64,000 bases of DNA from Bacteroidota bacterium. GTDB taxonomy: Bacteria; Bacteroidota; Bacteroidia; Flavobacteriales; Flavobacteriaceae. Numbering within the stretch: position 1 is the stretch's first letter; each line of letters begins with the position of its first letter. The notes below the pieces were generated by a model. That model was not told the DNA's origin. It searched no databases and saw nothing but the letters and a program-made list of their open reading frames with translations. The stretch is from the NCBI GenBank assembly GCA_024279425.1, contig JAJRRO010000017.1:1-64000 (forward strand), read 5' to 3'. The position numbers and the translations under genes are program-made. Of the stretch, positions 1 through 64,000 are shown in pieces.

Positions 1-906
1 GGTCTCTGGTTGCAAAGGGGTCAACAAACGAGATAGAAGTGTATAGTTTTTATTGTGGACACCTCCGGGTTTTAGGGCATACCGGCCTTCCAAAATTTCC
101 CAATCCCCGATCCCTTTTGAAGTGTAGTGAATGTCATAGATGATTTCGGAAAACTCGGAATAGGCATCGCCGTTTTTTGATTTTTGCCTGTAAAAGGCCC
201 TGCCGTATTTACGTTTGTTCGCATTTTGATCGGCCTTTTTAAATGCTTTTCTAGCCAGCTCAAAGGCATATTTGTCCCGTTTGGAGTCCACGACCACCAC
301 CTCGTCCAGAATATTGGTCAAGGGCACAAGTTTGATGATCAAATCCGACGTCCCCGATATTTCCAATTGCTGTTTTTCATAGTTGAGATGTGAAAAAACA
401 AGTTTGGTGGGCAATGCATCCACATCTATGACGAATTCCCCCAACTCATTGCTCGCCGTGCCTACGTAAGAGGAGACCAAGGCGATGTTGCAATAGGGTA
501 TGGGCTCGCCCGTGGCCTTGTCAATGACGATTCCATTGATTTGGGCCTCTTGGTTTTTTTTGATGATAATCTGTTTACCATTTATTTCATAGACCAGGTC
601 ATTATTTTCAAAAAGCCGGGCCAAAATCGCGGGAACGGATTTCCGAACTATTTTGATGGTGACCTTGCGGTCAAGATTTATTTCATCATTCCTATAAAAG
701 AATGTAAATTCGGTTTTATCCTCTATTTCATTGAAAATGCTCAACAAGGTGGCCCCATTCAGGTTCAGGCTTATTCTTGTATTCAGGGAATGGTCATAAT
801 TCGCCTTTCCTATAAAAAATCCTATAAGCAGAAAAAATAAAGTGAATTTTAGTTTCAGTTCAAATCTCGATACAGTTTTGTCGGAATATACCATTGCTTT
901 TTTCAT
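1..906 (-). CDS. STN / carboxypeptidase-regulatory domain surface protein, partial (paralog of the next gene)
   Basis: Only the first 302 codons are inside the window; the frame is open to the left edge. The protein starts with MKKAMVYSDK, has a hydrophobic export segment at about residues 20-36, a STN-like domain at about 40-115 and a carboxypeptidase-D regulatory-like domain at about 121-205. By eye it is roughly four fifths identical to the N-terminus of the gene directly upstream (start 4857), so the two arose by tandem duplication. Its ATG lies 15 nt after that gene's TGA, which implies one transcript with FecR at the head. By analogy with the neighbour it is probably an outer-surface component of a FecR-regulated system. 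Ligand unknown. The rest of the protein cannot be seen. Confidence 0.85.
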   Translation of the reverse strand, partial: MKKAMVYSDKTVSRFELKLKFTLFFLLIGFFIGKANYDHSLNTRISLNLNGATLLSIFNEIEDKTEFTFFYRNDEINLDRKVTIKIVRKSVPAILARLFENNDLVYEINGKQIIIKKNQEAQINGIVIDKATGEPIPYCNIALVSSYVGTASNELGEFVIDVDALPTKLVFSHLNYEKQQLEISGTSDLIIKLVPLTNILDEVVVVDSKRDKYAFELARKAFKKADQNANKRKYGRAFYRQKSKNGDAYSEFSEIIYDIHYTSKGIGDWEILEGRYALKPGGVHNKNYTLLSRLLTPLQPET

Positions 907-921
907 GCTCTTATTATTATA

Positions 922-3900
922 TCATAGCTTTTCCTCCTTTTCACCAAAGGTCTTTAGATAAGCTCCCGGTACACCCTGCATAGATAGACCCTCAATAGCC
1001 ACTTGTATCTGTTCGGCATTGTCCGAATTATAGAACAAGAGCCTCGCATTCCCATTGTTATCTGTCCTAAAGGAAGGGTTCCAATAGAGAGTGGCACGAT
1101 AGTCGGGTAAACTGTGTCTATCCAACTTTATGCTATAGTTAGGGGAATAAAACTCCCTCTCTGTCGCATGCCCCGCAATGTCAAATTCTGGAGCGAGTAC
1201 AGGTTCACTTCCGCCGCCTAATTTGGTATAGACCAAGAAGACACCGTTGGCACCCCTTGAACCCCAAATGGCAGCAGCAGGCCCTTTCAGAATCTCTACC
1301 CTTTCCACATTGGAGAGGTCCATCGTGGCGATTTGGAGTGGCACTGGCCCTGGGGTTATACTTCCTACAAACCCAACTTTTTGTGGGGCACCTTTACTGA
1401 TAGGAACACCATTTAGCACCCATAAAGGAGTGCCACGGCGGCGTATACTCACCCTAAATCTAGGAAAGGACCCATAGACCATTACACTTGCGAACCTCCT
1501 GATATAATCTACTAGTGTTATACTAGTTGCACGAAGACCCTTTGTGTAGAGGGTCGCATCCGGGGTTTGCCCAAGGGAGGAAGGCCTTGAGGGCTCTATC
1601 TTTTTCTCAATTATTTTTGTCACAACGACCTCTTCCAACTCGGTAGCGTTCTGAGAATCATATATAAGACGCATATTTTTTCGTGTTGCCGAAAAATCGG
1701 AATATTCCTTAACTGCTTCTGTATCCTTGACTGTAGGCATACTTTTGAAATGAGACAAAGGCACTGTAATTTTGTTGGTATCCAAGACCACTTTTACATT
1801 TAGGGTTTTTTTTACTGAACTAATCGCATTGAACACGATTCGGGTGGTACCGTTGAAATTAAAATCGGGTATTATGAATTTTCCATCCCGCTCCGTTTTT
1901 GTGGAGAACATACCCACAATGTCCCCTGATTTGGCAATTACGTTAAGATCTACATTTTTCATACGTTTATCAAACCCGCCTCTGGCCTGTCCCGATATGG
2001 TGAGCCCTTTTGCGAAGTCGAATTCCTTAGCAGGGAGGTTGCCTTCATGAATCTCCTGCCATGGGAACTTACGCCAGCCATGGGTCAGCATTACCAAATC
2101 CAGTGCATGTAGAGTCAATCTATGTTGATCTTTAAAAAGAAGCCCTGGATTGCTTATATGCCCTTTGATATCGGATTGTAATAAAAGGTGGGTCAAGATA
2201 TTCCCTGAATCAGGGTTTTTTACAACTTGACCTTCGTCGGTCACGGCCAGGGAAAGTTCAGTCGAAATGGGCTGTCCATAAGTATCGGTAACATTAATAT
2301 CGACCGCAATCTCATTTCTATTCGATATTTTTTCTGGGCTGATTCTTGCATTTATTACCAGCTCTTGTTGGTTGTTGATAAAAACGGCTCTTTCACACCA
2401 AGGGTTTTTGTCCTGATCAAAGAGGGTAAGGACCAGTACCCCACTTGGAATCCCATTTTTTGGAATCTCAAAACTAAGAGTTTCCTGATTTTTGAATTCG
2501 AACTCGCCCTGATAATACTTTTTATTATTTGAATGCCCAATGATATAGAAGGGTCTCTTCCTTAAGTGCTCCGTTGCCTGTATTTTTATCTTGATGTTTT
2601 TTAGGCCGGTATTATTTATGGTCATGGCGTACCCTTGCCCCATAATTTTAGGAAGCGGATATTCCGAACCATCGTTCAAGATGGCGGAATAGGCTTCACC
2701 CAATTTGGGTTGGAGGTAGAAAAAACCACTCCCTCTTGTTATTGTACCCAGATGAACTACGGGTTTCCCCCGCGAATCCTTGACATAGCCCCGGATTTTT
2801 CTGTCAAGACCATCACTTCCTATGGCTTTAAAGGCTACCTGCCCCATAAGGCCTGCCACGGCATGTCCTCCCTCGGGGAAGAACTGCAGGTCGATTGTGT
2901 CCGAAATATTCTGAGTAGGAAGGGGCATATCCGTTGCCCCGATTACCTTTACCATTTTTGTGAAAAAGAAATTATCGTCAAAGTTCCGCATCCAATTGGT
3001 ATAGGCCCGTAACTGATAATTCCCTGAAAAGAGGTTTTTGGGAAGCACTATGGAACCAATGGCCTTGCCATCAAAGAGTCCGTGTGTCTGAGAAACCAAG
3101 ATTTTATTGTTCGGGCCAATAAGATCAACATGTAGGACCTTACTGGCCAATGAAAATTGGTGACGCTCCCCTAGAACGGTATACGCTTTATACCATAGAT
3201 TTTCCCCAGGGGAGAACAGGTCCCTATCTGTATGCAGATATACCTTTTCTACTGGATTGTGATAATTGTACTTAGCAACATTGGAATCCAATTCTCTTAA
3301 AAAAGGATCACTTTCATTATCGGATTGCATAATGACCAACTGGTTTTTGCTGTTCAGGAAAATAGAACCAAATGCCTCATTTTTTTCAAAGGACTCAATG
3401 ACCTCTTCCTCGACGGGAGTACGTTTTACAATGGGATTGTCTTCCCAGAACTTCTGATTATACCCAATTTCATCAAGCTTTTGCCAGTCGTTTTTATTTT
3501 TTCTGAATTGCCGCCCCAATTTTTTTCTTGTGGTAGGGGTATAGTACTCAAAAAAAGTAAGGTTGGAGGTGGAAGAGGTATGGGACTCAAAGTCGTCATT
3601 CTTGTAATAATCGAATTCCTGTTCGATCTTGACATAGTCGATGACCGATTTGAGCACGCTATCCTGTTTATAGGCAATTTCATAGGAAATGGAATAGTCT
3701 TTCCATGAAGTGTTTTTTTCCGTAAGCTTTACCAATTTCAGATTGTCATGGGTTATGTTCCCGACAATTTTCAGGATATCATGGCTGGTCGTATTGACAT
3801 ACATCTCTGCGTCGAAAATTTTCCTTTGAAGATTTTTCTTGGGCTTGAACCAGAGCACCGCGATTTCATCATCCCCAGATGCAATATGTTCCACGACCTT

Positions 3901-4857
3901 AATATCATAAAAGGATTCAAAATTATGATGTAGGGGAAAAATAATATCATGGACAGCTGGTTGCAATGGGGTCAACAAACGGGATAGCAGCGTATAGTTT
4001 ATATTGTGGGCACCCCCGGGCTTCAAGGCGTACCGGCCTTCCAAAATTTCCCAATCCCATGGTTCCCTTGAAGTATAGTGAATATCATAGATAATCTCGG
4101 AAAACTCGGAATAGGCATCGCCGTTCTTTGATTTCTGCCTGTAAAAGGCTTTGGCATGTTTACGCCTGTATGAATTATGATCGGCCTTTTTAAACACTTT
4201 TCTAGCCAGTTCAAGGCCATATCTGCCCCTTTTGGAGTCCACGACCACCACCTCATCAAGAATATTGGTCAAGGGCACAAGTTCGATTATCAAATCCGAA
4301 GTCTCGGAAACCTCCAATTGCTGTTTCTCATAGTTGAGATGTGAAAAGACAAGTTTGGCGGGCAATGCGTCCACATTTATGACGAATCCCCCCAATTCAT
4401 TGCTTGCAGTGCCCGTGAACGATGATTCTACGGCTATATTGCAATAGGGTATGGGTTCGCCAGTGGCATTATCAATGACAATGCCACTGATTTGGGCTTC
4501 TTGATTTTTTTTGATGATAATCTGTTTCCCTATTATTTCATAGACCACGTCATTGTCTTCAAAAAGTTGGTCCAAAATTACAGGAACGGATTTCCGGATT
4601 ATCTTGATAGTGACCTTGCGGTCAAGATTTATTCCATCATTTTTATAGAAGAATGTAAATTTGGTCTTATCCTCTATTTCATTGAACACTTCCAATAAAG
4701 TAACCTCATTAAGGTTAAGGCTTATTTTTACATTTGGGGAATAACCATAATTTGCTTTTGCCATAAAAGCACCCATAAGCAGAAAAAGTAAGATGAATTT
4801 CATTTTCAGTTCAGATCTTCGTGCAATTTTGTCGGAATAAACCATTGCTTTTTTCAT
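922..4857 (-). CDS. STN-CarboxypepD_reg-MG2-plug domain protein (FecR-linked)
   Basis: The protein has 1311 residues from the MKKAMVYSDK start at 4857; a start 12 codons upstream is possible, but the paralog begins at the same MKKAMVY. Visible parts are an export segment (about 20-36), a STN domain (40-115), a carboxypeptidase-regulatory beta domain (121-205), a macroglobulin MG2-like domain near 540-640 (YLHTDRDLFSPGE), and a TonB-receptor plug-like domain near 1100-1240 (LEEVVVTK, LNGVPISKG, VERVEILKGPAAAIWGSRGA). There is no 600-residue beta-barrel after the plug, so it is not a complete TonB-dependent transporter. It follows the fecR gene on the same strand. The likely role is a surface or periplasmic partner of an outer-membrane complex controlled by the sigma/FecR pair; the substrate is unknown. 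Confidence 0.85.
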   Translation of the reverse strand: MKKAMVYSDKIARRSELKMKFILLFLLMGAFMAKANYGYSPNVKISLNLNEVTLLEVFNEIEDKTKFTFFYKNDGINLDRKVTIKIIRKSVPVILDQLFEDNDVVYEIIGKQIIIKKNQEAQISGIVIDNATGEPIPYCNIAVESSFTGTASNELGGFVINVDALPAKLVFSHLNYEKQQLEVSETSDLIIELVPLTNILDEVVVVDSKRGRYGLELARKVFKKADHNSYRRKHAKAFYRQKSKNGDAYSEFSEIIYDIHYTSREPWDWEILEGRYALKPGGAHNINYTLLSRLLTPLQPAVHDIIFPLHHNFESFYDIKVVEHIASGDDEIAVLWFKPKKNLQRKIFDAEMYVNTTSHDILKIVGNITHDNLKLVKLTEKNTSWKDYSISYEIAYKQDSVLKSVIDYVKIEQEFDYYKNDDFESHTSSTSNLTFFEYYTPTTRKKLGRQFRKNKNDWQKLDEIGYNQKFWEDNPIVKRTPVEEEVIESFEKNEAFGSIFLNSKNQLVIMQSDNESDPFLRELDSNVAKYNYHNPVEKVYLHTDRDLFSPGENLWYKAYTVLGERHQFSLASKVLHVDLIGPNNKILVSQTHGLFDGKAIGSIVLPKNLFSGNYQLRAYTNWMRNFDDNFFFTKMVKVIGATDMPLPTQNISDTIDLQFFPEGGHAVAGLMGQVAFKAIGSDGLDRKIRGYVKDSRGKPVVHLGTITRGSGFFYLQPKLGEAYSAILNDGSEYPLPKIMGQGYAMTINNTGLKNIKIKIQATEHLRKRPFYIIGHSNNKKYYQGEFEFKNQETLSFEIPKNGIPSGVLVLTLFDQDKNPWCERAVFINNQQELVINARISPEKISNRNEIAVDINVTDTYGQPISTELSLAVTDEGQVVKNPDSGNILTHLLLQSDIKGHISNPGLLFKDQHRLTLHALDLVMLTHGWRKFPWQEIHEGNLPAKEFDFAKGLTISGQARGGFDKRMKNVDLNVIAKSGDIVGMFSTKTERDGKFIIPDFNFNGTTRIVFNAISSVKKTLNVKVVLDTNKITVPLSHFKSMPTVKDTEAVKEYSDFSATRKNMRLIYDSQNATELEEVVVTKIIEKKIEPSRPSSLGQTPDATLYTKGLRATSITLVDYIRRFASVMVYGSFPRFRVSIRRRGTPLWVLNGVPISKGAPQKVGFVGSITPGPVPLQIATMDLSNVERVEILKGPAAAIWGSRGANGVFLVYTKLGGGSEPVLAPEFDIAGHATEREFYSPNYSIKLDRHSLPDYRATLYWNPSFRTDNNGNARLLFYNSDNAEQIQVAIEGLSMQGVPGAYLKTFGEKEEKL

Positions 4858-4933
4858 GCTCTTATCATTTTCAAATAACTCTAATCGACCCAAAACATGG
4901 CCTATTACTTTTATATATTCAAGGTCATTGTTT

Positions 4934-6085
4934 TTATGCCCCTGCCTTGATTATTATTTTATCGGTTTCCACATGATATTCAAAATGGGTAGTACTTTTA
5001 AATGTATCCAAAACCTGATTTAAGGTTTCAGTGGTAAATGTTCCCGTATACCTCATGTCGTCAAGTTCTGGGGACCTGTTTACAATGCGAATGTCAAAAT
5101 GCCGTTCCAGTTCTTTAATAATATCCCCAAAGCGGTCATTTACAAAATAAAGTTTGTCATTTGACCAGGCAATATGTTTTTCGGTATGCACCTCACGAAC
5201 GACAAACCCGTCTTTTTGGGCTGTAACTTGTTGACCAGGCTTTATAAGTAGATAATCTTGCTCATCAAAAGTCTTTGAAGGATCATAGACCGCAATACTC
5301 CCTTCGGTCAGCACTGCTGTAGGGTTATCTTCATTTCGGTAGTTTGACACGTTGAATTTTGTTCCAAAAACCCGCACGTTCATCTGCTCGGTATGCACAA
5401 TGAACGGTTGATTGGGGTTTTCTTCAACCTTAAAATAAGCTTCCCCTTCTAAAAATACGTTTCTGTTGTCCAAACCAGCAAACGATTGGGGGTATCTTAA
5501 CTCGCTACCAGCATTGAGTAAAATAGAACTGCCATCAGCAAGCCTTAATTCAAAGCGCTTCCCAAAAGGAACTTTTAAGCGGTCATAGGCCAATTTCGGA
5601 TGGGTTTTACCGGATGGTTCATATACGAGTTTCCCGAATTCTTGCTCTGCCACTTTTTCCCCAAGGGTGTTCGTAATCGATTTGCGGGTGTTTTCATCCA
5701 AAACCTCAAAAGTCCCATCTTCAAATTCCAAGGTTACCGGGGAGGCAATTTCCGTAATTGAATCGGGTAGGTCGGGATTGTTCCTTTTTACAAGGGAATA
5801 GATTCCTATTGACAGCACCACCACTACAATCGCGACCGCTGCATATTTATGGAGGTTCCTGAAAATCTTGCGGATGGGGGTATTATTGGCTTTAGAAAGA
5901 CCAAGAGCCTTTTGATAGGCCTCCTCCACATCAATGGAAGTATAAGAAAAATCCAAAATTTGGTTAGCTTGGACCGCATTCTTAAAATATTCCTGGTTCT
6001 TTGGGAGCCGCAACCAATCTTGTAATGCTTTAAGTTCTTCCTTTGAAAGTGTATCTGTTAGGAATTTGATTACCAGTTGTTTCAA
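4934..6085 (-). CDS. FecR-family anti-sigma factor
   Basis: The 383-residue protein has a cytoplasmic N-terminal helix region (about 1-78), a single membrane span at about 81-99 (AVAIVVVVLSIGIYSLV), a periplasmic FecR domain at about 170-270 (VPFGKRFELRLADGSSILLNAGS, GEAYFKVEENPNQPFIV) and a C-terminal DUF4974-like domain ending in KIIIKAGA. Proteins of this family hold an ECF sigma factor inactive and relay a signal from an outer-membrane partner. The partner sigma gene is divergent, 131 bp away, and the STN/plug genes lie downstream on the same strand. The only plausible initiation codon in frame near the N-terminus is TTG at 6085, giving MKQLVIKFLTD, typical of the family. Confidence 0.92.
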   Translation of the reverse strand: MKQLVIKFLTDTLSKEELKALQDWLRLPKNQEYFKNAVQANQILDFSYTSIDVEEAYQKALGLSKANNTPIRKIFRNLHKYAAVAIVVVVLSIGIYSLVKRNNPDLPDSITEIASPVTLEFEDGTFEVLDENTRKSITNTLGEKVAEQEFGKLVYEPSGKTHPKLAYDRLKVPFGKRFELRLADGSSILLNAGSELRYPQSFAGLDNRNVFLEGEAYFKVEENPNQPFIVHTEQMNVRVFGTKFNVSNYRNEDNPTAVLTEGSIAVYDPSKTFDEQDYLLIKPGQQVTAQKDGFVVREVHTEKHIAWSNDKLYFVNDRFGDIIKELERHFDIRIVNRSPELDDMRYTGTFTTETLNQVLDTFKSTTHFEYHVETDKIIIKAGA

Positions 6086-6216
6086 ATTATTGGATTTTAG
6101 CGATTATCTTTTCTATGTGACGCAAAAAAGAAGAGATACCCTTAGTTCATCTGGATATTTTTTTGATCTTTATGTGGTACAATATTTGGTGCTCTTGTGC
6201 CGACCGACCAAAGTAA

Positions 6217-6780
6217 ATGAACGAGAAGACTTTATATGACCAAATAAAGCAAGGCAATGCCCAGGCATTGAAAAGACTTTTTCACCTGCATTACAAGCCG
6301 TTATGCACTTATGTAGTTCAATTTACGAAATCTATGCCCGAGGCGGAAGATATAGTCCAAGGCATTTTTGTTAGACTTTGGGCAAGTCGTGAGACCCTTA
6401 CCAATGTTGCTTCTCCTAAGGCTTATTTATATCGCTCGGCCCATAATGCCTATATTGATAAATTTCGAAAAAGCAAAAAGGAGAGCACATTGTTGGAAAC
6501 CCTTAAGTATGAAGCATTATCCAGCCAATTGGAAGAAGACGATACCTTGCTACAGCAGAGAATAGCAAAAACAAAGAACCTAATAGACGGTTTACCCAAA
6601 CGTTGCAAGGAAATAGTGCTGTTAAGCAAGCAAGAAGGTTATAAAAACAGGGAAATCGCGGAAAAACTGGGAATATCTATTAAGACCGTGGAGGCTCAAT
6701 TAGGTGTTGCCTTTAAAAAAATACGAGAGGGTTTTAAAGATGATAAATTTTTGTTTTTCGTGCTTTTAATGGGCTTTTAA
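6217..6780 (+). CDS. ECF RNA polymerase sigma factor (sigma-70 family)
   Basis: The 187-residue protein has a region 2 (LFHLHYKPLCTYVVQF, EAEDIVQGIFVRLW, about 20-55) and a region 4 helix-turn-helix (LPKRCKEIVLLSKQEGYKNREIAEKLGIS, about 127-160; KTVEAQLGVAFKKIR). This is the organisation of the Bacteroidota group that pairs with FecR. It is transcribed away from fecR, so the 131 bp between them must contain both promoters. A near-consensus AATATTTG at 6181-6188, with TTTG at 6162, may be its promoter, although the 15 bp spacing is shorter than usual. It probably transcribes the fecR-receptor operon. The last residues are hydrophobic (FLFFVLLMGF), which is slightly odd for a cytosolic protein. 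Confidence 0.93.
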   Translation: MNEKTLYDQIKQGNAQALKRLFHLHYKPLCTYVVQFTKSMPEAEDIVQGIFVRLWASRETLTNVASPKAYLYRSAHNAYIDKFRKSKKESTLLETLKYEALSSQLEEDDTLLQQRIAKTKNLIDGLPKRCKEIVLLSKQEGYKNREIAEKLGISIKTVEAQLGVAFKKIREGFKDDKFLFFVLLMGF

Positions 6781-7142
6781 ATCAACTTACATAACAATTT
6801 TTAGAGGTCAGTAGTTAGGTGCATATTGTCCCATAAAACGTTCTTTTAAGGGACAATATCTGAAATTCATTGGTATACTTAAACCCACCTTTAACTAGAC
6901 TTTCCGAAAACCACAATTAGTTTACTTTCAAGGGTCGTTTAATTAAACTAATACTATTTCTTCATTAGAGTAATCAGAAGTTCGCTTATTATTCACAACT
7001 TCATTATTCTAGCATATTTTTATATATTTGAAAGTAGACTAGAGTAGCATAGATGTTTTTAATGATTATGGTCTTTGCCAAACAATTGTCTCCTAGCCTA
7101 AGAAGTAGACCTTAAACTTAGAAACCTGTAAAAATTTAAAAG
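6781..7142. other. Intergenic stretch with repeat copy A, no gene seen
   Basis: These 362 bp between the sigma factor and the CBM9-like gene show no convincing reading frame. They contain a 10-bp inverted repeat (ATATTGTCCC at 6823-6832 and GGGACAATAT at 6850-6859) followed by copy A of the dispersed repeat. The remainder is AT-rich. Confidence 0.6.
6823..6949 (+). repeat. Dispersed intergenic repeat, copy A (with hairpin)
   Basis: This is the longest copy of a repeat found four times between 6.8 and 13.0 kb, always in the same orientation. It begins with a perfect 10-bp inverted repeat with a 17-nt loop, then GAAATTCATTGGTATACTTA, ACCCACC, GACTTTCC, CAATTAGTTTACTT and GGTCGTTTA. Copies C and D share different parts of it, so this copy shows the full order. 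It has no coding capacity and could be the remnant or end of a mobile element, or a REP/MITE-like element. Confidence 0.65.
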
Positions 7143-7946
7143 ATGGCCAAGAAAGCAGATTATAAAGCTCGCAAAATAAATGAACCTATTACCATAGACG
7201 GGAAGGTTGACAAACCAATATGGCAAAATGCTAATTGGAGCAAACGGTTTGTAGATATGGCTTCGGGTGATTTGGGCATGTATAACACACAGTCTGCCAT
7301 TATTTGGAATAACAGCCATTTGTACATCGCCTTTAGGGCAGAAGAACCCTTCTTGAATGCACAGCTGACCGAACGCGACAGCATCATTTTTCAAGAGAAT
7401 GATTTGGAAGTTTTTATTGATGGGGGAGATTGTTATTATGAACTTGAGGTCAACGCCGCCAATACCATCTATGAAGTATTTTTTATTTGGAAGGATGCTT
7501 ATCTAAAGGGCAGTAAATTTGATATCCCACAGTTTGACGTGCACCAAAAAGAGGCCTACACCTTTGGTGGGGATTACGACCGCACTGGGGCATCGTTTTG
7601 GAAAGGTACCCACCCTCGCGGAATTCGGTGGGCCTTTACCGATTTTGATATGGAAGGCCTTGAAACTGCAGTTAAACTCGATGGTACCTTAAATGATAAT
7701 AGTGATATAGATAAGGGTTGGAGTCTTGAAATTGGAATTCCTTGGGAGGGCCTAAAATTATTAGGCGACGGCAGAACCATTCCACCCACAAATGGTGATA
7801 TATGGAGTATGTTTCTGGGAAGGTTTCAGAAATTGGTATTAAGTGGGAAAGAAGTGCAACCGCACCCAGCTATGGCATTGAATAGCCATGGTATTTATGA
7901 CACCCATATGCCCTCAAAATGGAGTAAGATTGAATTTATAGAATAA
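7143..7946 (+). CDS. Carbohydrate-binding family 9-like protein
   Basis: The 267-residue protein matches the CBM9-like fold of Bacteroidota: it begins YKARKINEPITIDGKVDKPI-WQNANW, continues with SAIIWNNSHLYIAFRAEEP and NDLEVFIDGGDCYYELEVN, and ends with a strand around WSLEIGIPWEGLKLL. Such domains bind sugars, often at reducing ends, and usually sit on exported proteins. This one has no signal peptide or lipobox and consists only of the domain, so it may be cytoplasmic or its true N-terminus may differ. Neighbours on both sides are separated from it by the dispersed repeat, so no operon is evident. Its ligand is unknown. Confidence 0.8.
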   Translation: MAKKADYKARKINEPITIDGKVDKPIWQNANWSKRFVDMASGDLGMYNTQSAIIWNNSHLYIAFRAEEPFLNAQLTERDSIIFQENDLEVFIDGGDCYYELEVNAANTIYEVFFIWKDAYLKGSKFDIPQFDVHQKEAYTFGGDYDRTGASFWKGTHPRGIRWAFTDFDMEGLETAVKLDGTLNDNSDIDKGWSLEIGIPWEGLKLLGDGRTIPPTNGDIWSMFLGRFQKLVLSGKEVQPHPAMALNSHGIYDTHMPSKWSKIEFIE

Positions 7947-7969
7947 CCCATTTACCTTTAATTAAAATT

Positions 7970-8012
7970 GTATACTTAAACCCACGTTTAATTGGACTTT
8001 GCTCATAATGGG
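7970..8012 (+). repeat. Dispersed intergenic repeat, copy B (short)
   Basis: TGTATACTTAAACCCACG followed by TTTAATTGGACTTTGCTCAT aligns with the core of copies A, C and D. The part after GGACTTT has diverged. It lies 23 bp after the CBM9-like stop codon and before the cyclodeaminase-ImmA gene, in the same orientation as the other copies. Confidence 0.6.
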
Positions 8013-8094
8013 TCATAAGAACAGATAGTCAGAGAAGTGACCTGAAATTCAGGTTGTTCAACTTGAAAACACCAGTATGTTAAATCCTAGGGTG

Positions 8095-8102
8095 TATCTT
8101 TG
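8095..8102 (+). promoter_or_regulatory. Bacteroidota -7 box (TATCTTTG)
   Basis: TATCTTTG matches the TAnnTTTG element. It ends only 5 nt before the ATG at 8108, so transcription would begin at or within a few bases of the start codon and the message would be nearly leaderless. No good -33 TTTG is seen at the usual distance. Confidence 0.45.
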
Positions 8103-8107
8103 TACTC

Positions 8108-9502
8108 ATGGACGAAAAGTATTTGGATTATCCCACAAGGGAGCTTTTGAAAAAATTCGGAGCCGGTAGCCATAAACCTGGTTCCGGAAGTGCGGCAGCA
8201 CTAGGGGGGATGCTTTCGGCACAATTAATATTGACCGTTATCGACCGTACTCTTGATAAACCGCAATATGCGGGACGAAAGACAAGGCTTTTGGAAATCC
8301 AAAAGGTCATCAATGACCGGATCTATCCCGAGCTGGAAAATCTCTTTCAAAAGGACTCGGAACAATTTCATAAACATATGGTCTTTCGATTGGCCAAAAA
8401 AGACGAGAAAGACCCTATCCATAGAAAAGAACTGGGAGAAAAAGCACTTATGGAGCTTGCACCGGCAACCGAAATCCCGATTGAGATTGCGAAACATTGT
8501 CGGGAATTGGCTGGGTTTTCCCTGTTCATATTCGATAAGGCGTTCCATGCCGTAAGGGGAGATTCAGGTGTGGCCATGACACTGGCAGTGTCAGCAATCG
8601 GAGGATGCGTTGCCATTGGGGACCTGAACCTCTTGTCCTTTGGGTCGAATGCATGGACCATTGCTATTAGGAAAGAAATAAATGAATTAAGGGAGGTTTT
8701 CGAAGTACTGTCGTCAGATTCATCCAAAAGACTGGATTCACTCAAACGTGAGGTCGATCAACACCAGGAATACCACGAAGCTATCAATGCCATACTACAC
8801 GATGCACAGAATAAATCACGTATTGCAAGCAAGAATATTGAAGAGATAGCCAAGAGCCTTCAAAATACCTTATGGAAGTATCGTAAAAATGCCTGGAAAA
8901 AAAGAGTGCCGAAAGCCCCCTTGGAGGTTTTGAATCCAGAAAAGGCACTATCCGCTTTAGGATACTTCTATAATCTTCAAACCTCACTTGGCCAGCATAC
9001 CATTCAAGGCAGCCTTTTTGAGATTGCCGGGATAATTGACAAAGAGGAAAAAATAGTCTCCATTTCAGATCAATTTCCACCAGCAATCCGAAATTTTACT
9101 ACGGCACATGAATTGGGGCACGCCCTACTGCACAAGGATATGGTGCTCCACCGTGACCGGCCCAAAAATGGGACCTCATTAGTGGAACGAGATGCCAAGG
9201 AAAAACAAGCGGACAAGTTTGCATCTTACTTCTTAATGCCGGAGAATTTAATGAAATCGGCCTTCCAAGAAAGGTTTCTTGCGAACCATTTCGTCATAAA
9301 CGAAGAATCTGCTTTCGCTTTTAATGAAGCTAGTACCTCAAACCTTAGAAAGAAAAGTAAGGATTTACACGGACTAGCCAAAAAACTTGCAGGAGCAGAA
9401 TTTTATAACGGAAATCCATTTGTATCGTTGGCAGGCCTTTTTAGTGTTTCAATTGATGCCATGGCCATTCGATTGGAAGAATTGAAACTACTCGAATTTT
9501 AA
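8108..9502 (+). CDS. Fusion of cyclodeaminase/cyclohydrolase (FTCD_C-like) domain and ImmA/IrrE metallopeptidase
   Basis: The 464-residue protein joins two families. Residues about 1-210 resemble the formiminotransferase-cyclodeaminase C-terminal domain (helical; KPGSGSAAALGGMLSAQL at 23-40, GDSGVAMTLAVSAIGG at 151-166, NAW at 181-183), known from folate one-carbon enzymes. Residues about 190-265 form a charged, probably coiled-coil linker. Residues about 285-400 are an ImmA/IrrE zinc peptidase: HELGH at 334-338 and the downstream ligand motif EKQADKFASYFLMP at 365-378. ImmA proteases usually cleave a paired repressor, yet no XRE regulator is nearby. Substrate and role are unknown; a sensor-protease or a stress or defence role is possible. 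The gene stands alone between two copies of the dispersed repeat. Both domain assignments rest on clear motifs; the function is open. Confidence 0.82.
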   Translation: MDEKYLDYPTRELLKKFGAGSHKPGSGSAAALGGMLSAQLILTVIDRTLDKPQYAGRKTRLLEIQKVINDRIYPELENLFQKDSEQFHKHMVFRLAKKDEKDPIHRKELGEKALMELAPATEIPIEIAKHCRELAGFSLFIFDKAFHAVRGDSGVAMTLAVSAIGGCVAIGDLNLLSFGSNAWTIAIRKEINELREVFEVLSSDSSKRLDSLKREVDQHQEYHEAINAILHDAQNKSRIASKNIEEIAKSLQNTLWKYRKNAWKKRVPKAPLEVLNPEKALSALGYFYNLQTSLGQHTIQGSLFEIAGIIDKEEKIVSISDQFPPAIRNFTTAHELGHALLHKDMVLHRDRPKNGTSLVERDAKEKQADKFASYFLMPENLMKSAFQERFLANHFVINEESAFAFNEASTSNLRKKSKDLHGLAKKLAGAEFYNGNPFVSLAGLFSVSIDAMAIRLEELKLLEF

Positions 9503-9548
9503 CTTTCTAAATAGTAAGTTGTGCACACTTTAATTTGCACATTTAATT

Positions 9549-9629
9549 GGTCTACTTAATCCCACCCATAATTGAACTTTCCAAAAAGCCCAATTAGTTT
9601 ACTTATAAAGGTCGTTTATATACACTCAC
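9549..9629 (+). repeat. Dispersed intergenic repeat, copy C
   Basis: GGTCTACTTAATCCCACCC, ATAATTGAACTTTCC, CAATTAGTTTACTT and AAAGGTCGTTTA follow the same order as copy A, with substitutions throughout. It is followed by TTGTCCCATAAAAGG near 9631, which resembles the hairpin arm of copy A placed on the other side. It lies between the cyclodeaminase-ImmA gene and the converging response-regulator gene. Confidence 0.62.
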
Positions 9630-9724
9630 CTTGTCCCATAAAAGGTGAAATAACGAGACAACTAAAAGAGATCAAGAATGGGACACTCTGGAAAAATATT
9701 TTGTGCTTTCTGAATATTGCCCCG

Positions 9725-9740
9725 TAAAACGGCCGTTTTA
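9725..9740. other. Perfect 16-bp palindrome
   Basis: TAAAACGGCCGTTTTA reads identically on both strands. It lies 15 bp beyond the stop of the response regulator, in the convergent spacer. Neither strand has a T-tract directly after it, so a simple intrinsic terminator is unlikely; a protein-binding site or a repeat-derived cruciform are alternatives. Confidence 0.5.
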
Positions 9741-9755
9741 TTGGACTAGAAAAAT

Positions 9756-10448
9756 CTATTCACTGCGAAAGAGTTGTTTTAAGTTATGCCTGTAGGTTTG
9801 ACCAATAGGCACTAAGTGCTCTCCAATCCTTATTCGATTTCCTTCTATCATCTTTATTTTATTGGTAGCAATGATAAACGATTTATGTACTCTTAAAAAA
9901 TCTGAAGCGGGTAACAACTCTTCCAAAGAGGAGATTTTTTCATGACTAATTATCATTTCTTTAGCTAAAAATACCTTCGTATAATTCCCATATGCTTCAA
10001 TAAATAGAATATCGTCAGTATGTATTTGGTGCGTTTTTTTATCCCCTTTAAGGAAAAAACTACTCTTCTTTTTTTCAGGAGAAGGGCTTAAAGTTGGGTT
10101 TTGATTATCCATAACCTTGTTCATTGCTTTTAAAAAACGTTCAAATGAAAAAGGTTTTAACAAGTAATCAGAAACATTCAGTTCATATCCTTCCAATGCA
10201 AATTCTTTATGTGCCGAAGTCACGATTACTTTTGGCGATTGTTGAATCGTTTTTAATAGATCAAATCCAGAGAGTTTGGGCATATTGATATCTAGAAAAA
10301 TTAAATCCACAGCCTGATTGTTCAACAGCTGCATAGCTTCAAACACATCATAGCAGTTTCCTATCTTTTTGAGGTACGATAGGTTTTCGCAATACCCTTC
10401 TATAATTCGATGCGCAATCGGTTCATCATCGATGATACAATATTTCAT
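9756..10448 (-). CDS. LytTR-family response regulator
   Basis: The 230-residue protein has an N-terminal receiver domain with IIDDEP (residues 5-10), the phospho-acceptor Asp in LIFLDINMP (about 53), Thr in VTSAH and Lys in LLKPF, and a C-terminal LytTR DNA-binding domain (ILFIEAYGNYTKVFL, SFIIATNKI, YRHNLKQLF; about 130-228). Its ATG overlaps the TGA of the sensor kinase by the ATGA arrangement, so the two are translated from one message and form a cognate pair. Targets are unknown. The nearest other gene is the alpha/beta hydrolase upstream on the opposite strand. Confidence 0.93.
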   Translation of the reverse strand: MKYCIIDDEPIAHRIIEGYCENLSYLKKIGNCYDVFEAMQLLNNQAVDLIFLDINMPKLSGFDLLKTIQQSPKVIVTSAHKEFALEGYELNVSDYLLKPFSFERFLKAMNKVMDNQNPTLSPSPEKKKSSFFLKGDKKTHQIHTDDILFIEAYGNYTKVFLAKEMIISHEKISSLEELLPASDFLRVHKSFIIATNKIKMIEGNRIRIGEHLVPIGQTYRHNLKQLFRSE

Positions 10449-11560
10449 AAGATCTCAAGATTTAGCCGGACTTTATAGATAGATTCTTTTACTTCCTCAA
10501 TCAATTCATGTTTTTTAGGATATAAATACTCTAATCTTTTTTTCAAATTTTGTAAACCAATGCCATTATTGAGATTAGATGCTGATATATCAAAACTATT
10601 TTCAATCGTAAAAAAGAGCTGCTTTCCTTGAGATTGCATTCGAAGATGAATAAAAGCGCTCTCACTCATTTTTTCTACACCGTGCTTAAAAGCATTTTCT
10701 AATAAAATAATAAATAGCAACGGGGCCACTTTTAAACCTTCTTGAACATCATGGATGAACAGAATTTCCACTTTTTTTTGATAGCGGATTCTATGTAGTT
10801 CAATGTAATTTTCGAGATAGCTGATTTCATCCTTTAGTGGTACTAAATCTTCTTTTCCCTCGTAGATAGTATATCGCATCATATCCGACAATTTTAAGAC
10901 TACTTCTGGAGCTTTATCTGATTTCTCCACTACTAGGCCATAAAGATTATTCAACGTATTAAAGAAGAAATGGGGATTGATTTGACTTTTCAGTAAAGCT
11001 AATTCTGCCTTTGCTTTATCTGCTTGTAAAGTCTTGAGCCAACGCCATTGTTCATAAACCCACAAAGCAGTAAAAACTGGAATCGGAATAAACATAAAAT
11101 TCCTCAAAATCATGCGATGATTTTCTGCTTGATCAGGTGTCATATTAAAAAAGAAAAAATTATAGGCTATAACTGATCCATACACAGAAAGAATAGCTAC
11201 CCTATATTTTCTGAAAAATTCGGGTAAAACAATGTAAGCTATTCCCAACCAGAATAGAATCAAAAGCGGAATGGTAATAGGATTATCCCAAATGCCCGTA
11301 TAATGTGGTATAACAAGGTGCACAACGAGGAAAGCAAGTACTGCCAATACCTTATAAACGCGAAACTTATGGATTAAAAAAGAAAGGACTATCCAACAAA
11401 AAATAAAACTGAGGACACTTATAAAGATGAAAAGTGGTGTAGCGGCATCAGCATGATTACTAATAATCAAGCCAATAATAACAAGCACTACAGCTAGGAA
11501 AATGGTAATGATTCCTCCTTTGATTAAAGCCGTGTAATATTTTTGAAAAAAACTGTTCAT
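10445..11560 (-). CDS. LytS-type sensor histidine kinase
   Basis: The 371-residue membrane kinase has an N-terminal half of several hydrophobic spans (about 12-165). This is followed by a His_kinase domain with the phospho-acceptor in QINPHFFFNTLNNL (His near 193) and a degenerate HATPase with the N-box LLENAFKHG (near 285) and the late glycine motif NGIGLQNLKKRL. There is no recognisable extracellular sensor domain, so the signal is probably perceived by the membrane part. It precedes, and overlaps by 4 nt, the LytTR regulator. The pair is typical of Bacteroidota. Confidence 0.92.
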   Translation of the reverse strand: MNSFFQKYYTALIKGGIITIFLAVVLVIIGLIISNHADAATPLFIFISVLSFIFCWIVLSFLIHKFRVYKVLAVLAFLVVHLVIPHYTGIWDNPITIPLLILFWLGIAYIVLPEFFRKYRVAILSVYGSVIAYNFFFFNMTPDQAENHRMILRNFMFIPIPVFTALWVYEQWRWLKTLQADKAKAELALLKSQINPHFFFNTLNNLYGLVVEKSDKAPEVVLKLSDMMRYTIYEGKEDLVPLKDEISYLENYIELHRIRYQKKVEILFIHDVQEGLKVAPLLFIILLENAFKHGVEKMSESAFIHLRMQSQGKQLFFTIENSFDISASNLNNGIGLQNLKKRLEYLYPKKHELIEEVKESIYKVRLNLEIL

Positions 11561-11734
11561 AGCTCAAAAATAGGATTCTTACTATAGACTTTCCATCTTT
11601 TTGACCAACGCTATCGATTTTGGGTTAAACATCATATTTTTTGGGTCCAATTGTATTCGACCAAGATTAATAGGTATGTGTGCTATTTTTAATGTGATTC
11701 ATCAAAATAATTTCAAGGTGCCTGTAAATGAATT

Positions 11735-11742
11735 TATGTTTG
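11735..11742 (+). promoter_or_regulatory. Bacteroidota -7 box before the hydrolase gene
   Basis: TATGTTTG matches TAnnTTTG. Transcription from it would begin near 11748, after the ATG at 11744, which favours the ATG at 11771 as the true start of the hydrolase. The -33 element is poor. Confidence 0.4.
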
Positions 11743-11770
11743 GATGGAATTAACTAAACGCCGAATTATA

Positions 11771-12811
11771 ATGAGAATCATCTTAAAGGTCTTAAAGTGG
11801 ATTGGCCTGTCGATCGCATCGCTGCTGTTGCTGATTATTATGGCTGGCTTATGCCTACGTATGTTTGGACCTGAACCACATGAACCTTTAGGTAAACTCG
11901 TTGATATTGGGGATTTCAAACTTCATATAAATAGTACTGGAGAAAAAAATGAGAAGCCAACTCTTATAATTGAGGGAGGTAGTGGTATGGCGAGTGAATA
12001 CTACCATTGGTTGAGTGAAGGTCTCAAGGATAGTATGAGAGTTGTCCGTTACGACCGAGCTGGAATCGGTTATAGCGATGCAAGTAATACTACACGCGAC
12101 CCAGAGACAATTGCCCGTGAGTTACACACACTATTGGAAAAAGCTGGAGAATTACCCCCGTACATCATGGTTGGTCATTCGCTTGGAGGACCTTATATCC
12201 GCGTATTTACTGAACTTTACCCAAATGAAGTGGTCGGTATGTTTCTATTAGATTCCACGCATCCCGACCGAGTTGCAAGAATACCATCCATACCTAAGAA
12301 ATCATCTTTGAAGTCTAAATCAATAGTTTGGATGTATAACTTTCAAGGCGTTTTAGGTGATCTCGGTATTATGATGCTTTATGATAAGTTCACGGGGCCT
12401 ATACTACAAAGAGAAATGGAAGGGTTACCTGATGAAATCAACAATCGTACAATAGACTTTTTGAATGACGGGAAATATATTCGAGCCATTGGAAAAGAAA
12501 TCGAACAATACCATACCACATTAGAAAGGGCGGGTAAAACAAATGACTTTGGCTCCTTACCACTTAGAGTATTTACCGATGCTATTGGAGAAATTCCAGA
12601 AGAAGTTTACAAAGAGTATCTTGAAAGAGGCATAGACCTTAGGAAGACGCAAATTAAAAGTATGAAAATGCAAGAAGAACTTATCAACCTATCAACAAAC
12701 AGCAAGCTAACTCTAATTGAAGGAAATCATATCAGCATTTTTACAAAAAAGGAAAATGCAGATATTATTTGTAAAGAAATCATTCAACTATTAGGAGAAT
12801 TGGAAGACTGA
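11771..12811 (+). CDS. Membrane-anchored alpha/beta hydrolase
   Basis: From the ATG at 11771 the protein has 346 residues; an ATG 27 nt upstream is in frame but lies too close to the promoter motif. An N-terminal span (about 10-32) anchors or exports the protein. The catalytic core shows an oxyanion segment (IIEGGSGM), YDRAGIGYSD, the nucleophile elbow GHSLGG (Ser near 137) and a late His in EGNHISIF. It is a serine hydrolase or esterase of the alpha/beta fold; the substrate cannot be deduced. It stands alone, divergent from the two-component operon, so co-regulation is possible but not shown. Confidence 0.85.
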   Translation: MRIILKVLKWIGLSIASLLLLIIMAGLCLRMFGPEPHEPLGKLVDIGDFKLHINSTGEKNEKPTLIIEGGSGMASEYYHWLSEGLKDSMRVVRYDRAGIGYSDASNTTRDPETIARELHTLLEKAGELPPYIMVGHSLGGPYIRVFTELYPNEVVGMFLLDSTHPDRVARIPSIPKKSSLKSKSIVWMYNFQGVLGDLGIMMLYDKFTGPILQREMEGLPDEINNRTIDFLNDGKYIRAIGKEIEQYHTTLERAGKTNDFGSLPLRVFTDAIGEIPEEVYKEYLERGIDLRKTQIKSMKMQEELINLSTNSKLTLIEGNHISIFTKKENADIICKEIIQLLGELED

Positions 12812-12927
12812 TCGGTAGAATTTTAATAGAAATTATATTTATCTATTACATAGAGTAAATAGATAACTAATGTAACCATCTGCCTAATGAAAAACTCTAA
12901 TCTAGTTTCATAACGAGGAACGTATAT

Positions 12928-12990
12928 GGGACAATATTTGAAATTCATTGGTATACTTAAACCCACCCATAATTGAACTTTCAAAAAGTT
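12928..12990 (+). repeat. Dispersed intergenic repeat, copy D
   Basis: GGGACAATATTTGAAATTCA, TTGGTATACTTAAACCCACC and CATAATTGAACTTTC match copy A from its right hairpin arm into the core, nearly base for base. The similarity fades after AAAAAGTTCA. It lies after the hydrolase gene, in the same orientation as the other copies. Confidence 0.65.
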
Positions 12991-13051
12991 CATATATGTT
13001 TTGCGTTTAGGATAAAACCTTTAAAGGTTTAATTCATAGGGTTGGCAATAA

Positions 13052-13084
13052 CCCTACCCTAGTAGTGTATGGTAGGGCTTTTTA
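13052..13084 (+). terminator. Hairpin with T-tract, possible terminator
   Basis: CCCTACC at 13052-13058 pairs with GGTAGGG at 13071-13077, followed by CTTTTTA. It is placed to end transcription from the hydrolase side (plus strand). Confidence 0.5.
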
Positions 13085-13175
13085 GGGTAGAATGAGAGTT
13101 TTTGTTTTTATACTTTATTAAATTAACTGTAATTCAGATAGTTATAATAATTTATATGGTTTGTAAAGCGGGTTA

Positions 13176-13215
13176 TTGTTAGGGTGGTAAGGGTGGTAAT
13201 AGCACACCCTAACAA
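13176..13215. repeat. 11-bp inverted repeat with internal GGGTGG units
   Basis: TTGTTAGGGTG (13176-13186) is the exact reverse complement of CACCCTAACAA (13205-13215). The loop contains another AGGGTGGTAA unit and a further ACCCTAA follows. It lies 28 bp past the end of the unknown gene of the integrated element; it could act as a terminator stem, or as a recombinase or accessory-protein site near the element end. Confidence 0.5.
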
Positions 13216-13243
13216 CCCTAATTGTAACTCTAATGGTATTTCT

Positions 13244-14038
13244 TTAGTCTTTTTTACTGAAAACATATTCTAACAAGTATTGATCCATTTCTTCTTCCGT
13301 AGGCATTGGTAAGCTTGTATCTGGTATTTGCGATAGGGGTAAGGTATTATTAGTTTTGGTTTTGATGGAATTGTTATTTTCAATTTTTGGAGCATAATTA
13401 AAATCGAATTCTTCAAATAGGAATTCATCGTTCAATGCCAATAGGATTTTTAAATCACCCTTGAATTGTATGATTTCCTCTAGGATTGGAATTTCGCTGA
13501 TCAACTCATTATTGAAATGTTTCGAATTTCCCATTAAAAATTGATCCAACCCCTTTGGATATTCCTGAATGGCTCTAATTTTTAAAACATCCTCTCTTAT
13601 TGAATATAATTCCAATTTGGAAGCATTTTTTACTTTTGCAATACCAGTTGCATTTTCGTACATTCTTACTATATCCAAATTTGGGGATTGTATACTATTT
13701 GCGATTCTCAGGTAATGGAGTCGGCCAATTTTCTTTGCTTCCAAATCTTCCATAGCAAAGACGAGGTCATTGAACGAATGGAAAAAATCAATTAATAGGT
13801 GCTCTATATGTTCTTGGTATTTAGAGGTAATGTACTCATAGTAATCATTCAACAATTCCTTGATTGGTTCTCTCACTATTTTGAAATTCACTGGGTCTAA
13901 CAGGTTGACAGGGGTATTGGTTGGTAAATTCAAAACCTTTGACGAGGTATACAGGTTTTTTGAAAGGAACAAGGATATTTTATCATCAGGGGATAATGTA
14001 CTAAGATTTTCTTTTTTTAAATATCCAAAATAATTCAT
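13244..14038 (-). CDS. Hypothetical protein linked to the recombinase
   Basis: The 264-residue protein has no family that I recognise. It is acidic-to-neutral, largely helical in appearance, without signal peptide or membrane span, and has a low-complexity Asn/Thr-rich stretch at about 220-235 before an acidic tail (TEEEMDQYLLEYVF). The start MNYFGYLKKE at 14038 lies 7 nt after the stop of the frame-restored recombinase, so the two are very likely co-transcribed. A longer in-frame ATG at 14110 would overlap the recombinase. It is probably part of the same integrated element; its role is unknown. Confidence 0.65.
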   Translation of the reverse strand: MNYFGYLKKENLSTLSPDDKISLFLSKNLYTSSKVLNLPTNTPVNLLDPVNFKIVREPIKELLNDYYEYITSKYQEHIEHLLIDFFHSFNDLVFAMEDLEAKKIGRLHYLRIANSIQSPNLDIVRMYENATGIAKVKNASKLELYSIREDVLKIRAIQEYPKGLDQFLMGNSKHFNNELISEIPILEEIIQFKGDLKILLALNDEFLFEEFDFNYAPKIENNNSIKTKTNNTLPLSQIPDTSLPMPTEEEMDQYLLEYVFSKKD

Positions 14039-14045
14039 AGCTCGT

Positions 14046-15382
14046 TCAGTTTTTATTATCTGATGAAGGTTGAAGGAACTCTGAATAATCAGATGGGAGC
14101 TCGGCATCAATATCCCTTAGGTATTTTTCCAAAGCGGCTAAAGTGGTATGTCCGGTAATTCCCATTAGTTTGCTCTTTGTCTCATTTGGTGATAGCTCCT
14201 TGCACATTTCCCTATACAATTTGGTTATGTACGTATGTCTATAACTATACAGTCCATAATCTTTTCCAAGTTTAAAATGGTCCTTGACTCTTTTAAACCT
14301 TTTAGAAAAGTAATTTCTTTTATCCCTTTCGGGAATATCCCAAATTCCGCCAATTTCATATGGGGTGAAAAGATAATGTTCGGGTTCAAAATTGGAAAAT
14401 TCCGGTAGTAAATCGATTAATATCTCGGGTATGATTTTAATTTTAACTTTTTTATTCTTGGCCTTGATATATTTTTTTTGTCTGATACATCAATATCCTT
14501 GATTTTTAAACGGCAGACCTCTATTGGCCTTAAAAAATTAAGGGAAAGAAACTGAACAAAAAATAGGAGTAAAGGATCATTCTCCTTCATATATATCTCT
14601 AGTTTTGATTCTTGTTCAGGCGTGAAGGTTTTATTTCTTTCTGGTTTAGTCGATAGGACATTTGTTTTAAGGATAAAATTGTCTTCAATAATCTCATTGT
14701 CCTCCAATGTGGTGAAAATTGAACTTAGACTGGTCCGGGCGTTGTTGCGGGTCCTGGCCGATGTCCTTTCCAGTACAGCATTCAGATATTGAACCACGGT
14801 TTTCTTTTTGATCGTCCTAATATTCTTGATTTCATTCTGGTCCAGCCATTTTTGAAATTGTCGAACAGGACTTACGTACCCTGAATAAGAGTTCGGGCTA
14901 AGTGTTTGCTTCTTTATTTTTAGTCCAAAATCGAATGCTTCTTGGACGGTCATGAATTTTTCTTCTACAATAGAGGGTAGGGTCGAGGTGTGTATGGGTG
15001 GTTCTACTGAATTGGGAATCGGTTTTTCCTCTTTTAGTTCTTTTTTGACATGCTCTTTGGGTATCTCCGTAGATCCGGTCAACAATGATATATGTTCCGA
15101 ATTATCGGAATTCGGAATAAATCCATTTTCCAAATATTTTATAAGAGATCTTTTAATGATCTTCATGAATATCAAACGTTCCCTTTTGGTCTTGAAACGG
15201 TTTACCCCACCTTTGATGGGAGTTTGCCTTATCAGTTTATTCGATTCGGTATCCCTGTATGAAAAATAAACATACCAATCCTTCGAAAGAGCCTCCTTTT
15301 GTTGTTTACGGGACAGCTTTGACCAACCATTGATTTTGACACCTCCGGTATAGAATTTGGGCTCTGAATAGTTCAGTTTCAT
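14046..15382 (-). pseudogene. Tyrosine recombinase / phage integrase, interrupted by a -1 frameshift at an A8 run
   Basis: The first part reads from ATG 15382 (an ATG at 15439 is in frame but lies on the far side of a palindrome). It contains an arm-type N-terminal domain, a SAM-like core-binding domain (SYSGYVSPVRQFQKWLDQNEI) and the first catalytic Arg region (LRPIEVCRLKIKDIDV), then runs out of frame at 14417. One extra A in the run of eight A's at 14472-14479 restores a frame ending at 14046. That frame carries the rest of the catalytic domain: YSYRHTYITKLY, GITGHTTLAALEKYLRD, with the likely nucleophile Tyr in KYLRD. So the gene is either inactivated, misassembled in a homopolymer, or expressed through slippage. 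It lies directly downstream of the tRNA and its terminator, as tRNA-targeted integrases often do. Confidence 0.85.
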
Positions 15383-15388
15383 GTTCAA

Positions 15389-15412
15389 ACCGTATACGTT
15401 ATCGTATACGGT
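15389..15412. promoter_or_regulatory. 10-bp perfect inverted repeat, candidate operator of the recombinase gene
   Basis: ACCGTATACG at 15389-15398 and CGTATACGGT at 15403-15412 are separated by TTAT. The site lies 6 nt upstream of the probable recombinase ATG at 15382, which suits a repressor operator or a recombinase-binding site. Confidence 0.55.
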
Positions 15413-15439
15413 AGGTAAAAGTATGGAAATAAAAGACAT

Positions 15440-15470
15440 AAAAAAACGGTTTGTGCGTACACAAACCGTT
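15440..15470 (-). terminator. Rho-independent terminator of the tRNA gene
   Basis: On the minus strand AACGGTTTGTG (15470-15460) and CACAAACCGTT (15455-15445) form a perfect 11-bp stem with a TACG tetraloop, followed by T's. It begins 24 nt after the tRNA 3' end. Confidence 0.85.
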
Positions 15471-15493
15471 GATTTTGTTGGCCTTGACCTTTG

Positions 15494-15567
15494 TAGCGAG
15501 AGGGGGGCACGATCCCCCGACCTCCGGGTTATGAATCCGACGCTCTAACCAGCTGAGCTACCTCGCC
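15494..15567 (-). tRNA. tRNA-Met (anticodon CAT)
   Basis: A 74-nt cloverleaf: acceptor GGCGAGG/TCTCGCT, D-stem GCTC/GAGC, anticodon loop TTCATAA (anticodon CAT), variable AGGTC, T-stem GGGGG/CCCCC and discriminator A; CCA is not encoded. Two things are unusual. The T-loop is ATCGTGC rather than TTCGANN, so positions 54 and 58 are A and T instead of T and A. The anticodon stem (TCGGA/CCCGG) has an A-C mismatch next to the loop. The GG start and paired first base suggest an elongator Met tRNA (or Ile2 with modified CAT) rather than an initiator. Confidence 0.88.
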
Positions 15568-15586
15568 ATATCTATTAAAACGGCTG

Positions 15587-15617
15587 CAAATATAAAGTTT
15601 AATTTTCTGTTCATCAA
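15587..15617 (-). promoter_or_regulatory. Promoter of the tRNA-Met gene
   Basis: On the minus strand TATATTTG (15594-15587) matches the -7 element TAnnTTTG, with TTG at 15617-15615, about 20 bp upstream. The tRNA begins 20 nt after the -7 box. Confidence 0.62.
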
Positions 15618-15703
15618 CATTCAATCGCTAAAAATATTATAACTCATTTAATTTTTTTATCATTTAGAAATATATATATTGCCCATAATAAATACCAATT
15701 GTA

Positions 15704-16087
15704 ATGAGCGATAAGATTAAGTTTGAAATTGAGTTTGTTATACAATCATCTCCGCAGTTACTCTATCAGTATCTGTCAACGCCATCTGGCCTTTCGGAGT
15801 GGTTTGCGGACAATGTGAACTCCCGCGGCGAGCTATTCAGTTTTATATGGGACGGTTCCGAAGAAGATGCAAAATTATTGAAAAGAAAGAACGATGAGTT
15901 TGTGAAATTTGCTTGGGAGGAAAACGATGACGATTCATTTTTTGAAATGAGGATCATTGTTGATGAGATTACCAAAGATGTTTCATTATTTATTACAGAC
16001 TTTGCCGAAGAGGATGAAATCGATGAAGCAAAAATGCTCTGGGAAAATCAAGTTTCAGATTTAAAACAGGTTTTGGGTTCTAAATAA
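15704..16087 (+). CDS. START-like / SRPBCC domain protein
   Basis: The 127-residue cytosolic protein has an AHSA1/START-like helix-grip pattern: KFEIEFVIQSSPQLLYQYLSTPSGLSEWFADNV at the N-terminus, then strands with FSFIWDGSEEDA and FAWEEND, and a final long amphipathic helix (ENQVSDLKQVLGSK). Members of this fold bind hydrophobic ligands, but the flavobacterial group has no established function. It is the first gene of a conserved housekeeping neighbourhood and is followed after 51 bp by the aminotransferase gene on the same strand. Confidence 0.85.
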   Translation: MSDKIKFEIEFVIQSSPQLLYQYLSTPSGLSEWFADNVNSRGELFSFIWDGSEEDAKLLKRKNDEFVKFAWEENDDDSFFEMRIIVDEITKDVSLFITDFAEEDEIDEAKMLWENQVSDLKQVLGSK

Positions 16088-16138
16088 AACCTTCGTTTAT
16101 TTAAAGTATATTTGGCCTTGATTTTCAAGGCTTTTTTT

Positions 16139-16990
16139 ATGGTTAATTTTAACGGGGAAATCACGGCCCAAGACAAACAATTCTTAAACCATAGCAATCG
16201 CGGATTGCGCTATGGCGATGCCCTTTTTGAAACAATTAGGGTTAGTAATGGTATTCCTTTTTTTTGGGAAGACCATTACCTGAGACTAATGTCCTCTATG
16301 CGGATTCTTAGAATGGAAATTCCCATGGATTTTACTATGGAATTTCTTGAAGATCAAATAATAAAGACCCTGAAGGCCAATCAGCTTATGCAGAAACCAG
16401 CAAGGGTACGCCTGACCATATTTAGGAACAATGGGGGGCTTTACACTCCACAAACCAATGAGGTTTCATTCATATTCGAGGTAAAAGAGTTAATGTCTTC
16501 GTTTTATACCCTTGATGAGAAGGTTTATAAAGTGGAGCTTTTCAAGGATTTTTATGTCAACCCCGACATGCTTTCGACCTTAAAGACCAATAATAGGATC
16601 ATTAACGTTGTTGGGAGCGTTTATGCAAAGGAAAACGATTATGATAATTGCTTATTATTGAATACAAATAAGAGTGTTGTTGAAGCACTGAACGGAAATC
16701 TATTCTTGGTCAAAGATAATATCATAAAAACGCCACCACTTAAAGATGGCTGTCTAAATGGTATTATTCGAAACAAATTAATGGGGATTTTGGATAAGAT
16801 TGATGATTTCAGGATTTTGGAGGAATCCATCTCTCCTTTTGAACTGCAAAAGGCAGACGAACTTTTTATTACCAATTCAATTATAGGGATACAGCCTATA
16901 AACAAATATCGGAAAAAGGAATTTGGAAATTCGGTTGCCCAAAACCTATTAGGTAAATTAAATGCCGTTGCTCGGCTGAATCTGGCATAG
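16139..16990 (+). CDS. Aminotransferase class IV (branched-chain aminotransferase / aminodeoxychorismate lyase type)
   Basis: The 283-residue PLP enzyme starts MVNFNGEI at 16139, the usual N-terminus; an upstream ATG would add nine residues. It shows RGLRYGDALFETIRV (about 24-38), the PLP-lysine region LSTLKTNNRI (Lys near 145), ALNGNLFLVKDN and the late TPPLKDGCLNGIIRN. The class includes BCAT, D-amino acid transaminase and PabC-type lyases, and the sequence does not decide between them. A lyase of folate (p-aminobenzoate) synthesis is plausible because no other BCAT features are evident. The YqgE gene converges on it with a 2-bp gap. Confidence 0.85.
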   Translation: MVNFNGEITAQDKQFLNHSNRGLRYGDALFETIRVSNGIPFFWEDHYLRLMSSMRILRMEIPMDFTMEFLEDQIIKTLKANQLMQKPARVRLTIFRNNGGLYTPQTNEVSFIFEVKELMSSFYTLDEKVYKVELFKDFYVNPDMLSTLKTNNRIINVVGSVYAKENDYDNCLLLNTNKSVVEALNGNLFLVKDNIIKTPPLKDGCLNGIIRNKLMGILDKIDDFRILEESISPFELQKADELFITNSIIGIQPINKYRKKEFGNSVAQNLLGKLNAVARLNLA

Positions 16991-16992
16991 AA

Positions 16993-17553
16993 CTAGTTCA
17001 AGCTAGGATTTTCAGGGGCGTTGGACCATAACAGATAGTTACCACCGAGTTCAACCATTTTTTCTTTCCAGAAGGCCACGGAAGACTTCTGGATAATAGA
17101 ACTTTCATAATCGTTGGGTACTACGACCCATGATTTCGAAGATAGTTCTTCGTCCAACTGTAATGATGACCAACCTGAGTATCCTAAAAAGAAACGAATG
17201 TCTCGTTCAGAAATAACCTCTTTATTAATGAGATGAACGGTCTTTTCAAAATCACCACCCCAGTAGATTCCGTCTGAAATCTCAATACTGTTATCGATTA
17301 AATGAGGAACCTTATGAATGAAATAAAGATTATCCTGTTCAACAGGACCGCCATTATAAACTTGTAAGGGAATGAATATTTCGGTAACCAAATCGCTGAT
17401 ATGGTATTCCAAGGGCTTATTGAGAATAAAACCTACAGACCCTTCTTCGTTGTGCTCTGCCAGAAGAACCACAGACCTATTAAAGGAAACATCCCCTGAT
17501 AATGAAGGTTCTGCGATCAATAGTTTCCCTTTTTTTGGATTTAAATCGACCAT
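16993..17553 (-). CDS. YqgE/AlgH family protein
   Basis: From the start MVDLNPKKGKLLIAEPSL at 17553 the protein has 186 residues, the usual family length (an ATG 29 codons upstream lies inside the HU terminator region and is unlikely). Typical motifs are SVVLLAEHNEEGSVGFILNKPL, VYNGGPVEQDNLYFIH, GIYWGGDFE and the C-terminal GYSGWSSLQLDEEL. The family (DUF179) is cytosolic; its biochemical role is not established, and AlgH was linked to regulation in Pseudomonas. It lies downstream of HU but behind that gene's terminator. Confidence 0.92.
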   Translation of the reverse strand: MVDLNPKKGKLLIAEPSLSGDVSFNRSVVLLAEHNEEGSVGFILNKPLEYHISDLVTEIFIPLQVYNGGPVEQDNLYFIHKVPHLIDNSIEISDGIYWGGDFEKTVHLINKEVISERDIRFFLGYSGWSSLQLDEELSSKSWVVVPNDYESSIIQKSSVAFWKEKMVELGGNYLLWSNAPENPSLN

Positions 17554-17614
17554 GGTTACTTTTCTTAGTATATCTAAAATAAGACAATTCCAATGAAAAC
17601 CAAAAGACATAAAA

Positions 17615-17644
17615 CAAAAAAGCCCTGACAATAGTGTCAAGGCT
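17615..17644 (-). terminator. Terminator of the HU gene
   Basis: On the minus strand AGCCTTGACA (17644-17635) pairs with TGTCAGGGCT (17630-17621), with one mismatch and a CTAT loop, and is followed by TTTTTTG. It separates HU from yqgE. Confidence 0.8.
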
Positions 17645-17666
17645 TTAGGTATTATTGTAATATAGA

Positions 17667-17939
17667 CTAGTTAACTGCTTTGCCCAAATCAGCACCAGCT
17701 TTAAACTTCACAACGTTTTTAGCTGCGATTTGAATAGTTTTTCCGGTAGAAGGATTTCTACCTTCCCTTGCATTTCTTCTGGATACAGACCAAGATCCGA
17801 AACCAACTAATGATACACGATTACCATTTTTAAGAGAGCCTTCAACGTTTCCTAGGAAAGATTCCAATGACTTTTTAGCCGCGGCTTTTGTGATGCCAGC
17901 GTCAGCTGCCATAGCATCGATTAATTCTGTTTTGTTCAT
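17667..17939 (-). CDS. HU-family nucleoid protein
   Basis: The 90-residue DNA-bending protein starts MNKTELIDAMA and contains the IHF/HU signature GFGSWSVSRRNAREGRNPSTGK with the DNA-intercalating Pro in RNPSTG. It has the standard family length, is rich in Ala and Lys, and is very likely highly expressed: it has its own promoter (TAAATTTG at 17993-17986) and its own terminator. It binds the minor groove and compacts the chromosome. Confidence 0.95.
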   Translation of the reverse strand: MNKTELIDAMAADAGITKAAAKKSLESFLGNVEGSLKNGNRVSLVGFGSWSVSRRNAREGRNPSTGKTIQIAAKNVVKFKAGADLGKAVN

Positions 17940-17985
17940 AATGTAATTAAATTAATTGTTTTTAAAATAATTTTAAACCTCTTAA

Positions 17986-17993
17986 CAAATTTA
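17986..17993 (-). promoter_or_regulatory. -7 box of the HU promoter
   Basis: TAAATTTG on the minus strand matches TAnnTTTG; it is 46 nt upstream of the HU ATG, leaving an untranslated leader of about 40 nt. A weak -33 (CTTG near 18015) is present. Confidence 0.5.
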
Positions 17994-18116
17994 TACGGAT
18001 TTGCCTTGAACGCAAGTAAAATAGGGTGAAATCCCTATTTTTGTTGATAACTCGGATCGTTTGTTAATAAAGTAGGGGTTTTTTTACGCTTCTCGCAGCC
18101 CAATGAGAGTGGGACT

Positions 18117-19085
18117 TTAGACCATGAGGGCAGTTTTGGCCAATTTTAGACCATTAAGTACCTCTCGTGTTTCCATTTTTCGCTTTCCTGGCAATTGAAT
18201 TTTCAAAAGACTAATATACCCTCCTTCAACAGCAACCTGCATTTCTTTTTTAGTGAAGACCAGGTGGCCGCTTGTATGATTATGTTTTTCTTTTTTCATG
18301 GATGCCTCATAAATTTTCACAAAAATTTCATCCTCTCCATTAATCAATGTTGTCCAAGCAGCGGGGTAGGGGCTAAGCCCCCGTATATGATCAAAAACTT
18401 CATTTATGGTTTTGTTCCAATCTATTCTGCAGGTATCCTTATGTATTTTGGGAGCGGCCTTCAGGACTTCGCTAAACTCTTGCTTTTTTCTTTTGACAGT
18501 GCCCTTTTCAATTTGAACCACCGTATTTAAAACCAGGTTGGCCCCTTTGCCCATGAGTTTATCATGCAATGTTCCAGCCGTATCATCACTTGTAATGGCT
18601 ACCGAATCTTGCAAGATCATCTCGCCAGTGTCTATTTTGTCATCTATAAAGAAGCTGGTGACCCCGGTTTCTGTTTCACCATTGATTATGGCCCAATTAA
18701 TCGGAGCGGCACCCCTGTAATTGGGTAATAGTGATGCATGTAGATTAAACGTGCCATACATGGGCATTTCCCAAACTACTTTGGGCAACATTCTAAAAGC
18801 CACGACTATTTGTAGGTTGGCATTCAAATGTGCCAATTCACTTAGAAATCCCTCATTTTTTAGATTCGTGGGTTGTAACACCTTTAATCCTTTTTCCTCT
18901 GCGTATATCTTGATCGCCGATTTATTTAATTTTCTACCTCTTCCGGCTGGCTTATCAGGAGAAGTTATGACTCCCACGATATCATAATTGTTCTGGACCA
19001 ATTTATCCAAAATCGCAACGGCAAATTCAGGGGTTCCCATAAAAACGATTCTTGGTCTTTCGTTCTTAGCTAAGCTCATACTCAT
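18117..19085 (-). CDS. fmt: Methionyl-tRNA formyltransferase
   Basis: The 322-residue enzyme formylates initiator Met-tRNA with 10-formyl-tetrahydrofolate. It shows the N-terminal VFMGTPEFAVAILDKL (14-29), SPDKPAGRGRKL, the catalytic core LHASLLPNYRGAAPINWAI with Asn/His, a later FFIDDKIDTGEMI, and the C-terminal OB-like domain (LSPYPAAWT). The start overlaps the recQ stop by 20 bp; an ATG two codons later also fits. It belongs to a minus-strand run with recQ and the NadR-like ATPase. Confidence 0.96.
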   Translation of the reverse strand: MSMSLAKNERPRIVFMGTPEFAVAILDKLVQNNYDIVGVITSPDKPAGRGRKLNKSAIKIYAEEKGLKVLQPTNLKNEGFLSELAHLNANLQIVVAFRMLPKVVWEMPMYGTFNLHASLLPNYRGAAPINWAIINGETETGVTSFFIDDKIDTGEMILQDSVAITSDDTAGTLHDKLMGKGANLVLNTVVQIEKGTVKRKKQEFSEVLKAAPKIHKDTCRIDWNKTINEVFDHIRGLSPYPAAWTTLINGEDEIFVKIYEASMKKEKHNHTSGHLVFTKKEMQVAVEGGYISLLKIQLPGKRKMETREVLNGLKLAKTALMV

Positions 19086-20964
19086 TTTTCATGTTAATTC
19101 TGATTTCCCCCTCTTCCAACATTGTTCTAATACTGTTTAATATGGCATTTTCATCGTAATTCAGGGCGTCAATCAATTGTCTAGAAGTCTGTTTTCTTAC
19201 TTTTAGAATACCAGTGATTTTGGTAATGATCGATGCGTCCAAATTTGGATCTTTCGATTTCTTGGCACTGCAAATATCGCACTTACCACAATTTCTCGCT
19301 ACTTTTTCACCAAAGTAGTTCAACAACTGTTTGCTTCGACATGTTTTATCAGTATTGATATAGGCAAGCATGTTCTCAATATTCCTTATTTTATTGGCAT
19401 TCAGGTCCTTTACTTTTTTTGCGAAAATATTGATGGTACTGTCATCTTCACGAGGCACCAAAAAAGTAAGTTCTAAATCGCTATTCTGCTCTTGATAGGT
19501 TATGATATCGTCAGTAAGAAGCTGTTGTAAGGTTTTAAAGACCATTGTCTCTAAAACTCCAGCTTTCTTGGCCACCAAAAAGGTGTTTATCTTGGTATTG
19601 AATTCTAAAACACCGCCATAAGTTCTTAAGATGGTCTGCACAATGGGAGCCAAACCCCTGTTCTTGGCCAGATATGAAAATAACCGTTCCTTAGTCGTTG
19701 AAAATTGAAGCGATGTTTTCTTTGAAAACGATTCTGAAAGAGCGAAAACCGAATTTTGATCTAGCACCCTAAAGGCATTATAGGTAATCAGAGGATTGAG
19801 TTTATAGGTCTCACAAAATCCATTGAAATTTAATTGAAAATGCTGGTCATTACCTTCACCAAACGGAATCTGGAAATAGTTGTTCAACTTATTGTAAATC
19901 AGTTTTATAAATGGAATATCAGGAAGAACACTTAAAAATTGATTTTTAACCTGTTCCTCATCCATTGTATTGGTAAGTAGAATAGCTCTTGCTGGCTCTC
20001 CGTTTCTACCGGCCCTTCCTGCCTCTTGAAAATAATTTTCCAAACAATCCGGTATTTGGTAATGTATGACCAACTCCACATCAGGTTTGTCAATTCCCAT
20101 GCCAAATGCGTTGGTCGCCACCATGGTTTTGACCTTGTTTTCAAGCCATTGTGAAAGCCCAACTTTTTTTTCTTTTTTTGACAACCCCCCATGATAAAAA
20201 GAGGCCGAACAATCATTTTGGTTCAGGTAATTCGCAAGGTCTTGCGCCAAGCGTCTGGTACGTACATAGACAATTGAACTTTTGGTGGTTTTAGCGCATA
20301 GCTGTTTTAATCGATAACGTTTGTCCTCTTTCCATTGAACGGAGAAAGCGATATTGTCTCTTGAAAATGAATCCTTTATGACTAATGGATTGATAAAATT
20401 GAGGTTTTCGACAATGTCATTGGCAACAATTTTAGTAGCAGTCGCCGTAAGGGCAATCATTGGGGCACCTGGGATAATTTCCCTGAGTTGGGAACATTTC
20501 AAATAGGCAGGGCGAAAATCATGTCCCCATTGCGAAATGCAATGCGCTTCATCTATGGCTATCAGATTAACGTTCATCTGCCGAATCCTGTCCCTAACGA
20601 TTTCCTGTAGTAATCGTTCAGGGGATAGGTATAGAAACTTATAGTTGCCATAAAGACAATTATCCAATAGATCGTTAACTTCATCAAAGGGGATTCCTCC
20701 AGTTAGGGCAATGGCTTTGATGCCCTTTTCCTTAAGGCTTTCCACTTGATTATGTATTAAAGCGATCAAAGGGGATATGACAATGCAGATACCCTCTTTG
20801 GCCATGGCCGGAATTTGAAAACAAAGCGATTTACCGCCACCAGTGGGTAAAAGTGCAAGGACATCCCTTTCATCCAGGATAGCATCAATAATCTTTTCTT
20901 GGGACCCCTTGAAGGCGTTGAAACCCCAATACTGTTCCAAAATGGATTTTGGGTCATTTTGCAT
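19066..20964 (-). CDS. recQ: ATP-dependent DNA helicase RecQ
   Basis: The 632-residue superfamily 2 3'-5' helicase has the Walker A LLPTGGGKSLCFQ (38-50), DEAH in AIDEAHCISQWGHDFRPAY, motif III LTATAT, motif V/VI ATNAFGMGIDKPDVELVIHY and QEAGRAGRNG. It also has the zinc-binding RecQ-Ct region with Cys residues in CRSKQLLNYF and CGKCDIC. The C-terminal HRDC domain is missing or much reduced, as in many short RecQ proteins. It unwinds recombination and fork intermediates. Its ATG shares one base with the TAA of the upstream ATPase gene (TAATG), which shows translational coupling. Confidence 0.96.
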   Translation of the reverse strand: MQNDPKSILEQYWGFNAFKGSQEKIIDAILDERDVLALLPTGGGKSLCFQIPAMAKEGICIVISPLIALIHNQVESLKEKGIKAIALTGGIPFDEVNDLLDNCLYGNYKFLYLSPERLLQEIVRDRIRQMNVNLIAIDEAHCISQWGHDFRPAYLKCSQLREIIPGAPMIALTATATKIVANDIVENLNFINPLVIKDSFSRDNIAFSVQWKEDKRYRLKQLCAKTTKSSIVYVRTRRLAQDLANYLNQNDCSASFYHGGLSKKEKKVGLSQWLENKVKTMVATNAFGMGIDKPDVELVIHYQIPDCLENYFQEAGRAGRNGEPARAILLTNTMDEEQVKNQFLSVLPDIPFIKLIYNKLNNYFQIPFGEGNDQHFQLNFNGFCETYKLNPLITYNAFRVLDQNSVFALSESFSKKTSLQFSTTKERLFSYLAKNRGLAPIVQTILRTYGGVLEFNTKINTFLVAKKAGVLETMVFKTLQQLLTDDIITYQEQNSDLELTFLVPREDDSTINIFAKKVKDLNANKIRNIENMLAYINTDKTCRSKQLLNYFGEKVARNCGKCDICSAKKSKDPNLDASIITKITGILKVRKQTSRQLIDALNYDENAILNSIRTMLEEGEIRINMKNEYELS

Positions 20965-21548
20965 TAGGAGGCTTTTATATGGTCCAAGATAAATTCAACC
21001 CGTTCTAAAATACTTTCCGTAGGTACTATAGTTACCTCATAGGAGAAAGTCTCATAGGTGTTTTTAAGGCAATCATAAATACGGAGCGACTCATCAAAAC
21101 TTTCAAAACGCTCATTATCGGATACATGTATTTCTTTCCATGGGGGCATTAAAAATACTTGATCGTACCTCATATGCTGACAAGATTCATTGAAAATAGA
21201 TTCATAAGCTTGATGAAAACAATCCATATAGGCCAGTACATCAGGGATTCCCCTATCAAAAAACACAATGGAATCGTCATTGTATCCTTTGGCAGTATTG
21301 AATTGTGCAATTCGCGCATTCAATATTTTCATATTGAATTTCTTGGGGTCTGAAACCGAGACTATTGGGTTGGAGACTATTTTTGTTTTTTCACCCTGGG
21401 TTTTTTCAGCCAGGGTCATACTTCGTATGACCTCGTGCAGACAATGGAACCCACGCCGCTCAAGTTCCTCAATAACCGAGGTTTTTCCTGTACTGGGTCC
21501 GCCCGTGACCACAATTTTTCTTATCTTCAATAGTGTTACTTTCTTCAA
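20964..21548 (-). CDS. NadR-like AAA_28 P-loop ATPase
   Basis: The 194-residue protein has a Walker A VTGGPSTGKTSVIEEL (14-29), HEVIRSM, and a Walker-B-like VFFDRGIPDVLAY, the pattern of the AAA_28 / NadR ribosylnicotinamide-kinase-like family. The family's substrate in Flavobacteriaceae is not established; it may be a nucleotide kinase rather than a NAD enzyme. The gene heads the ATPase-recQ-fmt run, coupled to recQ by a one-base overlap, and is divergent from the DUF493 gene. Confidence 0.85.
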   Translation of the reverse strand: MKKVTLLKIRKIVVTGGPSTGKTSVIEELERRGFHCLHEVIRSMTLAEKTQGEKTKIVSNPIVSVSDPKKFNMKILNARIAQFNTAKGYNDDSIVFFDRGIPDVLAYMDCFHQAYESIFNESCQHMRYDQVFLMPPWKEIHVSDNERFESFDESLRIYDCLKNTYETFSYEVTIVPTESILERVEFILDHIKAS

Positions 21549-21595
21549 GCAAAAGTAAGGAATGTACGAGGATTAAAAAATTTGGGGTTAACCTG

Positions 21596-21603
21596 TATAT
21601 TTG
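21596..21603 (+). promoter_or_regulatory. -7 box before the DUF493 gene
   Basis: TATATTTG matches TAnnTTTG and lies 15 bp before the ATG at 21619, giving a very short leader. A TTTG at 21581 is too close to be a standard -33. Confidence 0.45.
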
Positions 21604-21618
21604 CAGTAAAATTTACTT

Positions 21619-21906
21619 ATGAATACTGAAAAGGCAGAGGAGTTCTATGAACGTTTAAGAGTTCAACTTGAAGATAGCAGCAAATGGCCGTCAAATTATC
21701 TGTATAAGTTCATTGTATTAACAGATAAGGAAAAGATCAGGCAAGTACATGACGTTTTTGATAATACAGGAGCGGTCATAGGTTCAAAGCAATCCAAAAA
21801 TGGTAAATACACCAGCCTTTCTATTACCGTTAACCTTAAGAACCCTGATGAGGTAATTGCAAAATACAAGGAGGTGGGAATGATAGAAGGTGTAATATCG
21901 TTATAA
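21619..21906 (+). CDS. DUF493 family protein
   Basis: The 95-residue cytosolic protein has the DUF493 (YbeD-like) alpha-beta fold pattern: KWPSNYLYKFIVLTDKEK, SKNGKYTSLSITVNLKNPDEVIAKYKEV and the C-terminal EGVISL. In other bacteria YbeD-type proteins resemble ACT-like regulatory domains; no function is shown for this group. It precedes the DUF4290 and murA genes on the same strand. Confidence 0.88.
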   Translation: MNTEKAEEFYERLRVQLEDSSKWPSNYLYKFIVLTDKEKIRQVHDVFDNTGAVIGSKQSKNGKYTSLSITVNLKNPDEVIAKYKEVGMIEGVISL

Positions 21907-21990
21907 AATAGCTTTTGAGGCATAATTTTCTTATTTTGCGGCCGTTATAGAAATACTTCCTATACGTTAGTAAGCATTAAAATTTAAGAT

Positions 21991-22644
21991 TTGAATTTAG
22001 TAGAAAACTTAGAGTACAATACTGAGCGACCCAAACTTATTATACCTGAATATGGGCGTCATTTCCAAAAAATGGTTAATCATGCCGTTTCTATTGAGGA
22101 TGCCGTAGAACGGAACAAGGTTGCCAAAGCAATTATAAGTGTTATGGGAAATCTACAGCCTCATTTAAGGGATGTGCCTGATTTTCAGCATAAATTATGG
22201 GATCAATTATTCATCATGTCCGATTTTAAACTGGAGGTGGAATCACCTTTTCCCATTACTGCCAAAGAAGTACTTCAGCAAAGGCCAGCACCTCTTGAAT
22301 ATCCTCAAAACTACCCTAAATATCGTTTCTATGGCAATAACATAAAGCGAATGATAGATGTGGCCGTTCAATGGGAAAAAGGAGATATGAGAGATGGTTT
22401 GGAATACGCCATTGCCAATCATATGAAAAAATGCTATTTGAACTGGAACAAGGATACGGTTGATGACAAAGCCATTTTTGGCCACTTGTTTGAACTTAGC
22501 GATGGAGAAATAGATTTTGCCAAAAAAGGTGAAAACCTTACCGATAGTGGTCAATTCTTAAAAAACAGGATTGCCAAGACACAACGAAGCAATTCAGGCA
22601 AGAAAAATCAAAGAAACAGTAATCGCGGCAAAAAGCGATTCTAA
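21991..22644 (+). CDS. DUF4290 family protein
   Basis: The 217-residue Bacteroidota-specific protein starts at TTG 21991 (NLVENLEYNTERPKLIIPEYGRHFQKMV follows, the family N-terminus; no ATG is available upstream). The body is helical and the C-terminus is strongly basic and Asn/Ser-rich (about 195-217, RSNSGKKNQRNSNRGKKRF), which suggests nucleic-acid or ribosome contact, although no function is known. It overlaps no other gene; murA follows after 16 nt and is probably in the same operon. Confidence 0.88.
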   Translation: MNLVENLEYNTERPKLIIPEYGRHFQKMVNHAVSIEDAVERNKVAKAIISVMGNLQPHLRDVPDFQHKLWDQLFIMSDFKLEVESPFPITAKEVLQQRPAPLEYPQNYPKYRFYGNNIKRMIDVAVQWEKGDMRDGLEYAIANHMKKCYLNWNKDTVDDKAIFGHLFELSDGEIDFAKKGENLTDSGQFLKNRIAKTQRSNSGKKNQRNSNRGKKRF

Positions 22645-22660
22645 TATTCTCAATCCTACA

Positions 22661-23968
22661 ATGGGAACTTTTAAAATTGAAGGCGGCCACCAATTATCTG
22701 GGGAAATAACTCCACAAGGCGCCAAAAATGAAGCATTACAGATTCTCTGTGCTGTGCTTTTGACACCAGAGCAAGTCACCATAAACAATATACCCGATAT
22801 CGTTGATGTCAATAGGCTGATTTCTCTTTTAGAGGATTTGGGGGTAAAAATCCAGAAGAAAGGAAAAGGGTCATACACCTTCAAAGCCGATGACGTGAAC
22901 ATGGAGTACCTGCAATCGGACAAGTTCAAAGAAGATGGTCGTAGTTTAAGAGGTTCAATAATGTTGGTTGGCCCCTTATTAGCGAGATTTGGAAAAGGAT
23001 ACATTCCCAAACCAGGAGGGGATAAGATTGGGCGCCGTAGGCTCGATACCCATTTTGAAGGCTTTATAAACCTCGGAGCCAAGTTCAGATACAATAAAGA
23101 AGAACATTTTTACGGCGTTGAGGCCAAAAAGCTCAAGGGAACCTATATGTTGCTCGATGAGGCCTCGGTTACGGGAACCGCCAATATTTTGATGGCATCG
23201 GTTTTGGCTGAAGGTAAAACCACCATTTACAATGCGGCCTGTGAACCCTATTTGCAGCAATTGTGCAAAATGCTGAATCGCATGGGGGCTAAAATTTCTG
23301 GTATTGCTTCCAATATGCTGCTTATAGAAGGTGTTGAGGAATTAAGAGGCACAGAGCATACCATGTTGCCCGATATGATTGAAATAGGAAGTTGGATAGG
23401 TCTGGCGGCTATGACCAAAAGTGAGCTTACTGTGAAGAATGTAAGTTGGGACGACTTGGGTCAAATACCTACTGTATTTCGAAAATTGGGAATTACCATC
23501 GAAAAACGGGGTGATGACATACATATACCAAGACATAAGGATGGGTATGAAATACAGAACTTTATCGATGGGTCTATTTTGACCATTGCCGACGCTCCAT
23601 GGCCTGGACTTACACCTGACTTATTAAGTATTATCCTGGTCTTGGCTACCCAGGCAAAGGGTGAGGTACTCATTCATCAAAAGATGTTTGAAAGTAGATT
23701 GTTCTTTGTAGATAAGTTAATTGATATGGGTGCTAAGATTATTCTTTGTGACCCCCATAGAGCCACAGTAATCGGACATGACTTTAAGTCAACGTTAAAG
23801 GCAACTACCATGGTTTCTCCAGATATTAGGGCAGGGGTTTCTTTACTAATTGCTGCATTATCTGCTAAAGGTACCTCAACCATTCATAATATTGAGCAGA
23901 TTGATAGGGGGTATGAGGATATTGATACCCGTTTAAGAGCCATTGGCGCTAGAATAACAAGAGTGTAA
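22661..23968 (+). CDS. murA: UDP-N-acetylglucosamine 1-carboxyvinyltransferase (Asp-type active site)
   Basis: The 435-residue enzyme transfers enolpyruvyl from PEP to UDP-GlcNAc, the first committed step of peptidoglycan synthesis. The start MGTFKIEGGHQLSGEI at 22661 is the family N-terminus; a longer frame inside the DUF4290 gene is not used. Visible motifs are GAKNEAL (Lys near 22) and the catalytic-loop PGGDKIGRRRLD, in which the usual Cys (115 in E. coli) is Asp at residue 121. RRLDTHFEGF, ASVTGTANILMA and PDIRAGVSLLIAALSAKG follow. The Cys-to-Asp form is catalytically competent but insensitive to fosfomycin in other bacteria. Confidence 0.97.
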   Translation: MGTFKIEGGHQLSGEITPQGAKNEALQILCAVLLTPEQVTINNIPDIVDVNRLISLLEDLGVKIQKKGKGSYTFKADDVNMEYLQSDKFKEDGRSLRGSIMLVGPLLARFGKGYIPKPGGDKIGRRRLDTHFEGFINLGAKFRYNKEEHFYGVEAKKLKGTYMLLDEASVTGTANILMASVLAEGKTTIYNAACEPYLQQLCKMLNRMGAKISGIASNMLLIEGVEELRGTEHTMLPDMIEIGSWIGLAAMTKSELTVKNVSWDDLGQIPTVFRKLGITIEKRGDDIHIPRHKDGYEIQNFIDGSILTIADAPWPGLTPDLLSIILVLATQAKGEVLIHQKMFESRLFFVDKLIDMGAKIILCDPHRATVIGHDFKSTLKATTMVSPDIRAGVSLLIAALSAKGTSTIHNIEQIDRGYEDIDTRLRAIGARITRV

Positions 23969-23969
23969 T

Positions 23970-24968
23970 TTATTTTTCCTCTAAGGTTCCGTTAGGATAT
24001 TTTGCAAATCGCCCTTTTTCCTTGGGATGTACGTTATCAGGATGGGGCCAAGGCCAGCCACCAAATTGATCAATGCGATATTCGTCCATAGCATTTTGTA
24101 TTTCCAACTGTGTATTCATGACAAAGGGTCCGTGTTGAACTACAGGTTCGGTGATGGGCTTGCCTTGCAAAAGAAGAAGATGGCACGTAGTATCACCAGT
24201 TTTAATCTCAATGTTCCCGGAGCCATTTAATTCAATCCCATGATTCGAAGTGATGGTTTGTCCTTCTATTGCTATTTCTGAGCCTTCATAGAAATAAAGT
24301 GTTCTATTGACTCCTTTCATTGAAGCTGGTAATGTGTAGTTGGAATTTGCATTGATATGGATATTCCATATGGCAACATCATTGCCACTATCCGAGGCCC
24401 ACGAATTTGGGGCTGGTTCTAGTGCTTTGTAGCCCCTATAGTTTCCCGCAATGATTTTGACTGAAGCTTCATCGGATTCAATAACCGGTATATCCTCATG
24501 CCAAAGCATGGCAAAATGGGGGTTTGTAAATTTGTTTTTCTTAGGTAAATTCAACCATATCTGAAAAAGTTCCAAAGGATTTTCTTTATCCGTATTCAAT
24601 AAAGGAAACATTTCGGAATGCTGCACTCCACGACCAGCTGTCATCCATTGTACATCACCTTCCCCAAACCTACCGGAAGCCCCTAAAGAATCAGAATGAT
24701 CGCAATAGCCTTTGTCGACTATTGTAATGGTTTCGAACCCCCGGTGAGGGTGTGCCGGAAAACCGGGTATAGTTCGCCCATGATACATACGCCAACCATC
24801 CTTAATTACAAAATCGTTTCCTAAAACACGACCTTCCAAAGCATCGGTTGGCCCCATTTCGTCATTCCCTTTAGGGTAATGATCCAGATGATATACACAA
24901 AATAAAAATGGATTCTGGGTTTGCCAGGGAAACCCAAGTGTAAAAACGTGATGTATAGATGAATCCAT
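23970..24968 (-). CDS. Pirin family protein
   Basis: The 332-residue bicupin has the N-terminal pirin domain with the metal-site histidines in FPAHPHRGFETITIV (about 72-86) and the later MTAGRGVQHSEM and ELFQIWLNLP, and a second cupin around 220-300 (LYFYEGSEIAI, HLLLLQGKPITEPVVQHGPFVMN). The C-terminus FGGWPWP is typical of the larger Bacteroidota members. Pirins bind Fe; some act as quercetin dioxygenases, and the substrate here is unknown. It converges on murA with a 1-bp gap. Confidence 0.93.
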   Translation of the reverse strand: MDSSIHHVFTLGFPWQTQNPFLFCVYHLDHYPKGNDEMGPTDALEGRVLGNDFVIKDGWRMYHGRTIPGFPAHPHRGFETITIVDKGYCDHSDSLGASGRFGEGDVQWMTAGRGVQHSEMFPLLNTDKENPLELFQIWLNLPKKNKFTNPHFAMLWHEDIPVIESDEASVKIIAGNYRGYKALEPAPNSWASDSGNDVAIWNIHINANSNYTLPASMKGVNRTLYFYEGSEIAIEGQTITSNHGIELNGSGNIEIKTGDTTCHLLLLQGKPITEPVVQHGPFVMNTQLEIQNAMDEYRIDQFGGWPWPHPDNVHPKEKGRFAKYPNGTLEEK

Positions 24969-25032
24969 ATCCTTAAATTTAAGAAGCTAAAGTTACGGTA
25001 AAAGAATACACAATTGTTAATGCAAAGTTGCG

Positions 25033-25479
25033 CTAATGTTTGGCCGTATTGATTTCTATCCAATTGTTTTCAGGATCTTGAATGTAAATCTGTTTTACAC
25101 CGTCCGCCCTATTGGTAACCGTATTTTCTTTTCCTGGCCAGTCTGAATACGTGATTTCGTTTTTCTTCAAATGGGCAATAAAGGCATCGAGATTTTGCTT
25201 AGCCAAACACAGATGTACACTTTTGCTATGTTTCAAGGCTACCTGTTTCTTGCCTATAAGATGTAATTGCGAATTTCCGTTGATTTTGAACCACCTAAAT
25301 CCTGATGAGGCCGATGGATGTGGAATTCCCTCCAGTTTTAAAATAGTTGCATAAAACGCTCCGACTTTCTCCAAATCCTTTACAATGAACGAATAATGGT
25401 CATATTGAAAATCAAAGGATTGAGAAGAGACATTTGAGATTGTGAATGTAAATAGAAGTGCAAATACCAACTTTTTCAT
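25033..25479 (-). CDS. Exported VOC (glyoxalase-fold) family protein
   Basis: The 148-residue protein has a signal peptide (MKKLVFALLFTFTISNVSSQ) followed by a single vicinal-oxygen-chelate domain: YDHYSFIVKDLEKVGAFYATILKLEG, then HLCLAKQNLDAFIAHLKKNEI and the final IQDPENNWIEINTAKH. His and Glu at these positions fit the metal ligands of glyoxalase I/bleomycin-resistance-type proteins. Export is unusual for this family and suggests a periplasmic substrate, which is not known. It is on the same strand as the next genes. Confidence 0.85.
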   Translation of the reverse strand: MKKLVFALLFTFTISNVSSQSFDFQYDHYSFIVKDLEKVGAFYATILKLEGIPHPSASSGFRWFKINGNSQLHLIGKKQVALKHSKSVHLCLAKQNLDAFIAHLKKNEITYSDWPGKENTVTNRADGVKQIYIQDPENNWIEINTAKH

Positions 25480-25512
25480 ATTGGATTTAATGATGTTGGA
25501 TTTATAAGTTGA

Positions 25513-26196
25513 TTATTTTGAATTTTGGAGCAATACTCCTTTGGTAATTAAAAATTGTGCTGTGGCATAGGTTCCCATGACCAAAATATGCGAATAGGGG
25601 ACACTAAATAAAAACTTATTTACCGCCAATATGCTATCAGAAATAATAAAGAACAAGGCCCCTAAAAATACAAGTTTAAAACTTTCGACGTTTACCCAAC
25701 GTTTTCTTCCAAATGCGGTTAAGGCCATCAGAAGAATAGCAGTTATATAAATGATTACAGGTATTTGTAATTTACCAAGTCCATCTTGCAATTGCAGGAA
25801 CAGTATACCGCCGTAGACAATGAGTAAAACCAAAACAACCCAAAATGATAGTGTAAGCTGTTTGCCAAATCGTTTGGCGAATATAACACAATATAGCAGA
25901 TGCGCTGTCAAAAATGCAATCAAGCCCAATATAAAGTAGTTGGGTGAAATAGTATCGTACATGAGAAAAACATCACCCAACCATGAAAAGAAAAGTGCAG
26001 CCAGCATAAGAATGTAAGTGGGTCTTTTCAAACTTTTGCCGTTCATGGCGAAATAGATAAAAAGTGCAAGTAGAATAGAGGGTTTGGTGAAATGCCGTAG
26101 TAATGAATAATCAGAGCTTCCAGCAATCATGTCCAAAAGAACCAAAAAAACAAATATGGAAAGGAAATAAGTCGGTTTAAACTGTCTTTTGGTCAT
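25513..26196 (-). CDS. Lysoplasmalogenase / YhhN-TMEM86 family membrane protein
   Basis: From the ATG at 26196 (MTKRQFKPTYF) the protein has 227 residues and about eight hydrophobic spans, e.g. FLVLLDMIAG, ILLALFIYFAMNG, MLAALFFSWLGDVFLM, FILGLIAFLTAHLLYCVIF and IISDSILAVNKF. The GDVFLM and the Asp-Ser near the C-terminus are conserved in the YhhN/TMEM86 family, whose eukaryotic member hydrolyses the vinyl ether of lysoplasmalogens; bacterial roles are little known. A TTG start three codons upstream is possible. The iron-sulfur protein gene ends 9 bp upstream, probably in the same transcript. Confidence 0.88.
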   Translation of the reverse strand: MTKRQFKPTYFLSIFVFLVLLDMIAGSSDYSLLRHFTKPSILLALFIYFAMNGKSLKRPTYILMLAALFFSWLGDVFLMYDTISPNYFILGLIAFLTAHLLYCVIFAKRFGKQLTLSFWVVLVLLIVYGGILFLQLQDGLGKLQIPVIIYITAILLMALTAFGRKRWVNVESFKLVFLGALFFIISDSILAVNKFLFSVPYSHILVMGTYATAQFLITKGVLLQNSK

Positions 26197-26205
26197 TCGT
26201 ATCAA

Positions 26206-26634
26206 CTATCCCTTAAAACCAATTTTATTGTGTCTACCATCGCAATAGGGTTTGTTTTCAGAAGCTCCACAACGACAAAAGGCCGTAATTTTCTCTTTTT
26301 TGTGTACAACGCCTTCTTGGTCGGTAATTAGCAATGTACCATGTACAAGTAGTGGACCATTCGCTTTGACATCTACTGAGGTTGGCTTATTAGACGCTAT
26401 TACCCCACTGCCTTCACCCTTCATACGATAGCTCAAGGCTCCTGAAGGGCAATTGTTTATTTGTGATTTTAATTCTTCAATACTTGCATTCTCTGGCTTA
26501 ATCCATGGCTTTCCTTCGGGGTCGTATACCTGCGGCAATGTTTTTACACAAGTAGTGGCATGTATACATGTTTTGGGTTTCCATATAATGGTCATGTCCC
26601 CATTTTCATATTCTTTGACTATCTCTCTTTCCAT
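26206..26634 (-). CDS. (4Fe-4S) Fer4_19 domain plus CDGSH iron-sulfur domain protein
   Basis: The 142-residue protein has two iron-sulfur modules. Residues about 12-75 carry the divergent ferredoxin-like Fer4_19 pattern with Cys 23, 29 and 62 (C-x5-C and CPSGAL). Residues 118-141 carry a mitoNEET-like CDGSH motif, C120-R-C122-x8-C131-D-G-R-H135. The order ferredoxin-like then CDGSH in one chain is known in bacteria as a small cytosolic redox or cluster-transfer protein, function undetermined. It lies between the M20 hydrolase and the lysoplasmalogenase, with a short gap on both sides. Confidence 0.92.
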   Translation of the reverse strand: MEREIVKEYENGDMTIIWKPKTCIHATTCVKTLPQVYDPEGKPWIKPENASIEELKSQINNCPSGALSYRMKGEGSGVIASNKPTSVDVKANGPLLVHGTLLITDQEGVVHKKEKITAFCRCGASENKPYCDGRHNKIGFKG

Positions 26635-26655
26635 TTTCTTTTTTTAAATTAGATT

Positions 26656-28083
26656 TTAGTTTCCGATTATAGGTGGTGGTCCGTCTGGGATTATGGGTTT
26701 ATACTTCTCATCACCTTTGCGTTGTATGTATTCTGCTTTTACTTTTTCGACCAGTTTGGGATTTTCCAATAAATCAACTGCTGTCATTCCCAAGGCCTTT
26801 GCGGCATAGACCATTCCTTTATGTCCAATACTCATTCCGCCGCAGGCGACTACCGCCCAGGAGTGCCAAGGTGTGTCTTTGGGTGCTACAGTAACACCAA
26901 GGTTTATATTTGGGACATTCCAGCTTACATCTCCAACATCTGTTGATCCGCCTCCTGGATTTTCCTTGGTTTCTTCCAATGGGCTTATAGCGCTGTCCAT
27001 ACCCACTTGCGGTTTACCAGTGGCTTCCTGTATTTTTTTACCAAAAGCCGTTTCTTCTGCTGTATAGGATAATGGCCCCAACAGCTCTAGATTATTTTGC
27101 ATGATTTCGCCCCCCGCACGATTTACCAATACCTCATAGATTCCCGAAATCAAGGAAATCTTATAGTCAACATTGGCCATAATCGCTGCACCTTCGGCCA
27201 TTTTTTTGACTTGTTCATAAACGGGGAACATCCCAGTACGTTTTGAATCACGAACTCGGACCCAAAGCTTGGAATAGTCGGGAACTACATTAACTACTTG
27301 TCCACCGTCCTGTATATGATAATGAATACGGACGGTTGGTTTTATGTGTTCTCTATAATAATTAATTCCAGTAGTGTAAAGTTCAAGGGCATCGGAGGCA
27401 CTCCGGCCATTCCAAGGGTCACCGGAGGCATGGGCCGCTTGTCCATAAAACTCCACTTTAAAATCAACCAAGGCCAATGTACTTTGCACATCGGCTTCTG
27501 TTTTGGCAGACGGATGCCAACTGAGGTTTACATCAACATCATCCCATAAGCCATCACGTACCATCCAAATTTTTCCAAAAAATTTCTCTTCGGATGGTGT
27601 CCCAAAAAATTTGATGGTGCCTTTTAATTTTCCTTGTTCAATAAGTTCTTTGGTTGCTATTGCCGCTCCAAGGCTTGCCGCACCAAAAAGGTTATGGCCG
27701 CAACCATGACCAGCAGCACCTAGGTTAAGAGGCTCCTTGGTTGGTTGTGTTTTTTGCGAGATGCCGGGAAGCGCGTCGAACTCCCCCAAAATACTTATGA
27801 CGGGCTTTCCAGAGCCGAACGTGGCGATAAATGCAGTTGGCATTCCGGCAACCCCACGCTCTACGGTCATTCCGTTTTTCTCGGCATAATCTGCTAGAAT
27901 TTTTGACGATTTGTGTTCCTCGAAGGCCGTTTCTGCCAAAGCCCAGATAGAATCGCTGATTTTTATCAATTCAGACTTGTGATTTTCAACAGACACAACC
28001 AATGCTTTTTTGTTGCTTTTTATTTTTTGTGCCGACGTGGTTATTGCCACTAGCATCAGAATTCCAAAGAGTGTTTTTTTCAT
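26656..28083 (-). CDS. M20-family amidohydrolase (AbgB-like), exported
   Basis: The 475-residue protein begins with a signal peptide (MKKTLFGILMLVAITTSAQ). Its peptidase M20 core shows ILGEFDALPG, the metal-site AAGHGCGHNLFG (about 123-134), the Glu pair in GTPSEEKFFG, and NLSWHPS and TPWHSW later. The lid domain is around 205-330. The closest well-known relative is the p-aminobenzoyl-glutamate hydrolase subunit AbgB, but other aminoacyl substrates are equally possible. Export to the periplasm fits nutrient scavenging. The gene is followed after 21 bp by the iron-sulfur protein gene. Confidence 0.92.
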   Translation of the reverse strand: MKKTLFGILMLVAITTSAQKIKSNKKALVVSVENHKSELIKISDSIWALAETAFEEHKSSKILADYAEKNGMTVERGVAGMPTAFIATFGSGKPVISILGEFDALPGISQKTQPTKEPLNLGAAGHGCGHNLFGAASLGAAIATKELIEQGKLKGTIKFFGTPSEEKFFGKIWMVRDGLWDDVDVNLSWHPSAKTEADVQSTLALVDFKVEFYGQAAHASGDPWNGRSASDALELYTTGINYYREHIKPTVRIHYHIQDGGQVVNVVPDYSKLWVRVRDSKRTGMFPVYEQVKKMAEGAAIMANVDYKISLISGIYEVLVNRAGGEIMQNNLELLGPLSYTAEETAFGKKIQEATGKPQVGMDSAISPLEETKENPGGGSTDVGDVSWNVPNINLGVTVAPKDTPWHSWAVVACGGMSIGHKGMVYAAKALGMTAVDLLENPKLVEKVKAEYIQRKGDEKYKPIIPDGPPPIIGN

Positions 28084-28316
28084 TGTATTATTTGATTAGC
28101 TATTGTATTTCTTGCCGTAATGTTCATAGGGAAACCATTTTAATCGGGTAAGCACGTCAATATCAAGATCTGAAAGCAAGTTACAGAGGTATTATTTGGT
28201 CTAGTTTTGTTCTCGGACATTGAGGAGAATTGCTTTGACCTAAATATACTAAAAAAGGATTATTCGGTAGCTTATCTAAAATCTTATGGGAATAAGCTCC
28301 AATTTTGTACTTTACC

Positions 28317-28342
28317 CAATTAGCAATGCCAATTAGCAATGC
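28317..28342 (+). repeat. 13-bp tandem duplication at the start of the propeller-protein gene
   Basis: CAATTAGCAATGC occurs twice in a row (28317-28329 and 28330-28342) and is followed by CAATGAGC. It multiplies possible ATG codons in different frames directly before the start of the next gene. Confidence 0.7.
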
Positions 28343-28344
28343 CA

Positions 28345-29505
28345 ATGAGCATAAATTCAATGTATTGTATTTTTTTGTTGCTTCCTTCCTTTCTCCTGGC
28401 CCAGGAGAATATTGGAGAAATAGGTGCTTTGCCAGCCGAGGTTTCTGAAACTTCTGGGCTTATTTTTTATAAGGACAAGCTAATCACCCATAATGATTCA
28501 GGAAACGCCCCGGAACTTTTTGAAATTGATACCGTTTCAATGCAAGTCGTTCGAAAGGTAACCATCACAAATGCTGAAAATATAGATTGGGAAGATATGA
28601 CCCAAGATGACACACATATTTATATTGGTGATTTTGGCAATTACAAGGGTACCCGTGAAGATTTGACCATATATAAGATTTCCAAGCAGGAGTACGACCA
28701 ATCTGAAATTGTTACAGCTGAGAAAATCGATTTCTCTTATGAAGATCAGAATGAGTTCACCGATAACGGTAGAAGTAATTGGGATGCGGAAGCTTTGTTC
28801 TCCTTTAACGATCAACTGGTAATCCTAACTAAACAATGGTTGGATGGTGGCACCGTGGCCTATTCCCTTGAAAAGACTCCAGGTATCCACTTGGCTAAGA
28901 ACATAGGGTATTATCCGGTAAATGGGTTGGTTACGGGAGCTACTTACAATCCATTGTCCACCGATTTGGTGGTATTGGGACATTCAAATATTCTAGTGCC
29001 TTTTGTCTTAAAAGTGGAAGGTATAAGCGAGACTTCAATTTTCGAAGGAAACATTGAAAAAATACCCTTGGATGTTGGTTTTGCCCAAACCGAAGGAATT
29101 ACTTATGTTAAGGAGGACCGTTATCTAATTTCTTCAGAATATTTTACAAGAAATATACCATCTATAACCTTGAACTCTCTTTTATACGGCTTTCAATTGG
29201 GAAATGACAACGAAGTTGAAGAAGAAGTAAACGAGGAGGAGGTCATCCCCGAACCCGAAGAGAACGAAAATAAGTTAATACTCTTTTCGGGTAATGAACC
29301 AAATAGTGTGGAATACGAGCTTACAACCAAGAACACGGTTTTGGCCCAAGCCATTTTCGATACTTCAGGCAGAATGGTCAAATTTCGTTTGGGATCCGAA
29401 ATCGAAAGTGATGAAATTGATTTAACTACCTTTAAATCAGGGCTGTATTATCTTTCCTTCTATCTAGAGGGCAGCATTATTTCCAAGTCATTTGTGCGTA
29501 GATGA
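28345..29505 (+). CDS. Exported beta-propeller-like protein with a putative T9SS sorting domain
   Basis: From the ATG at 28345 the protein has 386 residues (an ATG two codons earlier is also in frame). It has a signal peptide (about 1-20, ending LLAQ) and a body of repeated strands in which ETSGLIFYKDKLITHNDSG, IDWEDMTQDDTHIYIGDFGNYKG and NWDAEALFSF recur in a class of exported flavobacterial proteins. An acidic linker (EVEEEVNEEEV, about 289-306) follows, and then a C-terminal 80-residue beta domain. That last domain (ILFSGNEPN..., GRMV, LTTFKSGLYYLSFYLEG...KSFVRR) has the shape of a type A sorting domain for type IX secretion. No catalytic motif is seen. Confidence 0.82.
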   Translation: MSINSMYCIFLLLPSFLLAQENIGEIGALPAEVSETSGLIFYKDKLITHNDSGNAPELFEIDTVSMQVVRKVTITNAENIDWEDMTQDDTHIYIGDFGNYKGTREDLTIYKISKQEYDQSEIVTAEKIDFSYEDQNEFTDNGRSNWDAEALFSFNDQLVILTKQWLDGGTVAYSLEKTPGIHLAKNIGYYPVNGLVTGATYNPLSTDLVVLGHSNILVPFVLKVEGISETSIFEGNIEKIPLDVGFAQTEGITYVKEDRYLISSEYFTRNIPSITLNSLLYGFQLGNDNEVEEEVNEEEVIPEPEENENKLILFSGNEPNSVEYELTTKNTVLAQAIFDTSGRMVKFRLGSEIESDEIDLTTFKSGLYYLSFYLEGSIISKSFVRR

Positions 29506-29546
29506 TTTTTAGAACATAGCTTATATTTAAGAATTTCTTAACAAGC

Positions 29547-29572
29547 TTGACCCGGGTTTATATCTAGCTTTG
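29547..29572 (+). promoter_or_regulatory. Promoter of the DUF2911 gene
   Basis: TAGCTTTG at 29565-29572 matches TAnnTTTG. TTG at 29547-29549 is a possible -33 with 15 bp between them, a little short. Confidence 0.5.
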
Positions 29573-29597
29573 CTAAAACTAAAAATCGATTACACAA

Positions 29598-30443
29598 ATG
29601 AAAAAAATTCTCTTACTTGTATGTGTGGCTTTGGTTTCCTTTTCAATGGAGGCCCAAATAAATACGCCACAACCCAGCCCATCTTCAAAATTGATACAAA
29701 AGGTTGGTTTAACTGATGTTACCATTGAATATTCAAGACCTTCTATGCGTGGTAGGACCATTTTCGGGGATTTGGTTCCTTATGGTAAACTTTGGAGAAC
29801 TGGTGCTAATTCCAGGACCAAAATCACCTTTAGTGAGGATGTGACTATAGACGGACAAGAGCTTAAGGCTGGCTCCTATGCTATTTTCACCAAACCAAGC
29901 GCTCAATCTTGGGAAGTTTATTTTTATGCTGAAACAACTGGTGGTGCAATACCTCAAAACTGGGATGATAGCAAAGTTGCTGCCAAAACAACTGCCCAAG
30001 TTTACACCTTACCTATGGATATTCAGTCATTTACAATTGATATTGACGACTTAAGTGCCAACGGAGCTACTATAGGTATGCTATGGGAAAAAACCTATGT
30101 AGGAGTAAAGTTTGAAGTTCCGACAGATGCTGCTGTAGCAAAGAATATTGATAGGGTATTGAATGGTCCGGGAGCAGGAGATTACTACGCTGCAGCCGTT
30201 TATTATTCGAGTGCTGGTAAAGACATCAATAAGGCAAAAGAGTGGATGGATAAAGCCATGGCAATGTCTGATAAACCTGCATTTTGGCAATTGAGACAAC
30301 AATCGCTTATCCAGGCCAAGGCTGGGGACAAAAAAGCTGCTATTGCAACAGCTAAAAAATCTTTGGTCGCTGCTGAGGAAGCTGGCAATACGGATTATGT
30401 AAAAATGAACAAGGACTCCTTGAAGGAGTGGGGTGCCATGTAA
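29598..30443 (+). CDS. DUF2911 family exported protein
   Basis: The 281-residue protein has a signal peptide (MKKILLLVCVALVSFSMEAQ) and a DUF2911 beta domain (about 28-165): VTIEYSRPSMRGRTIFGDLVPYGKLWRTGAN, KAGSYAIFTKPSAQSWEVYFY. It ends in a helical, TPR-like region (about 190-275, KAKEWMDKAMAMSDKPAFWQLRQQSL, KAAIATAKKSLVAAEEAGN). The family is abundant in Bacteroidota and has no established function. The gene has its own promoter and a strong terminator, so it is a single transcription unit. Confidence 0.93.
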   Translation: MKKILLLVCVALVSFSMEAQINTPQPSPSSKLIQKVGLTDVTIEYSRPSMRGRTIFGDLVPYGKLWRTGANSRTKITFSEDVTIDGQELKAGSYAIFTKPSAQSWEVYFYAETTGGAIPQNWDDSKVAAKTTAQVYTLPMDIQSFTIDIDDLSANGATIGMLWEKTYVGVKFEVPTDAAVAKNIDRVLNGPGAGDYYAAAVYYSSAGKDINKAKEWMDKAMAMSDKPAFWQLRQQSLIQAKAGDKKAAIATAKKSLVAAEEAGNTDYVKMNKDSLKEWGAM

Positions 30444-30463
30444 AAACCTCTTGCGAATAAATT

Positions 30464-30496
30464 AAAAAGCCCAGACAGATATGTCCGGGCTTTTTT
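30464..30496 (+). terminator. Terminator of the DUF2911 gene
   Basis: AAAAAGCCCAGACA (30464-30477) pairs with TGTCCGGGCTTTTT (30482-30495), one mismatch, followed by a T-tract. It would work in both directions. Confidence 0.85.
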
Positions 30497-30529
30497 AGTT
30501 AAATAAGCCATTAACATTGCCTTTTGCAC

Positions 30530-30537
30530 TATATTTG
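30530..30537 (+). promoter_or_regulatory. -7 box before the beta-galactosidase gene
   Basis: TATATTTG matches TAnnTTTG, 25 bp before the ATG at 30562. No -33 at the standard spacing is seen. Confidence 0.45.
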
Positions 30538-30549
30538 ATAGTTCAATAA

Positions 30550-33774
<3,225 letters not shown>

Positions 33775-33779
33775 GATAT

Positions 33780-36700
33780 TTACTCCATACTTAATTTCAT
33801 TGCATTCCATTGATTATCAGTGATATTGGACGTGTTTTTTAGCGTAACAAGTTTCTGTTTTTCATTGTTGAAAAAAGCCAAAACCAAGGTATCCAATCTT
33901 TGTTCAGATACAGAGAGACGTTTTATCATTTGACCTAAAGCCTCTTCTTTACCCAATTCTTTTAGAGTCAAAAGTGAGTACAAATTATTAATATTTGGAC
34001 GCTTTTTGGAACTGTTGGTATAATCTACAATACCGTTCAGCAACTTGTTTTGATCTATATCGCGCTTAGTTGCGGCATAACTTTTGGCCAGCAAATAATC
34101 CTGCATCCTTTCATCCGGGTTGTAGGGTTTGCCAACCCCAATGTTCTCTGGCCATTGTTTGCACTGCTCCAAAACTTTTATGGCTTTAGCAAAATTCTTT
34201 TTGCTTATTTGTTTCAAGGCTGAACCAATATGGGCTTGCTCATAAATTTTGCGACTTTCACTGGCATGTTCAAAGGGCAGGATGCGAATGTTTTTGAGTA
34301 CTTGGATTACTTTGTCAAACTCTCCAACATTTAATAGCGATTTGGCATGCGCCAAGCCGATACTATAATTTGACTGGAATTTTTTATATGCTTTTTTTGA
34401 TGTGGTATACGCCGCTGCATACTTTTTGTTTTTAAGATAAAAATGAATCGTTTCTTCCCAAACTTTCCAATCCCCATTGTTTAAGGACATAGCTTTTTGA
34501 ATGTCTTTCAATTTTTGGGAATAACTGTTTTCACTCAGTATTTCGGCCCTAAATCTGTAAAAAGTACCAGAATCAGGGAGTTCACCAAGGGTTTTTAAAA
34601 TTGATTTTCCTTGGCCTTCAAGACCGACAGCCAAGTAATTCTGAGCCAATAAATAATTTAATTTCCAATTAGTGTTTTGTTGTACAGCCCATTCCAATAC
34701 AGGAATTGTTTCCTGTCGATATGGGAAGACAAAATCTATAGAATCAGAAACAACTTCCTCCATTATCGAAATACTTTTTGATGGTTCCGAATCTTTGAAT
34801 AAATAAGCCGACCAAAGTTTGTTTTTCGAACTTTTGGGGCCTTTAGATAGGGTAGAGGTCGCATCATTAACAAGGCCCAGGGAATAATAATCCAATGCCA
34901 CTTGTAAAACTGTTTCCTCCTTGAATTCATTATGATATTCTGACCCGAGACTAAGCTCATTGTTTATTATTGTCAATTCATGAATGGCAAAATGGTCAAG
35001 AGGTGCCATATCTAAAAGCGCTTCTAACTGCCTCTTAAATCCATCCTTGTTTTCCTGCATTCGTTGAATTACTAGTAAAACCTTTCTAGCATTTAAATTG
35101 TAGGTGTTAAAATCCAAGGCTTTTTCAGCATACGTTTGAGCCCTAGCCTGATTGTTTGTTGCCAAATGTATTTCTGCCATTTGGGCATACGCAACAGATC
35201 TAAATTTAATATCTCGAGCAGCCCAGCCTAAAGATTCCAGGGCATTAAGGTAATCCTGTATTGCTCTATAGGCAATTCCTGCTATGTAATTTGCTGCGGT
35301 ATTGTAAGTGTCCATTCTGAGAACAGCGTTGGCATGTTGCAGAGCAAGTTCATAGTTAGATTTACGGTATTCAAGTTCAGCCAGTTTAATCAGACCAATT
35401 TGATGGGATGGGTCTTTTTGAATCAACTCGGAAAACTTTTCGTGAGCTAGTTTATATTCCCGGAATTCCAAGGCTTCAATGCCTTCAAACAGTAAGCGTT
35501 GAGATTCAGAAACATTTAGCTGTGTGTCTTGCTCAAAGGGTCTTTTTATTTGATTTTTAACAGGGCCGCTTTTATAAGCTAGCTCCGTATCGTTCAGAAC
35601 GACTTCTATTTCATCGGCTGGACTAATAGACAAAGATTTGGAAAATATTTCCATGGGACTTAATTCCAGTTTTTCTGTAAACACTATCTGGCCATTAATT
35701 TTGATTTGTATTTCATTGTCCAATTTTTGAAGCGCATTTAGGCCAATATAGGCTTCATTATCCGTAGTCTCGACATTAAGTACACCATGTTCACTGGCAT
35801 CGACCATCCCGCCAATTTCCTTATATGGAAACCACAGTTCGCTCCACCGATCCATTACATATGGATCAAAACCTACTTGACTAATAGGATTGGTGGCATC
35901 ACCAGGGGAATATTGATCAAATAGTCTACCTGCCTGAAACTCTATGTATTGCCCATCAGAGTCGGTAAGTAAATCTTCCCAAATTCCACCAGCCCTGGAT
36001 AAATTCCAAAGCCATAATTTTTGTCCTGGCATTTCTTCGTAAGGTGCCCACTGACCAAATCCAAATTTCTTATCATGATAGTATCCGCCAAAAAAGTCAT
36101 TATACTCACCAACTATGTGATACGATTTTGAAGGCCCGAAGGTATTATTCTTATAAAAAGACAAATCTCTTCCCTTAGGATCTATGGGCCATGCACGTGG
36201 GGTGCCATTGTGTTCTACATACGTATTTCCTGGAATGAAAAATTCTAGGTCGTAAGTGGCTTCAGCTGCTGCCGTCATCCAATTATAATAAGATTCTGTT
36301 ATGGGCGATGCATTGTACCAAGATGCATTGGTCTCAAAATATGCCTTATCATTTTCTAGGCGTATTTCAACGGTCCATGTAGTATTTGAAGGCAAGTCGG
36401 TATTACTAACAATGCAACTTACACTACCATCCTCATTGGTTTTTGTTATATAGTCCACTGCCGTCGCTGTAGAAGGATGATGGCCAATAATACCAAAATT
36501 GAACTCAATACCTCCTGATGTCCAAGGGCCCCGCATGGCAATATTTCTGAATTTTATGACTTCATTTTTATAAAGAAATTCCTCCCCTGTACTTTTTTCG
36601 ATGGCGCCCCATACCTTACCACCAATTTCTGGTAAAACGAACACTTTTATGTAATCGTTCTCCAAGGTAACCACCTTCCAGTTTTTCTTTTTTGAAGTGT

Positions 36701-36920
36701 GATCATATTCTTCAAATTTAAAATATGGGAATATCTTAGGGTTGTCAGATAAAATAGGAACGGGGTTGGGTTTCCCAAATCCGTAGGTGTCCAAAGATTG
36801 TATTTCTTCTTTAATTGTCACAGATTGGGCGTGTAAATGAAAAACCGACAATAAGAAGGTAAAGAAAAATAGATATAATCGTACCCGTTGAATTATCGAA
36901 GACTTATATGTTGTTTTCAT
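33780..36920 (-). CDS. DUF5107 domain protein with TPR repeats, exported
   Basis: From the ATG at 36920 (MKTTYKSSIIQRVRLYLFFF) the protein has 1046 residues with a signal peptide. Residues about 30-380 form a DUF5107 domain: VVTLENDYIKVFVLPEIGGKVWGAIEK, TSGGIEFNFGIIGHHPSTATAVDY, FFGGYYHDKKFGFGQWAPYEEMPGQKLWLWNLSRAG. The fold resembles sugar-binding galactose-mutarotase-type beta sandwiches and may bind or process glycans, but activity is not established. The remainder (about 440-1040) is TPR-like helical repeats (YKLAHEKFSELIQKDPSHQIGLIKLAELEYR, ALQHANAVLRMD). Its position between the GH2 and sulfatase genes suggests a role in glycan degradation. Confidence 0.85.
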   Translation of the reverse strand: MKTTYKSSIIQRVRLYLFFFTFLLSVFHLHAQSVTIKEEIQSLDTYGFGKPNPVPILSDNPKIFPYFKFEEYDHTSKKKNWKVVTLENDYIKVFVLPEIGGKVWGAIEKSTGEEFLYKNEVIKFRNIAMRGPWTSGGIEFNFGIIGHHPSTATAVDYITKTNEDGSVSCIVSNTDLPSNTTWTVEIRLENDKAYFETNASWYNASPITESYYNWMTAAAEATYDLEFFIPGNTYVEHNGTPRAWPIDPKGRDLSFYKNNTFGPSKSYHIVGEYNDFFGGYYHDKKFGFGQWAPYEEMPGQKLWLWNLSRAGGIWEDLLTDSDGQYIEFQAGRLFDQYSPGDATNPISQVGFDPYVMDRWSELWFPYKEIGGMVDASEHGVLNVETTDNEAYIGLNALQKLDNEIQIKINGQIVFTEKLELSPMEIFSKSLSISPADEIEVVLNDTELAYKSGPVKNQIKRPFEQDTQLNVSESQRLLFEGIEALEFREYKLAHEKFSELIQKDPSHQIGLIKLAELEYRKSNYELALQHANAVLRMDTYNTAANYIAGIAYRAIQDYLNALESLGWAARDIKFRSVAYAQMAEIHLATNNQARAQTYAEKALDFNTYNLNARKVLLVIQRMQENKDGFKRQLEALLDMAPLDHFAIHELTIINNELSLGSEYHNEFKEETVLQVALDYYSLGLVNDATSTLSKGPKSSKNKLWSAYLFKDSEPSKSISIMEEVVSDSIDFVFPYRQETIPVLEWAVQQNTNWKLNYLLAQNYLAVGLEGQGKSILKTLGELPDSGTFYRFRAEILSENSYSQKLKDIQKAMSLNNGDWKVWEETIHFYLKNKKYAAAYTTSKKAYKKFQSNYSIGLAHAKSLLNVGEFDKVIQVLKNIRILPFEHASESRKIYEQAHIGSALKQISKKNFAKAIKVLEQCKQWPENIGVGKPYNPDERMQDYLLAKSYAATKRDIDQNKLLNGIVDYTNSSKKRPNINNLYSLLTLKELGKEEALGQMIKRLSVSEQRLDTLVLAFFNNEKQKLVTLKNTSNITDNQWNAMKLSME

Positions 36921-37082
36921 TGTAATAAAAATAATTTTGTTTTTCCTAATTAGTTCATTTTTAAGAGAATTCAATCCCATTTTTTAGTAAATGCTCTCAT
37001 TTCTATCGGCATACCACTACCTGTACCAATTCTTTGGGCATTACTACAATGCCCATGGTCAATTGTCGTTCTGCATGAATTT

Positions 37083-38639
37083 TCAATTATTGATTTTTCT
37101 GTGCACGTTCCCTTTTTTATCAATGGTATATCCGTCAGGGGTTTTCTTGTTCCATGTAAGCCCTGGTAACATTTCCAAGAGAACTTTTTTATGGTTTTCA
37201 ATGATTTTTCTATTTCCCTTTTTATAGGCAATGTTTTCCCATTCATAAGGGTCGGTCTGATGATTATAAAGCTCTTCAAGGCCAATATCAGGGTAATATA
37301 TATAACGATAGTGCTCGCTTCTTACGGCATGGCCTGTAAAAGGTTTTTTGGTCCAAGAAAACCGATAGCTGCTAATAACGGGTGAAGTCTTAACACTGGG
37401 GTCTTTAATTTGAGGAACAAGACTGTTCCCATCTAAATGTTCGGGCTTATCAAACCCGGTCAAATCCACCAAGGTAGGGTAAATATCCATTAGGCTGACC
37501 GGTTGATTACAACTCGATCCCGCTTGGGTAAGACCAGGAGCATAAATGATCAATGGAACACGGGTAGATCGTTCCCAAAGGGTAAATTTCTCAAAATTTT
37601 CCTTTTCGCCCATATGCATACCGTGATCGGACCATAATACGATAATAGTGTTTTTGGCATATTTGGAATTTTTTATAGTCTCTAGCAATCTACCCACCAT
37701 AGCATCTGAAAAAGTGATGGCCGCTGCATAGGACTGAACCACTTTTTCCCACTGTTGGTTATCTTCTACCCATTTATGGATCCAACGTCTGCCATGGTCA
37801 AAAGCATCCTCAAGATCATTCTCTTTATGAACCGGTAGCACAATATTCTCAAGAGGATACATATCAAAATATTTTTGTGGAACCTCCCAAGGATCGTGAG
37901 GTTTCCATACTCCTACTGCTAAGAAAAAAGGTTGACTATGCGCTAAGCCCAATTGATAATTTGCCCAGTCCACCACATGATAGTCTGCCATTTTTTCGTC
38001 GGGCACAGGAATCGGACCCCATGTCCACCAGCTATTTTCTCCACTGATCTTCCCACCTGGTCTACTCTTGTTGTCAACATTTTCAGGGTAGATGACCTCT
38101 TTAGGAGCTCGTATTTGGTAGGGATGTGAGATGTACGGACTTGGGTAATAAAAATCCCAATTATCTGGCTCCACTTGGCTGGTTGGTGTCCAGGGTGGAG
38201 CTTGGCTGTGGTATATTTTTCCCGCTCCTAAGGTCTTATATCCCCGGTTTTTAAAAAACTGCTCTATAGTCTCCACATTTTCAAGGCCAGGGAACTTTCG
38301 CCATTCGGGACCGTCTCCCCAATGTACGTTTTCCACTCCGGATCGAGCGTGATGTACTCCTGTAAGAATAGCGGCCCGAGCTGGGGCACATGCTGGTGAC
38401 GGGGTATGGGCATTAGTGAAAATCATTGAAGAGGCGGCTAACCGATCAATATTGGGCGTATGGATTTTCATTCCTTTGTGACCTCCCAGATATCCTACCC
38501 AATCATTCATATCATCTACTGCTATAAAAAGAATATTTGGTTTCTCTTTGCTAGGGGGTACTTGCGTCTTTCCGTCATGGTATATAATTAAGGATACTAT
38601 TAAGGAAAGGGCAATATATTTATGATTTAATCTGAACAT
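37083..38639 (-). CDS. Formylglycine-dependent sulfatase (family S1)
   Basis: The 518-residue enzyme has a hydrophobic export segment (about 8-20). The alkaline-phosphatase-fold metal site is at NILFIAVDDMNDW (Asp 42, 43) and the sulfatase signature C84-A-P-A-R88 (SPACAPARAAILTG) carries the Cys oxidised to formylglycine. Also visible are SDHGMHMGE, the second metal site, and VPLIIYAPG. It resembles iduronate-2-sulfatase-type subgroups more than arylsulfatase A, but the substrate is not decidable. An anaerobic or FGE-type maturase must be encoded elsewhere. Sulfate removal in this locus supports a sulfated-glycan target. Confidence 0.93.
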   Translation of the reverse strand: MFRLNHKYIALSLIVSLIIYHDGKTQVPPSKEKPNILFIAVDDMNDWVGYLGGHKGMKIHTPNIDRLAASSMIFTNAHTPSPACAPARAAILTGVHHARSGVENVHWGDGPEWRKFPGLENVETIEQFFKNRGYKTLGAGKIYHSQAPPWTPTSQVEPDNWDFYYPSPYISHPYQIRAPKEVIYPENVDNKSRPGGKISGENSWWTWGPIPVPDEKMADYHVVDWANYQLGLAHSQPFFLAVGVWKPHDPWEVPQKYFDMYPLENIVLPVHKENDLEDAFDHGRRWIHKWVEDNQQWEKVVQSYAAAITFSDAMVGRLLETIKNSKYAKNTIIVLWSDHGMHMGEKENFEKFTLWERSTRVPLIIYAPGLTQAGSSCNQPVSLMDIYPTLVDLTGFDKPEHLDGNSLVPQIKDPSVKTSPVISSYRFSWTKKPFTGHAVRSEHYRYIYYPDIGLEELYNHQTDPYEWENIAYKKGNRKIIENHKKVLLEMLPGLTWNKKTPDGYTIDKKGNVHRKINN

Positions 38640-38768
38640 ATGTTTCAGTCTTGTTATTATCTATCTGTAAAACGGTGGTTGTCAATTTAATTTGTGCATG
38701 TTTTTCTACGGAAAAACATGGAAATATCCTTGTATCCTATTTTTGGTACAGTTAATATTCCCAATCAT

Positions 38769-41700
38769 TTATTGTTCCTGTTGTTCGTTGATTTTATAAA
38801 CTTGAAGGGCCATATTGTTTTTTACGAACACTAGTAGTTGGCTTTTATCCGCTTGTTCAAGAAGCATGATGTCCCTAACTTCGCCATCCACACTAAGGCC
38901 GCTATTGATATTGTTGACAGGGGTAAATTTTCCATTTCCATCTCCCAGAAGATAGGTACCCTTGTTGGCATCATAACGACCATATTTTACACGTGTTCCA
39001 AAGAAATTACCACCCATTAAGATATCTAGGTTCCCATCTTTGTTGAAGTCTCCTGGAAGTATTCCATAGATAGGTGAAAATTGGGTAACATGGGGCAGAG
39101 GGGATAACTTAAATTGATTATTCCCCAAATTTTCCAAATAACTTGTTGCAAAATTCTTGGCCTTTAAAACAACAGCTTCGGATAATTCTTCTACCGTAAA
39201 AATATCCGTGATCTTTTGGTCGGCATAATCCGAATAATTTAAGTATCTGCTCTTGAGACCGCTCAGTTGCCCAACCAAATCATCTTTGGAAAAGACGGGG
39301 TAACTCTCACCCATAATATAAGAGCACATAATGGGGTCTAGAGATCCATTGTTGTCAAAATCTTTAGCATACATTGTAACAGGTTCCGAAATAGATGCTT
39401 TTAATTGAGAATTGAGACCGAAATTGCCAAGTACATAATCTAAATCACCATCGGCGTCAAAATCGCCAGAAACTATTTTGTTCCACCATCCTTCTGAATT
39501 TTGAACGCCTGAGTTTTCTGAAGTCTCGATAAGTTTTCCATCGGAATTTTTAAAAATGCGAATGCCCATCCATTCCCCGACAACTATTAAATCGGCCCGA
39601 TCATCTCCATTGAAATCACTCCAAAGAGCATCGGTCACCATACCAAGATACTCCAAGGATGGATTTATCACCTTGGTTACGTCCTTAAAATTCCCTTTCC
39701 CATCGTTCTCCAAAATATAACTTCTGGGCGTTGTTGGGTATTGTCCTGGGATGAGCCTTCCCCCAACGAATAGGTCTATATCCCCGTCTTGGTCAAAATC
39801 ACTTGAATTAACACAGGAACCACTAGTCAACATTGTGGGAACCGCCCCTTTATGCCTTTCAAAATTTCCTCTGCCATCGTTAAAATACAGCCTGTCTTGA
39901 AGCTCTGGGGAATTCACCTCATACTCATTCCCCCCGCTGACCACATATAAATCCGCATCACCATCATTGTCCGCATCAAAAAACAAAGCCCCGATATCCT
40001 CCATTATTTTATCATTGTCGAATAGGGCTTTATTGGTGGGTATAAAATTTCCAGATTTGGTTTGCATAAACAGCTTTCCGGCACTCCCCTTTGCACCTCC
40101 GATGAAAATATCCTCTAAGCCATCGTTGTTGATATCCGCTTTGGCTATTTTGGGCCCCTGGGTAGATAATTTATGGGGCAATAATTGCTCCCGCTTAAAA
40201 TCGGTATAATTATTTTCGGAATGGATATATGGTATTACGCTGTCTAAAGATACATCCACAAAATACGTTGGAGATGGCGCTTCTTTGACTTTATCATTTG
40301 CAATGGCATCCTTTTGATTTAATGTGAGGGTTTGTCCGGACCGTATGTTTTGAAGTATCTGAACCTTAGAATTTGGCCAAGTAACCTTTAGTTCCTTTAT
40401 TTCAGTGGTTTCCCCCAAACCGAAGACCAAATTATAGTCCACAGAGGATTGATATCCCCTAGTGGGCATCATTTCTTGGAGCAATACCTTGTTCGTCAGG
40501 GTCAATTTTACTTTGGAACCTATGCCAAAGGTATTTCCACCTTCTCCTTTAAGTATTATTTTCAGGAAGTTATGATTCGTTAGTGTTTCACTATTATTTC
40601 GATAGATAAAGGCCTCTTCATCAATATTGTTGACCACAAGGTCCAAATCGCCATCATTATCCAGATCAGCGTAAGCAGCTCCATTGGATAACGATTTTTG
40701 ATCTAATCCCCATTCTGAATTCACCTTGTTAAAGGTTAAATCCCCATTGTTTTGGTAGGTGTAATTTTCTTCAACAGTAGATGGTATATTATCCAAAAGC
40801 TCTAGTACTGCAGTCCGTTGCCCTGTTTTGTTTTCATTAAGTTTTTCTTGAACGGCATAATTCATAAAATCCATATTGGTATAATCACGTTTATAGCCGT
40901 TGGTAATAAAAAGGTCTTTATGCCCATCATTATCAAAATCTGCAAAGAGGGATGTCCAACTCCAATCGGTATTGGAAACGCCGGAAAATTGACCAATTTC
41001 GGAAAATGACTGCCCTTGATTGTTCAGTTGCATCATATTTCGCATGGTTTGGTTATAAAATCCAGATTTGACCAATAGGCTATATTTGTCATAATTATCT
41101 GATCCAGAAACCATTTTTTGTCGGTAATTTCCTTCTGGTAGCATATCCAAGGTCATCATATCGGTATAACCATCATTATTAATATCGGCTATATCGGAAC
41201 CCATAGAGAAAAGGGGTGTATGTCCCATAAATTGCTCCAAACTTTCTGAAAATGTCCCGTCTTGATTGTTGATGTAGAGATAATCTTGTTCATTATAGTC
41301 GTTGGAAACATAAATATCTGGCCAATTATCATTATTGATATCAGAAATGGCTATTCCGAGTCCAAAGCCTAAAACATTGGAAATTAACCCAGCCTCATCA
41401 CTTACGTCCTTAAATTTCCCGTTCTCGTTTTTATAGAGTTTGTCCGAATAAGCAGTATTTTTGCGTTTTTTTAACGAAGCGGTTATTTGACCAAATCCTG
41501 CATACTCCTGAGTAGAATGATTGAGCACATATAAATCTAGGTCTCCATCTTTATCATAATCAAAAAAGGAAGCTTGCGTTGAATATCCGGAATCGGCCAC
41601 TCCATAGATAGCTGCTTTTTCAGTAAACGTTAGATCGCCATTATTAATAAATAACAAATTTTTTCTTTTGTTCGAATCTTTTGCAGCCGATCTACATACA

Positions 41701-42086
41701 TAAATATCCAACAAGCCATCGGCATTTACATCGGCCATGGTCACACCAGTATTCCATAGACCTTCGGCAAAGACACCTGCTTCTTCCGCTATTTCTTTAA
41801 AATGCCAGTCACCTTCATTAATGTATAGGCGGCTTCCCACCATATTCCCTGTAAAATAAATGTCCGGTAGACCGTCATTATTAAGGTCTCCAACCGCAAC
41901 ACCGCCACCGTTGTATAGATATCCATATTCGAAGACGTTGAATTCTTCTGTTTCTTTTATAATGTTTTTGAATTTGACACCTGTTTCCGTTGGGGAAAGT
42001 AGCGTAAACATTTTATGTGTATCCCTTTGGGTACATGAAAAAAGTAGAAATAGCGTACTGAAAACGAAAAATTTAATTTTTGACAT
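38769..42086 (-). CDS. FG-GAP / VCBS repeat and ASPIC/UnbV lipoprotein
   Basis: The 1105-residue lipoprotein (signal MSKIKFFVFSTLFLLFSC, Cys 18) has many FG-GAP-type blades with calcium-binding loops of the form DxNxDGxxD: DLNNDGLPDIY, DVNADGLLDIY, DYDKDGDLDLY, DINNDNWPDIY, DFDQDGDIDLF and more. An ASPIC/UnbV domain lies at about 540-610 (GIGSKVKLTLTNKVLLQEMMPTRGYQSS). Such proteins often sit next to SusC/SusD pairs in marine Bacteroidota; they are thought to bind glycan or to help surface assembly, without proof. It is downstream of susD but behind a strong terminator, so it has its own promoter or depends on read-through. Confidence 0.9.
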   Translation of the reverse strand: MSKIKFFVFSTLFLLFSCTQRDTHKMFTLLSPTETGVKFKNIIKETEEFNVFEYGYLYNGGGVAVGDLNNDGLPDIYFTGNMVGSRLYINEGDWHFKEIAEEAGVFAEGLWNTGVTMADVNADGLLDIYVCRSAAKDSNKRKNLLFINNGDLTFTEKAAIYGVADSGYSTQASFFDYDKDGDLDLYVLNHSTQEYAGFGQITASLKKRKNTAYSDKLYKNENGKFKDVSDEAGLISNVLGFGLGIAISDINNDNWPDIYVSNDYNEQDYLYINNQDGTFSESLEQFMGHTPLFSMGSDIADINNDGYTDMMTLDMLPEGNYRQKMVSGSDNYDKYSLLVKSGFYNQTMRNMMQLNNQGQSFSEIGQFSGVSNTDWSWTSLFADFDNDGHKDLFITNGYKRDYTNMDFMNYAVQEKLNENKTGQRTAVLELLDNIPSTVEENYTYQNNGDLTFNKVNSEWGLDQKSLSNGAAYADLDNDGDLDLVVNNIDEEAFIYRNNSETLTNHNFLKIILKGEGGNTFGIGSKVKLTLTNKVLLQEMMPTRGYQSSVDYNLVFGLGETTEIKELKVTWPNSKVQILQNIRSGQTLTLNQKDAIANDKVKEAPSPTYFVDVSLDSVIPYIHSENNYTDFKREQLLPHKLSTQGPKIAKADINNDGLEDIFIGGAKGSAGKLFMQTKSGNFIPTNKALFDNDKIMEDIGALFFDADNDGDADLYVVSGGNEYEVNSPELQDRLYFNDGRGNFERHKGAVPTMLTSGSCVNSSDFDQDGDIDLFVGGRLIPGQYPTTPRSYILENDGKGNFKDVTKVINPSLEYLGMVTDALWSDFNGDDRADLIVVGEWMGIRIFKNSDGKLIETSENSGVQNSEGWWNKIVSGDFDADGDLDYVLGNFGLNSQLKASISEPVTMYAKDFDNNGSLDPIMCSYIMGESYPVFSKDDLVGQLSGLKSRYLNYSDYADQKITDIFTVEELSEAVVLKAKNFATSYLENLGNNQFKLSPLPHVTQFSPIYGILPGDFNKDGNLDILMGGNFFGTRVKYGRYDANKGTYLLGDGNGKFTPVNNINSGLSVDGEVRDIMLLEQADKSQLLVFVKNNMALQVYKINEQQEQ

Positions 42087-42170
42087 CCTTGTATCTGTTA
42101 TAGTAAACCAAATAAAAATATATTGGTAAGGGAGATTTTATAATTCCTTGGAACCTATAGTAAGGTAATT

Positions 42171-42216
42171 AAAAAAACAAAAAGCACCAATAAAAAAGAA
42201 TTCATTGGTGCTTTTT
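42171..42216 (-). terminator. Terminator of the susC-susD operon
   Basis: A perfect 13-bp stem: AAAAAGCACCAAT on the minus strand (42216-42204) pairs with ATTGGTGCTTTTT (42191-42179), loop 12 nt, and T's follow. It separates SusD from the FG-GAP lipoprotein gene. Confidence 0.88.
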
Positions 42217-42239
42217 GGCATTAGAAATTTGATGTTGGA

Positions 42240-43802
42240 TTACTTCTTATCCCACCAAAGTTTTGTGGACCCGAGATCTGGGCCACCTAGTGTGGATACA
42301 GCTGCATTTACGGCCTCCGTATTTACCGTGTATTCACTTGTCACATATTTCATTCTCCTCATAATGTCGCTTACACCAACATTACCATTTTCTGAATTTA
42401 GGCGATCATATTGTTTGGGATAACCAGTTCTCCTTAATTCTGCCCAGGCCTCCCAACCATCGGGATATAGGGCCAGCCATTTCTGGGTTATGATCTGCTC
42501 CAATTGTCTTTCTTTGGCGGCAGCGGCCTCAAAAGCTACCGGAATGTCTGTCAAAGCGGGGGTATTGTGTACATCCAAAGTTGGTAGGGGTAAATTTGGA
42601 CTTGCAATATAAGCATCTATAGTACCCGCATCGGTACCCGTCCACTCCATAATAGATTGCCGGATGCCTTCCTCGTACAGTTCTTGTGTAGTTCCTCCCA
42701 TGTTCCAACCTTCCAAGGCTCCTTCAGCTCTAAGAAAGTATACTTCTCCTGATCTAATTACGACAATTCTAGGATTTCCTCCCAAATTTGGTGGCAAGAA
42801 ATTAGAACCAAGATCTGAATGGTTATTATTCTTGTTGTTCCCAAGATCCACTTTGGATTGTCCGTTTCTTAAACCTTCATAGGGTATACCGTCCCCATCG
42901 GTGTCGCCATCCGCAGCTGGGCTAAAATAGACAGGCATTCTAGGATCATCATATCCTTTTAACACACTTTCCATGGCCGCGCTCATTCGATATTCCCCCC
43001 AGTTGGTAATGGTATTGATCGGGTTGGGAGAAGTTGCGGTCGTAAGTATTGTGGCGTTATCGGACACTGCAAGCATAACACCATCAGCAACAGCCTGTTC
43101 GGCCATTGTTTTTGCCATTCCCGGATCCACGTATTTTACACGCATTGCCAAACGGAGTTTTAAGGAGTTGGCAAATTTTAGCCAAAGGGCCGCATCACCA
43201 GCATAAATTTGATCATTACTGCCAAATCCGTTACCACCTCCTTTTAGGACGGCGATGGCTTCATTGAGCAGCCTGAACAAGTCTGTATAAATGACATCTT
43301 GAGTGTCATATGATACCCCGTTAACTTCTCCGTTACCGAATTCACTATAGGGTACTGAACCGTAGTAATCCGTAATCCTGTGGTATCCATAGGCCCGCCA
43401 TACTTTGGCGATTGCATTCTGCAAAGTAAGGCCATTCTCAGCCGTAAAATCTTCCACGAACTTAATATTGGGCGCTGCTTGTCCATAGAAAGATCCCCAG
43501 CATAAATCGGACCAACGCCCCACTTGGACGTACCGATCTGAATCGAAATTAGACTGAGTGGTCGCAAAATACTGGCAATATAGATCTGAAAATAGGTTCT
43601 GGGAAATCTGAAACCTCCAATGCACACCATTTACAGTATTGTACTGCGCATGTGCAAATGCCAGACCAATCAAGGAACCATCGACCACATCTGTGGTAAG
43701 TTCCTTGGGGTTGGTATTGATTTCATCAAAATCACTTGTACAACCAACGGTTGCAAAGGCGGATAGAATGATGATCAACGAATAAAATTTAAAATATTTC
43801 AT
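42240..43802 (-). CDS. SusD/RagB-like nutrient-binding outer-membrane lipoprotein
   Basis: From the ATG at 43802 (MKYFKFYSLIIILSAFATVGC, Cys 21) the protein has 520 residues; an in-frame TTG two codons upstream is less likely. It has the SusD-like TPR-helical surface pattern (SDFDEINTNPKEL, FRLLNEAIAVLKGGG, AGDAALWLKFANSLKLRLAMRVK, YFLRAEGALEGW, QKWLALYPDGWEAWAELRRTGYPK), matching the second SusD group (SusD-like_2). It caps the SusC channel and binds glycan or oligosaccharide at the cell surface. The gene directly follows susC. Confidence 0.95.
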   Translation of the reverse strand: MKYFKFYSLIIILSAFATVGCTSDFDEINTNPKELTTDVVDGSLIGLAFAHAQYNTVNGVHWRFQISQNLFSDLYCQYFATTQSNFDSDRYVQVGRWSDLCWGSFYGQAAPNIKFVEDFTAENGLTLQNAIAKVWRAYGYHRITDYYGSVPYSEFGNGEVNGVSYDTQDVIYTDLFRLLNEAIAVLKGGGNGFGSNDQIYAGDAALWLKFANSLKLRLAMRVKYVDPGMAKTMAEQAVADGVMLAVSDNATILTTATSPNPINTITNWGEYRMSAAMESVLKGYDDPRMPVYFSPAADGDTDGDGIPYEGLRNGQSKVDLGNNKNNNHSDLGSNFLPPNLGGNPRIVVIRSGEVYFLRAEGALEGWNMGGTTQELYEEGIRQSIMEWTGTDAGTIDAYIASPNLPLPTLDVHNTPALTDIPVAFEAAAAKERQLEQIITQKWLALYPDGWEAWAELRRTGYPKQYDRLNSENGNVGVSDIMRRMKYVTSEYTVNTEAVNAAVSTLGGPDLGSTKLWWDKK

Positions 43803-43873
43803 AGTCAATGTTGTTATTATATATAGTTAAATAAAAGACCTAATAAATTGGTCTAATGTATAGATATTATAAA

Positions 43874-46800
43874 TTAAAAACCAAACTTAATGTTTAATCC
43901 AATTTCTCTTTGTGTAGGAGGGCCAAATTGTTGCAACCCTTGTCTATTTGTGGCAGTAGAGGCAAAAACCTCAGGATCCACATTACCAGCCTTATTGGAA
44001 AAGAAGAATAAATTCCTTCCTACTAATGAAAGCTTAACACTGTTAAGCCCTGTATGGTCAATTATCGATTGTGGTACGGAATAACCTAAAATCAATTCCC
44101 GTAATCTAACATTGGAGGCATCACTTGTAAAAGCTTCTCCAACAGGAGCGTTCCTACCTCCCAGTGCCGACCACATTTTTTCGGCGTTGGTGCCAACGGT
44201 ATTAGCAGCTCCACCATTTTCTTGTACTGCTATCTCACCTGGGAAAAAGTTATCCCCAAATATTAGGCCACCGCCTCTACCAATCAGTGTTTCTTCTGTT
44301 TGTCCGTCCGCAAACATAATGGCATTGGTGTTATTTACGATGGTACCTCCTTGCCTGATATCGATCAGGAAGCTGAGGTTAAGGTTCTTATAGGTAAACG
44401 AATTTCGAATTCCTCCCATCCAATCAGGGTTGAAATTGCCAACCTGTACATCTAATCCAGAGGTCACTTTTGGAATACCGTCGTCCCCAACGAGCACTCT
44501 TCCTTGCTCATCTCTAGCAAAACCACGTGAATATATATCGCCAAAAGGATTACCGACTACTAGTTTAAATTGACTGAGGAAACTTGCTCCCCCAATATTC
44601 AATTCATCCAAACCTTCTGCTATTTCAAGAACTTCACTGGTGTTTTTGGCAAAGTTGAAGGTTACGTCCCAATTAAAGTTCTGTGTACGTATCGGTGAGC
44701 CTGTAAGCGTAAGTTCAACACCCTTGTTCTCAATATCGGCACCATTTACGAATAAACTTGTTGCTCCAGAAGCTATAGGCAACGAAACGCTAAAAAGTTG
44801 ATCCCTACTGTTGGACTTATAATACGTAAAGTCCACACCAAGTCGGTTGCCAAAAAAACGGGCATCAAGACCAATCTCTGTTGATGTGGTTGACTCTGGC
44901 AAAAGATTTTCATTAGGGATGGTAGTAGAAGGCTGTAAGAAACCATTGTTCCCCCCCCCTGTAATCCTGGCTGCCCTAACGGTCTGATAAGGATTGGTAT
45001 CATTACCCACTTCAGCGTAAGAACCTCTCAGTTTAAACAACGAAAGCCAATCGGGTGTAGATTCCATTAGATCCGAAGCTACCACCGTTAAACCAACCGA
45101 TGGATAGAAAAATGAACGATTTTCACTGGTCAATGCCGAGCTCCAATCATTACGTGCGGTAACATCTAAGAATATGGCATCTTTATAACCAAAGGTGGCC
45201 ACGCCATAGAGCGAGTGCACTTCTTTTTGCGCGAAAGCCTCTGAAGCTCCAATCACCGAGGTATTTCCCAGTGAAAAAAGATTGGGTACATTGAGCGAAT
45301 TTGACCTGCTCGGGTTTACTGTGACTCTGCTATTTTCATTTTTTCGAATATTACCTCCAACACTTGCATTCAAAGAAAAATCATCACTAAAAGTGTTGTT
45401 GTAATTTAGTAAGAAATCAGAATTCCACTCAAATCCTTTACGATCTACTACCCTGTACCATCCATTATCCGCAATAATGTACGAATCGGTGGACCATCTG
45501 TACTGCTGGGTAAAATTAAACCTATCCAAAGAAGTACGTACCAACAAATTTAAGTTGGGCGTAATCTCATAACCCAAAGAAACCAATCCAATCACTCTTT
45601 CTTCTACGATGTCGTTTACTATATTGTTTAAGTTCCAATATGGATTTCCGGGGGCATTGTTGTTTGGTGTCCAAAAATGCTGTTTTACAAGTCCTCCGGC
45701 ATCAGTAAATTCAAATTGCTTCGCATCCTCGCTTTTAATATTGCTGGGGACTTTGTAAAGCGCCCGTATGGGGTTTTGATACCCTTCCCCACCTTCCAAA
45801 GCATAATCGGTCTCTTCGCGTATATAATTTAGTTTGGTATCCAAAGTGAGTTTGTCCAACAATTTAGATCTAATACGTATATTGAAATTATTTGAAGACA
45901 AGTCATTGCCGGGAACAATACCACCGGCATCCGTAAAGGTATAGGAGAAATAAGCATTGGTCGTCTCCGAGTTTGTAGTTACACCTACATTTGTGGCTGT
46001 AACATGACCTGTACGGAAAAAATCGGAGGTCTTATTGTTCGGATTGCCCGAATATGTTGTTGTGGCCGAAGGGAATTCCGGATCATTGGACCAATGGGCT
46101 ACTGAACTACCGTCAAATTGAGGGCCCCATGAACGATTGGCTCCCTGCAAGTACACCCCATCAAAACCTTGACCATATTCATTTTGAAAATTGTTCAAAT
46201 AAATTGGTGTAGCCATAGTATAACCGGTATTTATATCGATTGAAAATGCTTTTCCACCGATTTTCCCTAGTTTAGTAGTTACAACAATAACACCATTGTT
46301 TGCACGGCTTCCGTACAAAGCAGCTGCGTTAGCTCCTTTCAGCACCGTAATGGACTCTATGTCATCTGGACTAATGTTGGAGATATCACTGTTCATCGGC
46401 ACCCCATCCACTACATAAAGTGGTTGGCTACTACCGTTGATAGAACGGTTACCCCTTAAAAGAACTTTGGACTCGGCCCCAACACCGCCTCCAGTTCTGG
46501 TAACGGAAATCCCGGAAACCTTGCCCGAAATACCATCCAATACATTTAATGATCTAGCCTCGGTAAGCTCTTCTGTGCTTACAATTTCAGCGGCATAGGT
46601 CAATGACTTTTTCTTTCGTGTAATACCTAAAGCGGTAACCACTACCTCGTCTAACTGACTGGCATCCTCTGCCATAAATATATTAATGGTATCGGAAGAA
46701 CCAACTGTTGCCGTTTGGCTTTTCATACCTATATATGTAAATATCAATACATCACCTTCTGAAGCTTGGATTGAATAATTTCCATCAAAATCGGTTTGGG

Positions 46801-46960
46801 CACCTGTAGTAGTGCCTTGAACCAAAACGTTTGCTCCCGGTAAAGGAGAATCATCGGACGCATCTGTAACAGTACCCGTGACTGTCTTGTTCTGGGCAAT
46901 CATTCCCTGAATACAGAGAAGTGCCATAAATGTTAAAAAGTAATGAAATTTTCTTTTCAT
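43874..46960 (-). CDS. SusC/RagA TonB-linked outer-membrane transporter
   Basis: The 1028-residue protein has a signal peptide (about 1-22), a carboxypeptidase-regulatory domain (about 25-98: TVTGTVTDASDDSPLPGANVLVQGT), the TonB-box-like LDEVVVTALG (about 103-112) and a plug domain with LRGNRSINGSSQPLYVVDGVP and GANAAALYGSRANNGVIVVTTK. The large C-terminal beta-barrel ends in PPTQREIGLNIKFGF with the terminal Phe expected for BAM insertion. It imports oligosaccharides with SusD. It starts the susCD unit, 466 bp from the LacI-type gene. It is a complete transporter, unlike the plug proteins at the left edge. Confidence 0.97.
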   Translation of the reverse strand: MKRKFHYFLTFMALLCIQGMIAQNKTVTGTVTDASDDSPLPGANVLVQGTTTGAQTDFDGNYSIQASEGDVLIFTYIGMKSQTATVGSSDTINIFMAEDASQLDEVVVTALGITRKKKSLTYAAEIVSTEELTEARSLNVLDGISGKVSGISVTRTGGGVGAESKVLLRGNRSINGSSQPLYVVDGVPMNSDISNISPDDIESITVLKGANAAALYGSRANNGVIVVTTKLGKIGGKAFSIDINTGYTMATPIYLNNFQNEYGQGFDGVYLQGANRSWGPQFDGSSVAHWSNDPEFPSATTTYSGNPNNKTSDFFRTGHVTATNVGVTTNSETTNAYFSYTFTDAGGIVPGNDLSSNNFNIRIRSKLLDKLTLDTKLNYIREETDYALEGGEGYQNPIRALYKVPSNIKSEDAKQFEFTDAGGLVKQHFWTPNNNAPGNPYWNLNNIVNDIVEERVIGLVSLGYEITPNLNLLVRTSLDRFNFTQQYRWSTDSYIIADNGWYRVVDRKGFEWNSDFLLNYNNTFSDDFSLNASVGGNIRKNENSRVTVNPSRSNSLNVPNLFSLGNTSVIGASEAFAQKEVHSLYGVATFGYKDAIFLDVTARNDWSSALTSENRSFFYPSVGLTVVASDLMESTPDWLSLFKLRGSYAEVGNDTNPYQTVRAARITGGGNNGFLQPSTTIPNENLLPESTTSTEIGLDARFFGNRLGVDFTYYKSNSRDQLFSVSLPIASGATSLFVNGADIENKGVELTLTGSPIRTQNFNWDVTFNFAKNTSEVLEIAEGLDELNIGGASFLSQFKLVVGNPFGDIYSRGFARDEQGRVLVGDDGIPKVTSGLDVQVGNFNPDWMGGIRNSFTYKNLNLSFLIDIRQGGTIVNNTNAIMFADGQTEETLIGRGGGLIFGDNFFPGEIAVQENGGAANTVGTNAEKMWSALGGRNAPVGEAFTSDASNVRLRELILGYSVPQSIIDHTGLNSVKLSLVGRNLFFFSNKAGNVDPEVFASTATNRQGLQQFGPPTQREIGLNIKFGF

Positions 46961-47426
46961 ATTTATTTAGTTTAGTTAATATAGTTGAGTTAAATTTTTT
47001 AATAAAAATCGGAACCGTAGATAAAGAATCGACCAATGACACTTCTTGAAAGCTAAACGACGATAAATTCGACTTACCCATACCTTGTTTTCACCTTTTT
47101 TGTAAATATCCCTGCCAGCTTAAACTAAGGTTTAAGTAGGAAATGAAATGCTTCTTTATATTTCCTAAAAAACAAGCAATTTTCATTTGAAACTACAGTT
47201 TGCAATCTTGACCAAATCGGAATGATTCATTAAATATTTAGTGAATTTAATATATTTTTTCAATAATACAAGTTATTGTCCTAACATTGTGTTCGAGCAC
47301 ATTATTGATTCAGCAATTTAAAACTATTCTAAACAGCCTCGTTTTCAAATGGGATTGTGTCTCGAAGTCACTAAATATAGGCATTTACTACAACGTTTTC
47401 GTAGCGTTGCATTTTGAAAACCACTT
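46961..47426. other. Regulatory spacer between the LacI-type regulator gene and susC, no gene seen
   Basis: These 466 bp contain no convincing reading frame. They must hold the susC promoter and probably binding sites for the LacI-type regulator: a near-palindrome at 47288-47301 and a weaker CAACG...CGTTG pair at 47391-47409. Confidence 0.55.
47288..47301. promoter_or_regulatory. Candidate LacI-type operator
   Basis: TGTGTTCGAGCACA is a palindrome with only the position-5/10 pair imperfect and a central TCGA, the size and symmetry of LacI-family operators. It lies 327 bp upstream of the susC ATG and downstream of the regulator's stop. Confidence 0.4.
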
Positions 47427-48467
47427 TCACTTCAAATGATATTTTACATTTTCCGAAGTAATAATATCAATAGGTAAAAGTTTTTGAGAGGGCATTGGTT
47501 TGCCAAAAAGAAAGTATTCCGCCAAATATCCAATTCCCAAATAGGCCTGTCTTTTTGGTTTTTGATGAATTAAAAAATCAATTTTTCCTTCTTCGAGATA
47601 TTCAATGTTCTCATCTAGTAAATCAAAACCGATTAGAGTACATTCAAAATTAAGTTTTTCTAACTCTTTGGCTATTAGATACGTTTTGGAATTGGTAACA
47701 AAAATTGCCTTAATGTCAGGATTACTTCGTATAAATTTCGAAATTTCAAACGAAAAATCATTCTTTGCGATCCTCGTATTGAAGTTTTGTGTAATTAGCT
47801 GGTTTTCACCTTTAATATTCCTTTCAAAGTAATTTTTAAAGCCGTTTTCTTTTAATTGCATGTGGGGCTCCTTGTTTATATGTACTATGGCAATTTTAGC
47901 TTTCTTGACCATTTTGTCGATCAAATTTGCTCCAATTCGGCCACATTGAACCAAATCTTGGCCAATGAAAAATTCTCCCTTGATTGTATCAATATGATTA
48001 TCAAACAATGCTATTAAAATATCTTGTTCTCTACATTTTCTAAACAATTCAGTTGATTCGTATTCAAACGAAGGAGCTATTAAAATTGCATTTGGTTCCG
48101 CTGAAAGTGCTTCTCTAGATTTTTCTTGAAATGAGATATTCTCAACAGGATTGTAAAGATACTGCTCGACTATAACACCAAAACGCTTATACTCCTTGGC
48201 ACCAGATCTAATACCCTTTCGTGCAGGAATCCAATAAGAATCGTATTTTGGATCGGGCAATAGGGCACAAATTTTATAGAGTTTATTTTTTCTAAGGTTC
48301 CTGGCCATGAGGTTGGGCTGAAAATCTAACTGTTTTAAAACCTTATTTACCTTTTCAAATGCTTTTTGGGAAACTTTTCCACGTTTATGCAATACTCTAT
48401 CTACGGTACCTTTTGATACACCGGCAAGTTCTGCAACGTCTTTAATTGTATATTTTTTGATATCCAT
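47427..48467 (-). CDS. LacI-family transcriptional regulator
   Basis: From the ATG at 48467 (MDIKKYTIKDVAELAGVSKG) the protein has 346 residues. The N-terminal helix-turn-helix (TIKDVAELAGVSKGTVDRVLHKRGKVSQ, about 7-34) and hinge (LDFQPNLMARNLR) are followed by a periplasmic-binding-protein-like sugar domain (about 60-345; KICALLPDPKYDSYW, ILIAPSFEYES, QDLVQCGRIGANLIDK, IGFDLLDENIEYLEEGKIDFLIHQKP). Such regulators sense an imported sugar. It sits between the susCD and symporter operons on the same strand and likely controls both; PUL control by LacI is less common than by hybrid sensors or sigma/FecR. Confidence 0.93.
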   Translation of the reverse strand: MDIKKYTIKDVAELAGVSKGTVDRVLHKRGKVSQKAFEKVNKVLKQLDFQPNLMARNLRKNKLYKICALLPDPKYDSYWIPARKGIRSGAKEYKRFGVIVEQYLYNPVENISFQEKSREALSAEPNAILIAPSFEYESTELFRKCREQDILIALFDNHIDTIKGEFFIGQDLVQCGRIGANLIDKMVKKAKIAIVHINKEPHMQLKENGFKNYFERNIKGENQLITQNFNTRIAKNDFSFEISKFIRSNPDIKAIFVTNSKTYLIAKELEKLNFECTLIGFDLLDENIEYLEEGKIDFLIHQKPKRQAYLGIGYLAEYFLFGKPMPSQKLLPIDIITSENVKYHLK

Positions 48468-48565
48468 ATTAAATCTGCCCAAGATATTAGACTATTTGCG
48501 CTAAAGCTATATAAATAATTTTACTTCAAATATTCTCATTGCGGTTTAAAGTGTTCAAACCTTAA

Positions 48566-50299
48566 TTATCTTTCAATGGGAGAGTGCCTGAGCAATCTAT
48601 CAAATCCTTCAAAAGCAATCGCAATGATAATGACCAAGGCCGAACCAATAAAATTGAGCCACAAATAGCCCAATTTCTCCTGACCGGACGGATATATATG
48701 TATTAAGTTGTAGTAGATAATACAGACCAAAACCTGCGTCAAAATCGCAGCAAAGAATACAGCATTACCTTTAACGTATTTGAAAAAGAATGCCAAAAGA
48801 AATATTCCTAAAACATTACCATAGAATATACTCCCAATAATATTAACCAACTGGATCAAGTTGTCAAATAGATTGGCTACACAGGCAATGAGTATCGCAA
48901 TCACTCCCCATAAAAGTGTAAAAACCTTTGACATGTTCACATAATGTTTTTCTGTAAACACCCCTACTTTATTGCGTTTATACAAATCCAATGCCGTAAT
49001 GGTGCCTAAGGCATTGAGTTCAGAGGCAGTGGAGGACATGGCGGCAGAGAGTATTACGGCCAAAAGTAGCCCGATAAGACCTTTAGGTAAATTATGCAGT
49101 ATAAAATGAATAAACACATAATCCTTATCATTGGTCTCTAGGGAACTATCTGCCTGTTTGATCAACGCCTTGGCAGCAACCCTATTGGTACTATCCTTTT
49201 TGTTGATATTGATAATCTGCATTTTTGCAGACTCAATGGCAGTGTATTCCTTAAGATCCAAGGCCGTAGAGAATTTATTTTGGGCAATGGTCTTTTCAGT
49301 TTCCAAAACGATTTGCCGATCCTGAAGTAATTTGTAGTCATCGGCATATGGTGACTGTAAGACACCTTTCGTGGCAGATGGATTAAAATTCACTGGTGAC
49401 GGATTGTATTGATAAAAAACAAATACCATAACGCCCACCAATAAAATGAAAAATTGCATAGGAATTTTGAATATCGCATTGAATATCAACCCTAATTGAC
49501 TTTCTCGAACTGATTTGCCTGATAAATAACGTTGTACTTGGCTTTGGTCCGTGCCAAAATAAGCCAATGCTAAAAAGAGTCCACCTGTAATACCACTCCA
49601 GAACGTATATCTACTTCTAGTATCTAGGCTAAAATCCAAAATATTCAATTTGCCACTTGCTCCTGCGATTTTAAGTGCCTTACCAAAACTAATATCCTCT
49701 GGCAGATATCCTAGAATGAAAAAGAACGCGATGAACATCCCGGTTATAATAATGAACATCTGTTGTTTTTGGGTAACGCTAACAGCTTTGGTACCTCCCG
49801 ATACCGTGTAAATTATCACCAGGGTCCCGATGACGACATTCAATGTTCTCAGATCCCAACCGAGTACGGCCGAAAGTATGATCGAGGGAGCGAAAATGGT
49901 AATGCCAGCAGCAAGACCACGCTGAATCAAGAAAAGAATTGCCGCTAATGATCTAGTTTTAAGATCAAATCGGGTTTCTAAAAATTCGTAGGCCGTGTAT
50001 ACCTTAAGTTTATGATATATGGGTATAAAGACCAGACAAATGATGATCATGGCAATTGGCAATCCGAAATAGAACTGAACGAAACCCATTCCGTCGTGAA
50101 AGGCCTGTCCTGGAGTTGATAGAAAAGTTATGGCACTGGCCTGTGTGGCCATTACAGATAGCCCAATGGTCCACCATTTAGATTCATTGCCACCACGAAC
50201 ATAGTCGTTGACATCTTTGCTTCCCCTTGTTTTCCAGACACCAAAACCAACAATAAATAGCAATGTTCCCGAAAGTATGATCCAATCTAAAGTCTCCAT
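48566..50299 (-). CDS. Sodium:solute symporter (SSS family)
   Basis: The 577-residue transporter has about 13-14 hydrophobic spans of the SSS/SGLT fold: DWIILSGTLLFIVGFGVW, WWTIGLSVMATQASAITFLSTPGQAF, GFVQFYFGLPIAMIIICLVFIPIY, TSGTKAVSVTQKQQM-type segments and a late SGQEKLGYLWLNFIGSALVIII. Na+-site segments resemble those of sugar/sialic-acid carriers. A soluble insertion of about 85 residues lies near 305-390, rich in Lys, Ala and Gln. It is coupled to a 33-residue peptide gene and the PIG-L gene upstream, with TGA-T-ATG spacing. It probably brings the released sugar into the cytoplasm. Confidence 0.93.
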   Translation of the reverse strand: METLDWIILSGTLLFIVGFGVWKTRGSKDVNDYVRGGNESKWWTIGLSVMATQASAITFLSTPGQAFHDGMGFVQFYFGLPIAMIIICLVFIPIYHKLKVYTAYEFLETRFDLKTRSLAAILFLIQRGLAAGITIFAPSIILSAVLGWDLRTLNVVIGTLVIIYTVSGGTKAVSVTQKQQMFIIITGMFIAFFFILGYLPEDISFGKALKIAGASGKLNILDFSLDTRSRYTFWSGITGGLFLALAYFGTDQSQVQRYLSGKSVRESQLGLIFNAIFKIPMQFFILLVGVMVFVFYQYNPSPVNFNPSATKGVLQSPYADDYKLLQDRQIVLETEKTIAQNKFSTALDLKEYTAIESAKMQIININKKDSTNRVAAKALIKQADSSLETNDKDYVFIHFILHNLPKGLIGLLLAVILSAAMSSTASELNALGTITALDLYKRNKVGVFTEKHYVNMSKVFTLLWGVIAILIACVANLFDNLIQLVNIIGSIFYGNVLGIFLLAFFFKYVKGNAVFFAAILTQVLVCIIYYNLIHIYPSGQEKLGYLWLNFIGSALVIIIAIAFEGFDRLLRHSPIER

Positions 50300-50300
50300 A

Positions 50301-50402
50301 TCAAGTAAAAGCGGTCATTAAATACCCGAAAATCAAAACATAGATGATGTTCAAGATCAGTACCAAAGAATATTCTTTTTTCCAAACAAACCTTTCGTGC
50401 AT
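50301..50402 (-). CDS. 33-residue membrane peptide
   Basis: A 34-codon frame (MHERFVWKKEYSLVLILNII then YVLIFGYLMTAFT) encodes a basic N-terminus and one hydrophobic span of about 20 residues. It lies exactly between the PIG-L stop (ATG 2 nt after TAG) and the symporter start (TGA, one base, ATG). This spacing, and the single-span composition, strongly suggest a real gene. The role is likely as a small symporter accessory subunit; no known family is claimed. Confidence 0.72.
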   Translation of the reverse strand: MHERFVWKKEYSLVLILNIIYVLIFGYLMTAFT

Positions 50403-50404
50403 AT

Positions 50405-52936
50405 CTAGCCTTTTATATTGGTTTCATTATTTATATTCTCTTTACCTATGGACAACATATTGGCAAATATTTTATAGGCCCCTGAAACCCCGGCAGGAAG
50501 CTCTCTAAAAAAACTAAGTCCTGAGTAAATGTAATGGCCTTTTCCGTATGGGGCAACGAGTAAACTACCTGACTTAGCTGATTCCTCCTTATCGTTCATA
50601 GAAAGGATAGGAGTAAAGGCCTTGTCCCATTCATTAGGAAAATAAAGCCCCCGTTCCTGAACCCAACCCTCAAAATCTGATGCTGTTATTTTATTGGGAA
50701 AGTTGACCAATTCGTGGTTTTTTGCAATTATTTGTACCGGGGCATTTTCATCGGTAACCCGATCTCTTGATAGTTTCATGGGGTATGGGGCTAGATTATC
50801 GAATTGAGCTGCCCACCTTCCAGCGGTATTATATTGTAACACCAAATTACCACCATTTTCAACATAGTCAAATAAATATTTCTGTTTGAATTTCAGCTCT
50901 TTAACCACATTGTAAGCCCTGATACCTACAACAACTGCATCATACTTTTGCAATGTTCCCACGTTTATTGAATTGGGGTCAATGATATGTACCTGATAGC
51001 CAATTTGCTCCAGGCTTTCAGGGACTTTGTCACCAGCTCCTACAATATATCCAATATGTTCTCCGACCTTTTGGATATTCAAACGCACAACTTTAGCTTC
51101 AGCAGGTAGTAAGACCGATTGTATAGGAACGTGGTCGTATGCAATGGTAACCAATTCTTTTGTCAGCTCCTTTCCATTTAATTTGACAATGGGCGAAATA
51201 TAACTTTCATCCTCGTTTGTAGGAGGAGTCAACTTAAACATAATAATTTGCTCATCTCCTTTTTTTGCAATTTCAAAAGGCTTGCTTTCTTGATCAACCC
51301 TCCAGCCTTTGGAATAACATAAAACGATTTCTCCTTTTATACTGTCCCGATGGGCCTTAATTGAAACTGGAATTTTCTTTGATTTACCGTCAGCGAAAAT
51401 CATGACCTTGTCTTTAAAGCTCGCTGTGGCCTCAGGTAAAATATCAAAAGGGCGATACAACTCTCCTTTGTCAGGTCTGGAATATCTATGTATTACTGGT
51501 CTTTTGATGGTTACTGGATAACCGTCAAAATCCAAAACAAAATGGGCATAAAAGGCAGACGGTGTCTCTGGCTTTCCTATTAAATTAGGGTCTTCAACAG
51601 TGTACATCCCCAATGTCCCCTTTTTGTTTAACCAATATGGACTACTATATGAAGTAGTTTGGGGAATGCTTAAATCGATAGTAAGGTTTATTTTTTTGTT
51701 CTGTGTCAACTCCAAATCAGTTGCATTGGCTTTGGCCTTGGAAATGGAAACGGATTTAAGTATAATGGAAGCATCACTTCTATTTAAGGCCTCGATATTG
51801 ATTTGTACTTCGTTACCCGGGTTTGCAAAAGCGTTTTTTGCCGATGCCTCTAAGTACAACCCAGTGATGGCAGTAATAATATCCTCCAACTCTTTGGATT
51901 TTAACCTTCTCCAATGGTCGTCCTGGATTTGGTGGATCAGTTTATGCGCTTCTAATAAACTTGATAAATGGGAAGAGGGGTTTTGAAAGTTGAAATTCTT
52001 TTCAATCCCATAAAGAATAGCACCTACTGCCTCCCCGCCTTTAACTCGGGACCATGAAGTATCAATACCATCGAATATATTGTTTTTGTCTTGTGGCAAA
52101 TCTCCTTTAAGGAATTCTACGTACTCATTTTGGCTCCCTCTAGAAGTCAATCGACCAAAACCTTGACACAAATGCTGGTTGCTGGCCAAAGAAGCTATCT
52201 CATTGTTGGAAACTCCAAGCAAGGGGTAGTAAACGCCCACATCAAAACTCAACATATTTGATTTATCAGCTGCCTTGAATTTCTCTTCGCTACCATAAAA
52301 CCACCAAGACGTATTAAAAAATAGTCGTTTGGGCTGCCAGGCATCCAATTTGTCAAACTGATTAGTGTAGGCGGAAAGATTTCCAGCCAAATCAAAAGCC
52401 TCAACACTTAACATAGCTGATGAAGTATGGTGCCCATGTGTTGAACCTGGGCTCCTATGATCAAATCGGTTTATGATTACATCGGGTTTAAACTTTCGTA
52501 TGATACGCACAACGTCACCCAATACAGAATCCTTATTCCAAATCTTAAGGGTTTCATTCGGGTGCTTTGAATATCCAAAATCGTTGGCCCTTGTAAAAAA
52601 CTGTTCCCCACCGTCAATCCTTCTTGCCGCTAAAAGTTCTTGAGTTCTCAGTACACCTAAAAGTTCCCGTAGTTCAGGACCTATCAGATTTTGTCCTCCA
52701 TCACCACGTGTAAGGGATAAATAGGCCGTTCTCGCTTTCACCTCGTTAGATAGGTACGAAATCAACCTTGTATTCTCATCATCTGGGTGTGCCGCAATAT
52801 ATAGGGCGGATCCCAGGAAATTCAATTTTTGGATGGAATGTAAAATATCTGATGAGGAACTTTTCTTGGGTGCTTGCGCTAGAGAGACATTAAAAACCAA
52901 TAGCACTCCAATCAAGGATACCAGAAAATTTCGCAT
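50405..52936 (-). CDS. PIG-L/LmbE-family deacetylase, exported
   Basis: The 843-residue protein has a signal peptide (about 1-20). A PIG-L domain (about 40-290) has the metal motif AHPDDE (49-54), TRGDGGQN, LRTQELLAARRIDG and the second motif with DHRSPGSTHGHHTSS. The C-terminal half contains NEW3-like beta domains and a Rossmann-like region near 640-760 (VVGIRAYNVV, YVENGGNLVLQYNT, resembling a ThuA/GATase-like fold). PIG-L enzymes deacetylate N-acetylated sugars or thiol conjugates. In this locus it may de-acetylate an oligosaccharide. It heads the operon with the 33-residue peptide and the symporter. Confidence 0.9.
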   Translation of the reverse strand: MRNFLVSLIGVLLVFNVSLAQAPKKSSSSDILHSIQKLNFLGSALYIAAHPDDENTRLISYLSNEVKARTAYLSLTRGDGGQNLIGPELRELLGVLRTQELLAARRIDGGEQFFTRANDFGYSKHPNETLKIWNKDSVLGDVVRIIRKFKPDVIINRFDHRSPGSTHGHHTSSAMLSVEAFDLAGNLSAYTNQFDKLDAWQPKRLFFNTSWWFYGSEEKFKAADKSNMLSFDVGVYYPLLGVSNNEIASLASNQHLCQGFGRLTSRGSQNEYVEFLKGDLPQDKNNIFDGIDTSWSRVKGGEAVGAILYGIEKNFNFQNPSSHLSSLLEAHKLIHQIQDDHWRRLKSKELEDIITAITGLYLEASAKNAFANPGNEVQINIEALNRSDASIILKSVSISKAKANATDLELTQNKKINLTIDLSIPQTTSYSSPYWLNKKGTLGMYTVEDPNLIGKPETPSAFYAHFVLDFDGYPVTIKRPVIHRYSRPDKGELYRPFDILPEATASFKDKVMIFADGKSKKIPVSIKAHRDSIKGEIVLCYSKGWRVDQESKPFEIAKKGDEQIIMFKLTPPTNEDESYISPIVKLNGKELTKELVTIAYDHVPIQSVLLPAEAKVVRLNIQKVGEHIGYIVGAGDKVPESLEQIGYQVHIIDPNSINVGTLQKYDAVVVGIRAYNVVKELKFKQKYLFDYVENGGNLVLQYNTAGRWAAQFDNLAPYPMKLSRDRVTDENAPVQIIAKNHELVNFPNKITASDFEGWVQERGLYFPNEWDKAFTPILSMNDKEESAKSGSLLVAPYGKGHYIYSGLSFFRELPAGVSGAYKIFANMLSIGKENINNETNIKG

Positions 52937-53045
52937 AATGATGTTTTAGTTGGTCACCAAAGATATAAAGAAACCCATGCAAAGAATAATATTTACATTT
53001 TCTTTAACAGGGGAGTTAACCTATCCATTGTCGTTACCTGGAAGG

Positions 53046-53411
53046 CTATTTTTTTGTAATAAGGGTCATCACTTTTTGTAGTATTGGATTATTGGGGTAA
53101 GTAACCAATTTGTCATTATCTTTTTTAAGTACAGATGAAATGCCTTGATATTCAAAATATCTACTTCTTCAGAAAACCCGCCATTTAAAAGTCTAATTCT
53201 ATCCCCTATCTTAAAGGGGAAAGAGAAAAATAAGATAACCCCCAGCCGTTACGTTACTCAAAATAAACCAAGAAGCGAATAGGGCAACACCAATAACAGC
53301 GAATACCGATAAGAACAAAAGCCCGAGCTCTTTAAAGTGTACTTCCCAAATGAAGATTATGGCTCCTGTGCCCAAAAAGAAAAGGCCAATGGAAACATAT
53401 TTGATGATCAA
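53046..53411 (-). pseudogene. Decayed MscS-family mechanosensitive channel gene
   Basis: Three frames together spell a flavobacterial MscS-like protein. Frame 1 (from 53411) gives LIIKYVSIGLFFLG, GVALFASWFILSNVTAG. A one-base deletion in the G5 run near 53240 would continue as VILFFSFPFKIGDRIRLL, SEEVDILNIKAFHLYLKK. A one-base addition in the A6 run near 53125 would restore frame 1: DNDKLVTYPNNPILQ, KVMTLITKK and a stop at 53046. The MscS-type pore segment and the F-x-I-GD-x-I motif are clear. The N-terminal membrane helices of the family (about 60-70 residues) are absent because the upstream lipoprotein gene ends at this point. A 66-residue frame left at 53211-53411 is the remnant, not an independent gene. 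Confidence 0.8.
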
Positions 53412-53418
53412 CAGGCTC

Positions 53419-54375
53419 TTATAATCCCAAGGTATCGCGCAAAGCTAAACTGCTATTTCCGTTTTGTCGCCAGTAAGGTGTTTTTAAAGTCCTGATCTTG
53501 GTGGCTTTTGAGGTCATGGTCCGGGCCTTGTCCCCAAATCCACTTTTAAAGGTTTCCGACCAACCTTCAATAGTATAGGGAAAAGTAGCTTTAAAATTGA
53601 TTTCCAAAGTCCTCTCCAATTCCGGATATGATATGGTATAGGAACTCATTCCTTCTGAAGTATCCAAACTAACTATTGCAGCATACGCTTTTAAAGGCTT
53701 GTGCGATAGACGAACATATTCCAAGGAAGGAATGATTTTAAGTTCCCCAATGGGTAGGTCATCAGGGTTGATTCGAATCTTGTTCCATAATTCATTTTCT
53801 AAAATATTTTTGTCCAGATCAACATCTTTATCCCCTTGGCTTTCAAAATAGGAAAAGGACTTTAGCTCAAACTTTTCACGATTGTTCAATTGGGCAAAAA
53901 CCTGTCCACACCATTCCTGTGCAGAAAATGTAAGCTTAAGGGCATGTTCATTATCATATACGGGATAGAAACTACTGCTCATTATGGAATAGGGATATAT
54001 TCCCGTTAGGTACTTTTTGGTGCTATTTAATTTAAGGATGGGAATATTACTCGGGTTACTTTTGTCAGCCTTTACCTGTTTGTCGCTCACAAAGTGCTCG
54101 GTTACATAGATTAGAACCGAACTACCTTCCCTAATTTCCCCATACCTTGCCTGGTCTAATTTGTAGGAGGTAATCTCGGCATTGCCAGCGTACCAATAGT
54201 CCTTGAATTCTTTGGATAATGGCCTTTCGGGTATTTCAATGGCTATTTTTTCATTTAGGGCGATCTCTTTCTTGTCTTCTATTTTATTTTTCTTGCAAGA
54301 ACCTATAGTGCCCATTAGTGCTGCAAAAAATATGAACGTAAATTCAAACCTGATCCATTTTTTCATAATGTCCAT
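53419..54375 (-). CDS. Hypothetical lipoprotein
   Basis: The 318-residue protein has a lipoprotein-like signal (MKKWIRFEFTFIFFAALMGTIGSC, Cys 27 from the first Met; a start at 54366 is also possible). It has a beta-rich body: EFKDYWYAGNAEITSYKLDQARYGEIREGSSVLIYVTEHF, KYLTGIYPYSIMSSSFYPVY, EWCGQVFAQLNN and SLEYVRLSHKPLKAYAA. I recognise it only as a protein that recurs next to maf in Flavobacteriaceae. It follows maf with a 28-bp gap and precedes the MscS remnant; membrane-anchored and periplasmic. Function unknown. Confidence 0.85.
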   Translation of the reverse strand: MDIMKKWIRFEFTFIFFAALMGTIGSCKKNKIEDKKEIALNEKIAIEIPERPLSKEFKDYWYAGNAEITSYKLDQARYGEIREGSSVLIYVTEHFVSDKQVKADKSNPSNIPILKLNSTKKYLTGIYPYSIMSSSFYPVYDNEHALKLTFSAQEWCGQVFAQLNNREKFELKSFSYFESQGDKDVDLDKNILENELWNKIRINPDDLPIGELKIIPSLEYVRLSHKPLKAYAAIVSLDTSEGMSSYTISYPELERTLEINFKATFPYTIEGWSETFKSGFGDKARTMTSKATKIRTLKTPYWRQNGNSSLALRDTLGL

Positions 54376-54403
54376 TCTTTTATATAAAACTACTTAAAAT
54401 CAA

Positions 54404-54991
54404 TTAGTTGACCATACGCATTAACGTTTTGTAAACCAATTGGGTGGGCAGCCCAACCACATTTGTATACGCTCCGTGAATCTGTTCAATACCTATTAGT
54501 CCAATCCATTCCTGAATGCCATAACCACCAGCTTTGTCAAAGGGTTTGTATTTTTCAACATAATAATTGATTTCTTCCTTGGAAAGTGCTTTGAATTTAA
54601 CCTTGGTCGTATGGTTCACAGTGGTTTGATCAGTATTGGTGGTAAATGATACCGATGTTATAACATCGTGCCAGTCATCAGATAGTTCTTGAAGCATTTG
54701 AACCGCTTCCTGGACATTGGCAGGTTTTGCCAATGATTTTCCTTTATACCATACCACGGTGTCTGAAGTAATTAAAATTTCGCTATTTGAGAGTGTTCCT
54801 TTGAACGCAGAGGCCTTCAACTTGGCCAGATAATCTGAAATTTCACTTCCCTTCAATGTTTCGGGATATACTTCATTGACCTGTTTTAAACGTATTTCAA
54901 AATCAAGCCCCATCTCGGTAAAGAACTGCTTTCTACGTGGCGAGCCAGACGCAAGAATTATGTTAACCCCCTTTAGTTTATCGTTCCACAT
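54404..54991 (-). CDS. maf: Maf-like nucleoside triphosphate pyrophosphatase
   Basis: The 195-residue protein has the Maf/HAM1-fold signature IILASGSPRRKQFFTEMG (11-28), LAKLKASAF, the catalytic ITSDTVVW (Asp 77), DDWHDVITSVSF and KPFDKAGGYGIQEW with FDKAGGY. Maf proteins hydrolyse non-canonical or modified nucleotides (dTTP/UTP and others) and were first linked to septum inhibition. The start MWNDKLKGVN is in the usual place. It follows the KdsC-like gene by 3 bp in the same operon. Confidence 0.95.
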   Translation of the reverse strand: MWNDKLKGVNIILASGSPRRKQFFTEMGLDFEIRLKQVNEVYPETLKGSEISDYLAKLKASAFKGTLSNSEILITSDTVVWYKGKSLAKPANVQEAVQMLQELSDDWHDVITSVSFTTNTDQTTVNHTTKVKFKALSKEEINYYVEKYKPFDKAGGYGIQEWIGLIGIEQIHGAYTNVVGLPTQLVYKTLMRMVN

Positions 54992-54994
54992 AGA

Positions 54995-55522
54995 TCAGTC
55001 ATTGGCAGCGCTAAAATTATCCAACCAATCGCCCCTTACTTTTAAAACCTGTTCAATAACATCGCGTACGCAACCTTCACCACCATTTTTGTGGGATATA
55101 TACTTAGAAACAGCCTTTACTTCTTGGGCCGCGTTCTGCGGACATGTGGGTAAGGTAATCCTGCTCATGGGAGGGATATCGGGTAGGTCATCTCCCATAT
55201 ACAGTATGTTTTCAGGAGCAATGTCGTATACATCCATATATTCATCAAGAGAGTCTGCCTTATGATGGGCTCCCATATAAAAAGTGGTTACCCCCAATCC
55301 CTTTAGACGCTCTTTTACCCCTACATTGGTGCCTCCGGTAATTATACAGACATTATAACCTTTTGTAATAGCTGTTTTTAGGGCATAACCATCTTTGACG
55401 CTCATTTTTCGCAATAATTCACCTTCAGTTGTAACCAGAACGGTCCCATCTGTGAAGACGCCATCAACATCGAATACAAAAGTGGTAATGTCCTTTAGAT
55501 ATTGCTTATAACTTTTCTCCAT
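54995..55522 (-). CDS. KdsC-like HAD-superfamily phosphatase (HAD-IIIA)
   Basis: The 175-residue protein has the HAD nucleophile motif FVFDVDGVFTDG (Asp 18, 20), the Thr/Ser motif IITGGTN, and the Lys/Asp motif VGVKERL, MGDDLPDIP. Its size and the FDVDGVFTDG motif match 3-deoxy-D-manno-octulosonate 8-phosphate phosphatase (KdsC), which makes KDO for lipopolysaccharide. Related C0-cap HAD enzymes with other substrates cannot be excluded. Its start overlaps the end of the DUF2520 gene, and it precedes maf by 3 bp. Confidence 0.9.
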   Translation of the reverse strand: MEKSYKQYLKDITTFVFDVDGVFTDGTVLVTTEGELLRKMSVKDGYALKTAITKGYNVCIITGGTNVGVKERLKGLGVTTFYMGAHHKADSLDEYMDVYDIAPENILYMGDDLPDIPPMSRITLPTCPQNAAQEVKAVSKYISHKNGGEGCVRDVIEQVLKVRGDWLDNFSAAND

Positions 55523-56270
55523 AGGTTTTTTGGATAGATTTGCTCAATAGCGAATATATTGTTTTTAATTTTTCGTTGTGCAACTGATTCAATTGTTTCC
55601 CAATGGTACCCCTATTGTTACGCCGAGCCGGTCCTGTTTGGGCTTCATAGGGCGATATTGCCAGGGCCTTGGCTGCCGTTTCCTTGATTAGGGGGGACAG
55701 CAATTCAAAACGAACCTTGTTCTGTTCACAAATCTCTTGAGCTGCATGATACATATGATTGGTGAAATTATTGGCAAAGACCGCGGCTAAATGAAGCGAT
55801 TTTCTTTGATTCGAATCAATACGATGAACGTTGTCGCTGATCGACTTCGCCAATTGCTTCAATAACTCGTGATCCTCTTCGGTCAGGGCTTCAATACATA
55901 GAGGGATTTCCTTAAAATTAACGGCTCGCTCCTTGCTGAAGGTTTGTAACGGGTAAAAAACACCACATCTGCTATCTTTGGGAAGGGCGTCTAGGGGTAC
56001 ACTACCCGAAGTATGTACGATAAGCCCTTTCTTATCTTGTAACCTTTTTGAAATCTCGACTATAGCATCATCACTTATGGCAATAAGAAGAACATCGGCA
56101 TCCTTAATCTGGGAAATGTCCGAGGTTACCTTGGTGTTACCTTCAAAATAAGATAAGGACTCAGGGTTACGACCATAGACTTGGGTAATTTTCACACTCT
56201 TTTGGACAAGGAAAGCATCAAACAAATGTTTGGCGACATTCCCCGTTCCCAGTATGACGATGCTTAACAT
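55506..56270 (-). CDS. DUF2520 / Rossmann-fold oxidoreductase-like protein
   Basis: The 254-residue protein has an N-terminal NAD(P)-binding domain (MLSIVILGTGNVAKHLFDAF, VYGRNPESLSYFEG, DVLLIAISDDAIVEISKRL, 1-100) followed by the F420-reductase-like VHTSGSVPLDALP. Its C-terminal half is a helical ProC/DUF2520-type domain (SLHLAAVFANNFTNHMYHAAQEIC, RRNNRGTIGKQLNQLHNEKLKTIYSLL). The family's substrate is unknown. It shares a 17-bp overlap with the KdsC-like gene and probably starts the operon that runs through maf to the lipoprotein. Confidence 0.9.
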   Translation of the reverse strand: MLSIVILGTGNVAKHLFDAFLVQKSVKITQVYGRNPESLSYFEGNTKVTSDISQIKDADVLLIAISDDAIVEISKRLQDKKGLIVHTSGSVPLDALPKDSRCGVFYPLQTFSKERAVNFKEIPLCIEALTEEDHELLKQLAKSISDNVHRIDSNQRKSLHLAAVFANNFTNHMYHAAQEICEQNKVRFELLSPLIKETAAKALAISPYEAQTGPARRNNRGTIGKQLNQLHNEKLKTIYSLLSKSIQKTYGEKL

Positions 56271-56404
56271 ACTGCGAAAATAGTGATATAATTAATGGTG
56301 CTGAAGAAAATAAGTGAGTATCACAGGGCACTTTGTTTACATCTTAAAAAAGAAAAAGAACCACATAGCATGCAGCTCTTTTTTAGGAGTACGTTTACTC
56401 TGTC

Positions 56405-56779
56405 TTAGGCACAGGACACCTGCACCGAATGGGTGTGGGAGTCACCATTCGAAGAGGTAACAGAAATAGAACTATTGCTTTGTAGCGAAGTGAAGTTAGC
56501 TGAGCTAAGCGTAACGCTGTGATCGTGTGGCGAAGAGCCTTGAATTGTATAGGTCTTTTCAGTACCAGCAGTAACATCGGCCTTGGAAACCGTTAGAGTA
56601 TGTCCGTGGTTGCTTCCTATTGAAACAGCGGTTCCGTTGGCCGCACAATCAGCATTGCCATTTGGGGTTGGGGTTTCACCTCCGCCATCATCAGAACTGG
56701 AACATCCCAATAATGAATATGCTGGTATAGCTACTAGCATAGCACCAGCTGTTTTTTGGATAAAAGTTTTTCTGTCCAT
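56405..56779 (-). CDS. His-rich small lipoprotein
   Basis: From the ATG at 56779 (MDRKTFIQKTAGAMLVAIPA) the protein has 124 residues, with a lipobox (SLLGCSSSDD) and a Thr/Pro/Asn-rich spacer. The N-terminus resembles a Tat signal but has RK instead of twin Arg. The mature domain is short, with the metal-ligand-like pairs HGHTLTV, SPHDHSVTL and DSHTHSVQV and two Cys residues, which suggests a copper- or zinc-binding beta protein. An upstream in-frame Met would add 11 residues. It is divergent from the CcsBA gene. No family is recognised. Confidence 0.72.
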   Translation of the reverse strand: MDRKTFIQKTAGAMLVAIPAYSLLGCSSSDDGGGETPTPNGNADCAANGTAVSIGSNHGHTLTVSKADVTAGTEKTYTIQGSSPHDHSVTLSSANFTSLQSNSSISVTSSNGDSHTHSVQVSCA

Positions 56780-56948
56780 GTCACAATTTTTTAAGTTAAA
56801 ATTCTTTTTCAATCCATTAAGTTACTAATTATTAGTAGGTAAAATGATAATACCTTTCAGAAAATAGGGAAGGTGATTGAATTTCATGGCAGTTTATGAT
56901 AAAGCATATTATGTATGTTAATACAAATCATTTTCCCCTGAAATACTG

Positions 56949-56956
56949 TATTTTTG
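56949..56956 (+). promoter_or_regulatory. -7 box before the ccsBA gene
   Basis: TATTTTTG matches TAnnTTTG, 30 bp before the ATG at 56987. The corresponding -33 is not clear. Confidence 0.45.
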
Positions 56957-56986
56957 CACTCTGAAATCAGTAGGCACACTTTTTCA

Positions 56987-59900
56987 ATGAAAGATCTGTT
57001 CAAGAAAATCTTCTTCTCCACGCGTTTAACGGCAATGCTTTTTATCACTTTTGCAACTGCCATGGCCTTTGGCACGTTCATAGAAAGTTGGTATAGTACG
57101 GAAACGGCTAGAATATGGATTTACAACACCACTTGGTTTGAGGCGATTATGGTATTTTTTGTTATCAACTTTGCCGGAAATATGTTCAAGTACAAACTGT
57201 TTAGAAAGGAAAAATGGCCCGTTCTGCTCCTTCATCTTTCTTGGATTTTGATTATTATTGGTGCTTTTGTAACGAGATACATAAGTTTTGAGGGAATGAT
57301 GCCTATTAGAGAAGGCAATTCTGAAAAGGTATTCTATTCTTCCAAAACATTTTTAACAGCTTATGTTGATGGGGAAATTGATGGAGAACCCAGAAGAAAG
57401 ATATTGGAAAGCGGCATTCTAGTTACAGAAGAGGGCTTACGATCAGACCTGCCTTGGAACGATGACTTTAACGGACAACCCATTACCATTTCCTATGTTG
57501 ATTTTATTTATGGGGCGAAAAAGGGATTGATTCCAGATGCCAATGGGAATGAATATTTGAAAATTGTTGAGGCCGGGGATGGCCAACGTCACGAGCATTA
57601 TTTGGAAGCCGGAAAATTGGCCAACATTCATAACGTATTTTTTTCATTGAATAATGAAACTGAAGGGGCTATCAATATTTTTGCCGCAGACAGCACCTAC
57701 CAAATAAAAACACCTTTTCAAGGCAGTTTTCTCCGAATGGCCGATCAGCATCGTGGTAATGTCATTAAGGATAGCTTGCAAACCTTTCAATTACGATCCT
57801 TGTATATTATGGCAGGAATGCAATTTGTAATTCCAGAACCGGTGATAAAGGGCTCTTACGGAGTTGTAAAGGTACCCGAGAATGAAATAACCCAGGAAAC
57901 CCAAGATGCGCTGGTCGTTGAGGTGAGTAGTAAAGGTGAAACAGTGCAACAAAAGCTTTTGGGCGGTGCAGGAACGTCTAGCTTTTCGAATAAGATAAAT
58001 GTTGGTGGTTTGGATATTTCCATGGCCTATGGCTCTAAAGTGTATGAACTGCCCTTTAGTATTAAGTTGAATGACTTTATTGCGGAGAAATATCCAGGAA
58101 CCGAAAAAGCATATGCCTCATTTATGAGTAGGGTAACGGTGGAGGATGAACGACCTTTTGATTACGATATATTCATGAACAACATTTTGGACCATAAAGG
58201 CTATCGTTTTTTTCAGTCCAGTTTTCATCCTGATGAAAAGGGTACGGTACTATCGGTAAACCATGATTTCTGGGGTACTTGGATTACTTATTTCGGCTAC
58301 ACTATGTTGTACATTGGTTTGTTGGGGATAATGTTCTTTGGAAAAACCCGGTTCAAGAAGCTTACCAAATCATTGGGCAAGTTAAAATCGAAAAAAGCCG
58401 CCTTGACCGTACTACTTGTTTTTGGCCTTACCCTAAATACATTGGGCCAAGAACATTCCAAGGATGATGGTCATAATCATACCCAAATGCCAACTGCAGA
58501 GCAGGTTGATTCATTGATACTGGCGAACTTGGTACCCGCAGAGCATGCTGAAAAATTCGGGAAATTGGTGGTCCAAGATCAAGGAGGGCGAATGAAGCCC
58601 ATTAATACCTTTTCTTCCGAACTACTACGAAAGCTTAGTCTGAAAGATTCATACAAAAGCCTCAATTCCGATCAGGTATTCCTATCCATGATGATGAATC
58701 CGTCAATCTGGTACAATACCCAATTTATAGCCTTGGACAAAAAAGGCATGAATGATAGTATTCGAAAAATTATTGGTATTCCCGAGGGGCAGAAATTTGT
58801 AAAGGCCACGGATTTCTTTGACGAAAAGGCAAAATATAAATTAGAACCCTATTTAAGGGCAGCCACGGCCACCAATAATCCAAATAAGTTTGAGCAGGAT
58901 TTTAAAGATGCAAACGTTCGTCTGATGCTACTAAATCAGGCATTGGGTGGGCAGATCGTAAAAATATTCCCGCTGCTCAATGATGAGAACAACAAATGGA
59001 TATCCGCGGTCGAATATCGGGGTGGGCAATATCAGGTTACCGATTCGCTCTATGCCAATTTTATAAAGAATGCGATTCCGTATTATCTGATGTCGCTTCA
59101 AAATGCCAAGAAAAGTGGTGATTATTCCGAGGCCAACAAATTATTAGAGGCTTTCAAGAAAAATCAGATCAACCATGGTAGTGAGGTTTTACCATCGGAA
59201 GCACGGGTAAATACCGAGGTCATCTACAATAAGCTGGACATCTTCAACTTACTTTATAAATGTTACGCATTGGTCGGGATATTCATGTTCTTTTTATTGA
59301 TTTTCCAGATTTTCAAGGAACGTGGAATTTGGCGTATAGGAACCTATTTCTTTAAGGGCACAATTATCATTTTATTTATTTGGCATACTGCAGGTCTAAT
59401 TTTACGTTGGTATATTTCTGGGCATGCCCCTTGGAGTGACGCCTATGAGAGTATTATTTACGTTTCTTGGGCGACCATGGGTATGGGATTGCTTTTGGGC
59501 CGAAAGAACGATATGACGATTGCTGCCACAGCTTTTGTAACCGCAATGTTGTTATGGATAGCCCATCAGAGTTGGGTAGACCCTGCCATTGCAAATTTAG
59601 TGCCTGTCTTGGATAGTTATTGGCTTATGATCCATGTTGCCGTTATTGTAGGCAGTTACGGTCCTTTGACTGTGGGTATGATCCTTGGGGTCGTATCACT
59701 CATCCTTATGATACTCACCACGAAAAAGAATAAGAAACGCATGAAGCTCAACCTTAAGGAACTGACCATAATCAACGAACTTGCCCTAACCGTGGGTCTG
59801 GTTATGTTGACCATTGGCAACTTTTTAGGCGGACAGTGGGCCAATGAAAGTTGGGGTCGATACTGGGGCTGGGACCCTAAGGAAACTTGGGCCTTGATTT

Positions 59901-60163
59901 CGATAATGGTGTACGCTTTTGTAATACATGCCCGTCTGGTTCCTGGTCTAAGAAGTAGGTGGACGTTTAATTTTATGAGTGTAGTCGCCTTTGGCAGCAT
60001 TATGATGACCTATTTCGGAGTCAATTTCTATTTGGCGGGGCTACATAGTTATGCCAATGGTACACAGGTAATTACACCCATATTTATTTGGTATACGGTA
60101 TTTGGAGTGTTGGCCTTGGGAGCCATCAGTTATTGGAGGTATAACTTATATTATAGGAAATAA
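56987..60163 (+). CDS. Fused CcsB-CcsA (ResB-ResC) cytochrome c synthase
   Basis: From the ATG at 56987 the protein has 1058 residues. The first part (about 1-480) is ResB-like: an N-terminal span (TRLTAMLFITFATAMAFGTFIE), further spans and a large periplasmic domain (FEGMMPIREGNSEKVFYSSKTF). The middle (about 500-750) is periplasmic. The last part (about 750-1058) is CcsA with the heme-handling tryptophan-rich WWD-type motif WANESWGRYWGWDPKETWALI and many spans, plus conserved His residues. The fused form attaches heme to apocytochrome c (system II). The region between the halves is unusually long and His-containing (HSKDDGHNHTQMP). It is a single transcription unit. Confidence 0.95.
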   Translation: MKDLFKKIFFSTRLTAMLFITFATAMAFGTFIESWYSTETARIWIYNTTWFEAIMVFFVINFAGNMFKYKLFRKEKWPVLLLHLSWILIIIGAFVTRYISFEGMMPIREGNSEKVFYSSKTFLTAYVDGEIDGEPRRKILESGILVTEEGLRSDLPWNDDFNGQPITISYVDFIYGAKKGLIPDANGNEYLKIVEAGDGQRHEHYLEAGKLANIHNVFFSLNNETEGAINIFAADSTYQIKTPFQGSFLRMADQHRGNVIKDSLQTFQLRSLYIMAGMQFVIPEPVIKGSYGVVKVPENEITQETQDALVVEVSSKGETVQQKLLGGAGTSSFSNKINVGGLDISMAYGSKVYELPFSIKLNDFIAEKYPGTEKAYASFMSRVTVEDERPFDYDIFMNNILDHKGYRFFQSSFHPDEKGTVLSVNHDFWGTWITYFGYTMLYIGLLGIMFFGKTRFKKLTKSLGKLKSKKAALTVLLVFGLTLNTLGQEHSKDDGHNHTQMPTAEQVDSLILANLVPAEHAEKFGKLVVQDQGGRMKPINTFSSELLRKLSLKDSYKSLNSDQVFLSMMMNPSIWYNTQFIALDKKGMNDSIRKIIGIPEGQKFVKATDFFDEKAKYKLEPYLRAATATNNPNKFEQDFKDANVRLMLLNQALGGQIVKIFPLLNDENNKWISAVEYRGGQYQVTDSLYANFIKNAIPYYLMSLQNAKKSGDYSEANKLLEAFKKNQINHGSEVLPSEARVNTEVIYNKLDIFNLLYKCYALVGIFMFFLLIFQIFKERGIWRIGTYFFKGTIIILFIWHTAGLILRWYISGHAPWSDAYESIIYVSWATMGMGLLLGRKNDMTIAATAFVTAMLLWIAHQSWVDPAIANLVPVLDSYWLMIHVAVIVGSYGPLTVGMILGVVSLILMILTTKKNKKRMKLNLKELTIINELALTVGLVMLTIGNFLGGQWANESWGRYWGWDPKETWALISIMVYAFVIHARLVPGLRSRWTFNFMSVVAFGSIMMTYFGVNFYLAGLHSYANGTQVITPIFIWYTVFGVLALGAISYWRYNLYYRK

Positions 60164-60299
60164 GCACGTTTTTGATTTTCCTATTTAAAAAACTTCTTCG
60201 TTCTATCCAAGGAATAAAGGACTCGTAAATCATGAAGGCCTCTTTAATTTGTTTTGAAACCATACTTATTCCTTATATTACACTCTTAAACCAATCAAG

Positions 60300-61091
60300 A
60301 TGAGAAATATAATATGTCTGATTTTCGTATTAACATTAGTGTCATGCGGTCAAAAACAGAAAAAAGAAACCGAAGAAAGCACAAAAGAAATGGCGGAAGT
60401 CAAAATAAGTGAACCCCAATTTTTTGAAATACGTACGTATTATTGCCATCCCGGCAAATTGCCTGATCTACTAAAACGATTCAATGACCATACGGTAAAA
60501 TTATTCGAAAAATATGGTATGGTGAATATGGGCTATTGGGTACCTATTGATAATACCGACAATAAATTGGTCTATCTAATGGGGTATGAGAGTCGTGATC
60601 ATCGCGATAGTGCCTGGGAGGCATTTATGAATGACCCGGATTGGCAAAAGGCCTGGGAGGCCTCTAAAGTCAATGGCCCTATTGTTGCCTCGGTCGTAAA
60701 CAAATTCTATACCTATACGGGCTATTCCCCAAAACTTAAAAAGGAAGATGCAGGATCAAGGATATTTTCATTACGGACATACTATACCAATGAAGGGAAA
60801 CTTAATAATCTTCATGATCGTTTTGAAAACCACACCTTGGAAATTTTCAAGAACAGTGGCATAAGCAATATTGCCTATTTTAACATGGACCCAAGTCATG
60901 AAGAATCCAAGAATGTGTTAACGTACATAATCACTTTTCCCGATACTACGGCCCGAAAAGCTAGCTGGGATAGTTTTAGGCAAGATGAGGCATGGAAAAC
61001 CGCCTATGCAAACTCTATAAAAGATGGGAAATTGGTGGATTCACTAACCGCAGAGTTATTGATACCGACCTCTTTTTCTCCTTTAAAATAG
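60300..61091 (+). CDS. NIPSNAP-family lipoprotein with two domains
   Basis: The 263-residue protein has a lipoprotein signal (MRNIICLIFVLTLVSC, Cys 16) and a charged linker. Two NIPSNAP/ferredoxin-like domains follow: QFFEIRTYYCHPGKLPDLLKRFNDHTVKLFEKYG with SRDHRDSAWEAFMNDPDWQKAW (about 39-140), and IFSLRTYYTNEGKLNNLHDRFENHTLEIFKNSG with ARKASWDSFRQDEAWKTAY (about 152-250). The internal repeat is clear. The function of bacterial NIPSNAP proteins is not established. It has its own terminator (61116-61148). Confidence 0.93.
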   Translation: MRNIICLIFVLTLVSCGQKQKKETEESTKEMAEVKISEPQFFEIRTYYCHPGKLPDLLKRFNDHTVKLFEKYGMVNMGYWVPIDNTDNKLVYLMGYESRDHRDSAWEAFMNDPDWQKAWEASKVNGPIVASVVNKFYTYTGYSPKLKKEDAGSRIFSLRTYYTNEGKLNNLHDRFENHTLEIFKNSGISNIAYFNMDPSHEESKNVLTYIITFPDTTARKASWDSFRQDEAWKTAYANSIKDGKLVDSLTAELLIPTSFSPLK

Positions 61092-61115
61092 GGTGCATAT
61101 CAAATAAATATTTGA

Positions 61116-61148
61116 CCCAAATAGGTGTAGACTTATTTGGGTTTTTTT
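61116..61148 (+). terminator. Terminator of the NIPSNAP gene
   Basis: CCCAAATA (61116-61123) pairs with TATTTGGG (61134-61141), followed by seven T's. Confidence 0.85.
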
Positions 61149-61290
61149 GTTCTGGTTTTGAGATCTATATAAAGTATGTCTGTTGTCTACAAGGATGCGG
61201 AGCAAAAAGAGTGGATTAAGTAAATACAAAATAGTGACTTTAGAAAACTGAACTAGGCTTTTAATGGGATACAATGGTGGTCGTTTTCTA

Positions 61291-62085
61291 TTACTTTATT
61301 ATATCTTTCTCTATTTCAATAATTAACTTCTCTGCTAATCCTTCCAAGTAAGTCCCATTGGAAATCAACCATGCACAATCTTGAATCATTTGACCAATTA
61401 ATGCCGTCTTATATGGATCATCTTTTAGTAATTTTACGGGGTCTGTAGTTTCAAATGGGATGGTTTTAATAATTCCTTCCTGCATTAGCGACTCTCGCTA
61501 TTTTTCAACATACATGGAACTAGTTTTACAGTTGTCAGGCCCTAATCTCCATTTCCATTCAGTATGATAATTGTTGATTGCGTTCTTTAGTTGTTCGTCC
61601 AAAAGTGAAAATGAACCTGTACTCTTCATTTCCTCCAATGTTGATTGAATGAACTCTTGATTACCTAATCGAGTTGACCAAATAAAAATTTGCTCAATGA
61701 AAACTTTATCGTATTCCTTAGGTAATGGTTTTTTCCAAACCGAATTTCTGGAAAATGACCGTATGTCTTGACGGTCTTTAGATAATTCAAAGGATCTCCG
61801 TCCGGATAACTGATATAAATATTGCAAGGAATAGTAGCGAAATACTTGTTTATTAATGTTTACATCAAAGTTCCTGTTATTTTCTTTCATGTCTTCCACA
61901 AGATTGCTAAGATATGCGCTCATTTTTGTTTTTTCTTTCTGTTGTTCACTCCAATTATTGATTTGTAAGGCAATCAAAATACCTATGACCACTAAAACTA
62001 TTTCTCCAATGGCATAAATCAGATATTTGCTGAATTTATTTTCGGTCAGAAGTTTTTGGCGAATTTTTCTAAAGAATTTTATCAT
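61291..62085 (-). pseudogene. DUF6090 family protein gene split by an in-frame amber codon
   Basis: The first 195 codons give MIKFFRKIRQKLLTENKFSK, a membrane span (YLIYAIGEIVLVVIGILIALQI) and NNWSEQQKEKTKMSAYLSNLVEDMK, the DUF6090 N-terminus, then a TAG at 61500-61498. The same frame continues for 68 sense codons (RESLMQEGIIKTIPFETTDP onward) to a stop at 61291, for a total near 264 residues, which fits the usual family length. A CAG-to-TAG change would explain the split. The second part could be translated separately from ATG 61485 (64 residues), but its position in frame argues against independence. The family is a membrane-anchored Bacteroidota protein of unknown function. Confidence 0.8.
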
Positions 62086-62382
62086 TTAATGAATAGAGTA
62101 GTGGGTTATCTTACCAAGATACTGAATTAATGTATACTGCGATTAGATCAGAAATGTCCAGAAAGGTTGTCTTTTTGGTAAACGGTAAACGGTGAGTACT
62201 ACTTATATGAGATCTGCATCGTGATTTTCACCATTAAGATATTTTTTGCATCTTTACACCATCATGAAGTAGTGGAATTATGTTAGCAATAGATGTCATT
62301 TGGGTAGTGCCCACGAAGTAACCAGGTTCGGTTGTACTTCGCAAGACATCTTTATTCTTCTTTTTAACATAATTCAATGCTA

Positions 62383-63792
62383 ATGACACACCACAATAAA
62401 CTCACGTTTAAACAATTATTCAATTATTTTATCATTGCCATAACGGGCAAGGAAACCGAATTTACGACCGGGAGTATTCGTAAGGCCATTTTTATGCTTT
62501 CCATTCCCATGATCTTGGAAATGATGATGGAATCCATTTTCGCCATTGTTGATATTGCCTATGTATCCCAGATCAGTGTAAATGCGGTAGCCACCATAGG
62601 GCTCACCGAATCGGTTATCACTTTGATTTACGCTGTGGCCATAGGTCTTAGTATGGCAGCAACTGCCGTAGTTGCCCGTAGAATAGGGGAGAAGGACCTT
62701 AAGGGGGCACGCGAGTCGGCCGTTCAGGCGATTCTCTTGGGTATTGTAGTTGCCATTATCGTTGGTATACTTGGTTTTTTATACGCCAGGGAAATTCTGG
62801 GTCTTATGGGTGCGGAACAAGATCTGATCAATGAGGGGTATGGGTATACCCAGCTCTTGATCGGCGGGAATATCACCATCCTTTTATTGTTTTTGATCAA
62901 TGCTATATTTAGGGGAGCAGGGGATGCTTCCATCGCCATGTGGACATTAGTACTCTCCAACGGACTCAATATTATTCTGGATCCTATTTTTATTTTTGGC
63001 TGGGGGCCAGTTCCAGAATTTGGGGTTATGGGGGCGGCAATTGCAACCAATATTGGAAGGGGAACTGCAGTCCTTTTTCAGTTGGGTATTCTCTTTTTTG
63101 GGTGGAGCCGGATAAAGATTGGCATTAAAGACGTCATAGTACGCATTGGTGTAATGGTCAATCTGATCAAGGTCTCCTTGGGTGGTATCGCCCAGTTTCT
63201 CATTGGGACTTCCAGTTGGGTGTTTTTAATGCGTATGATGTCCGAATTTGGTAGTGAGGTACTTGCAGGATATACTATTGCCATTCGGGTCATACTCTTT
63301 ACGTTAATGCCCTCTTGGGGTATGAGTAATGCCGCCGCGACCTTGGTAGGGCAGAATTTAGGAGCCAAACAACCCGACCGCGCCGAAATATCGGTGTGGA
63401 AAACGGGACGCTACAATGCTTATTTTATGGGAGTGGTCTCAGTAATTTATTTGCTTTTCGCCAAGGATATTGTGGGCTGGTTCAATGACAATCCCGTAGT
63501 TATCGAAAATGGGGGACTTTGTCTACAGATAATTGCGGCGGGTTATGTTTTCTATGCCTATGGTATGGTGGTCACCCAGGCTTTTAATGGTTCAGGGGAT
63601 ACCAAAACTCCGACCAAAATAAATCTGATTGCCTTTTGGATGTTCCAATTGCCCTTTGCCTATTTAGCGGCTATTACTTTTAAAATGGGTCCTCTTGGGG
63701 TATTTCTTGCCATTACTTTGGCTGAAGTATTGCTTGCGGTCATTGCCATTGTTTGGTTTAGAAAAGGAAGTTGGAAGAAGGTTCAAGTGTAG
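62383..63792 (+). CDS. MATE-family efflux transporter
   Basis: From ATG 62383 (MTHHNKLTFKQLF; an ATG two codons earlier is in frame) the protein has 469 residues and about twelve spans. It has the MATE pattern of internally repeated halves: IFMLSIPMILEMMMESIFAIVDIAYVSQI at the N-terminus, GAEQDLINEGYGYTQLL between, and MMSEFGSEVLAGYTIAIRVI, GVFLAITLAEVLLAVIAIVWF at the C-terminus. It couples drug or metabolite export to Na+ or H+. No regulator is adjacent. Substrate unknown. Confidence 0.95.
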   Translation: MTHHNKLTFKQLFNYFIIAITGKETEFTTGSIRKAIFMLSIPMILEMMMESIFAIVDIAYVSQISVNAVATIGLTESVITLIYAVAIGLSMAATAVVARRIGEKDLKGARESAVQAILLGIVVAIIVGILGFLYAREILGLMGAEQDLINEGYGYTQLLIGGNITILLLFLINAIFRGAGDASIAMWTLVLSNGLNIILDPIFIFGWGPVPEFGVMGAAIATNIGRGTAVLFQLGILFFGWSRIKIGIKDVIVRIGVMVNLIKVSLGGIAQFLIGTSSWVFLMRMMSEFGSEVLAGYTIAIRVILFTLMPSWGMSNAAATLVGQNLGAKQPDRAEISVWKTGRYNAYFMGVVSVIYLLFAKDIVGWFNDNPVVIENGGLCLQIIAAGYVFYAYGMVVTQAFNGSGDTKTPTKINLIAFWMFQLPFAYLAAITFKMGPLGVFLAITLAEVLLAVIAIVWFRKGSWKKVQV

Positions 63793-63822
63793 TGTAGTCT
63801 TTGTTGTTCCGAACGCGTGGGC

Positions 63823-63847
63823 GATGGGTAAGCCCATCCTATTTTTT
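63823..63847 (+). terminator. Possible terminator of the MATE gene
   Basis: GATGGG (63823-63828) and CCCATC (63833-63838) form a short stem with a TAAG loop, followed by CTATTTTTT. It is rather weak. Confidence 0.5.
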
Positions 63848-64000
63848 AGGTTATATGGCATATCCATAAATTTTAGCTTGAAGCACTGTGGTACTAATGA
63901 AAAGGTTTGCAATTGTTGTTCCAACTCAAAAAAACCAAAATAATTATTGATGTTTGGTTGGTTGAATTTCATAACTTTAACGTTCTAAAAATAAGCGATG

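Follow-up and report, generated by a model that had tools for sequence, protein, structure and literature searches.

A recurrent Bacteroidota fusion of an FTCD_C-like domain with an M78 zinc protease, a possible one-polypeptide sensor-protease

A single gene in a Flavobacteriaceae genome joins an N-terminal FTCD_C-like domain to a C-terminal M78 zinc protease of the CapP/ImmA/IrrE kind. It lies in the window, the whole 64,000-nucleotide stretch of contig JAJRRO010000017.1 (assembly GCA_024279425.1) analysed here, and the same fusion recurs in a scattered set of Bacteroidota with invariant protease residues and an FTCD_C half that forms a clade of its own. With an 80% identical copy, it shares a stretch of DNA that is barely longer than the gene. 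The reading that we favour, although we place it somewhat short of an even chance, is that of a Bacteroidota accessory protein, encoded by one horizontally transferred gene and acting as a CapP/ImmA-like sensor-protease in phage or mobile-element conflict. Both halves belong to known families. Their combination and the FTCD_C clade may be undescribed, as no description of an FTCD-M78 fusion or of its clade was found in the open-licence literature searched.

The gene occupies positions 8108–9502 on the forward strand as one uninterrupted ORF with an ATG start, encoding 464 amino acids. Pfam places FTCD_C (PF04961) at residues 10–192 (positions 8135–8683; E = 1.1e-23, 84.4 bits vs a cutoff of 24.5) and Peptidase_M78 at residues 294–389 (8987–9274; E = 2.3e-12, 47.3 bits vs a cutoff of 22), both far over chance. 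The original prediction of an FTCD_C-like N-terminus joined to an ImmA/IrrE protease is borne out by these matches, and the motifs that it listed are in place. These are PGSGSAAALGG (residues 24–34), GDSGVA (151–156), HELGH (334–338; 9107–9121), and E365 (9200–9202) within EKQADKFASYFLMP; by analogy with the protease family, we take E365 to be the third zinc ligand. The two domains are connected by a charged helical linker (residues ~196–275; 8693–8932), which is the least conserved stretch of the protein. The C-terminal tail FVSLAGLFSVSIDAMAIRLEELKLLEF (9419–9499) is conserved in alignment A2 and, like the ends of many ImmA/IrrE proteins, presumably forms a small segment of helical or winged-HTH-like fold. 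A similar tail ends an M78 protein found in identical form on two viral contigs (L052, 5129–5830, and L053, 1–702). An AlphaFold model of the fusion from a five-row alignment reached a mean pLDDT of 44 and was left unused.

The same architecture was sought in other genomes, and nine fusions are known in all, including that of the window. They are found in the window's genome (G000), in L018 (G385), L019 (G382), L050 (G566), L051 (G477), L083 (G1187), L084 (G1226), and L129 (G1475), and in L008, an uncultured Flavobacteriaceae record from a contig scan that reached close relatives only. Five family labels hold fusions (f1, f18, f38, f79, and f94). Eight copies are intact and one (L051) is frameshifted inside the FTCD half, either in the genome itself or in its assembly; at none of the nine loci does a stop between the halves divide them into two genes. 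Identity to the window protein is 80% for L008, 48% for L018, 41–42% for L019, and 39% for L050, the four fusions aligned in full with it. Three further relatives of the same kind carry the FTCD-like domain only: L021 (G009), L020 (G381), in which two stops break the gene, and L085 (G1176). No M78 gene was found around them in the 18–19.5 kb fetched per locus.

The protein and alignment searches covered overlapping sets of 60, 397, 395, 395, 325, 146, 149, and 100 genomes, all from the window's phylum by kinship labels; other phyla were covered only via capped contig and viral scans and via plasmid and phage collections. The fusion is usually absent from near relatives, and its spread is patchy. 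In the window's genus it occurs in one of 12 genomes, the window's own. At E ≤ 1e-20, L051's genome alone matched among its 146 relatives, the 149 relatives of G1226 yielded G1226 itself, G1187, and the FTCD-only G1176, and the 100 relatives of G566 yielded two matches, both of which are fusions.

The FTCD-like half is related to the folate enzymes and stands apart from them. Sequence profiles match it over nearly its full length to solved FchA (7vg4, 1e-14) and rat FTCD cyclodeaminase (1tt9, 6e-5), which points to membership of the same domain family. A maximum-likelihood tree built from 35 FTCD_C domains, which include five of the nine fusions and two of the three stand-alone copies, unites these seven in one clade (100/100) and groups the 28 canonical rows apart from them (100/100). 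The root of this tree serves for drawing only, three branches are long (L013, L022, and L038), and L013 is only 46% filled. The canonical rows were picked by similarity to the fusion protein within the searched genomes and are therefore no random sample of FTCD_C. G26, N146, and N170 are present in all 28 canonical rows and are replaced in the clade by S, F/Y, and I (V in L085), respectively; S151, present in 25 of the 28, is G in the clade, and the clade residue at position 148 is A or S. By profile alignment read by eye, positions 146 and 170 are N and position 151 is S in both solved enzymes. The PGGGS loop and the GNxNSxSD motif of the sampled canonical domains are absent from the clade. 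In the window protein the loop reads PGSGS (residues 24–28; 8177–8191), where 28 of 28 canonical domains have PGGG, and RGDSGVA (150–156; 8555–8575) stands where most canonical rows have GNxNSxSDxGV. Other positions are held: H22, S26, R94, R150, and G151 are invariant in the clade at every covered position, D83 and N174 are kept, and D152 is kept except for E in L050. With the resulting signature, HxPGSGS … RGDS, more members of the clade should be readily recognised.

Since the clade is without residues kept by ordinary enzymes and shares H22, R94, and R150, its FTCD half is probably no normal folate enzyme, and the clade residues may describe a pocket with gained positive charge. The label “folate-type cyclodeaminase” given by the original prediction holds for ancestry; with a separate clade and altered positions common to all 28 canonical domains, it would not extend to a demonstrated activity. 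A PF04961 search of eight genomes, a set that leaves out G1187, G1226, G1176, and G1475, found the clade member to be the sole FTCD_C domain in six, each an intact match. In the remaining two, it returned two pieces of a broken copy only (G477) or nothing (G008).

The protease half retains HExxH and the equivalent of E365 in all nine fusions (eight by alignment and L129 by eye). Its best solved match is CapP (7t5t), at 1.4e-4 with the single sequence and 1.2e-6 with a profile, ahead of IrrE, to which similarity is weak (E = 0.002–0.006 by profile). The CapP similarity is itself weak and thus no proof of orthology. CapP acts together with CapH in the control of CBASS and other immune operons, and the defence-rich surroundings of several fusion copies add to the likeness. 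Unlike CapP, however, the fusion in the window has no adjoining CapH-like repressor, and no CBASS operon was recognised at the nine fusion loci. A CapH-CapP pair next to an immune operon is absent from the window, and none was recognised at the other loci, either by eye or among the 25 of 149 PADLOC families listed (a comparison made without L129). CapP is not known to carry an FTCD-like domain. ImmA of ICEBs1 and IrrE/PprI of Deinococcus are likewise HExxH + E proteases and act in mobile-element or stress switching. IrrE carries an added sensor-like domain, and relative to ImmA/IrrE the fusion has an FTCD-like N-terminal domain in place of GAF or HTH.

A phage-encoded origin was considered and rejected. 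Scans of viral contigs with short peptide patterns returned M78-type relatives or nothing, and a whole-protein tblastn search of 72,556 plasmid and 50,697 phage records found matches in the M78 half only, in six plasmid records and in three that belong to a single Leptospira phage. At five of the plasmid matches an ImmA/IrrE gene follows an HTH gene, and in two cases (H3 and H4) the pair adjoins a CBASS cyclase gene; the sixth (H2) has no annotated gene beneath it. The CapP-like company of the relatives rests on these six records. With the protease half alone, tblastn matched 65 plasmid records.

Comparison of the window gene with that of L008 shows both halves to be under purifying selection in this one gene pair. 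Overall dN is 0.116 and dS 0.854 (dN/dS ~0.14). The FTCD half gives 0.101 and 1.272 (~0.08, from a dS high enough to make the figure rough), the linker 0.192 and 0.671 (~0.29), and the protease half with tail 0.101 and 0.636 (~0.16).

A blastn search of window positions 6001–12000 against all of L008 returned a single match, 8047–9514 (80% identity), which comprises the gene, ~60 bp before it, and 12 bp after it. The fusion gene therefore appears to move as a single-gene unit, and its own promoter probably travels with it. The −7 promoter box of Bacteroidota is TAnnTTTG. A match to this box, TATCTTTG (8095–8102), begins 13 bp before the ATG in the window and L008 alike, a position that suggests a leaderless or near-leaderless transcript. 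The box also occurs upstream of the start in L050 (−11) and L083 (−32) and is absent within 90 bp upstream of the other six of the ten starts scanned, with ~0.05 occurrences expected per 90 bp. Short imperfect repeats with a AATTGGACT-like core lie on both sides of the fusion in the window (7978–7998, 9533–9553, 9558–9578, and 9727–9747); they were not taken to be attachment sites. No empty site was identified in the genus, where the upstream gene is without a full-length match in the other 11 genomes and the gene downstream of the fusion, a regulator of a large paralogous family, is unhelpful for such a comparison. Megablast of window positions 4000–15600 against plasmids gave no match. A tyrosine-integrase-like gene at 14420–15439 (−) has N-terminal SAM-like matches only and no catalytic-domain match; directly beside it lies tRNA-Met (15493–15567, −), and the two are probably the remnant of an integration site ~5 kb from the fusion.

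The fusion is in part associated with defence and mobile genes. Among the nine copies, three have defence systems nearby (L008, L050, and L083), two have TA- or Fic-type genes (L084 and L019), and two have a phage-type exonuclease or IS21 genes (L051 and L129), a tally to be read against small controls. The L008 fusion lies in a conjugative element with DUF5712, coupling-protein, and tra-like genes and adjoins a complete Lamassu system of LmuA (1.3e-142), LmuB (2.9e-219), and LmuC (3.2e-71). Type I restriction-modification genes, for the specificity and methylase subunits, lie with PrrC near the L050 fusion. At L083, a TrlF-family ATPase lies directly upstream on the same strand (579 bits vs a cutoff of 350) and an IS200 transposase downstream. 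MazF/PemK-like and Fic proteins are encoded near the L084 fusion, MazF scoring under its NCBIfam curated cutoff. L019 has a divergent HTH_17 gene (9523–9978, +) and then a gene for a PIN-domain protein (143 bits vs a cutoff of 170). L051 has a lambda-exonuclease-type gene and an HTH_3 gene (10426–10755, −), and L129 has an HTH_3 gene that runs towards the fusion in convergent orientation (9924–10181, −) and IS21-type IstB and rve genes ~2.5–4.7 kb on. Close to the fusion in L018 and in the window, no defence gene was recognised. The original prediction asked whether the architecture recurs in defence or integrative islands, and this holds for several copies in conjugative or defence settings, with nothing of the kind recognised close to these two. 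Lamassu, ABC-3C, type I RM/PrrC, and TrlF, the neighbours of L008, L020, L050, and L083, respectively, are each beside one copy only, and none of these systems has the fusion as a constant component.

No partner gene is conserved across the loci. As the original prediction stated, the window has no adjoining repressor partner, with no ORF of 60–150 amino acids within 1.5 kb of the fusion; the same is true of L008, L018, and L084, and the ORFs of this size at L050 and L083 include none recognised by eye as HTH. HTH genes stand beside three of the nine fusions (L019, L051, and L129), are of differing types, and could be considered as protease substrates.

In a rough comparison of the surroundings, 117 neighbour ORFs at 11 loci were set against 108 ORFs in 11 arbitrary stretches of DNA from ten of these genomes, with G385 used twice; the controls are without the L008 genome, and L129 is in neither the PADLOC nor the Pfam test. 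Neighbours matched 149 PADLOC families and controls 38, with models that overlap heavily. The 25 of the 38 control families listed are mainly of the UvrD-type helicase, and RTasHel, mad2, and mad3 each appear once or twice. In Pfam, the PemK/MazF toxin, Fic, TraM, and coupling-protein models are among those with two matching neighbours apiece, and the 25 of 139 Pfam families listed for the controls include no mobility or toxin family. NCBIfam MobC, TraM, and TraN models each have two matches among the 117 neighbours, which are taken to be in L008 and L021.

Among the stand-alone copies, L021 seems, by eye, to lie at the corresponding cargo position in a related conjugative element, whose DUF5712 gene also has a weak relaxase match. 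In L020 (8577–12788, +), the broken FTCD-like gene is followed by ABC-3C CTD9, MC5, and an AAA_23 ATPase, and MazF-like, WYL, and Fic genes lie upstream of the gene in L085. With no M78 gene in the fetched stretches, these copies indicate some use of the domain without a protease, so that its role is not always just that of an M78 sensor.

Because several copies lie among anti-virus or mobile genes, the fusion may be a sensor and a switch in one protein. In this reading, with its inferred role in phage or mobile-element conflict, the N-terminal domain descends from a methenyl-THF cyclohydrolase/cyclodeaminase; its pocket would have been remodelled and would bind a small molecule tied to infection or stress, such as a pterin, a folate, or a phosphorylated metabolite. 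Such binding, or a dimer formed by the FTCD half, would gate the C-terminal CapP/ImmA-type zinc protease, which would then cleave a regulator or effector that, in the window's case, would be encoded elsewhere. Against this sensor-protease reading stand the window copy and L018, with no recognised defence neighbour, the want of a conserved partner gene, and, as far as sole use in a sensor-protease is concerned, the stand-alone copies. More tentatively, the whole may be a hitherto undescribed immune module in which a mobile, cyclohydrolase-derived clade came to serve as a metabolite sensor or a metabolite-destroying enzyme in conflicts with phages or mobile elements, with the CapP-like protease as a built-in output. 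Where CapP and PprI respond to ssDNA, a protease with a one-carbon-metabolism domain would suggest that some bacterial switches read metabolite state instead. If true, a sensor-protease of this kind would connect defence directly and testably with folate or nucleotide metabolism.

Other explanations were also weighed. FchA and FTCD domains form oligomers, and the FTCD half could accordingly be an oligomerisation scaffold only, with ssDNA or DNA damage triggering the protease to cleave a repressor encoded elsewhere. This is a doubtful but serious alternative, as the top solved relative of the protease half, CapP, is reported to be an ssDNA-activated protease that cleaves its repressor CapH (PMC13373217), and PprI/IrrE, which cleaves DdrO, is likewise reported to be activated by ssDNA (PMC10904395). 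The likeness to CapP is weak, however, and a scaffold would need none of the residues that every covered member keeps (H22, PGSGS, R94, D83, and R150-G-D152-S, with one D152 changed to E). The retained D83, D152 (E in L050), and N174 would also suit an effector enzyme with a changed substrate, which destroys or modifies a folate, pterin, or other metabolite in infection and is controlled or matured by the protease. Copies that lack a protease, one in conjugative-element cargo (L021) and the other a broken gene next to ABC-3C genes (L020), fit the same idea, but N146, S151, and N170 of both solved enzymes are lost, and we regard it as unlikely.

Less likely still is a regulatory or toxin-antitoxin-like protein whose protease or tail works on a neighbouring DNA-binding protein and so controls its own or an adjacent gene. 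The HTH genes at L019 (divergent, followed by PIN) and at L051 and L129 (convergent) favour it, as do the tail, which resembles what we take to be the small HTH-like ends of ImmA/IrrE proteins, and a spr1629-type repressor/antitoxin model that touches the protease half at 46 bits (cutoff 335); yet these HTH genes are unlike in type and direction, and the small-ORF survey at the other six loci offers no HTH candidate. An ordinary one-carbon enzyme with a fortuitous protease fusion is highly improbable. The FTCD_C match over the Pfam cutoff and a score of 62.7 bits with the FchA equivalog model NF045657 speak for it, but the cutoff of that model is 275 bits, and the altered positions, the patchy spread, the invariant protease residues, and the defence or mobile neighbours of several copies all speak against a normal folate enzyme. 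That assembly or gene calling joined two genes has rarity alone in its favour and a negligible probability; such an artefact, or a chance join, is ruled out by the recurrence of the same join at nine loci, in genomes or records whose proteins, for the four aligned in full, range so widely in identity to that of the window.

Two of the gene surroundings contain further features. In the conjugative-element cargo of the genus mate L021 (7919–12369, −), closely spaced genes on one strand encode a GNAT-containing protein, an ASCH protein, the stand-alone FTCD-like protein, a 150-amino-acid protein, and an HNH protein; the 150-amino-acid protein is without a Pfam match and carries an RxxxxH motif that is HEPN-like by eye. 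In the window, positions 922–6780 contain ECF sigma factor and FecR-like genes (both by eye) and a SusC/RagA-like TonB-linked gene, which together resemble an ordinary outer-membrane uptake locus.
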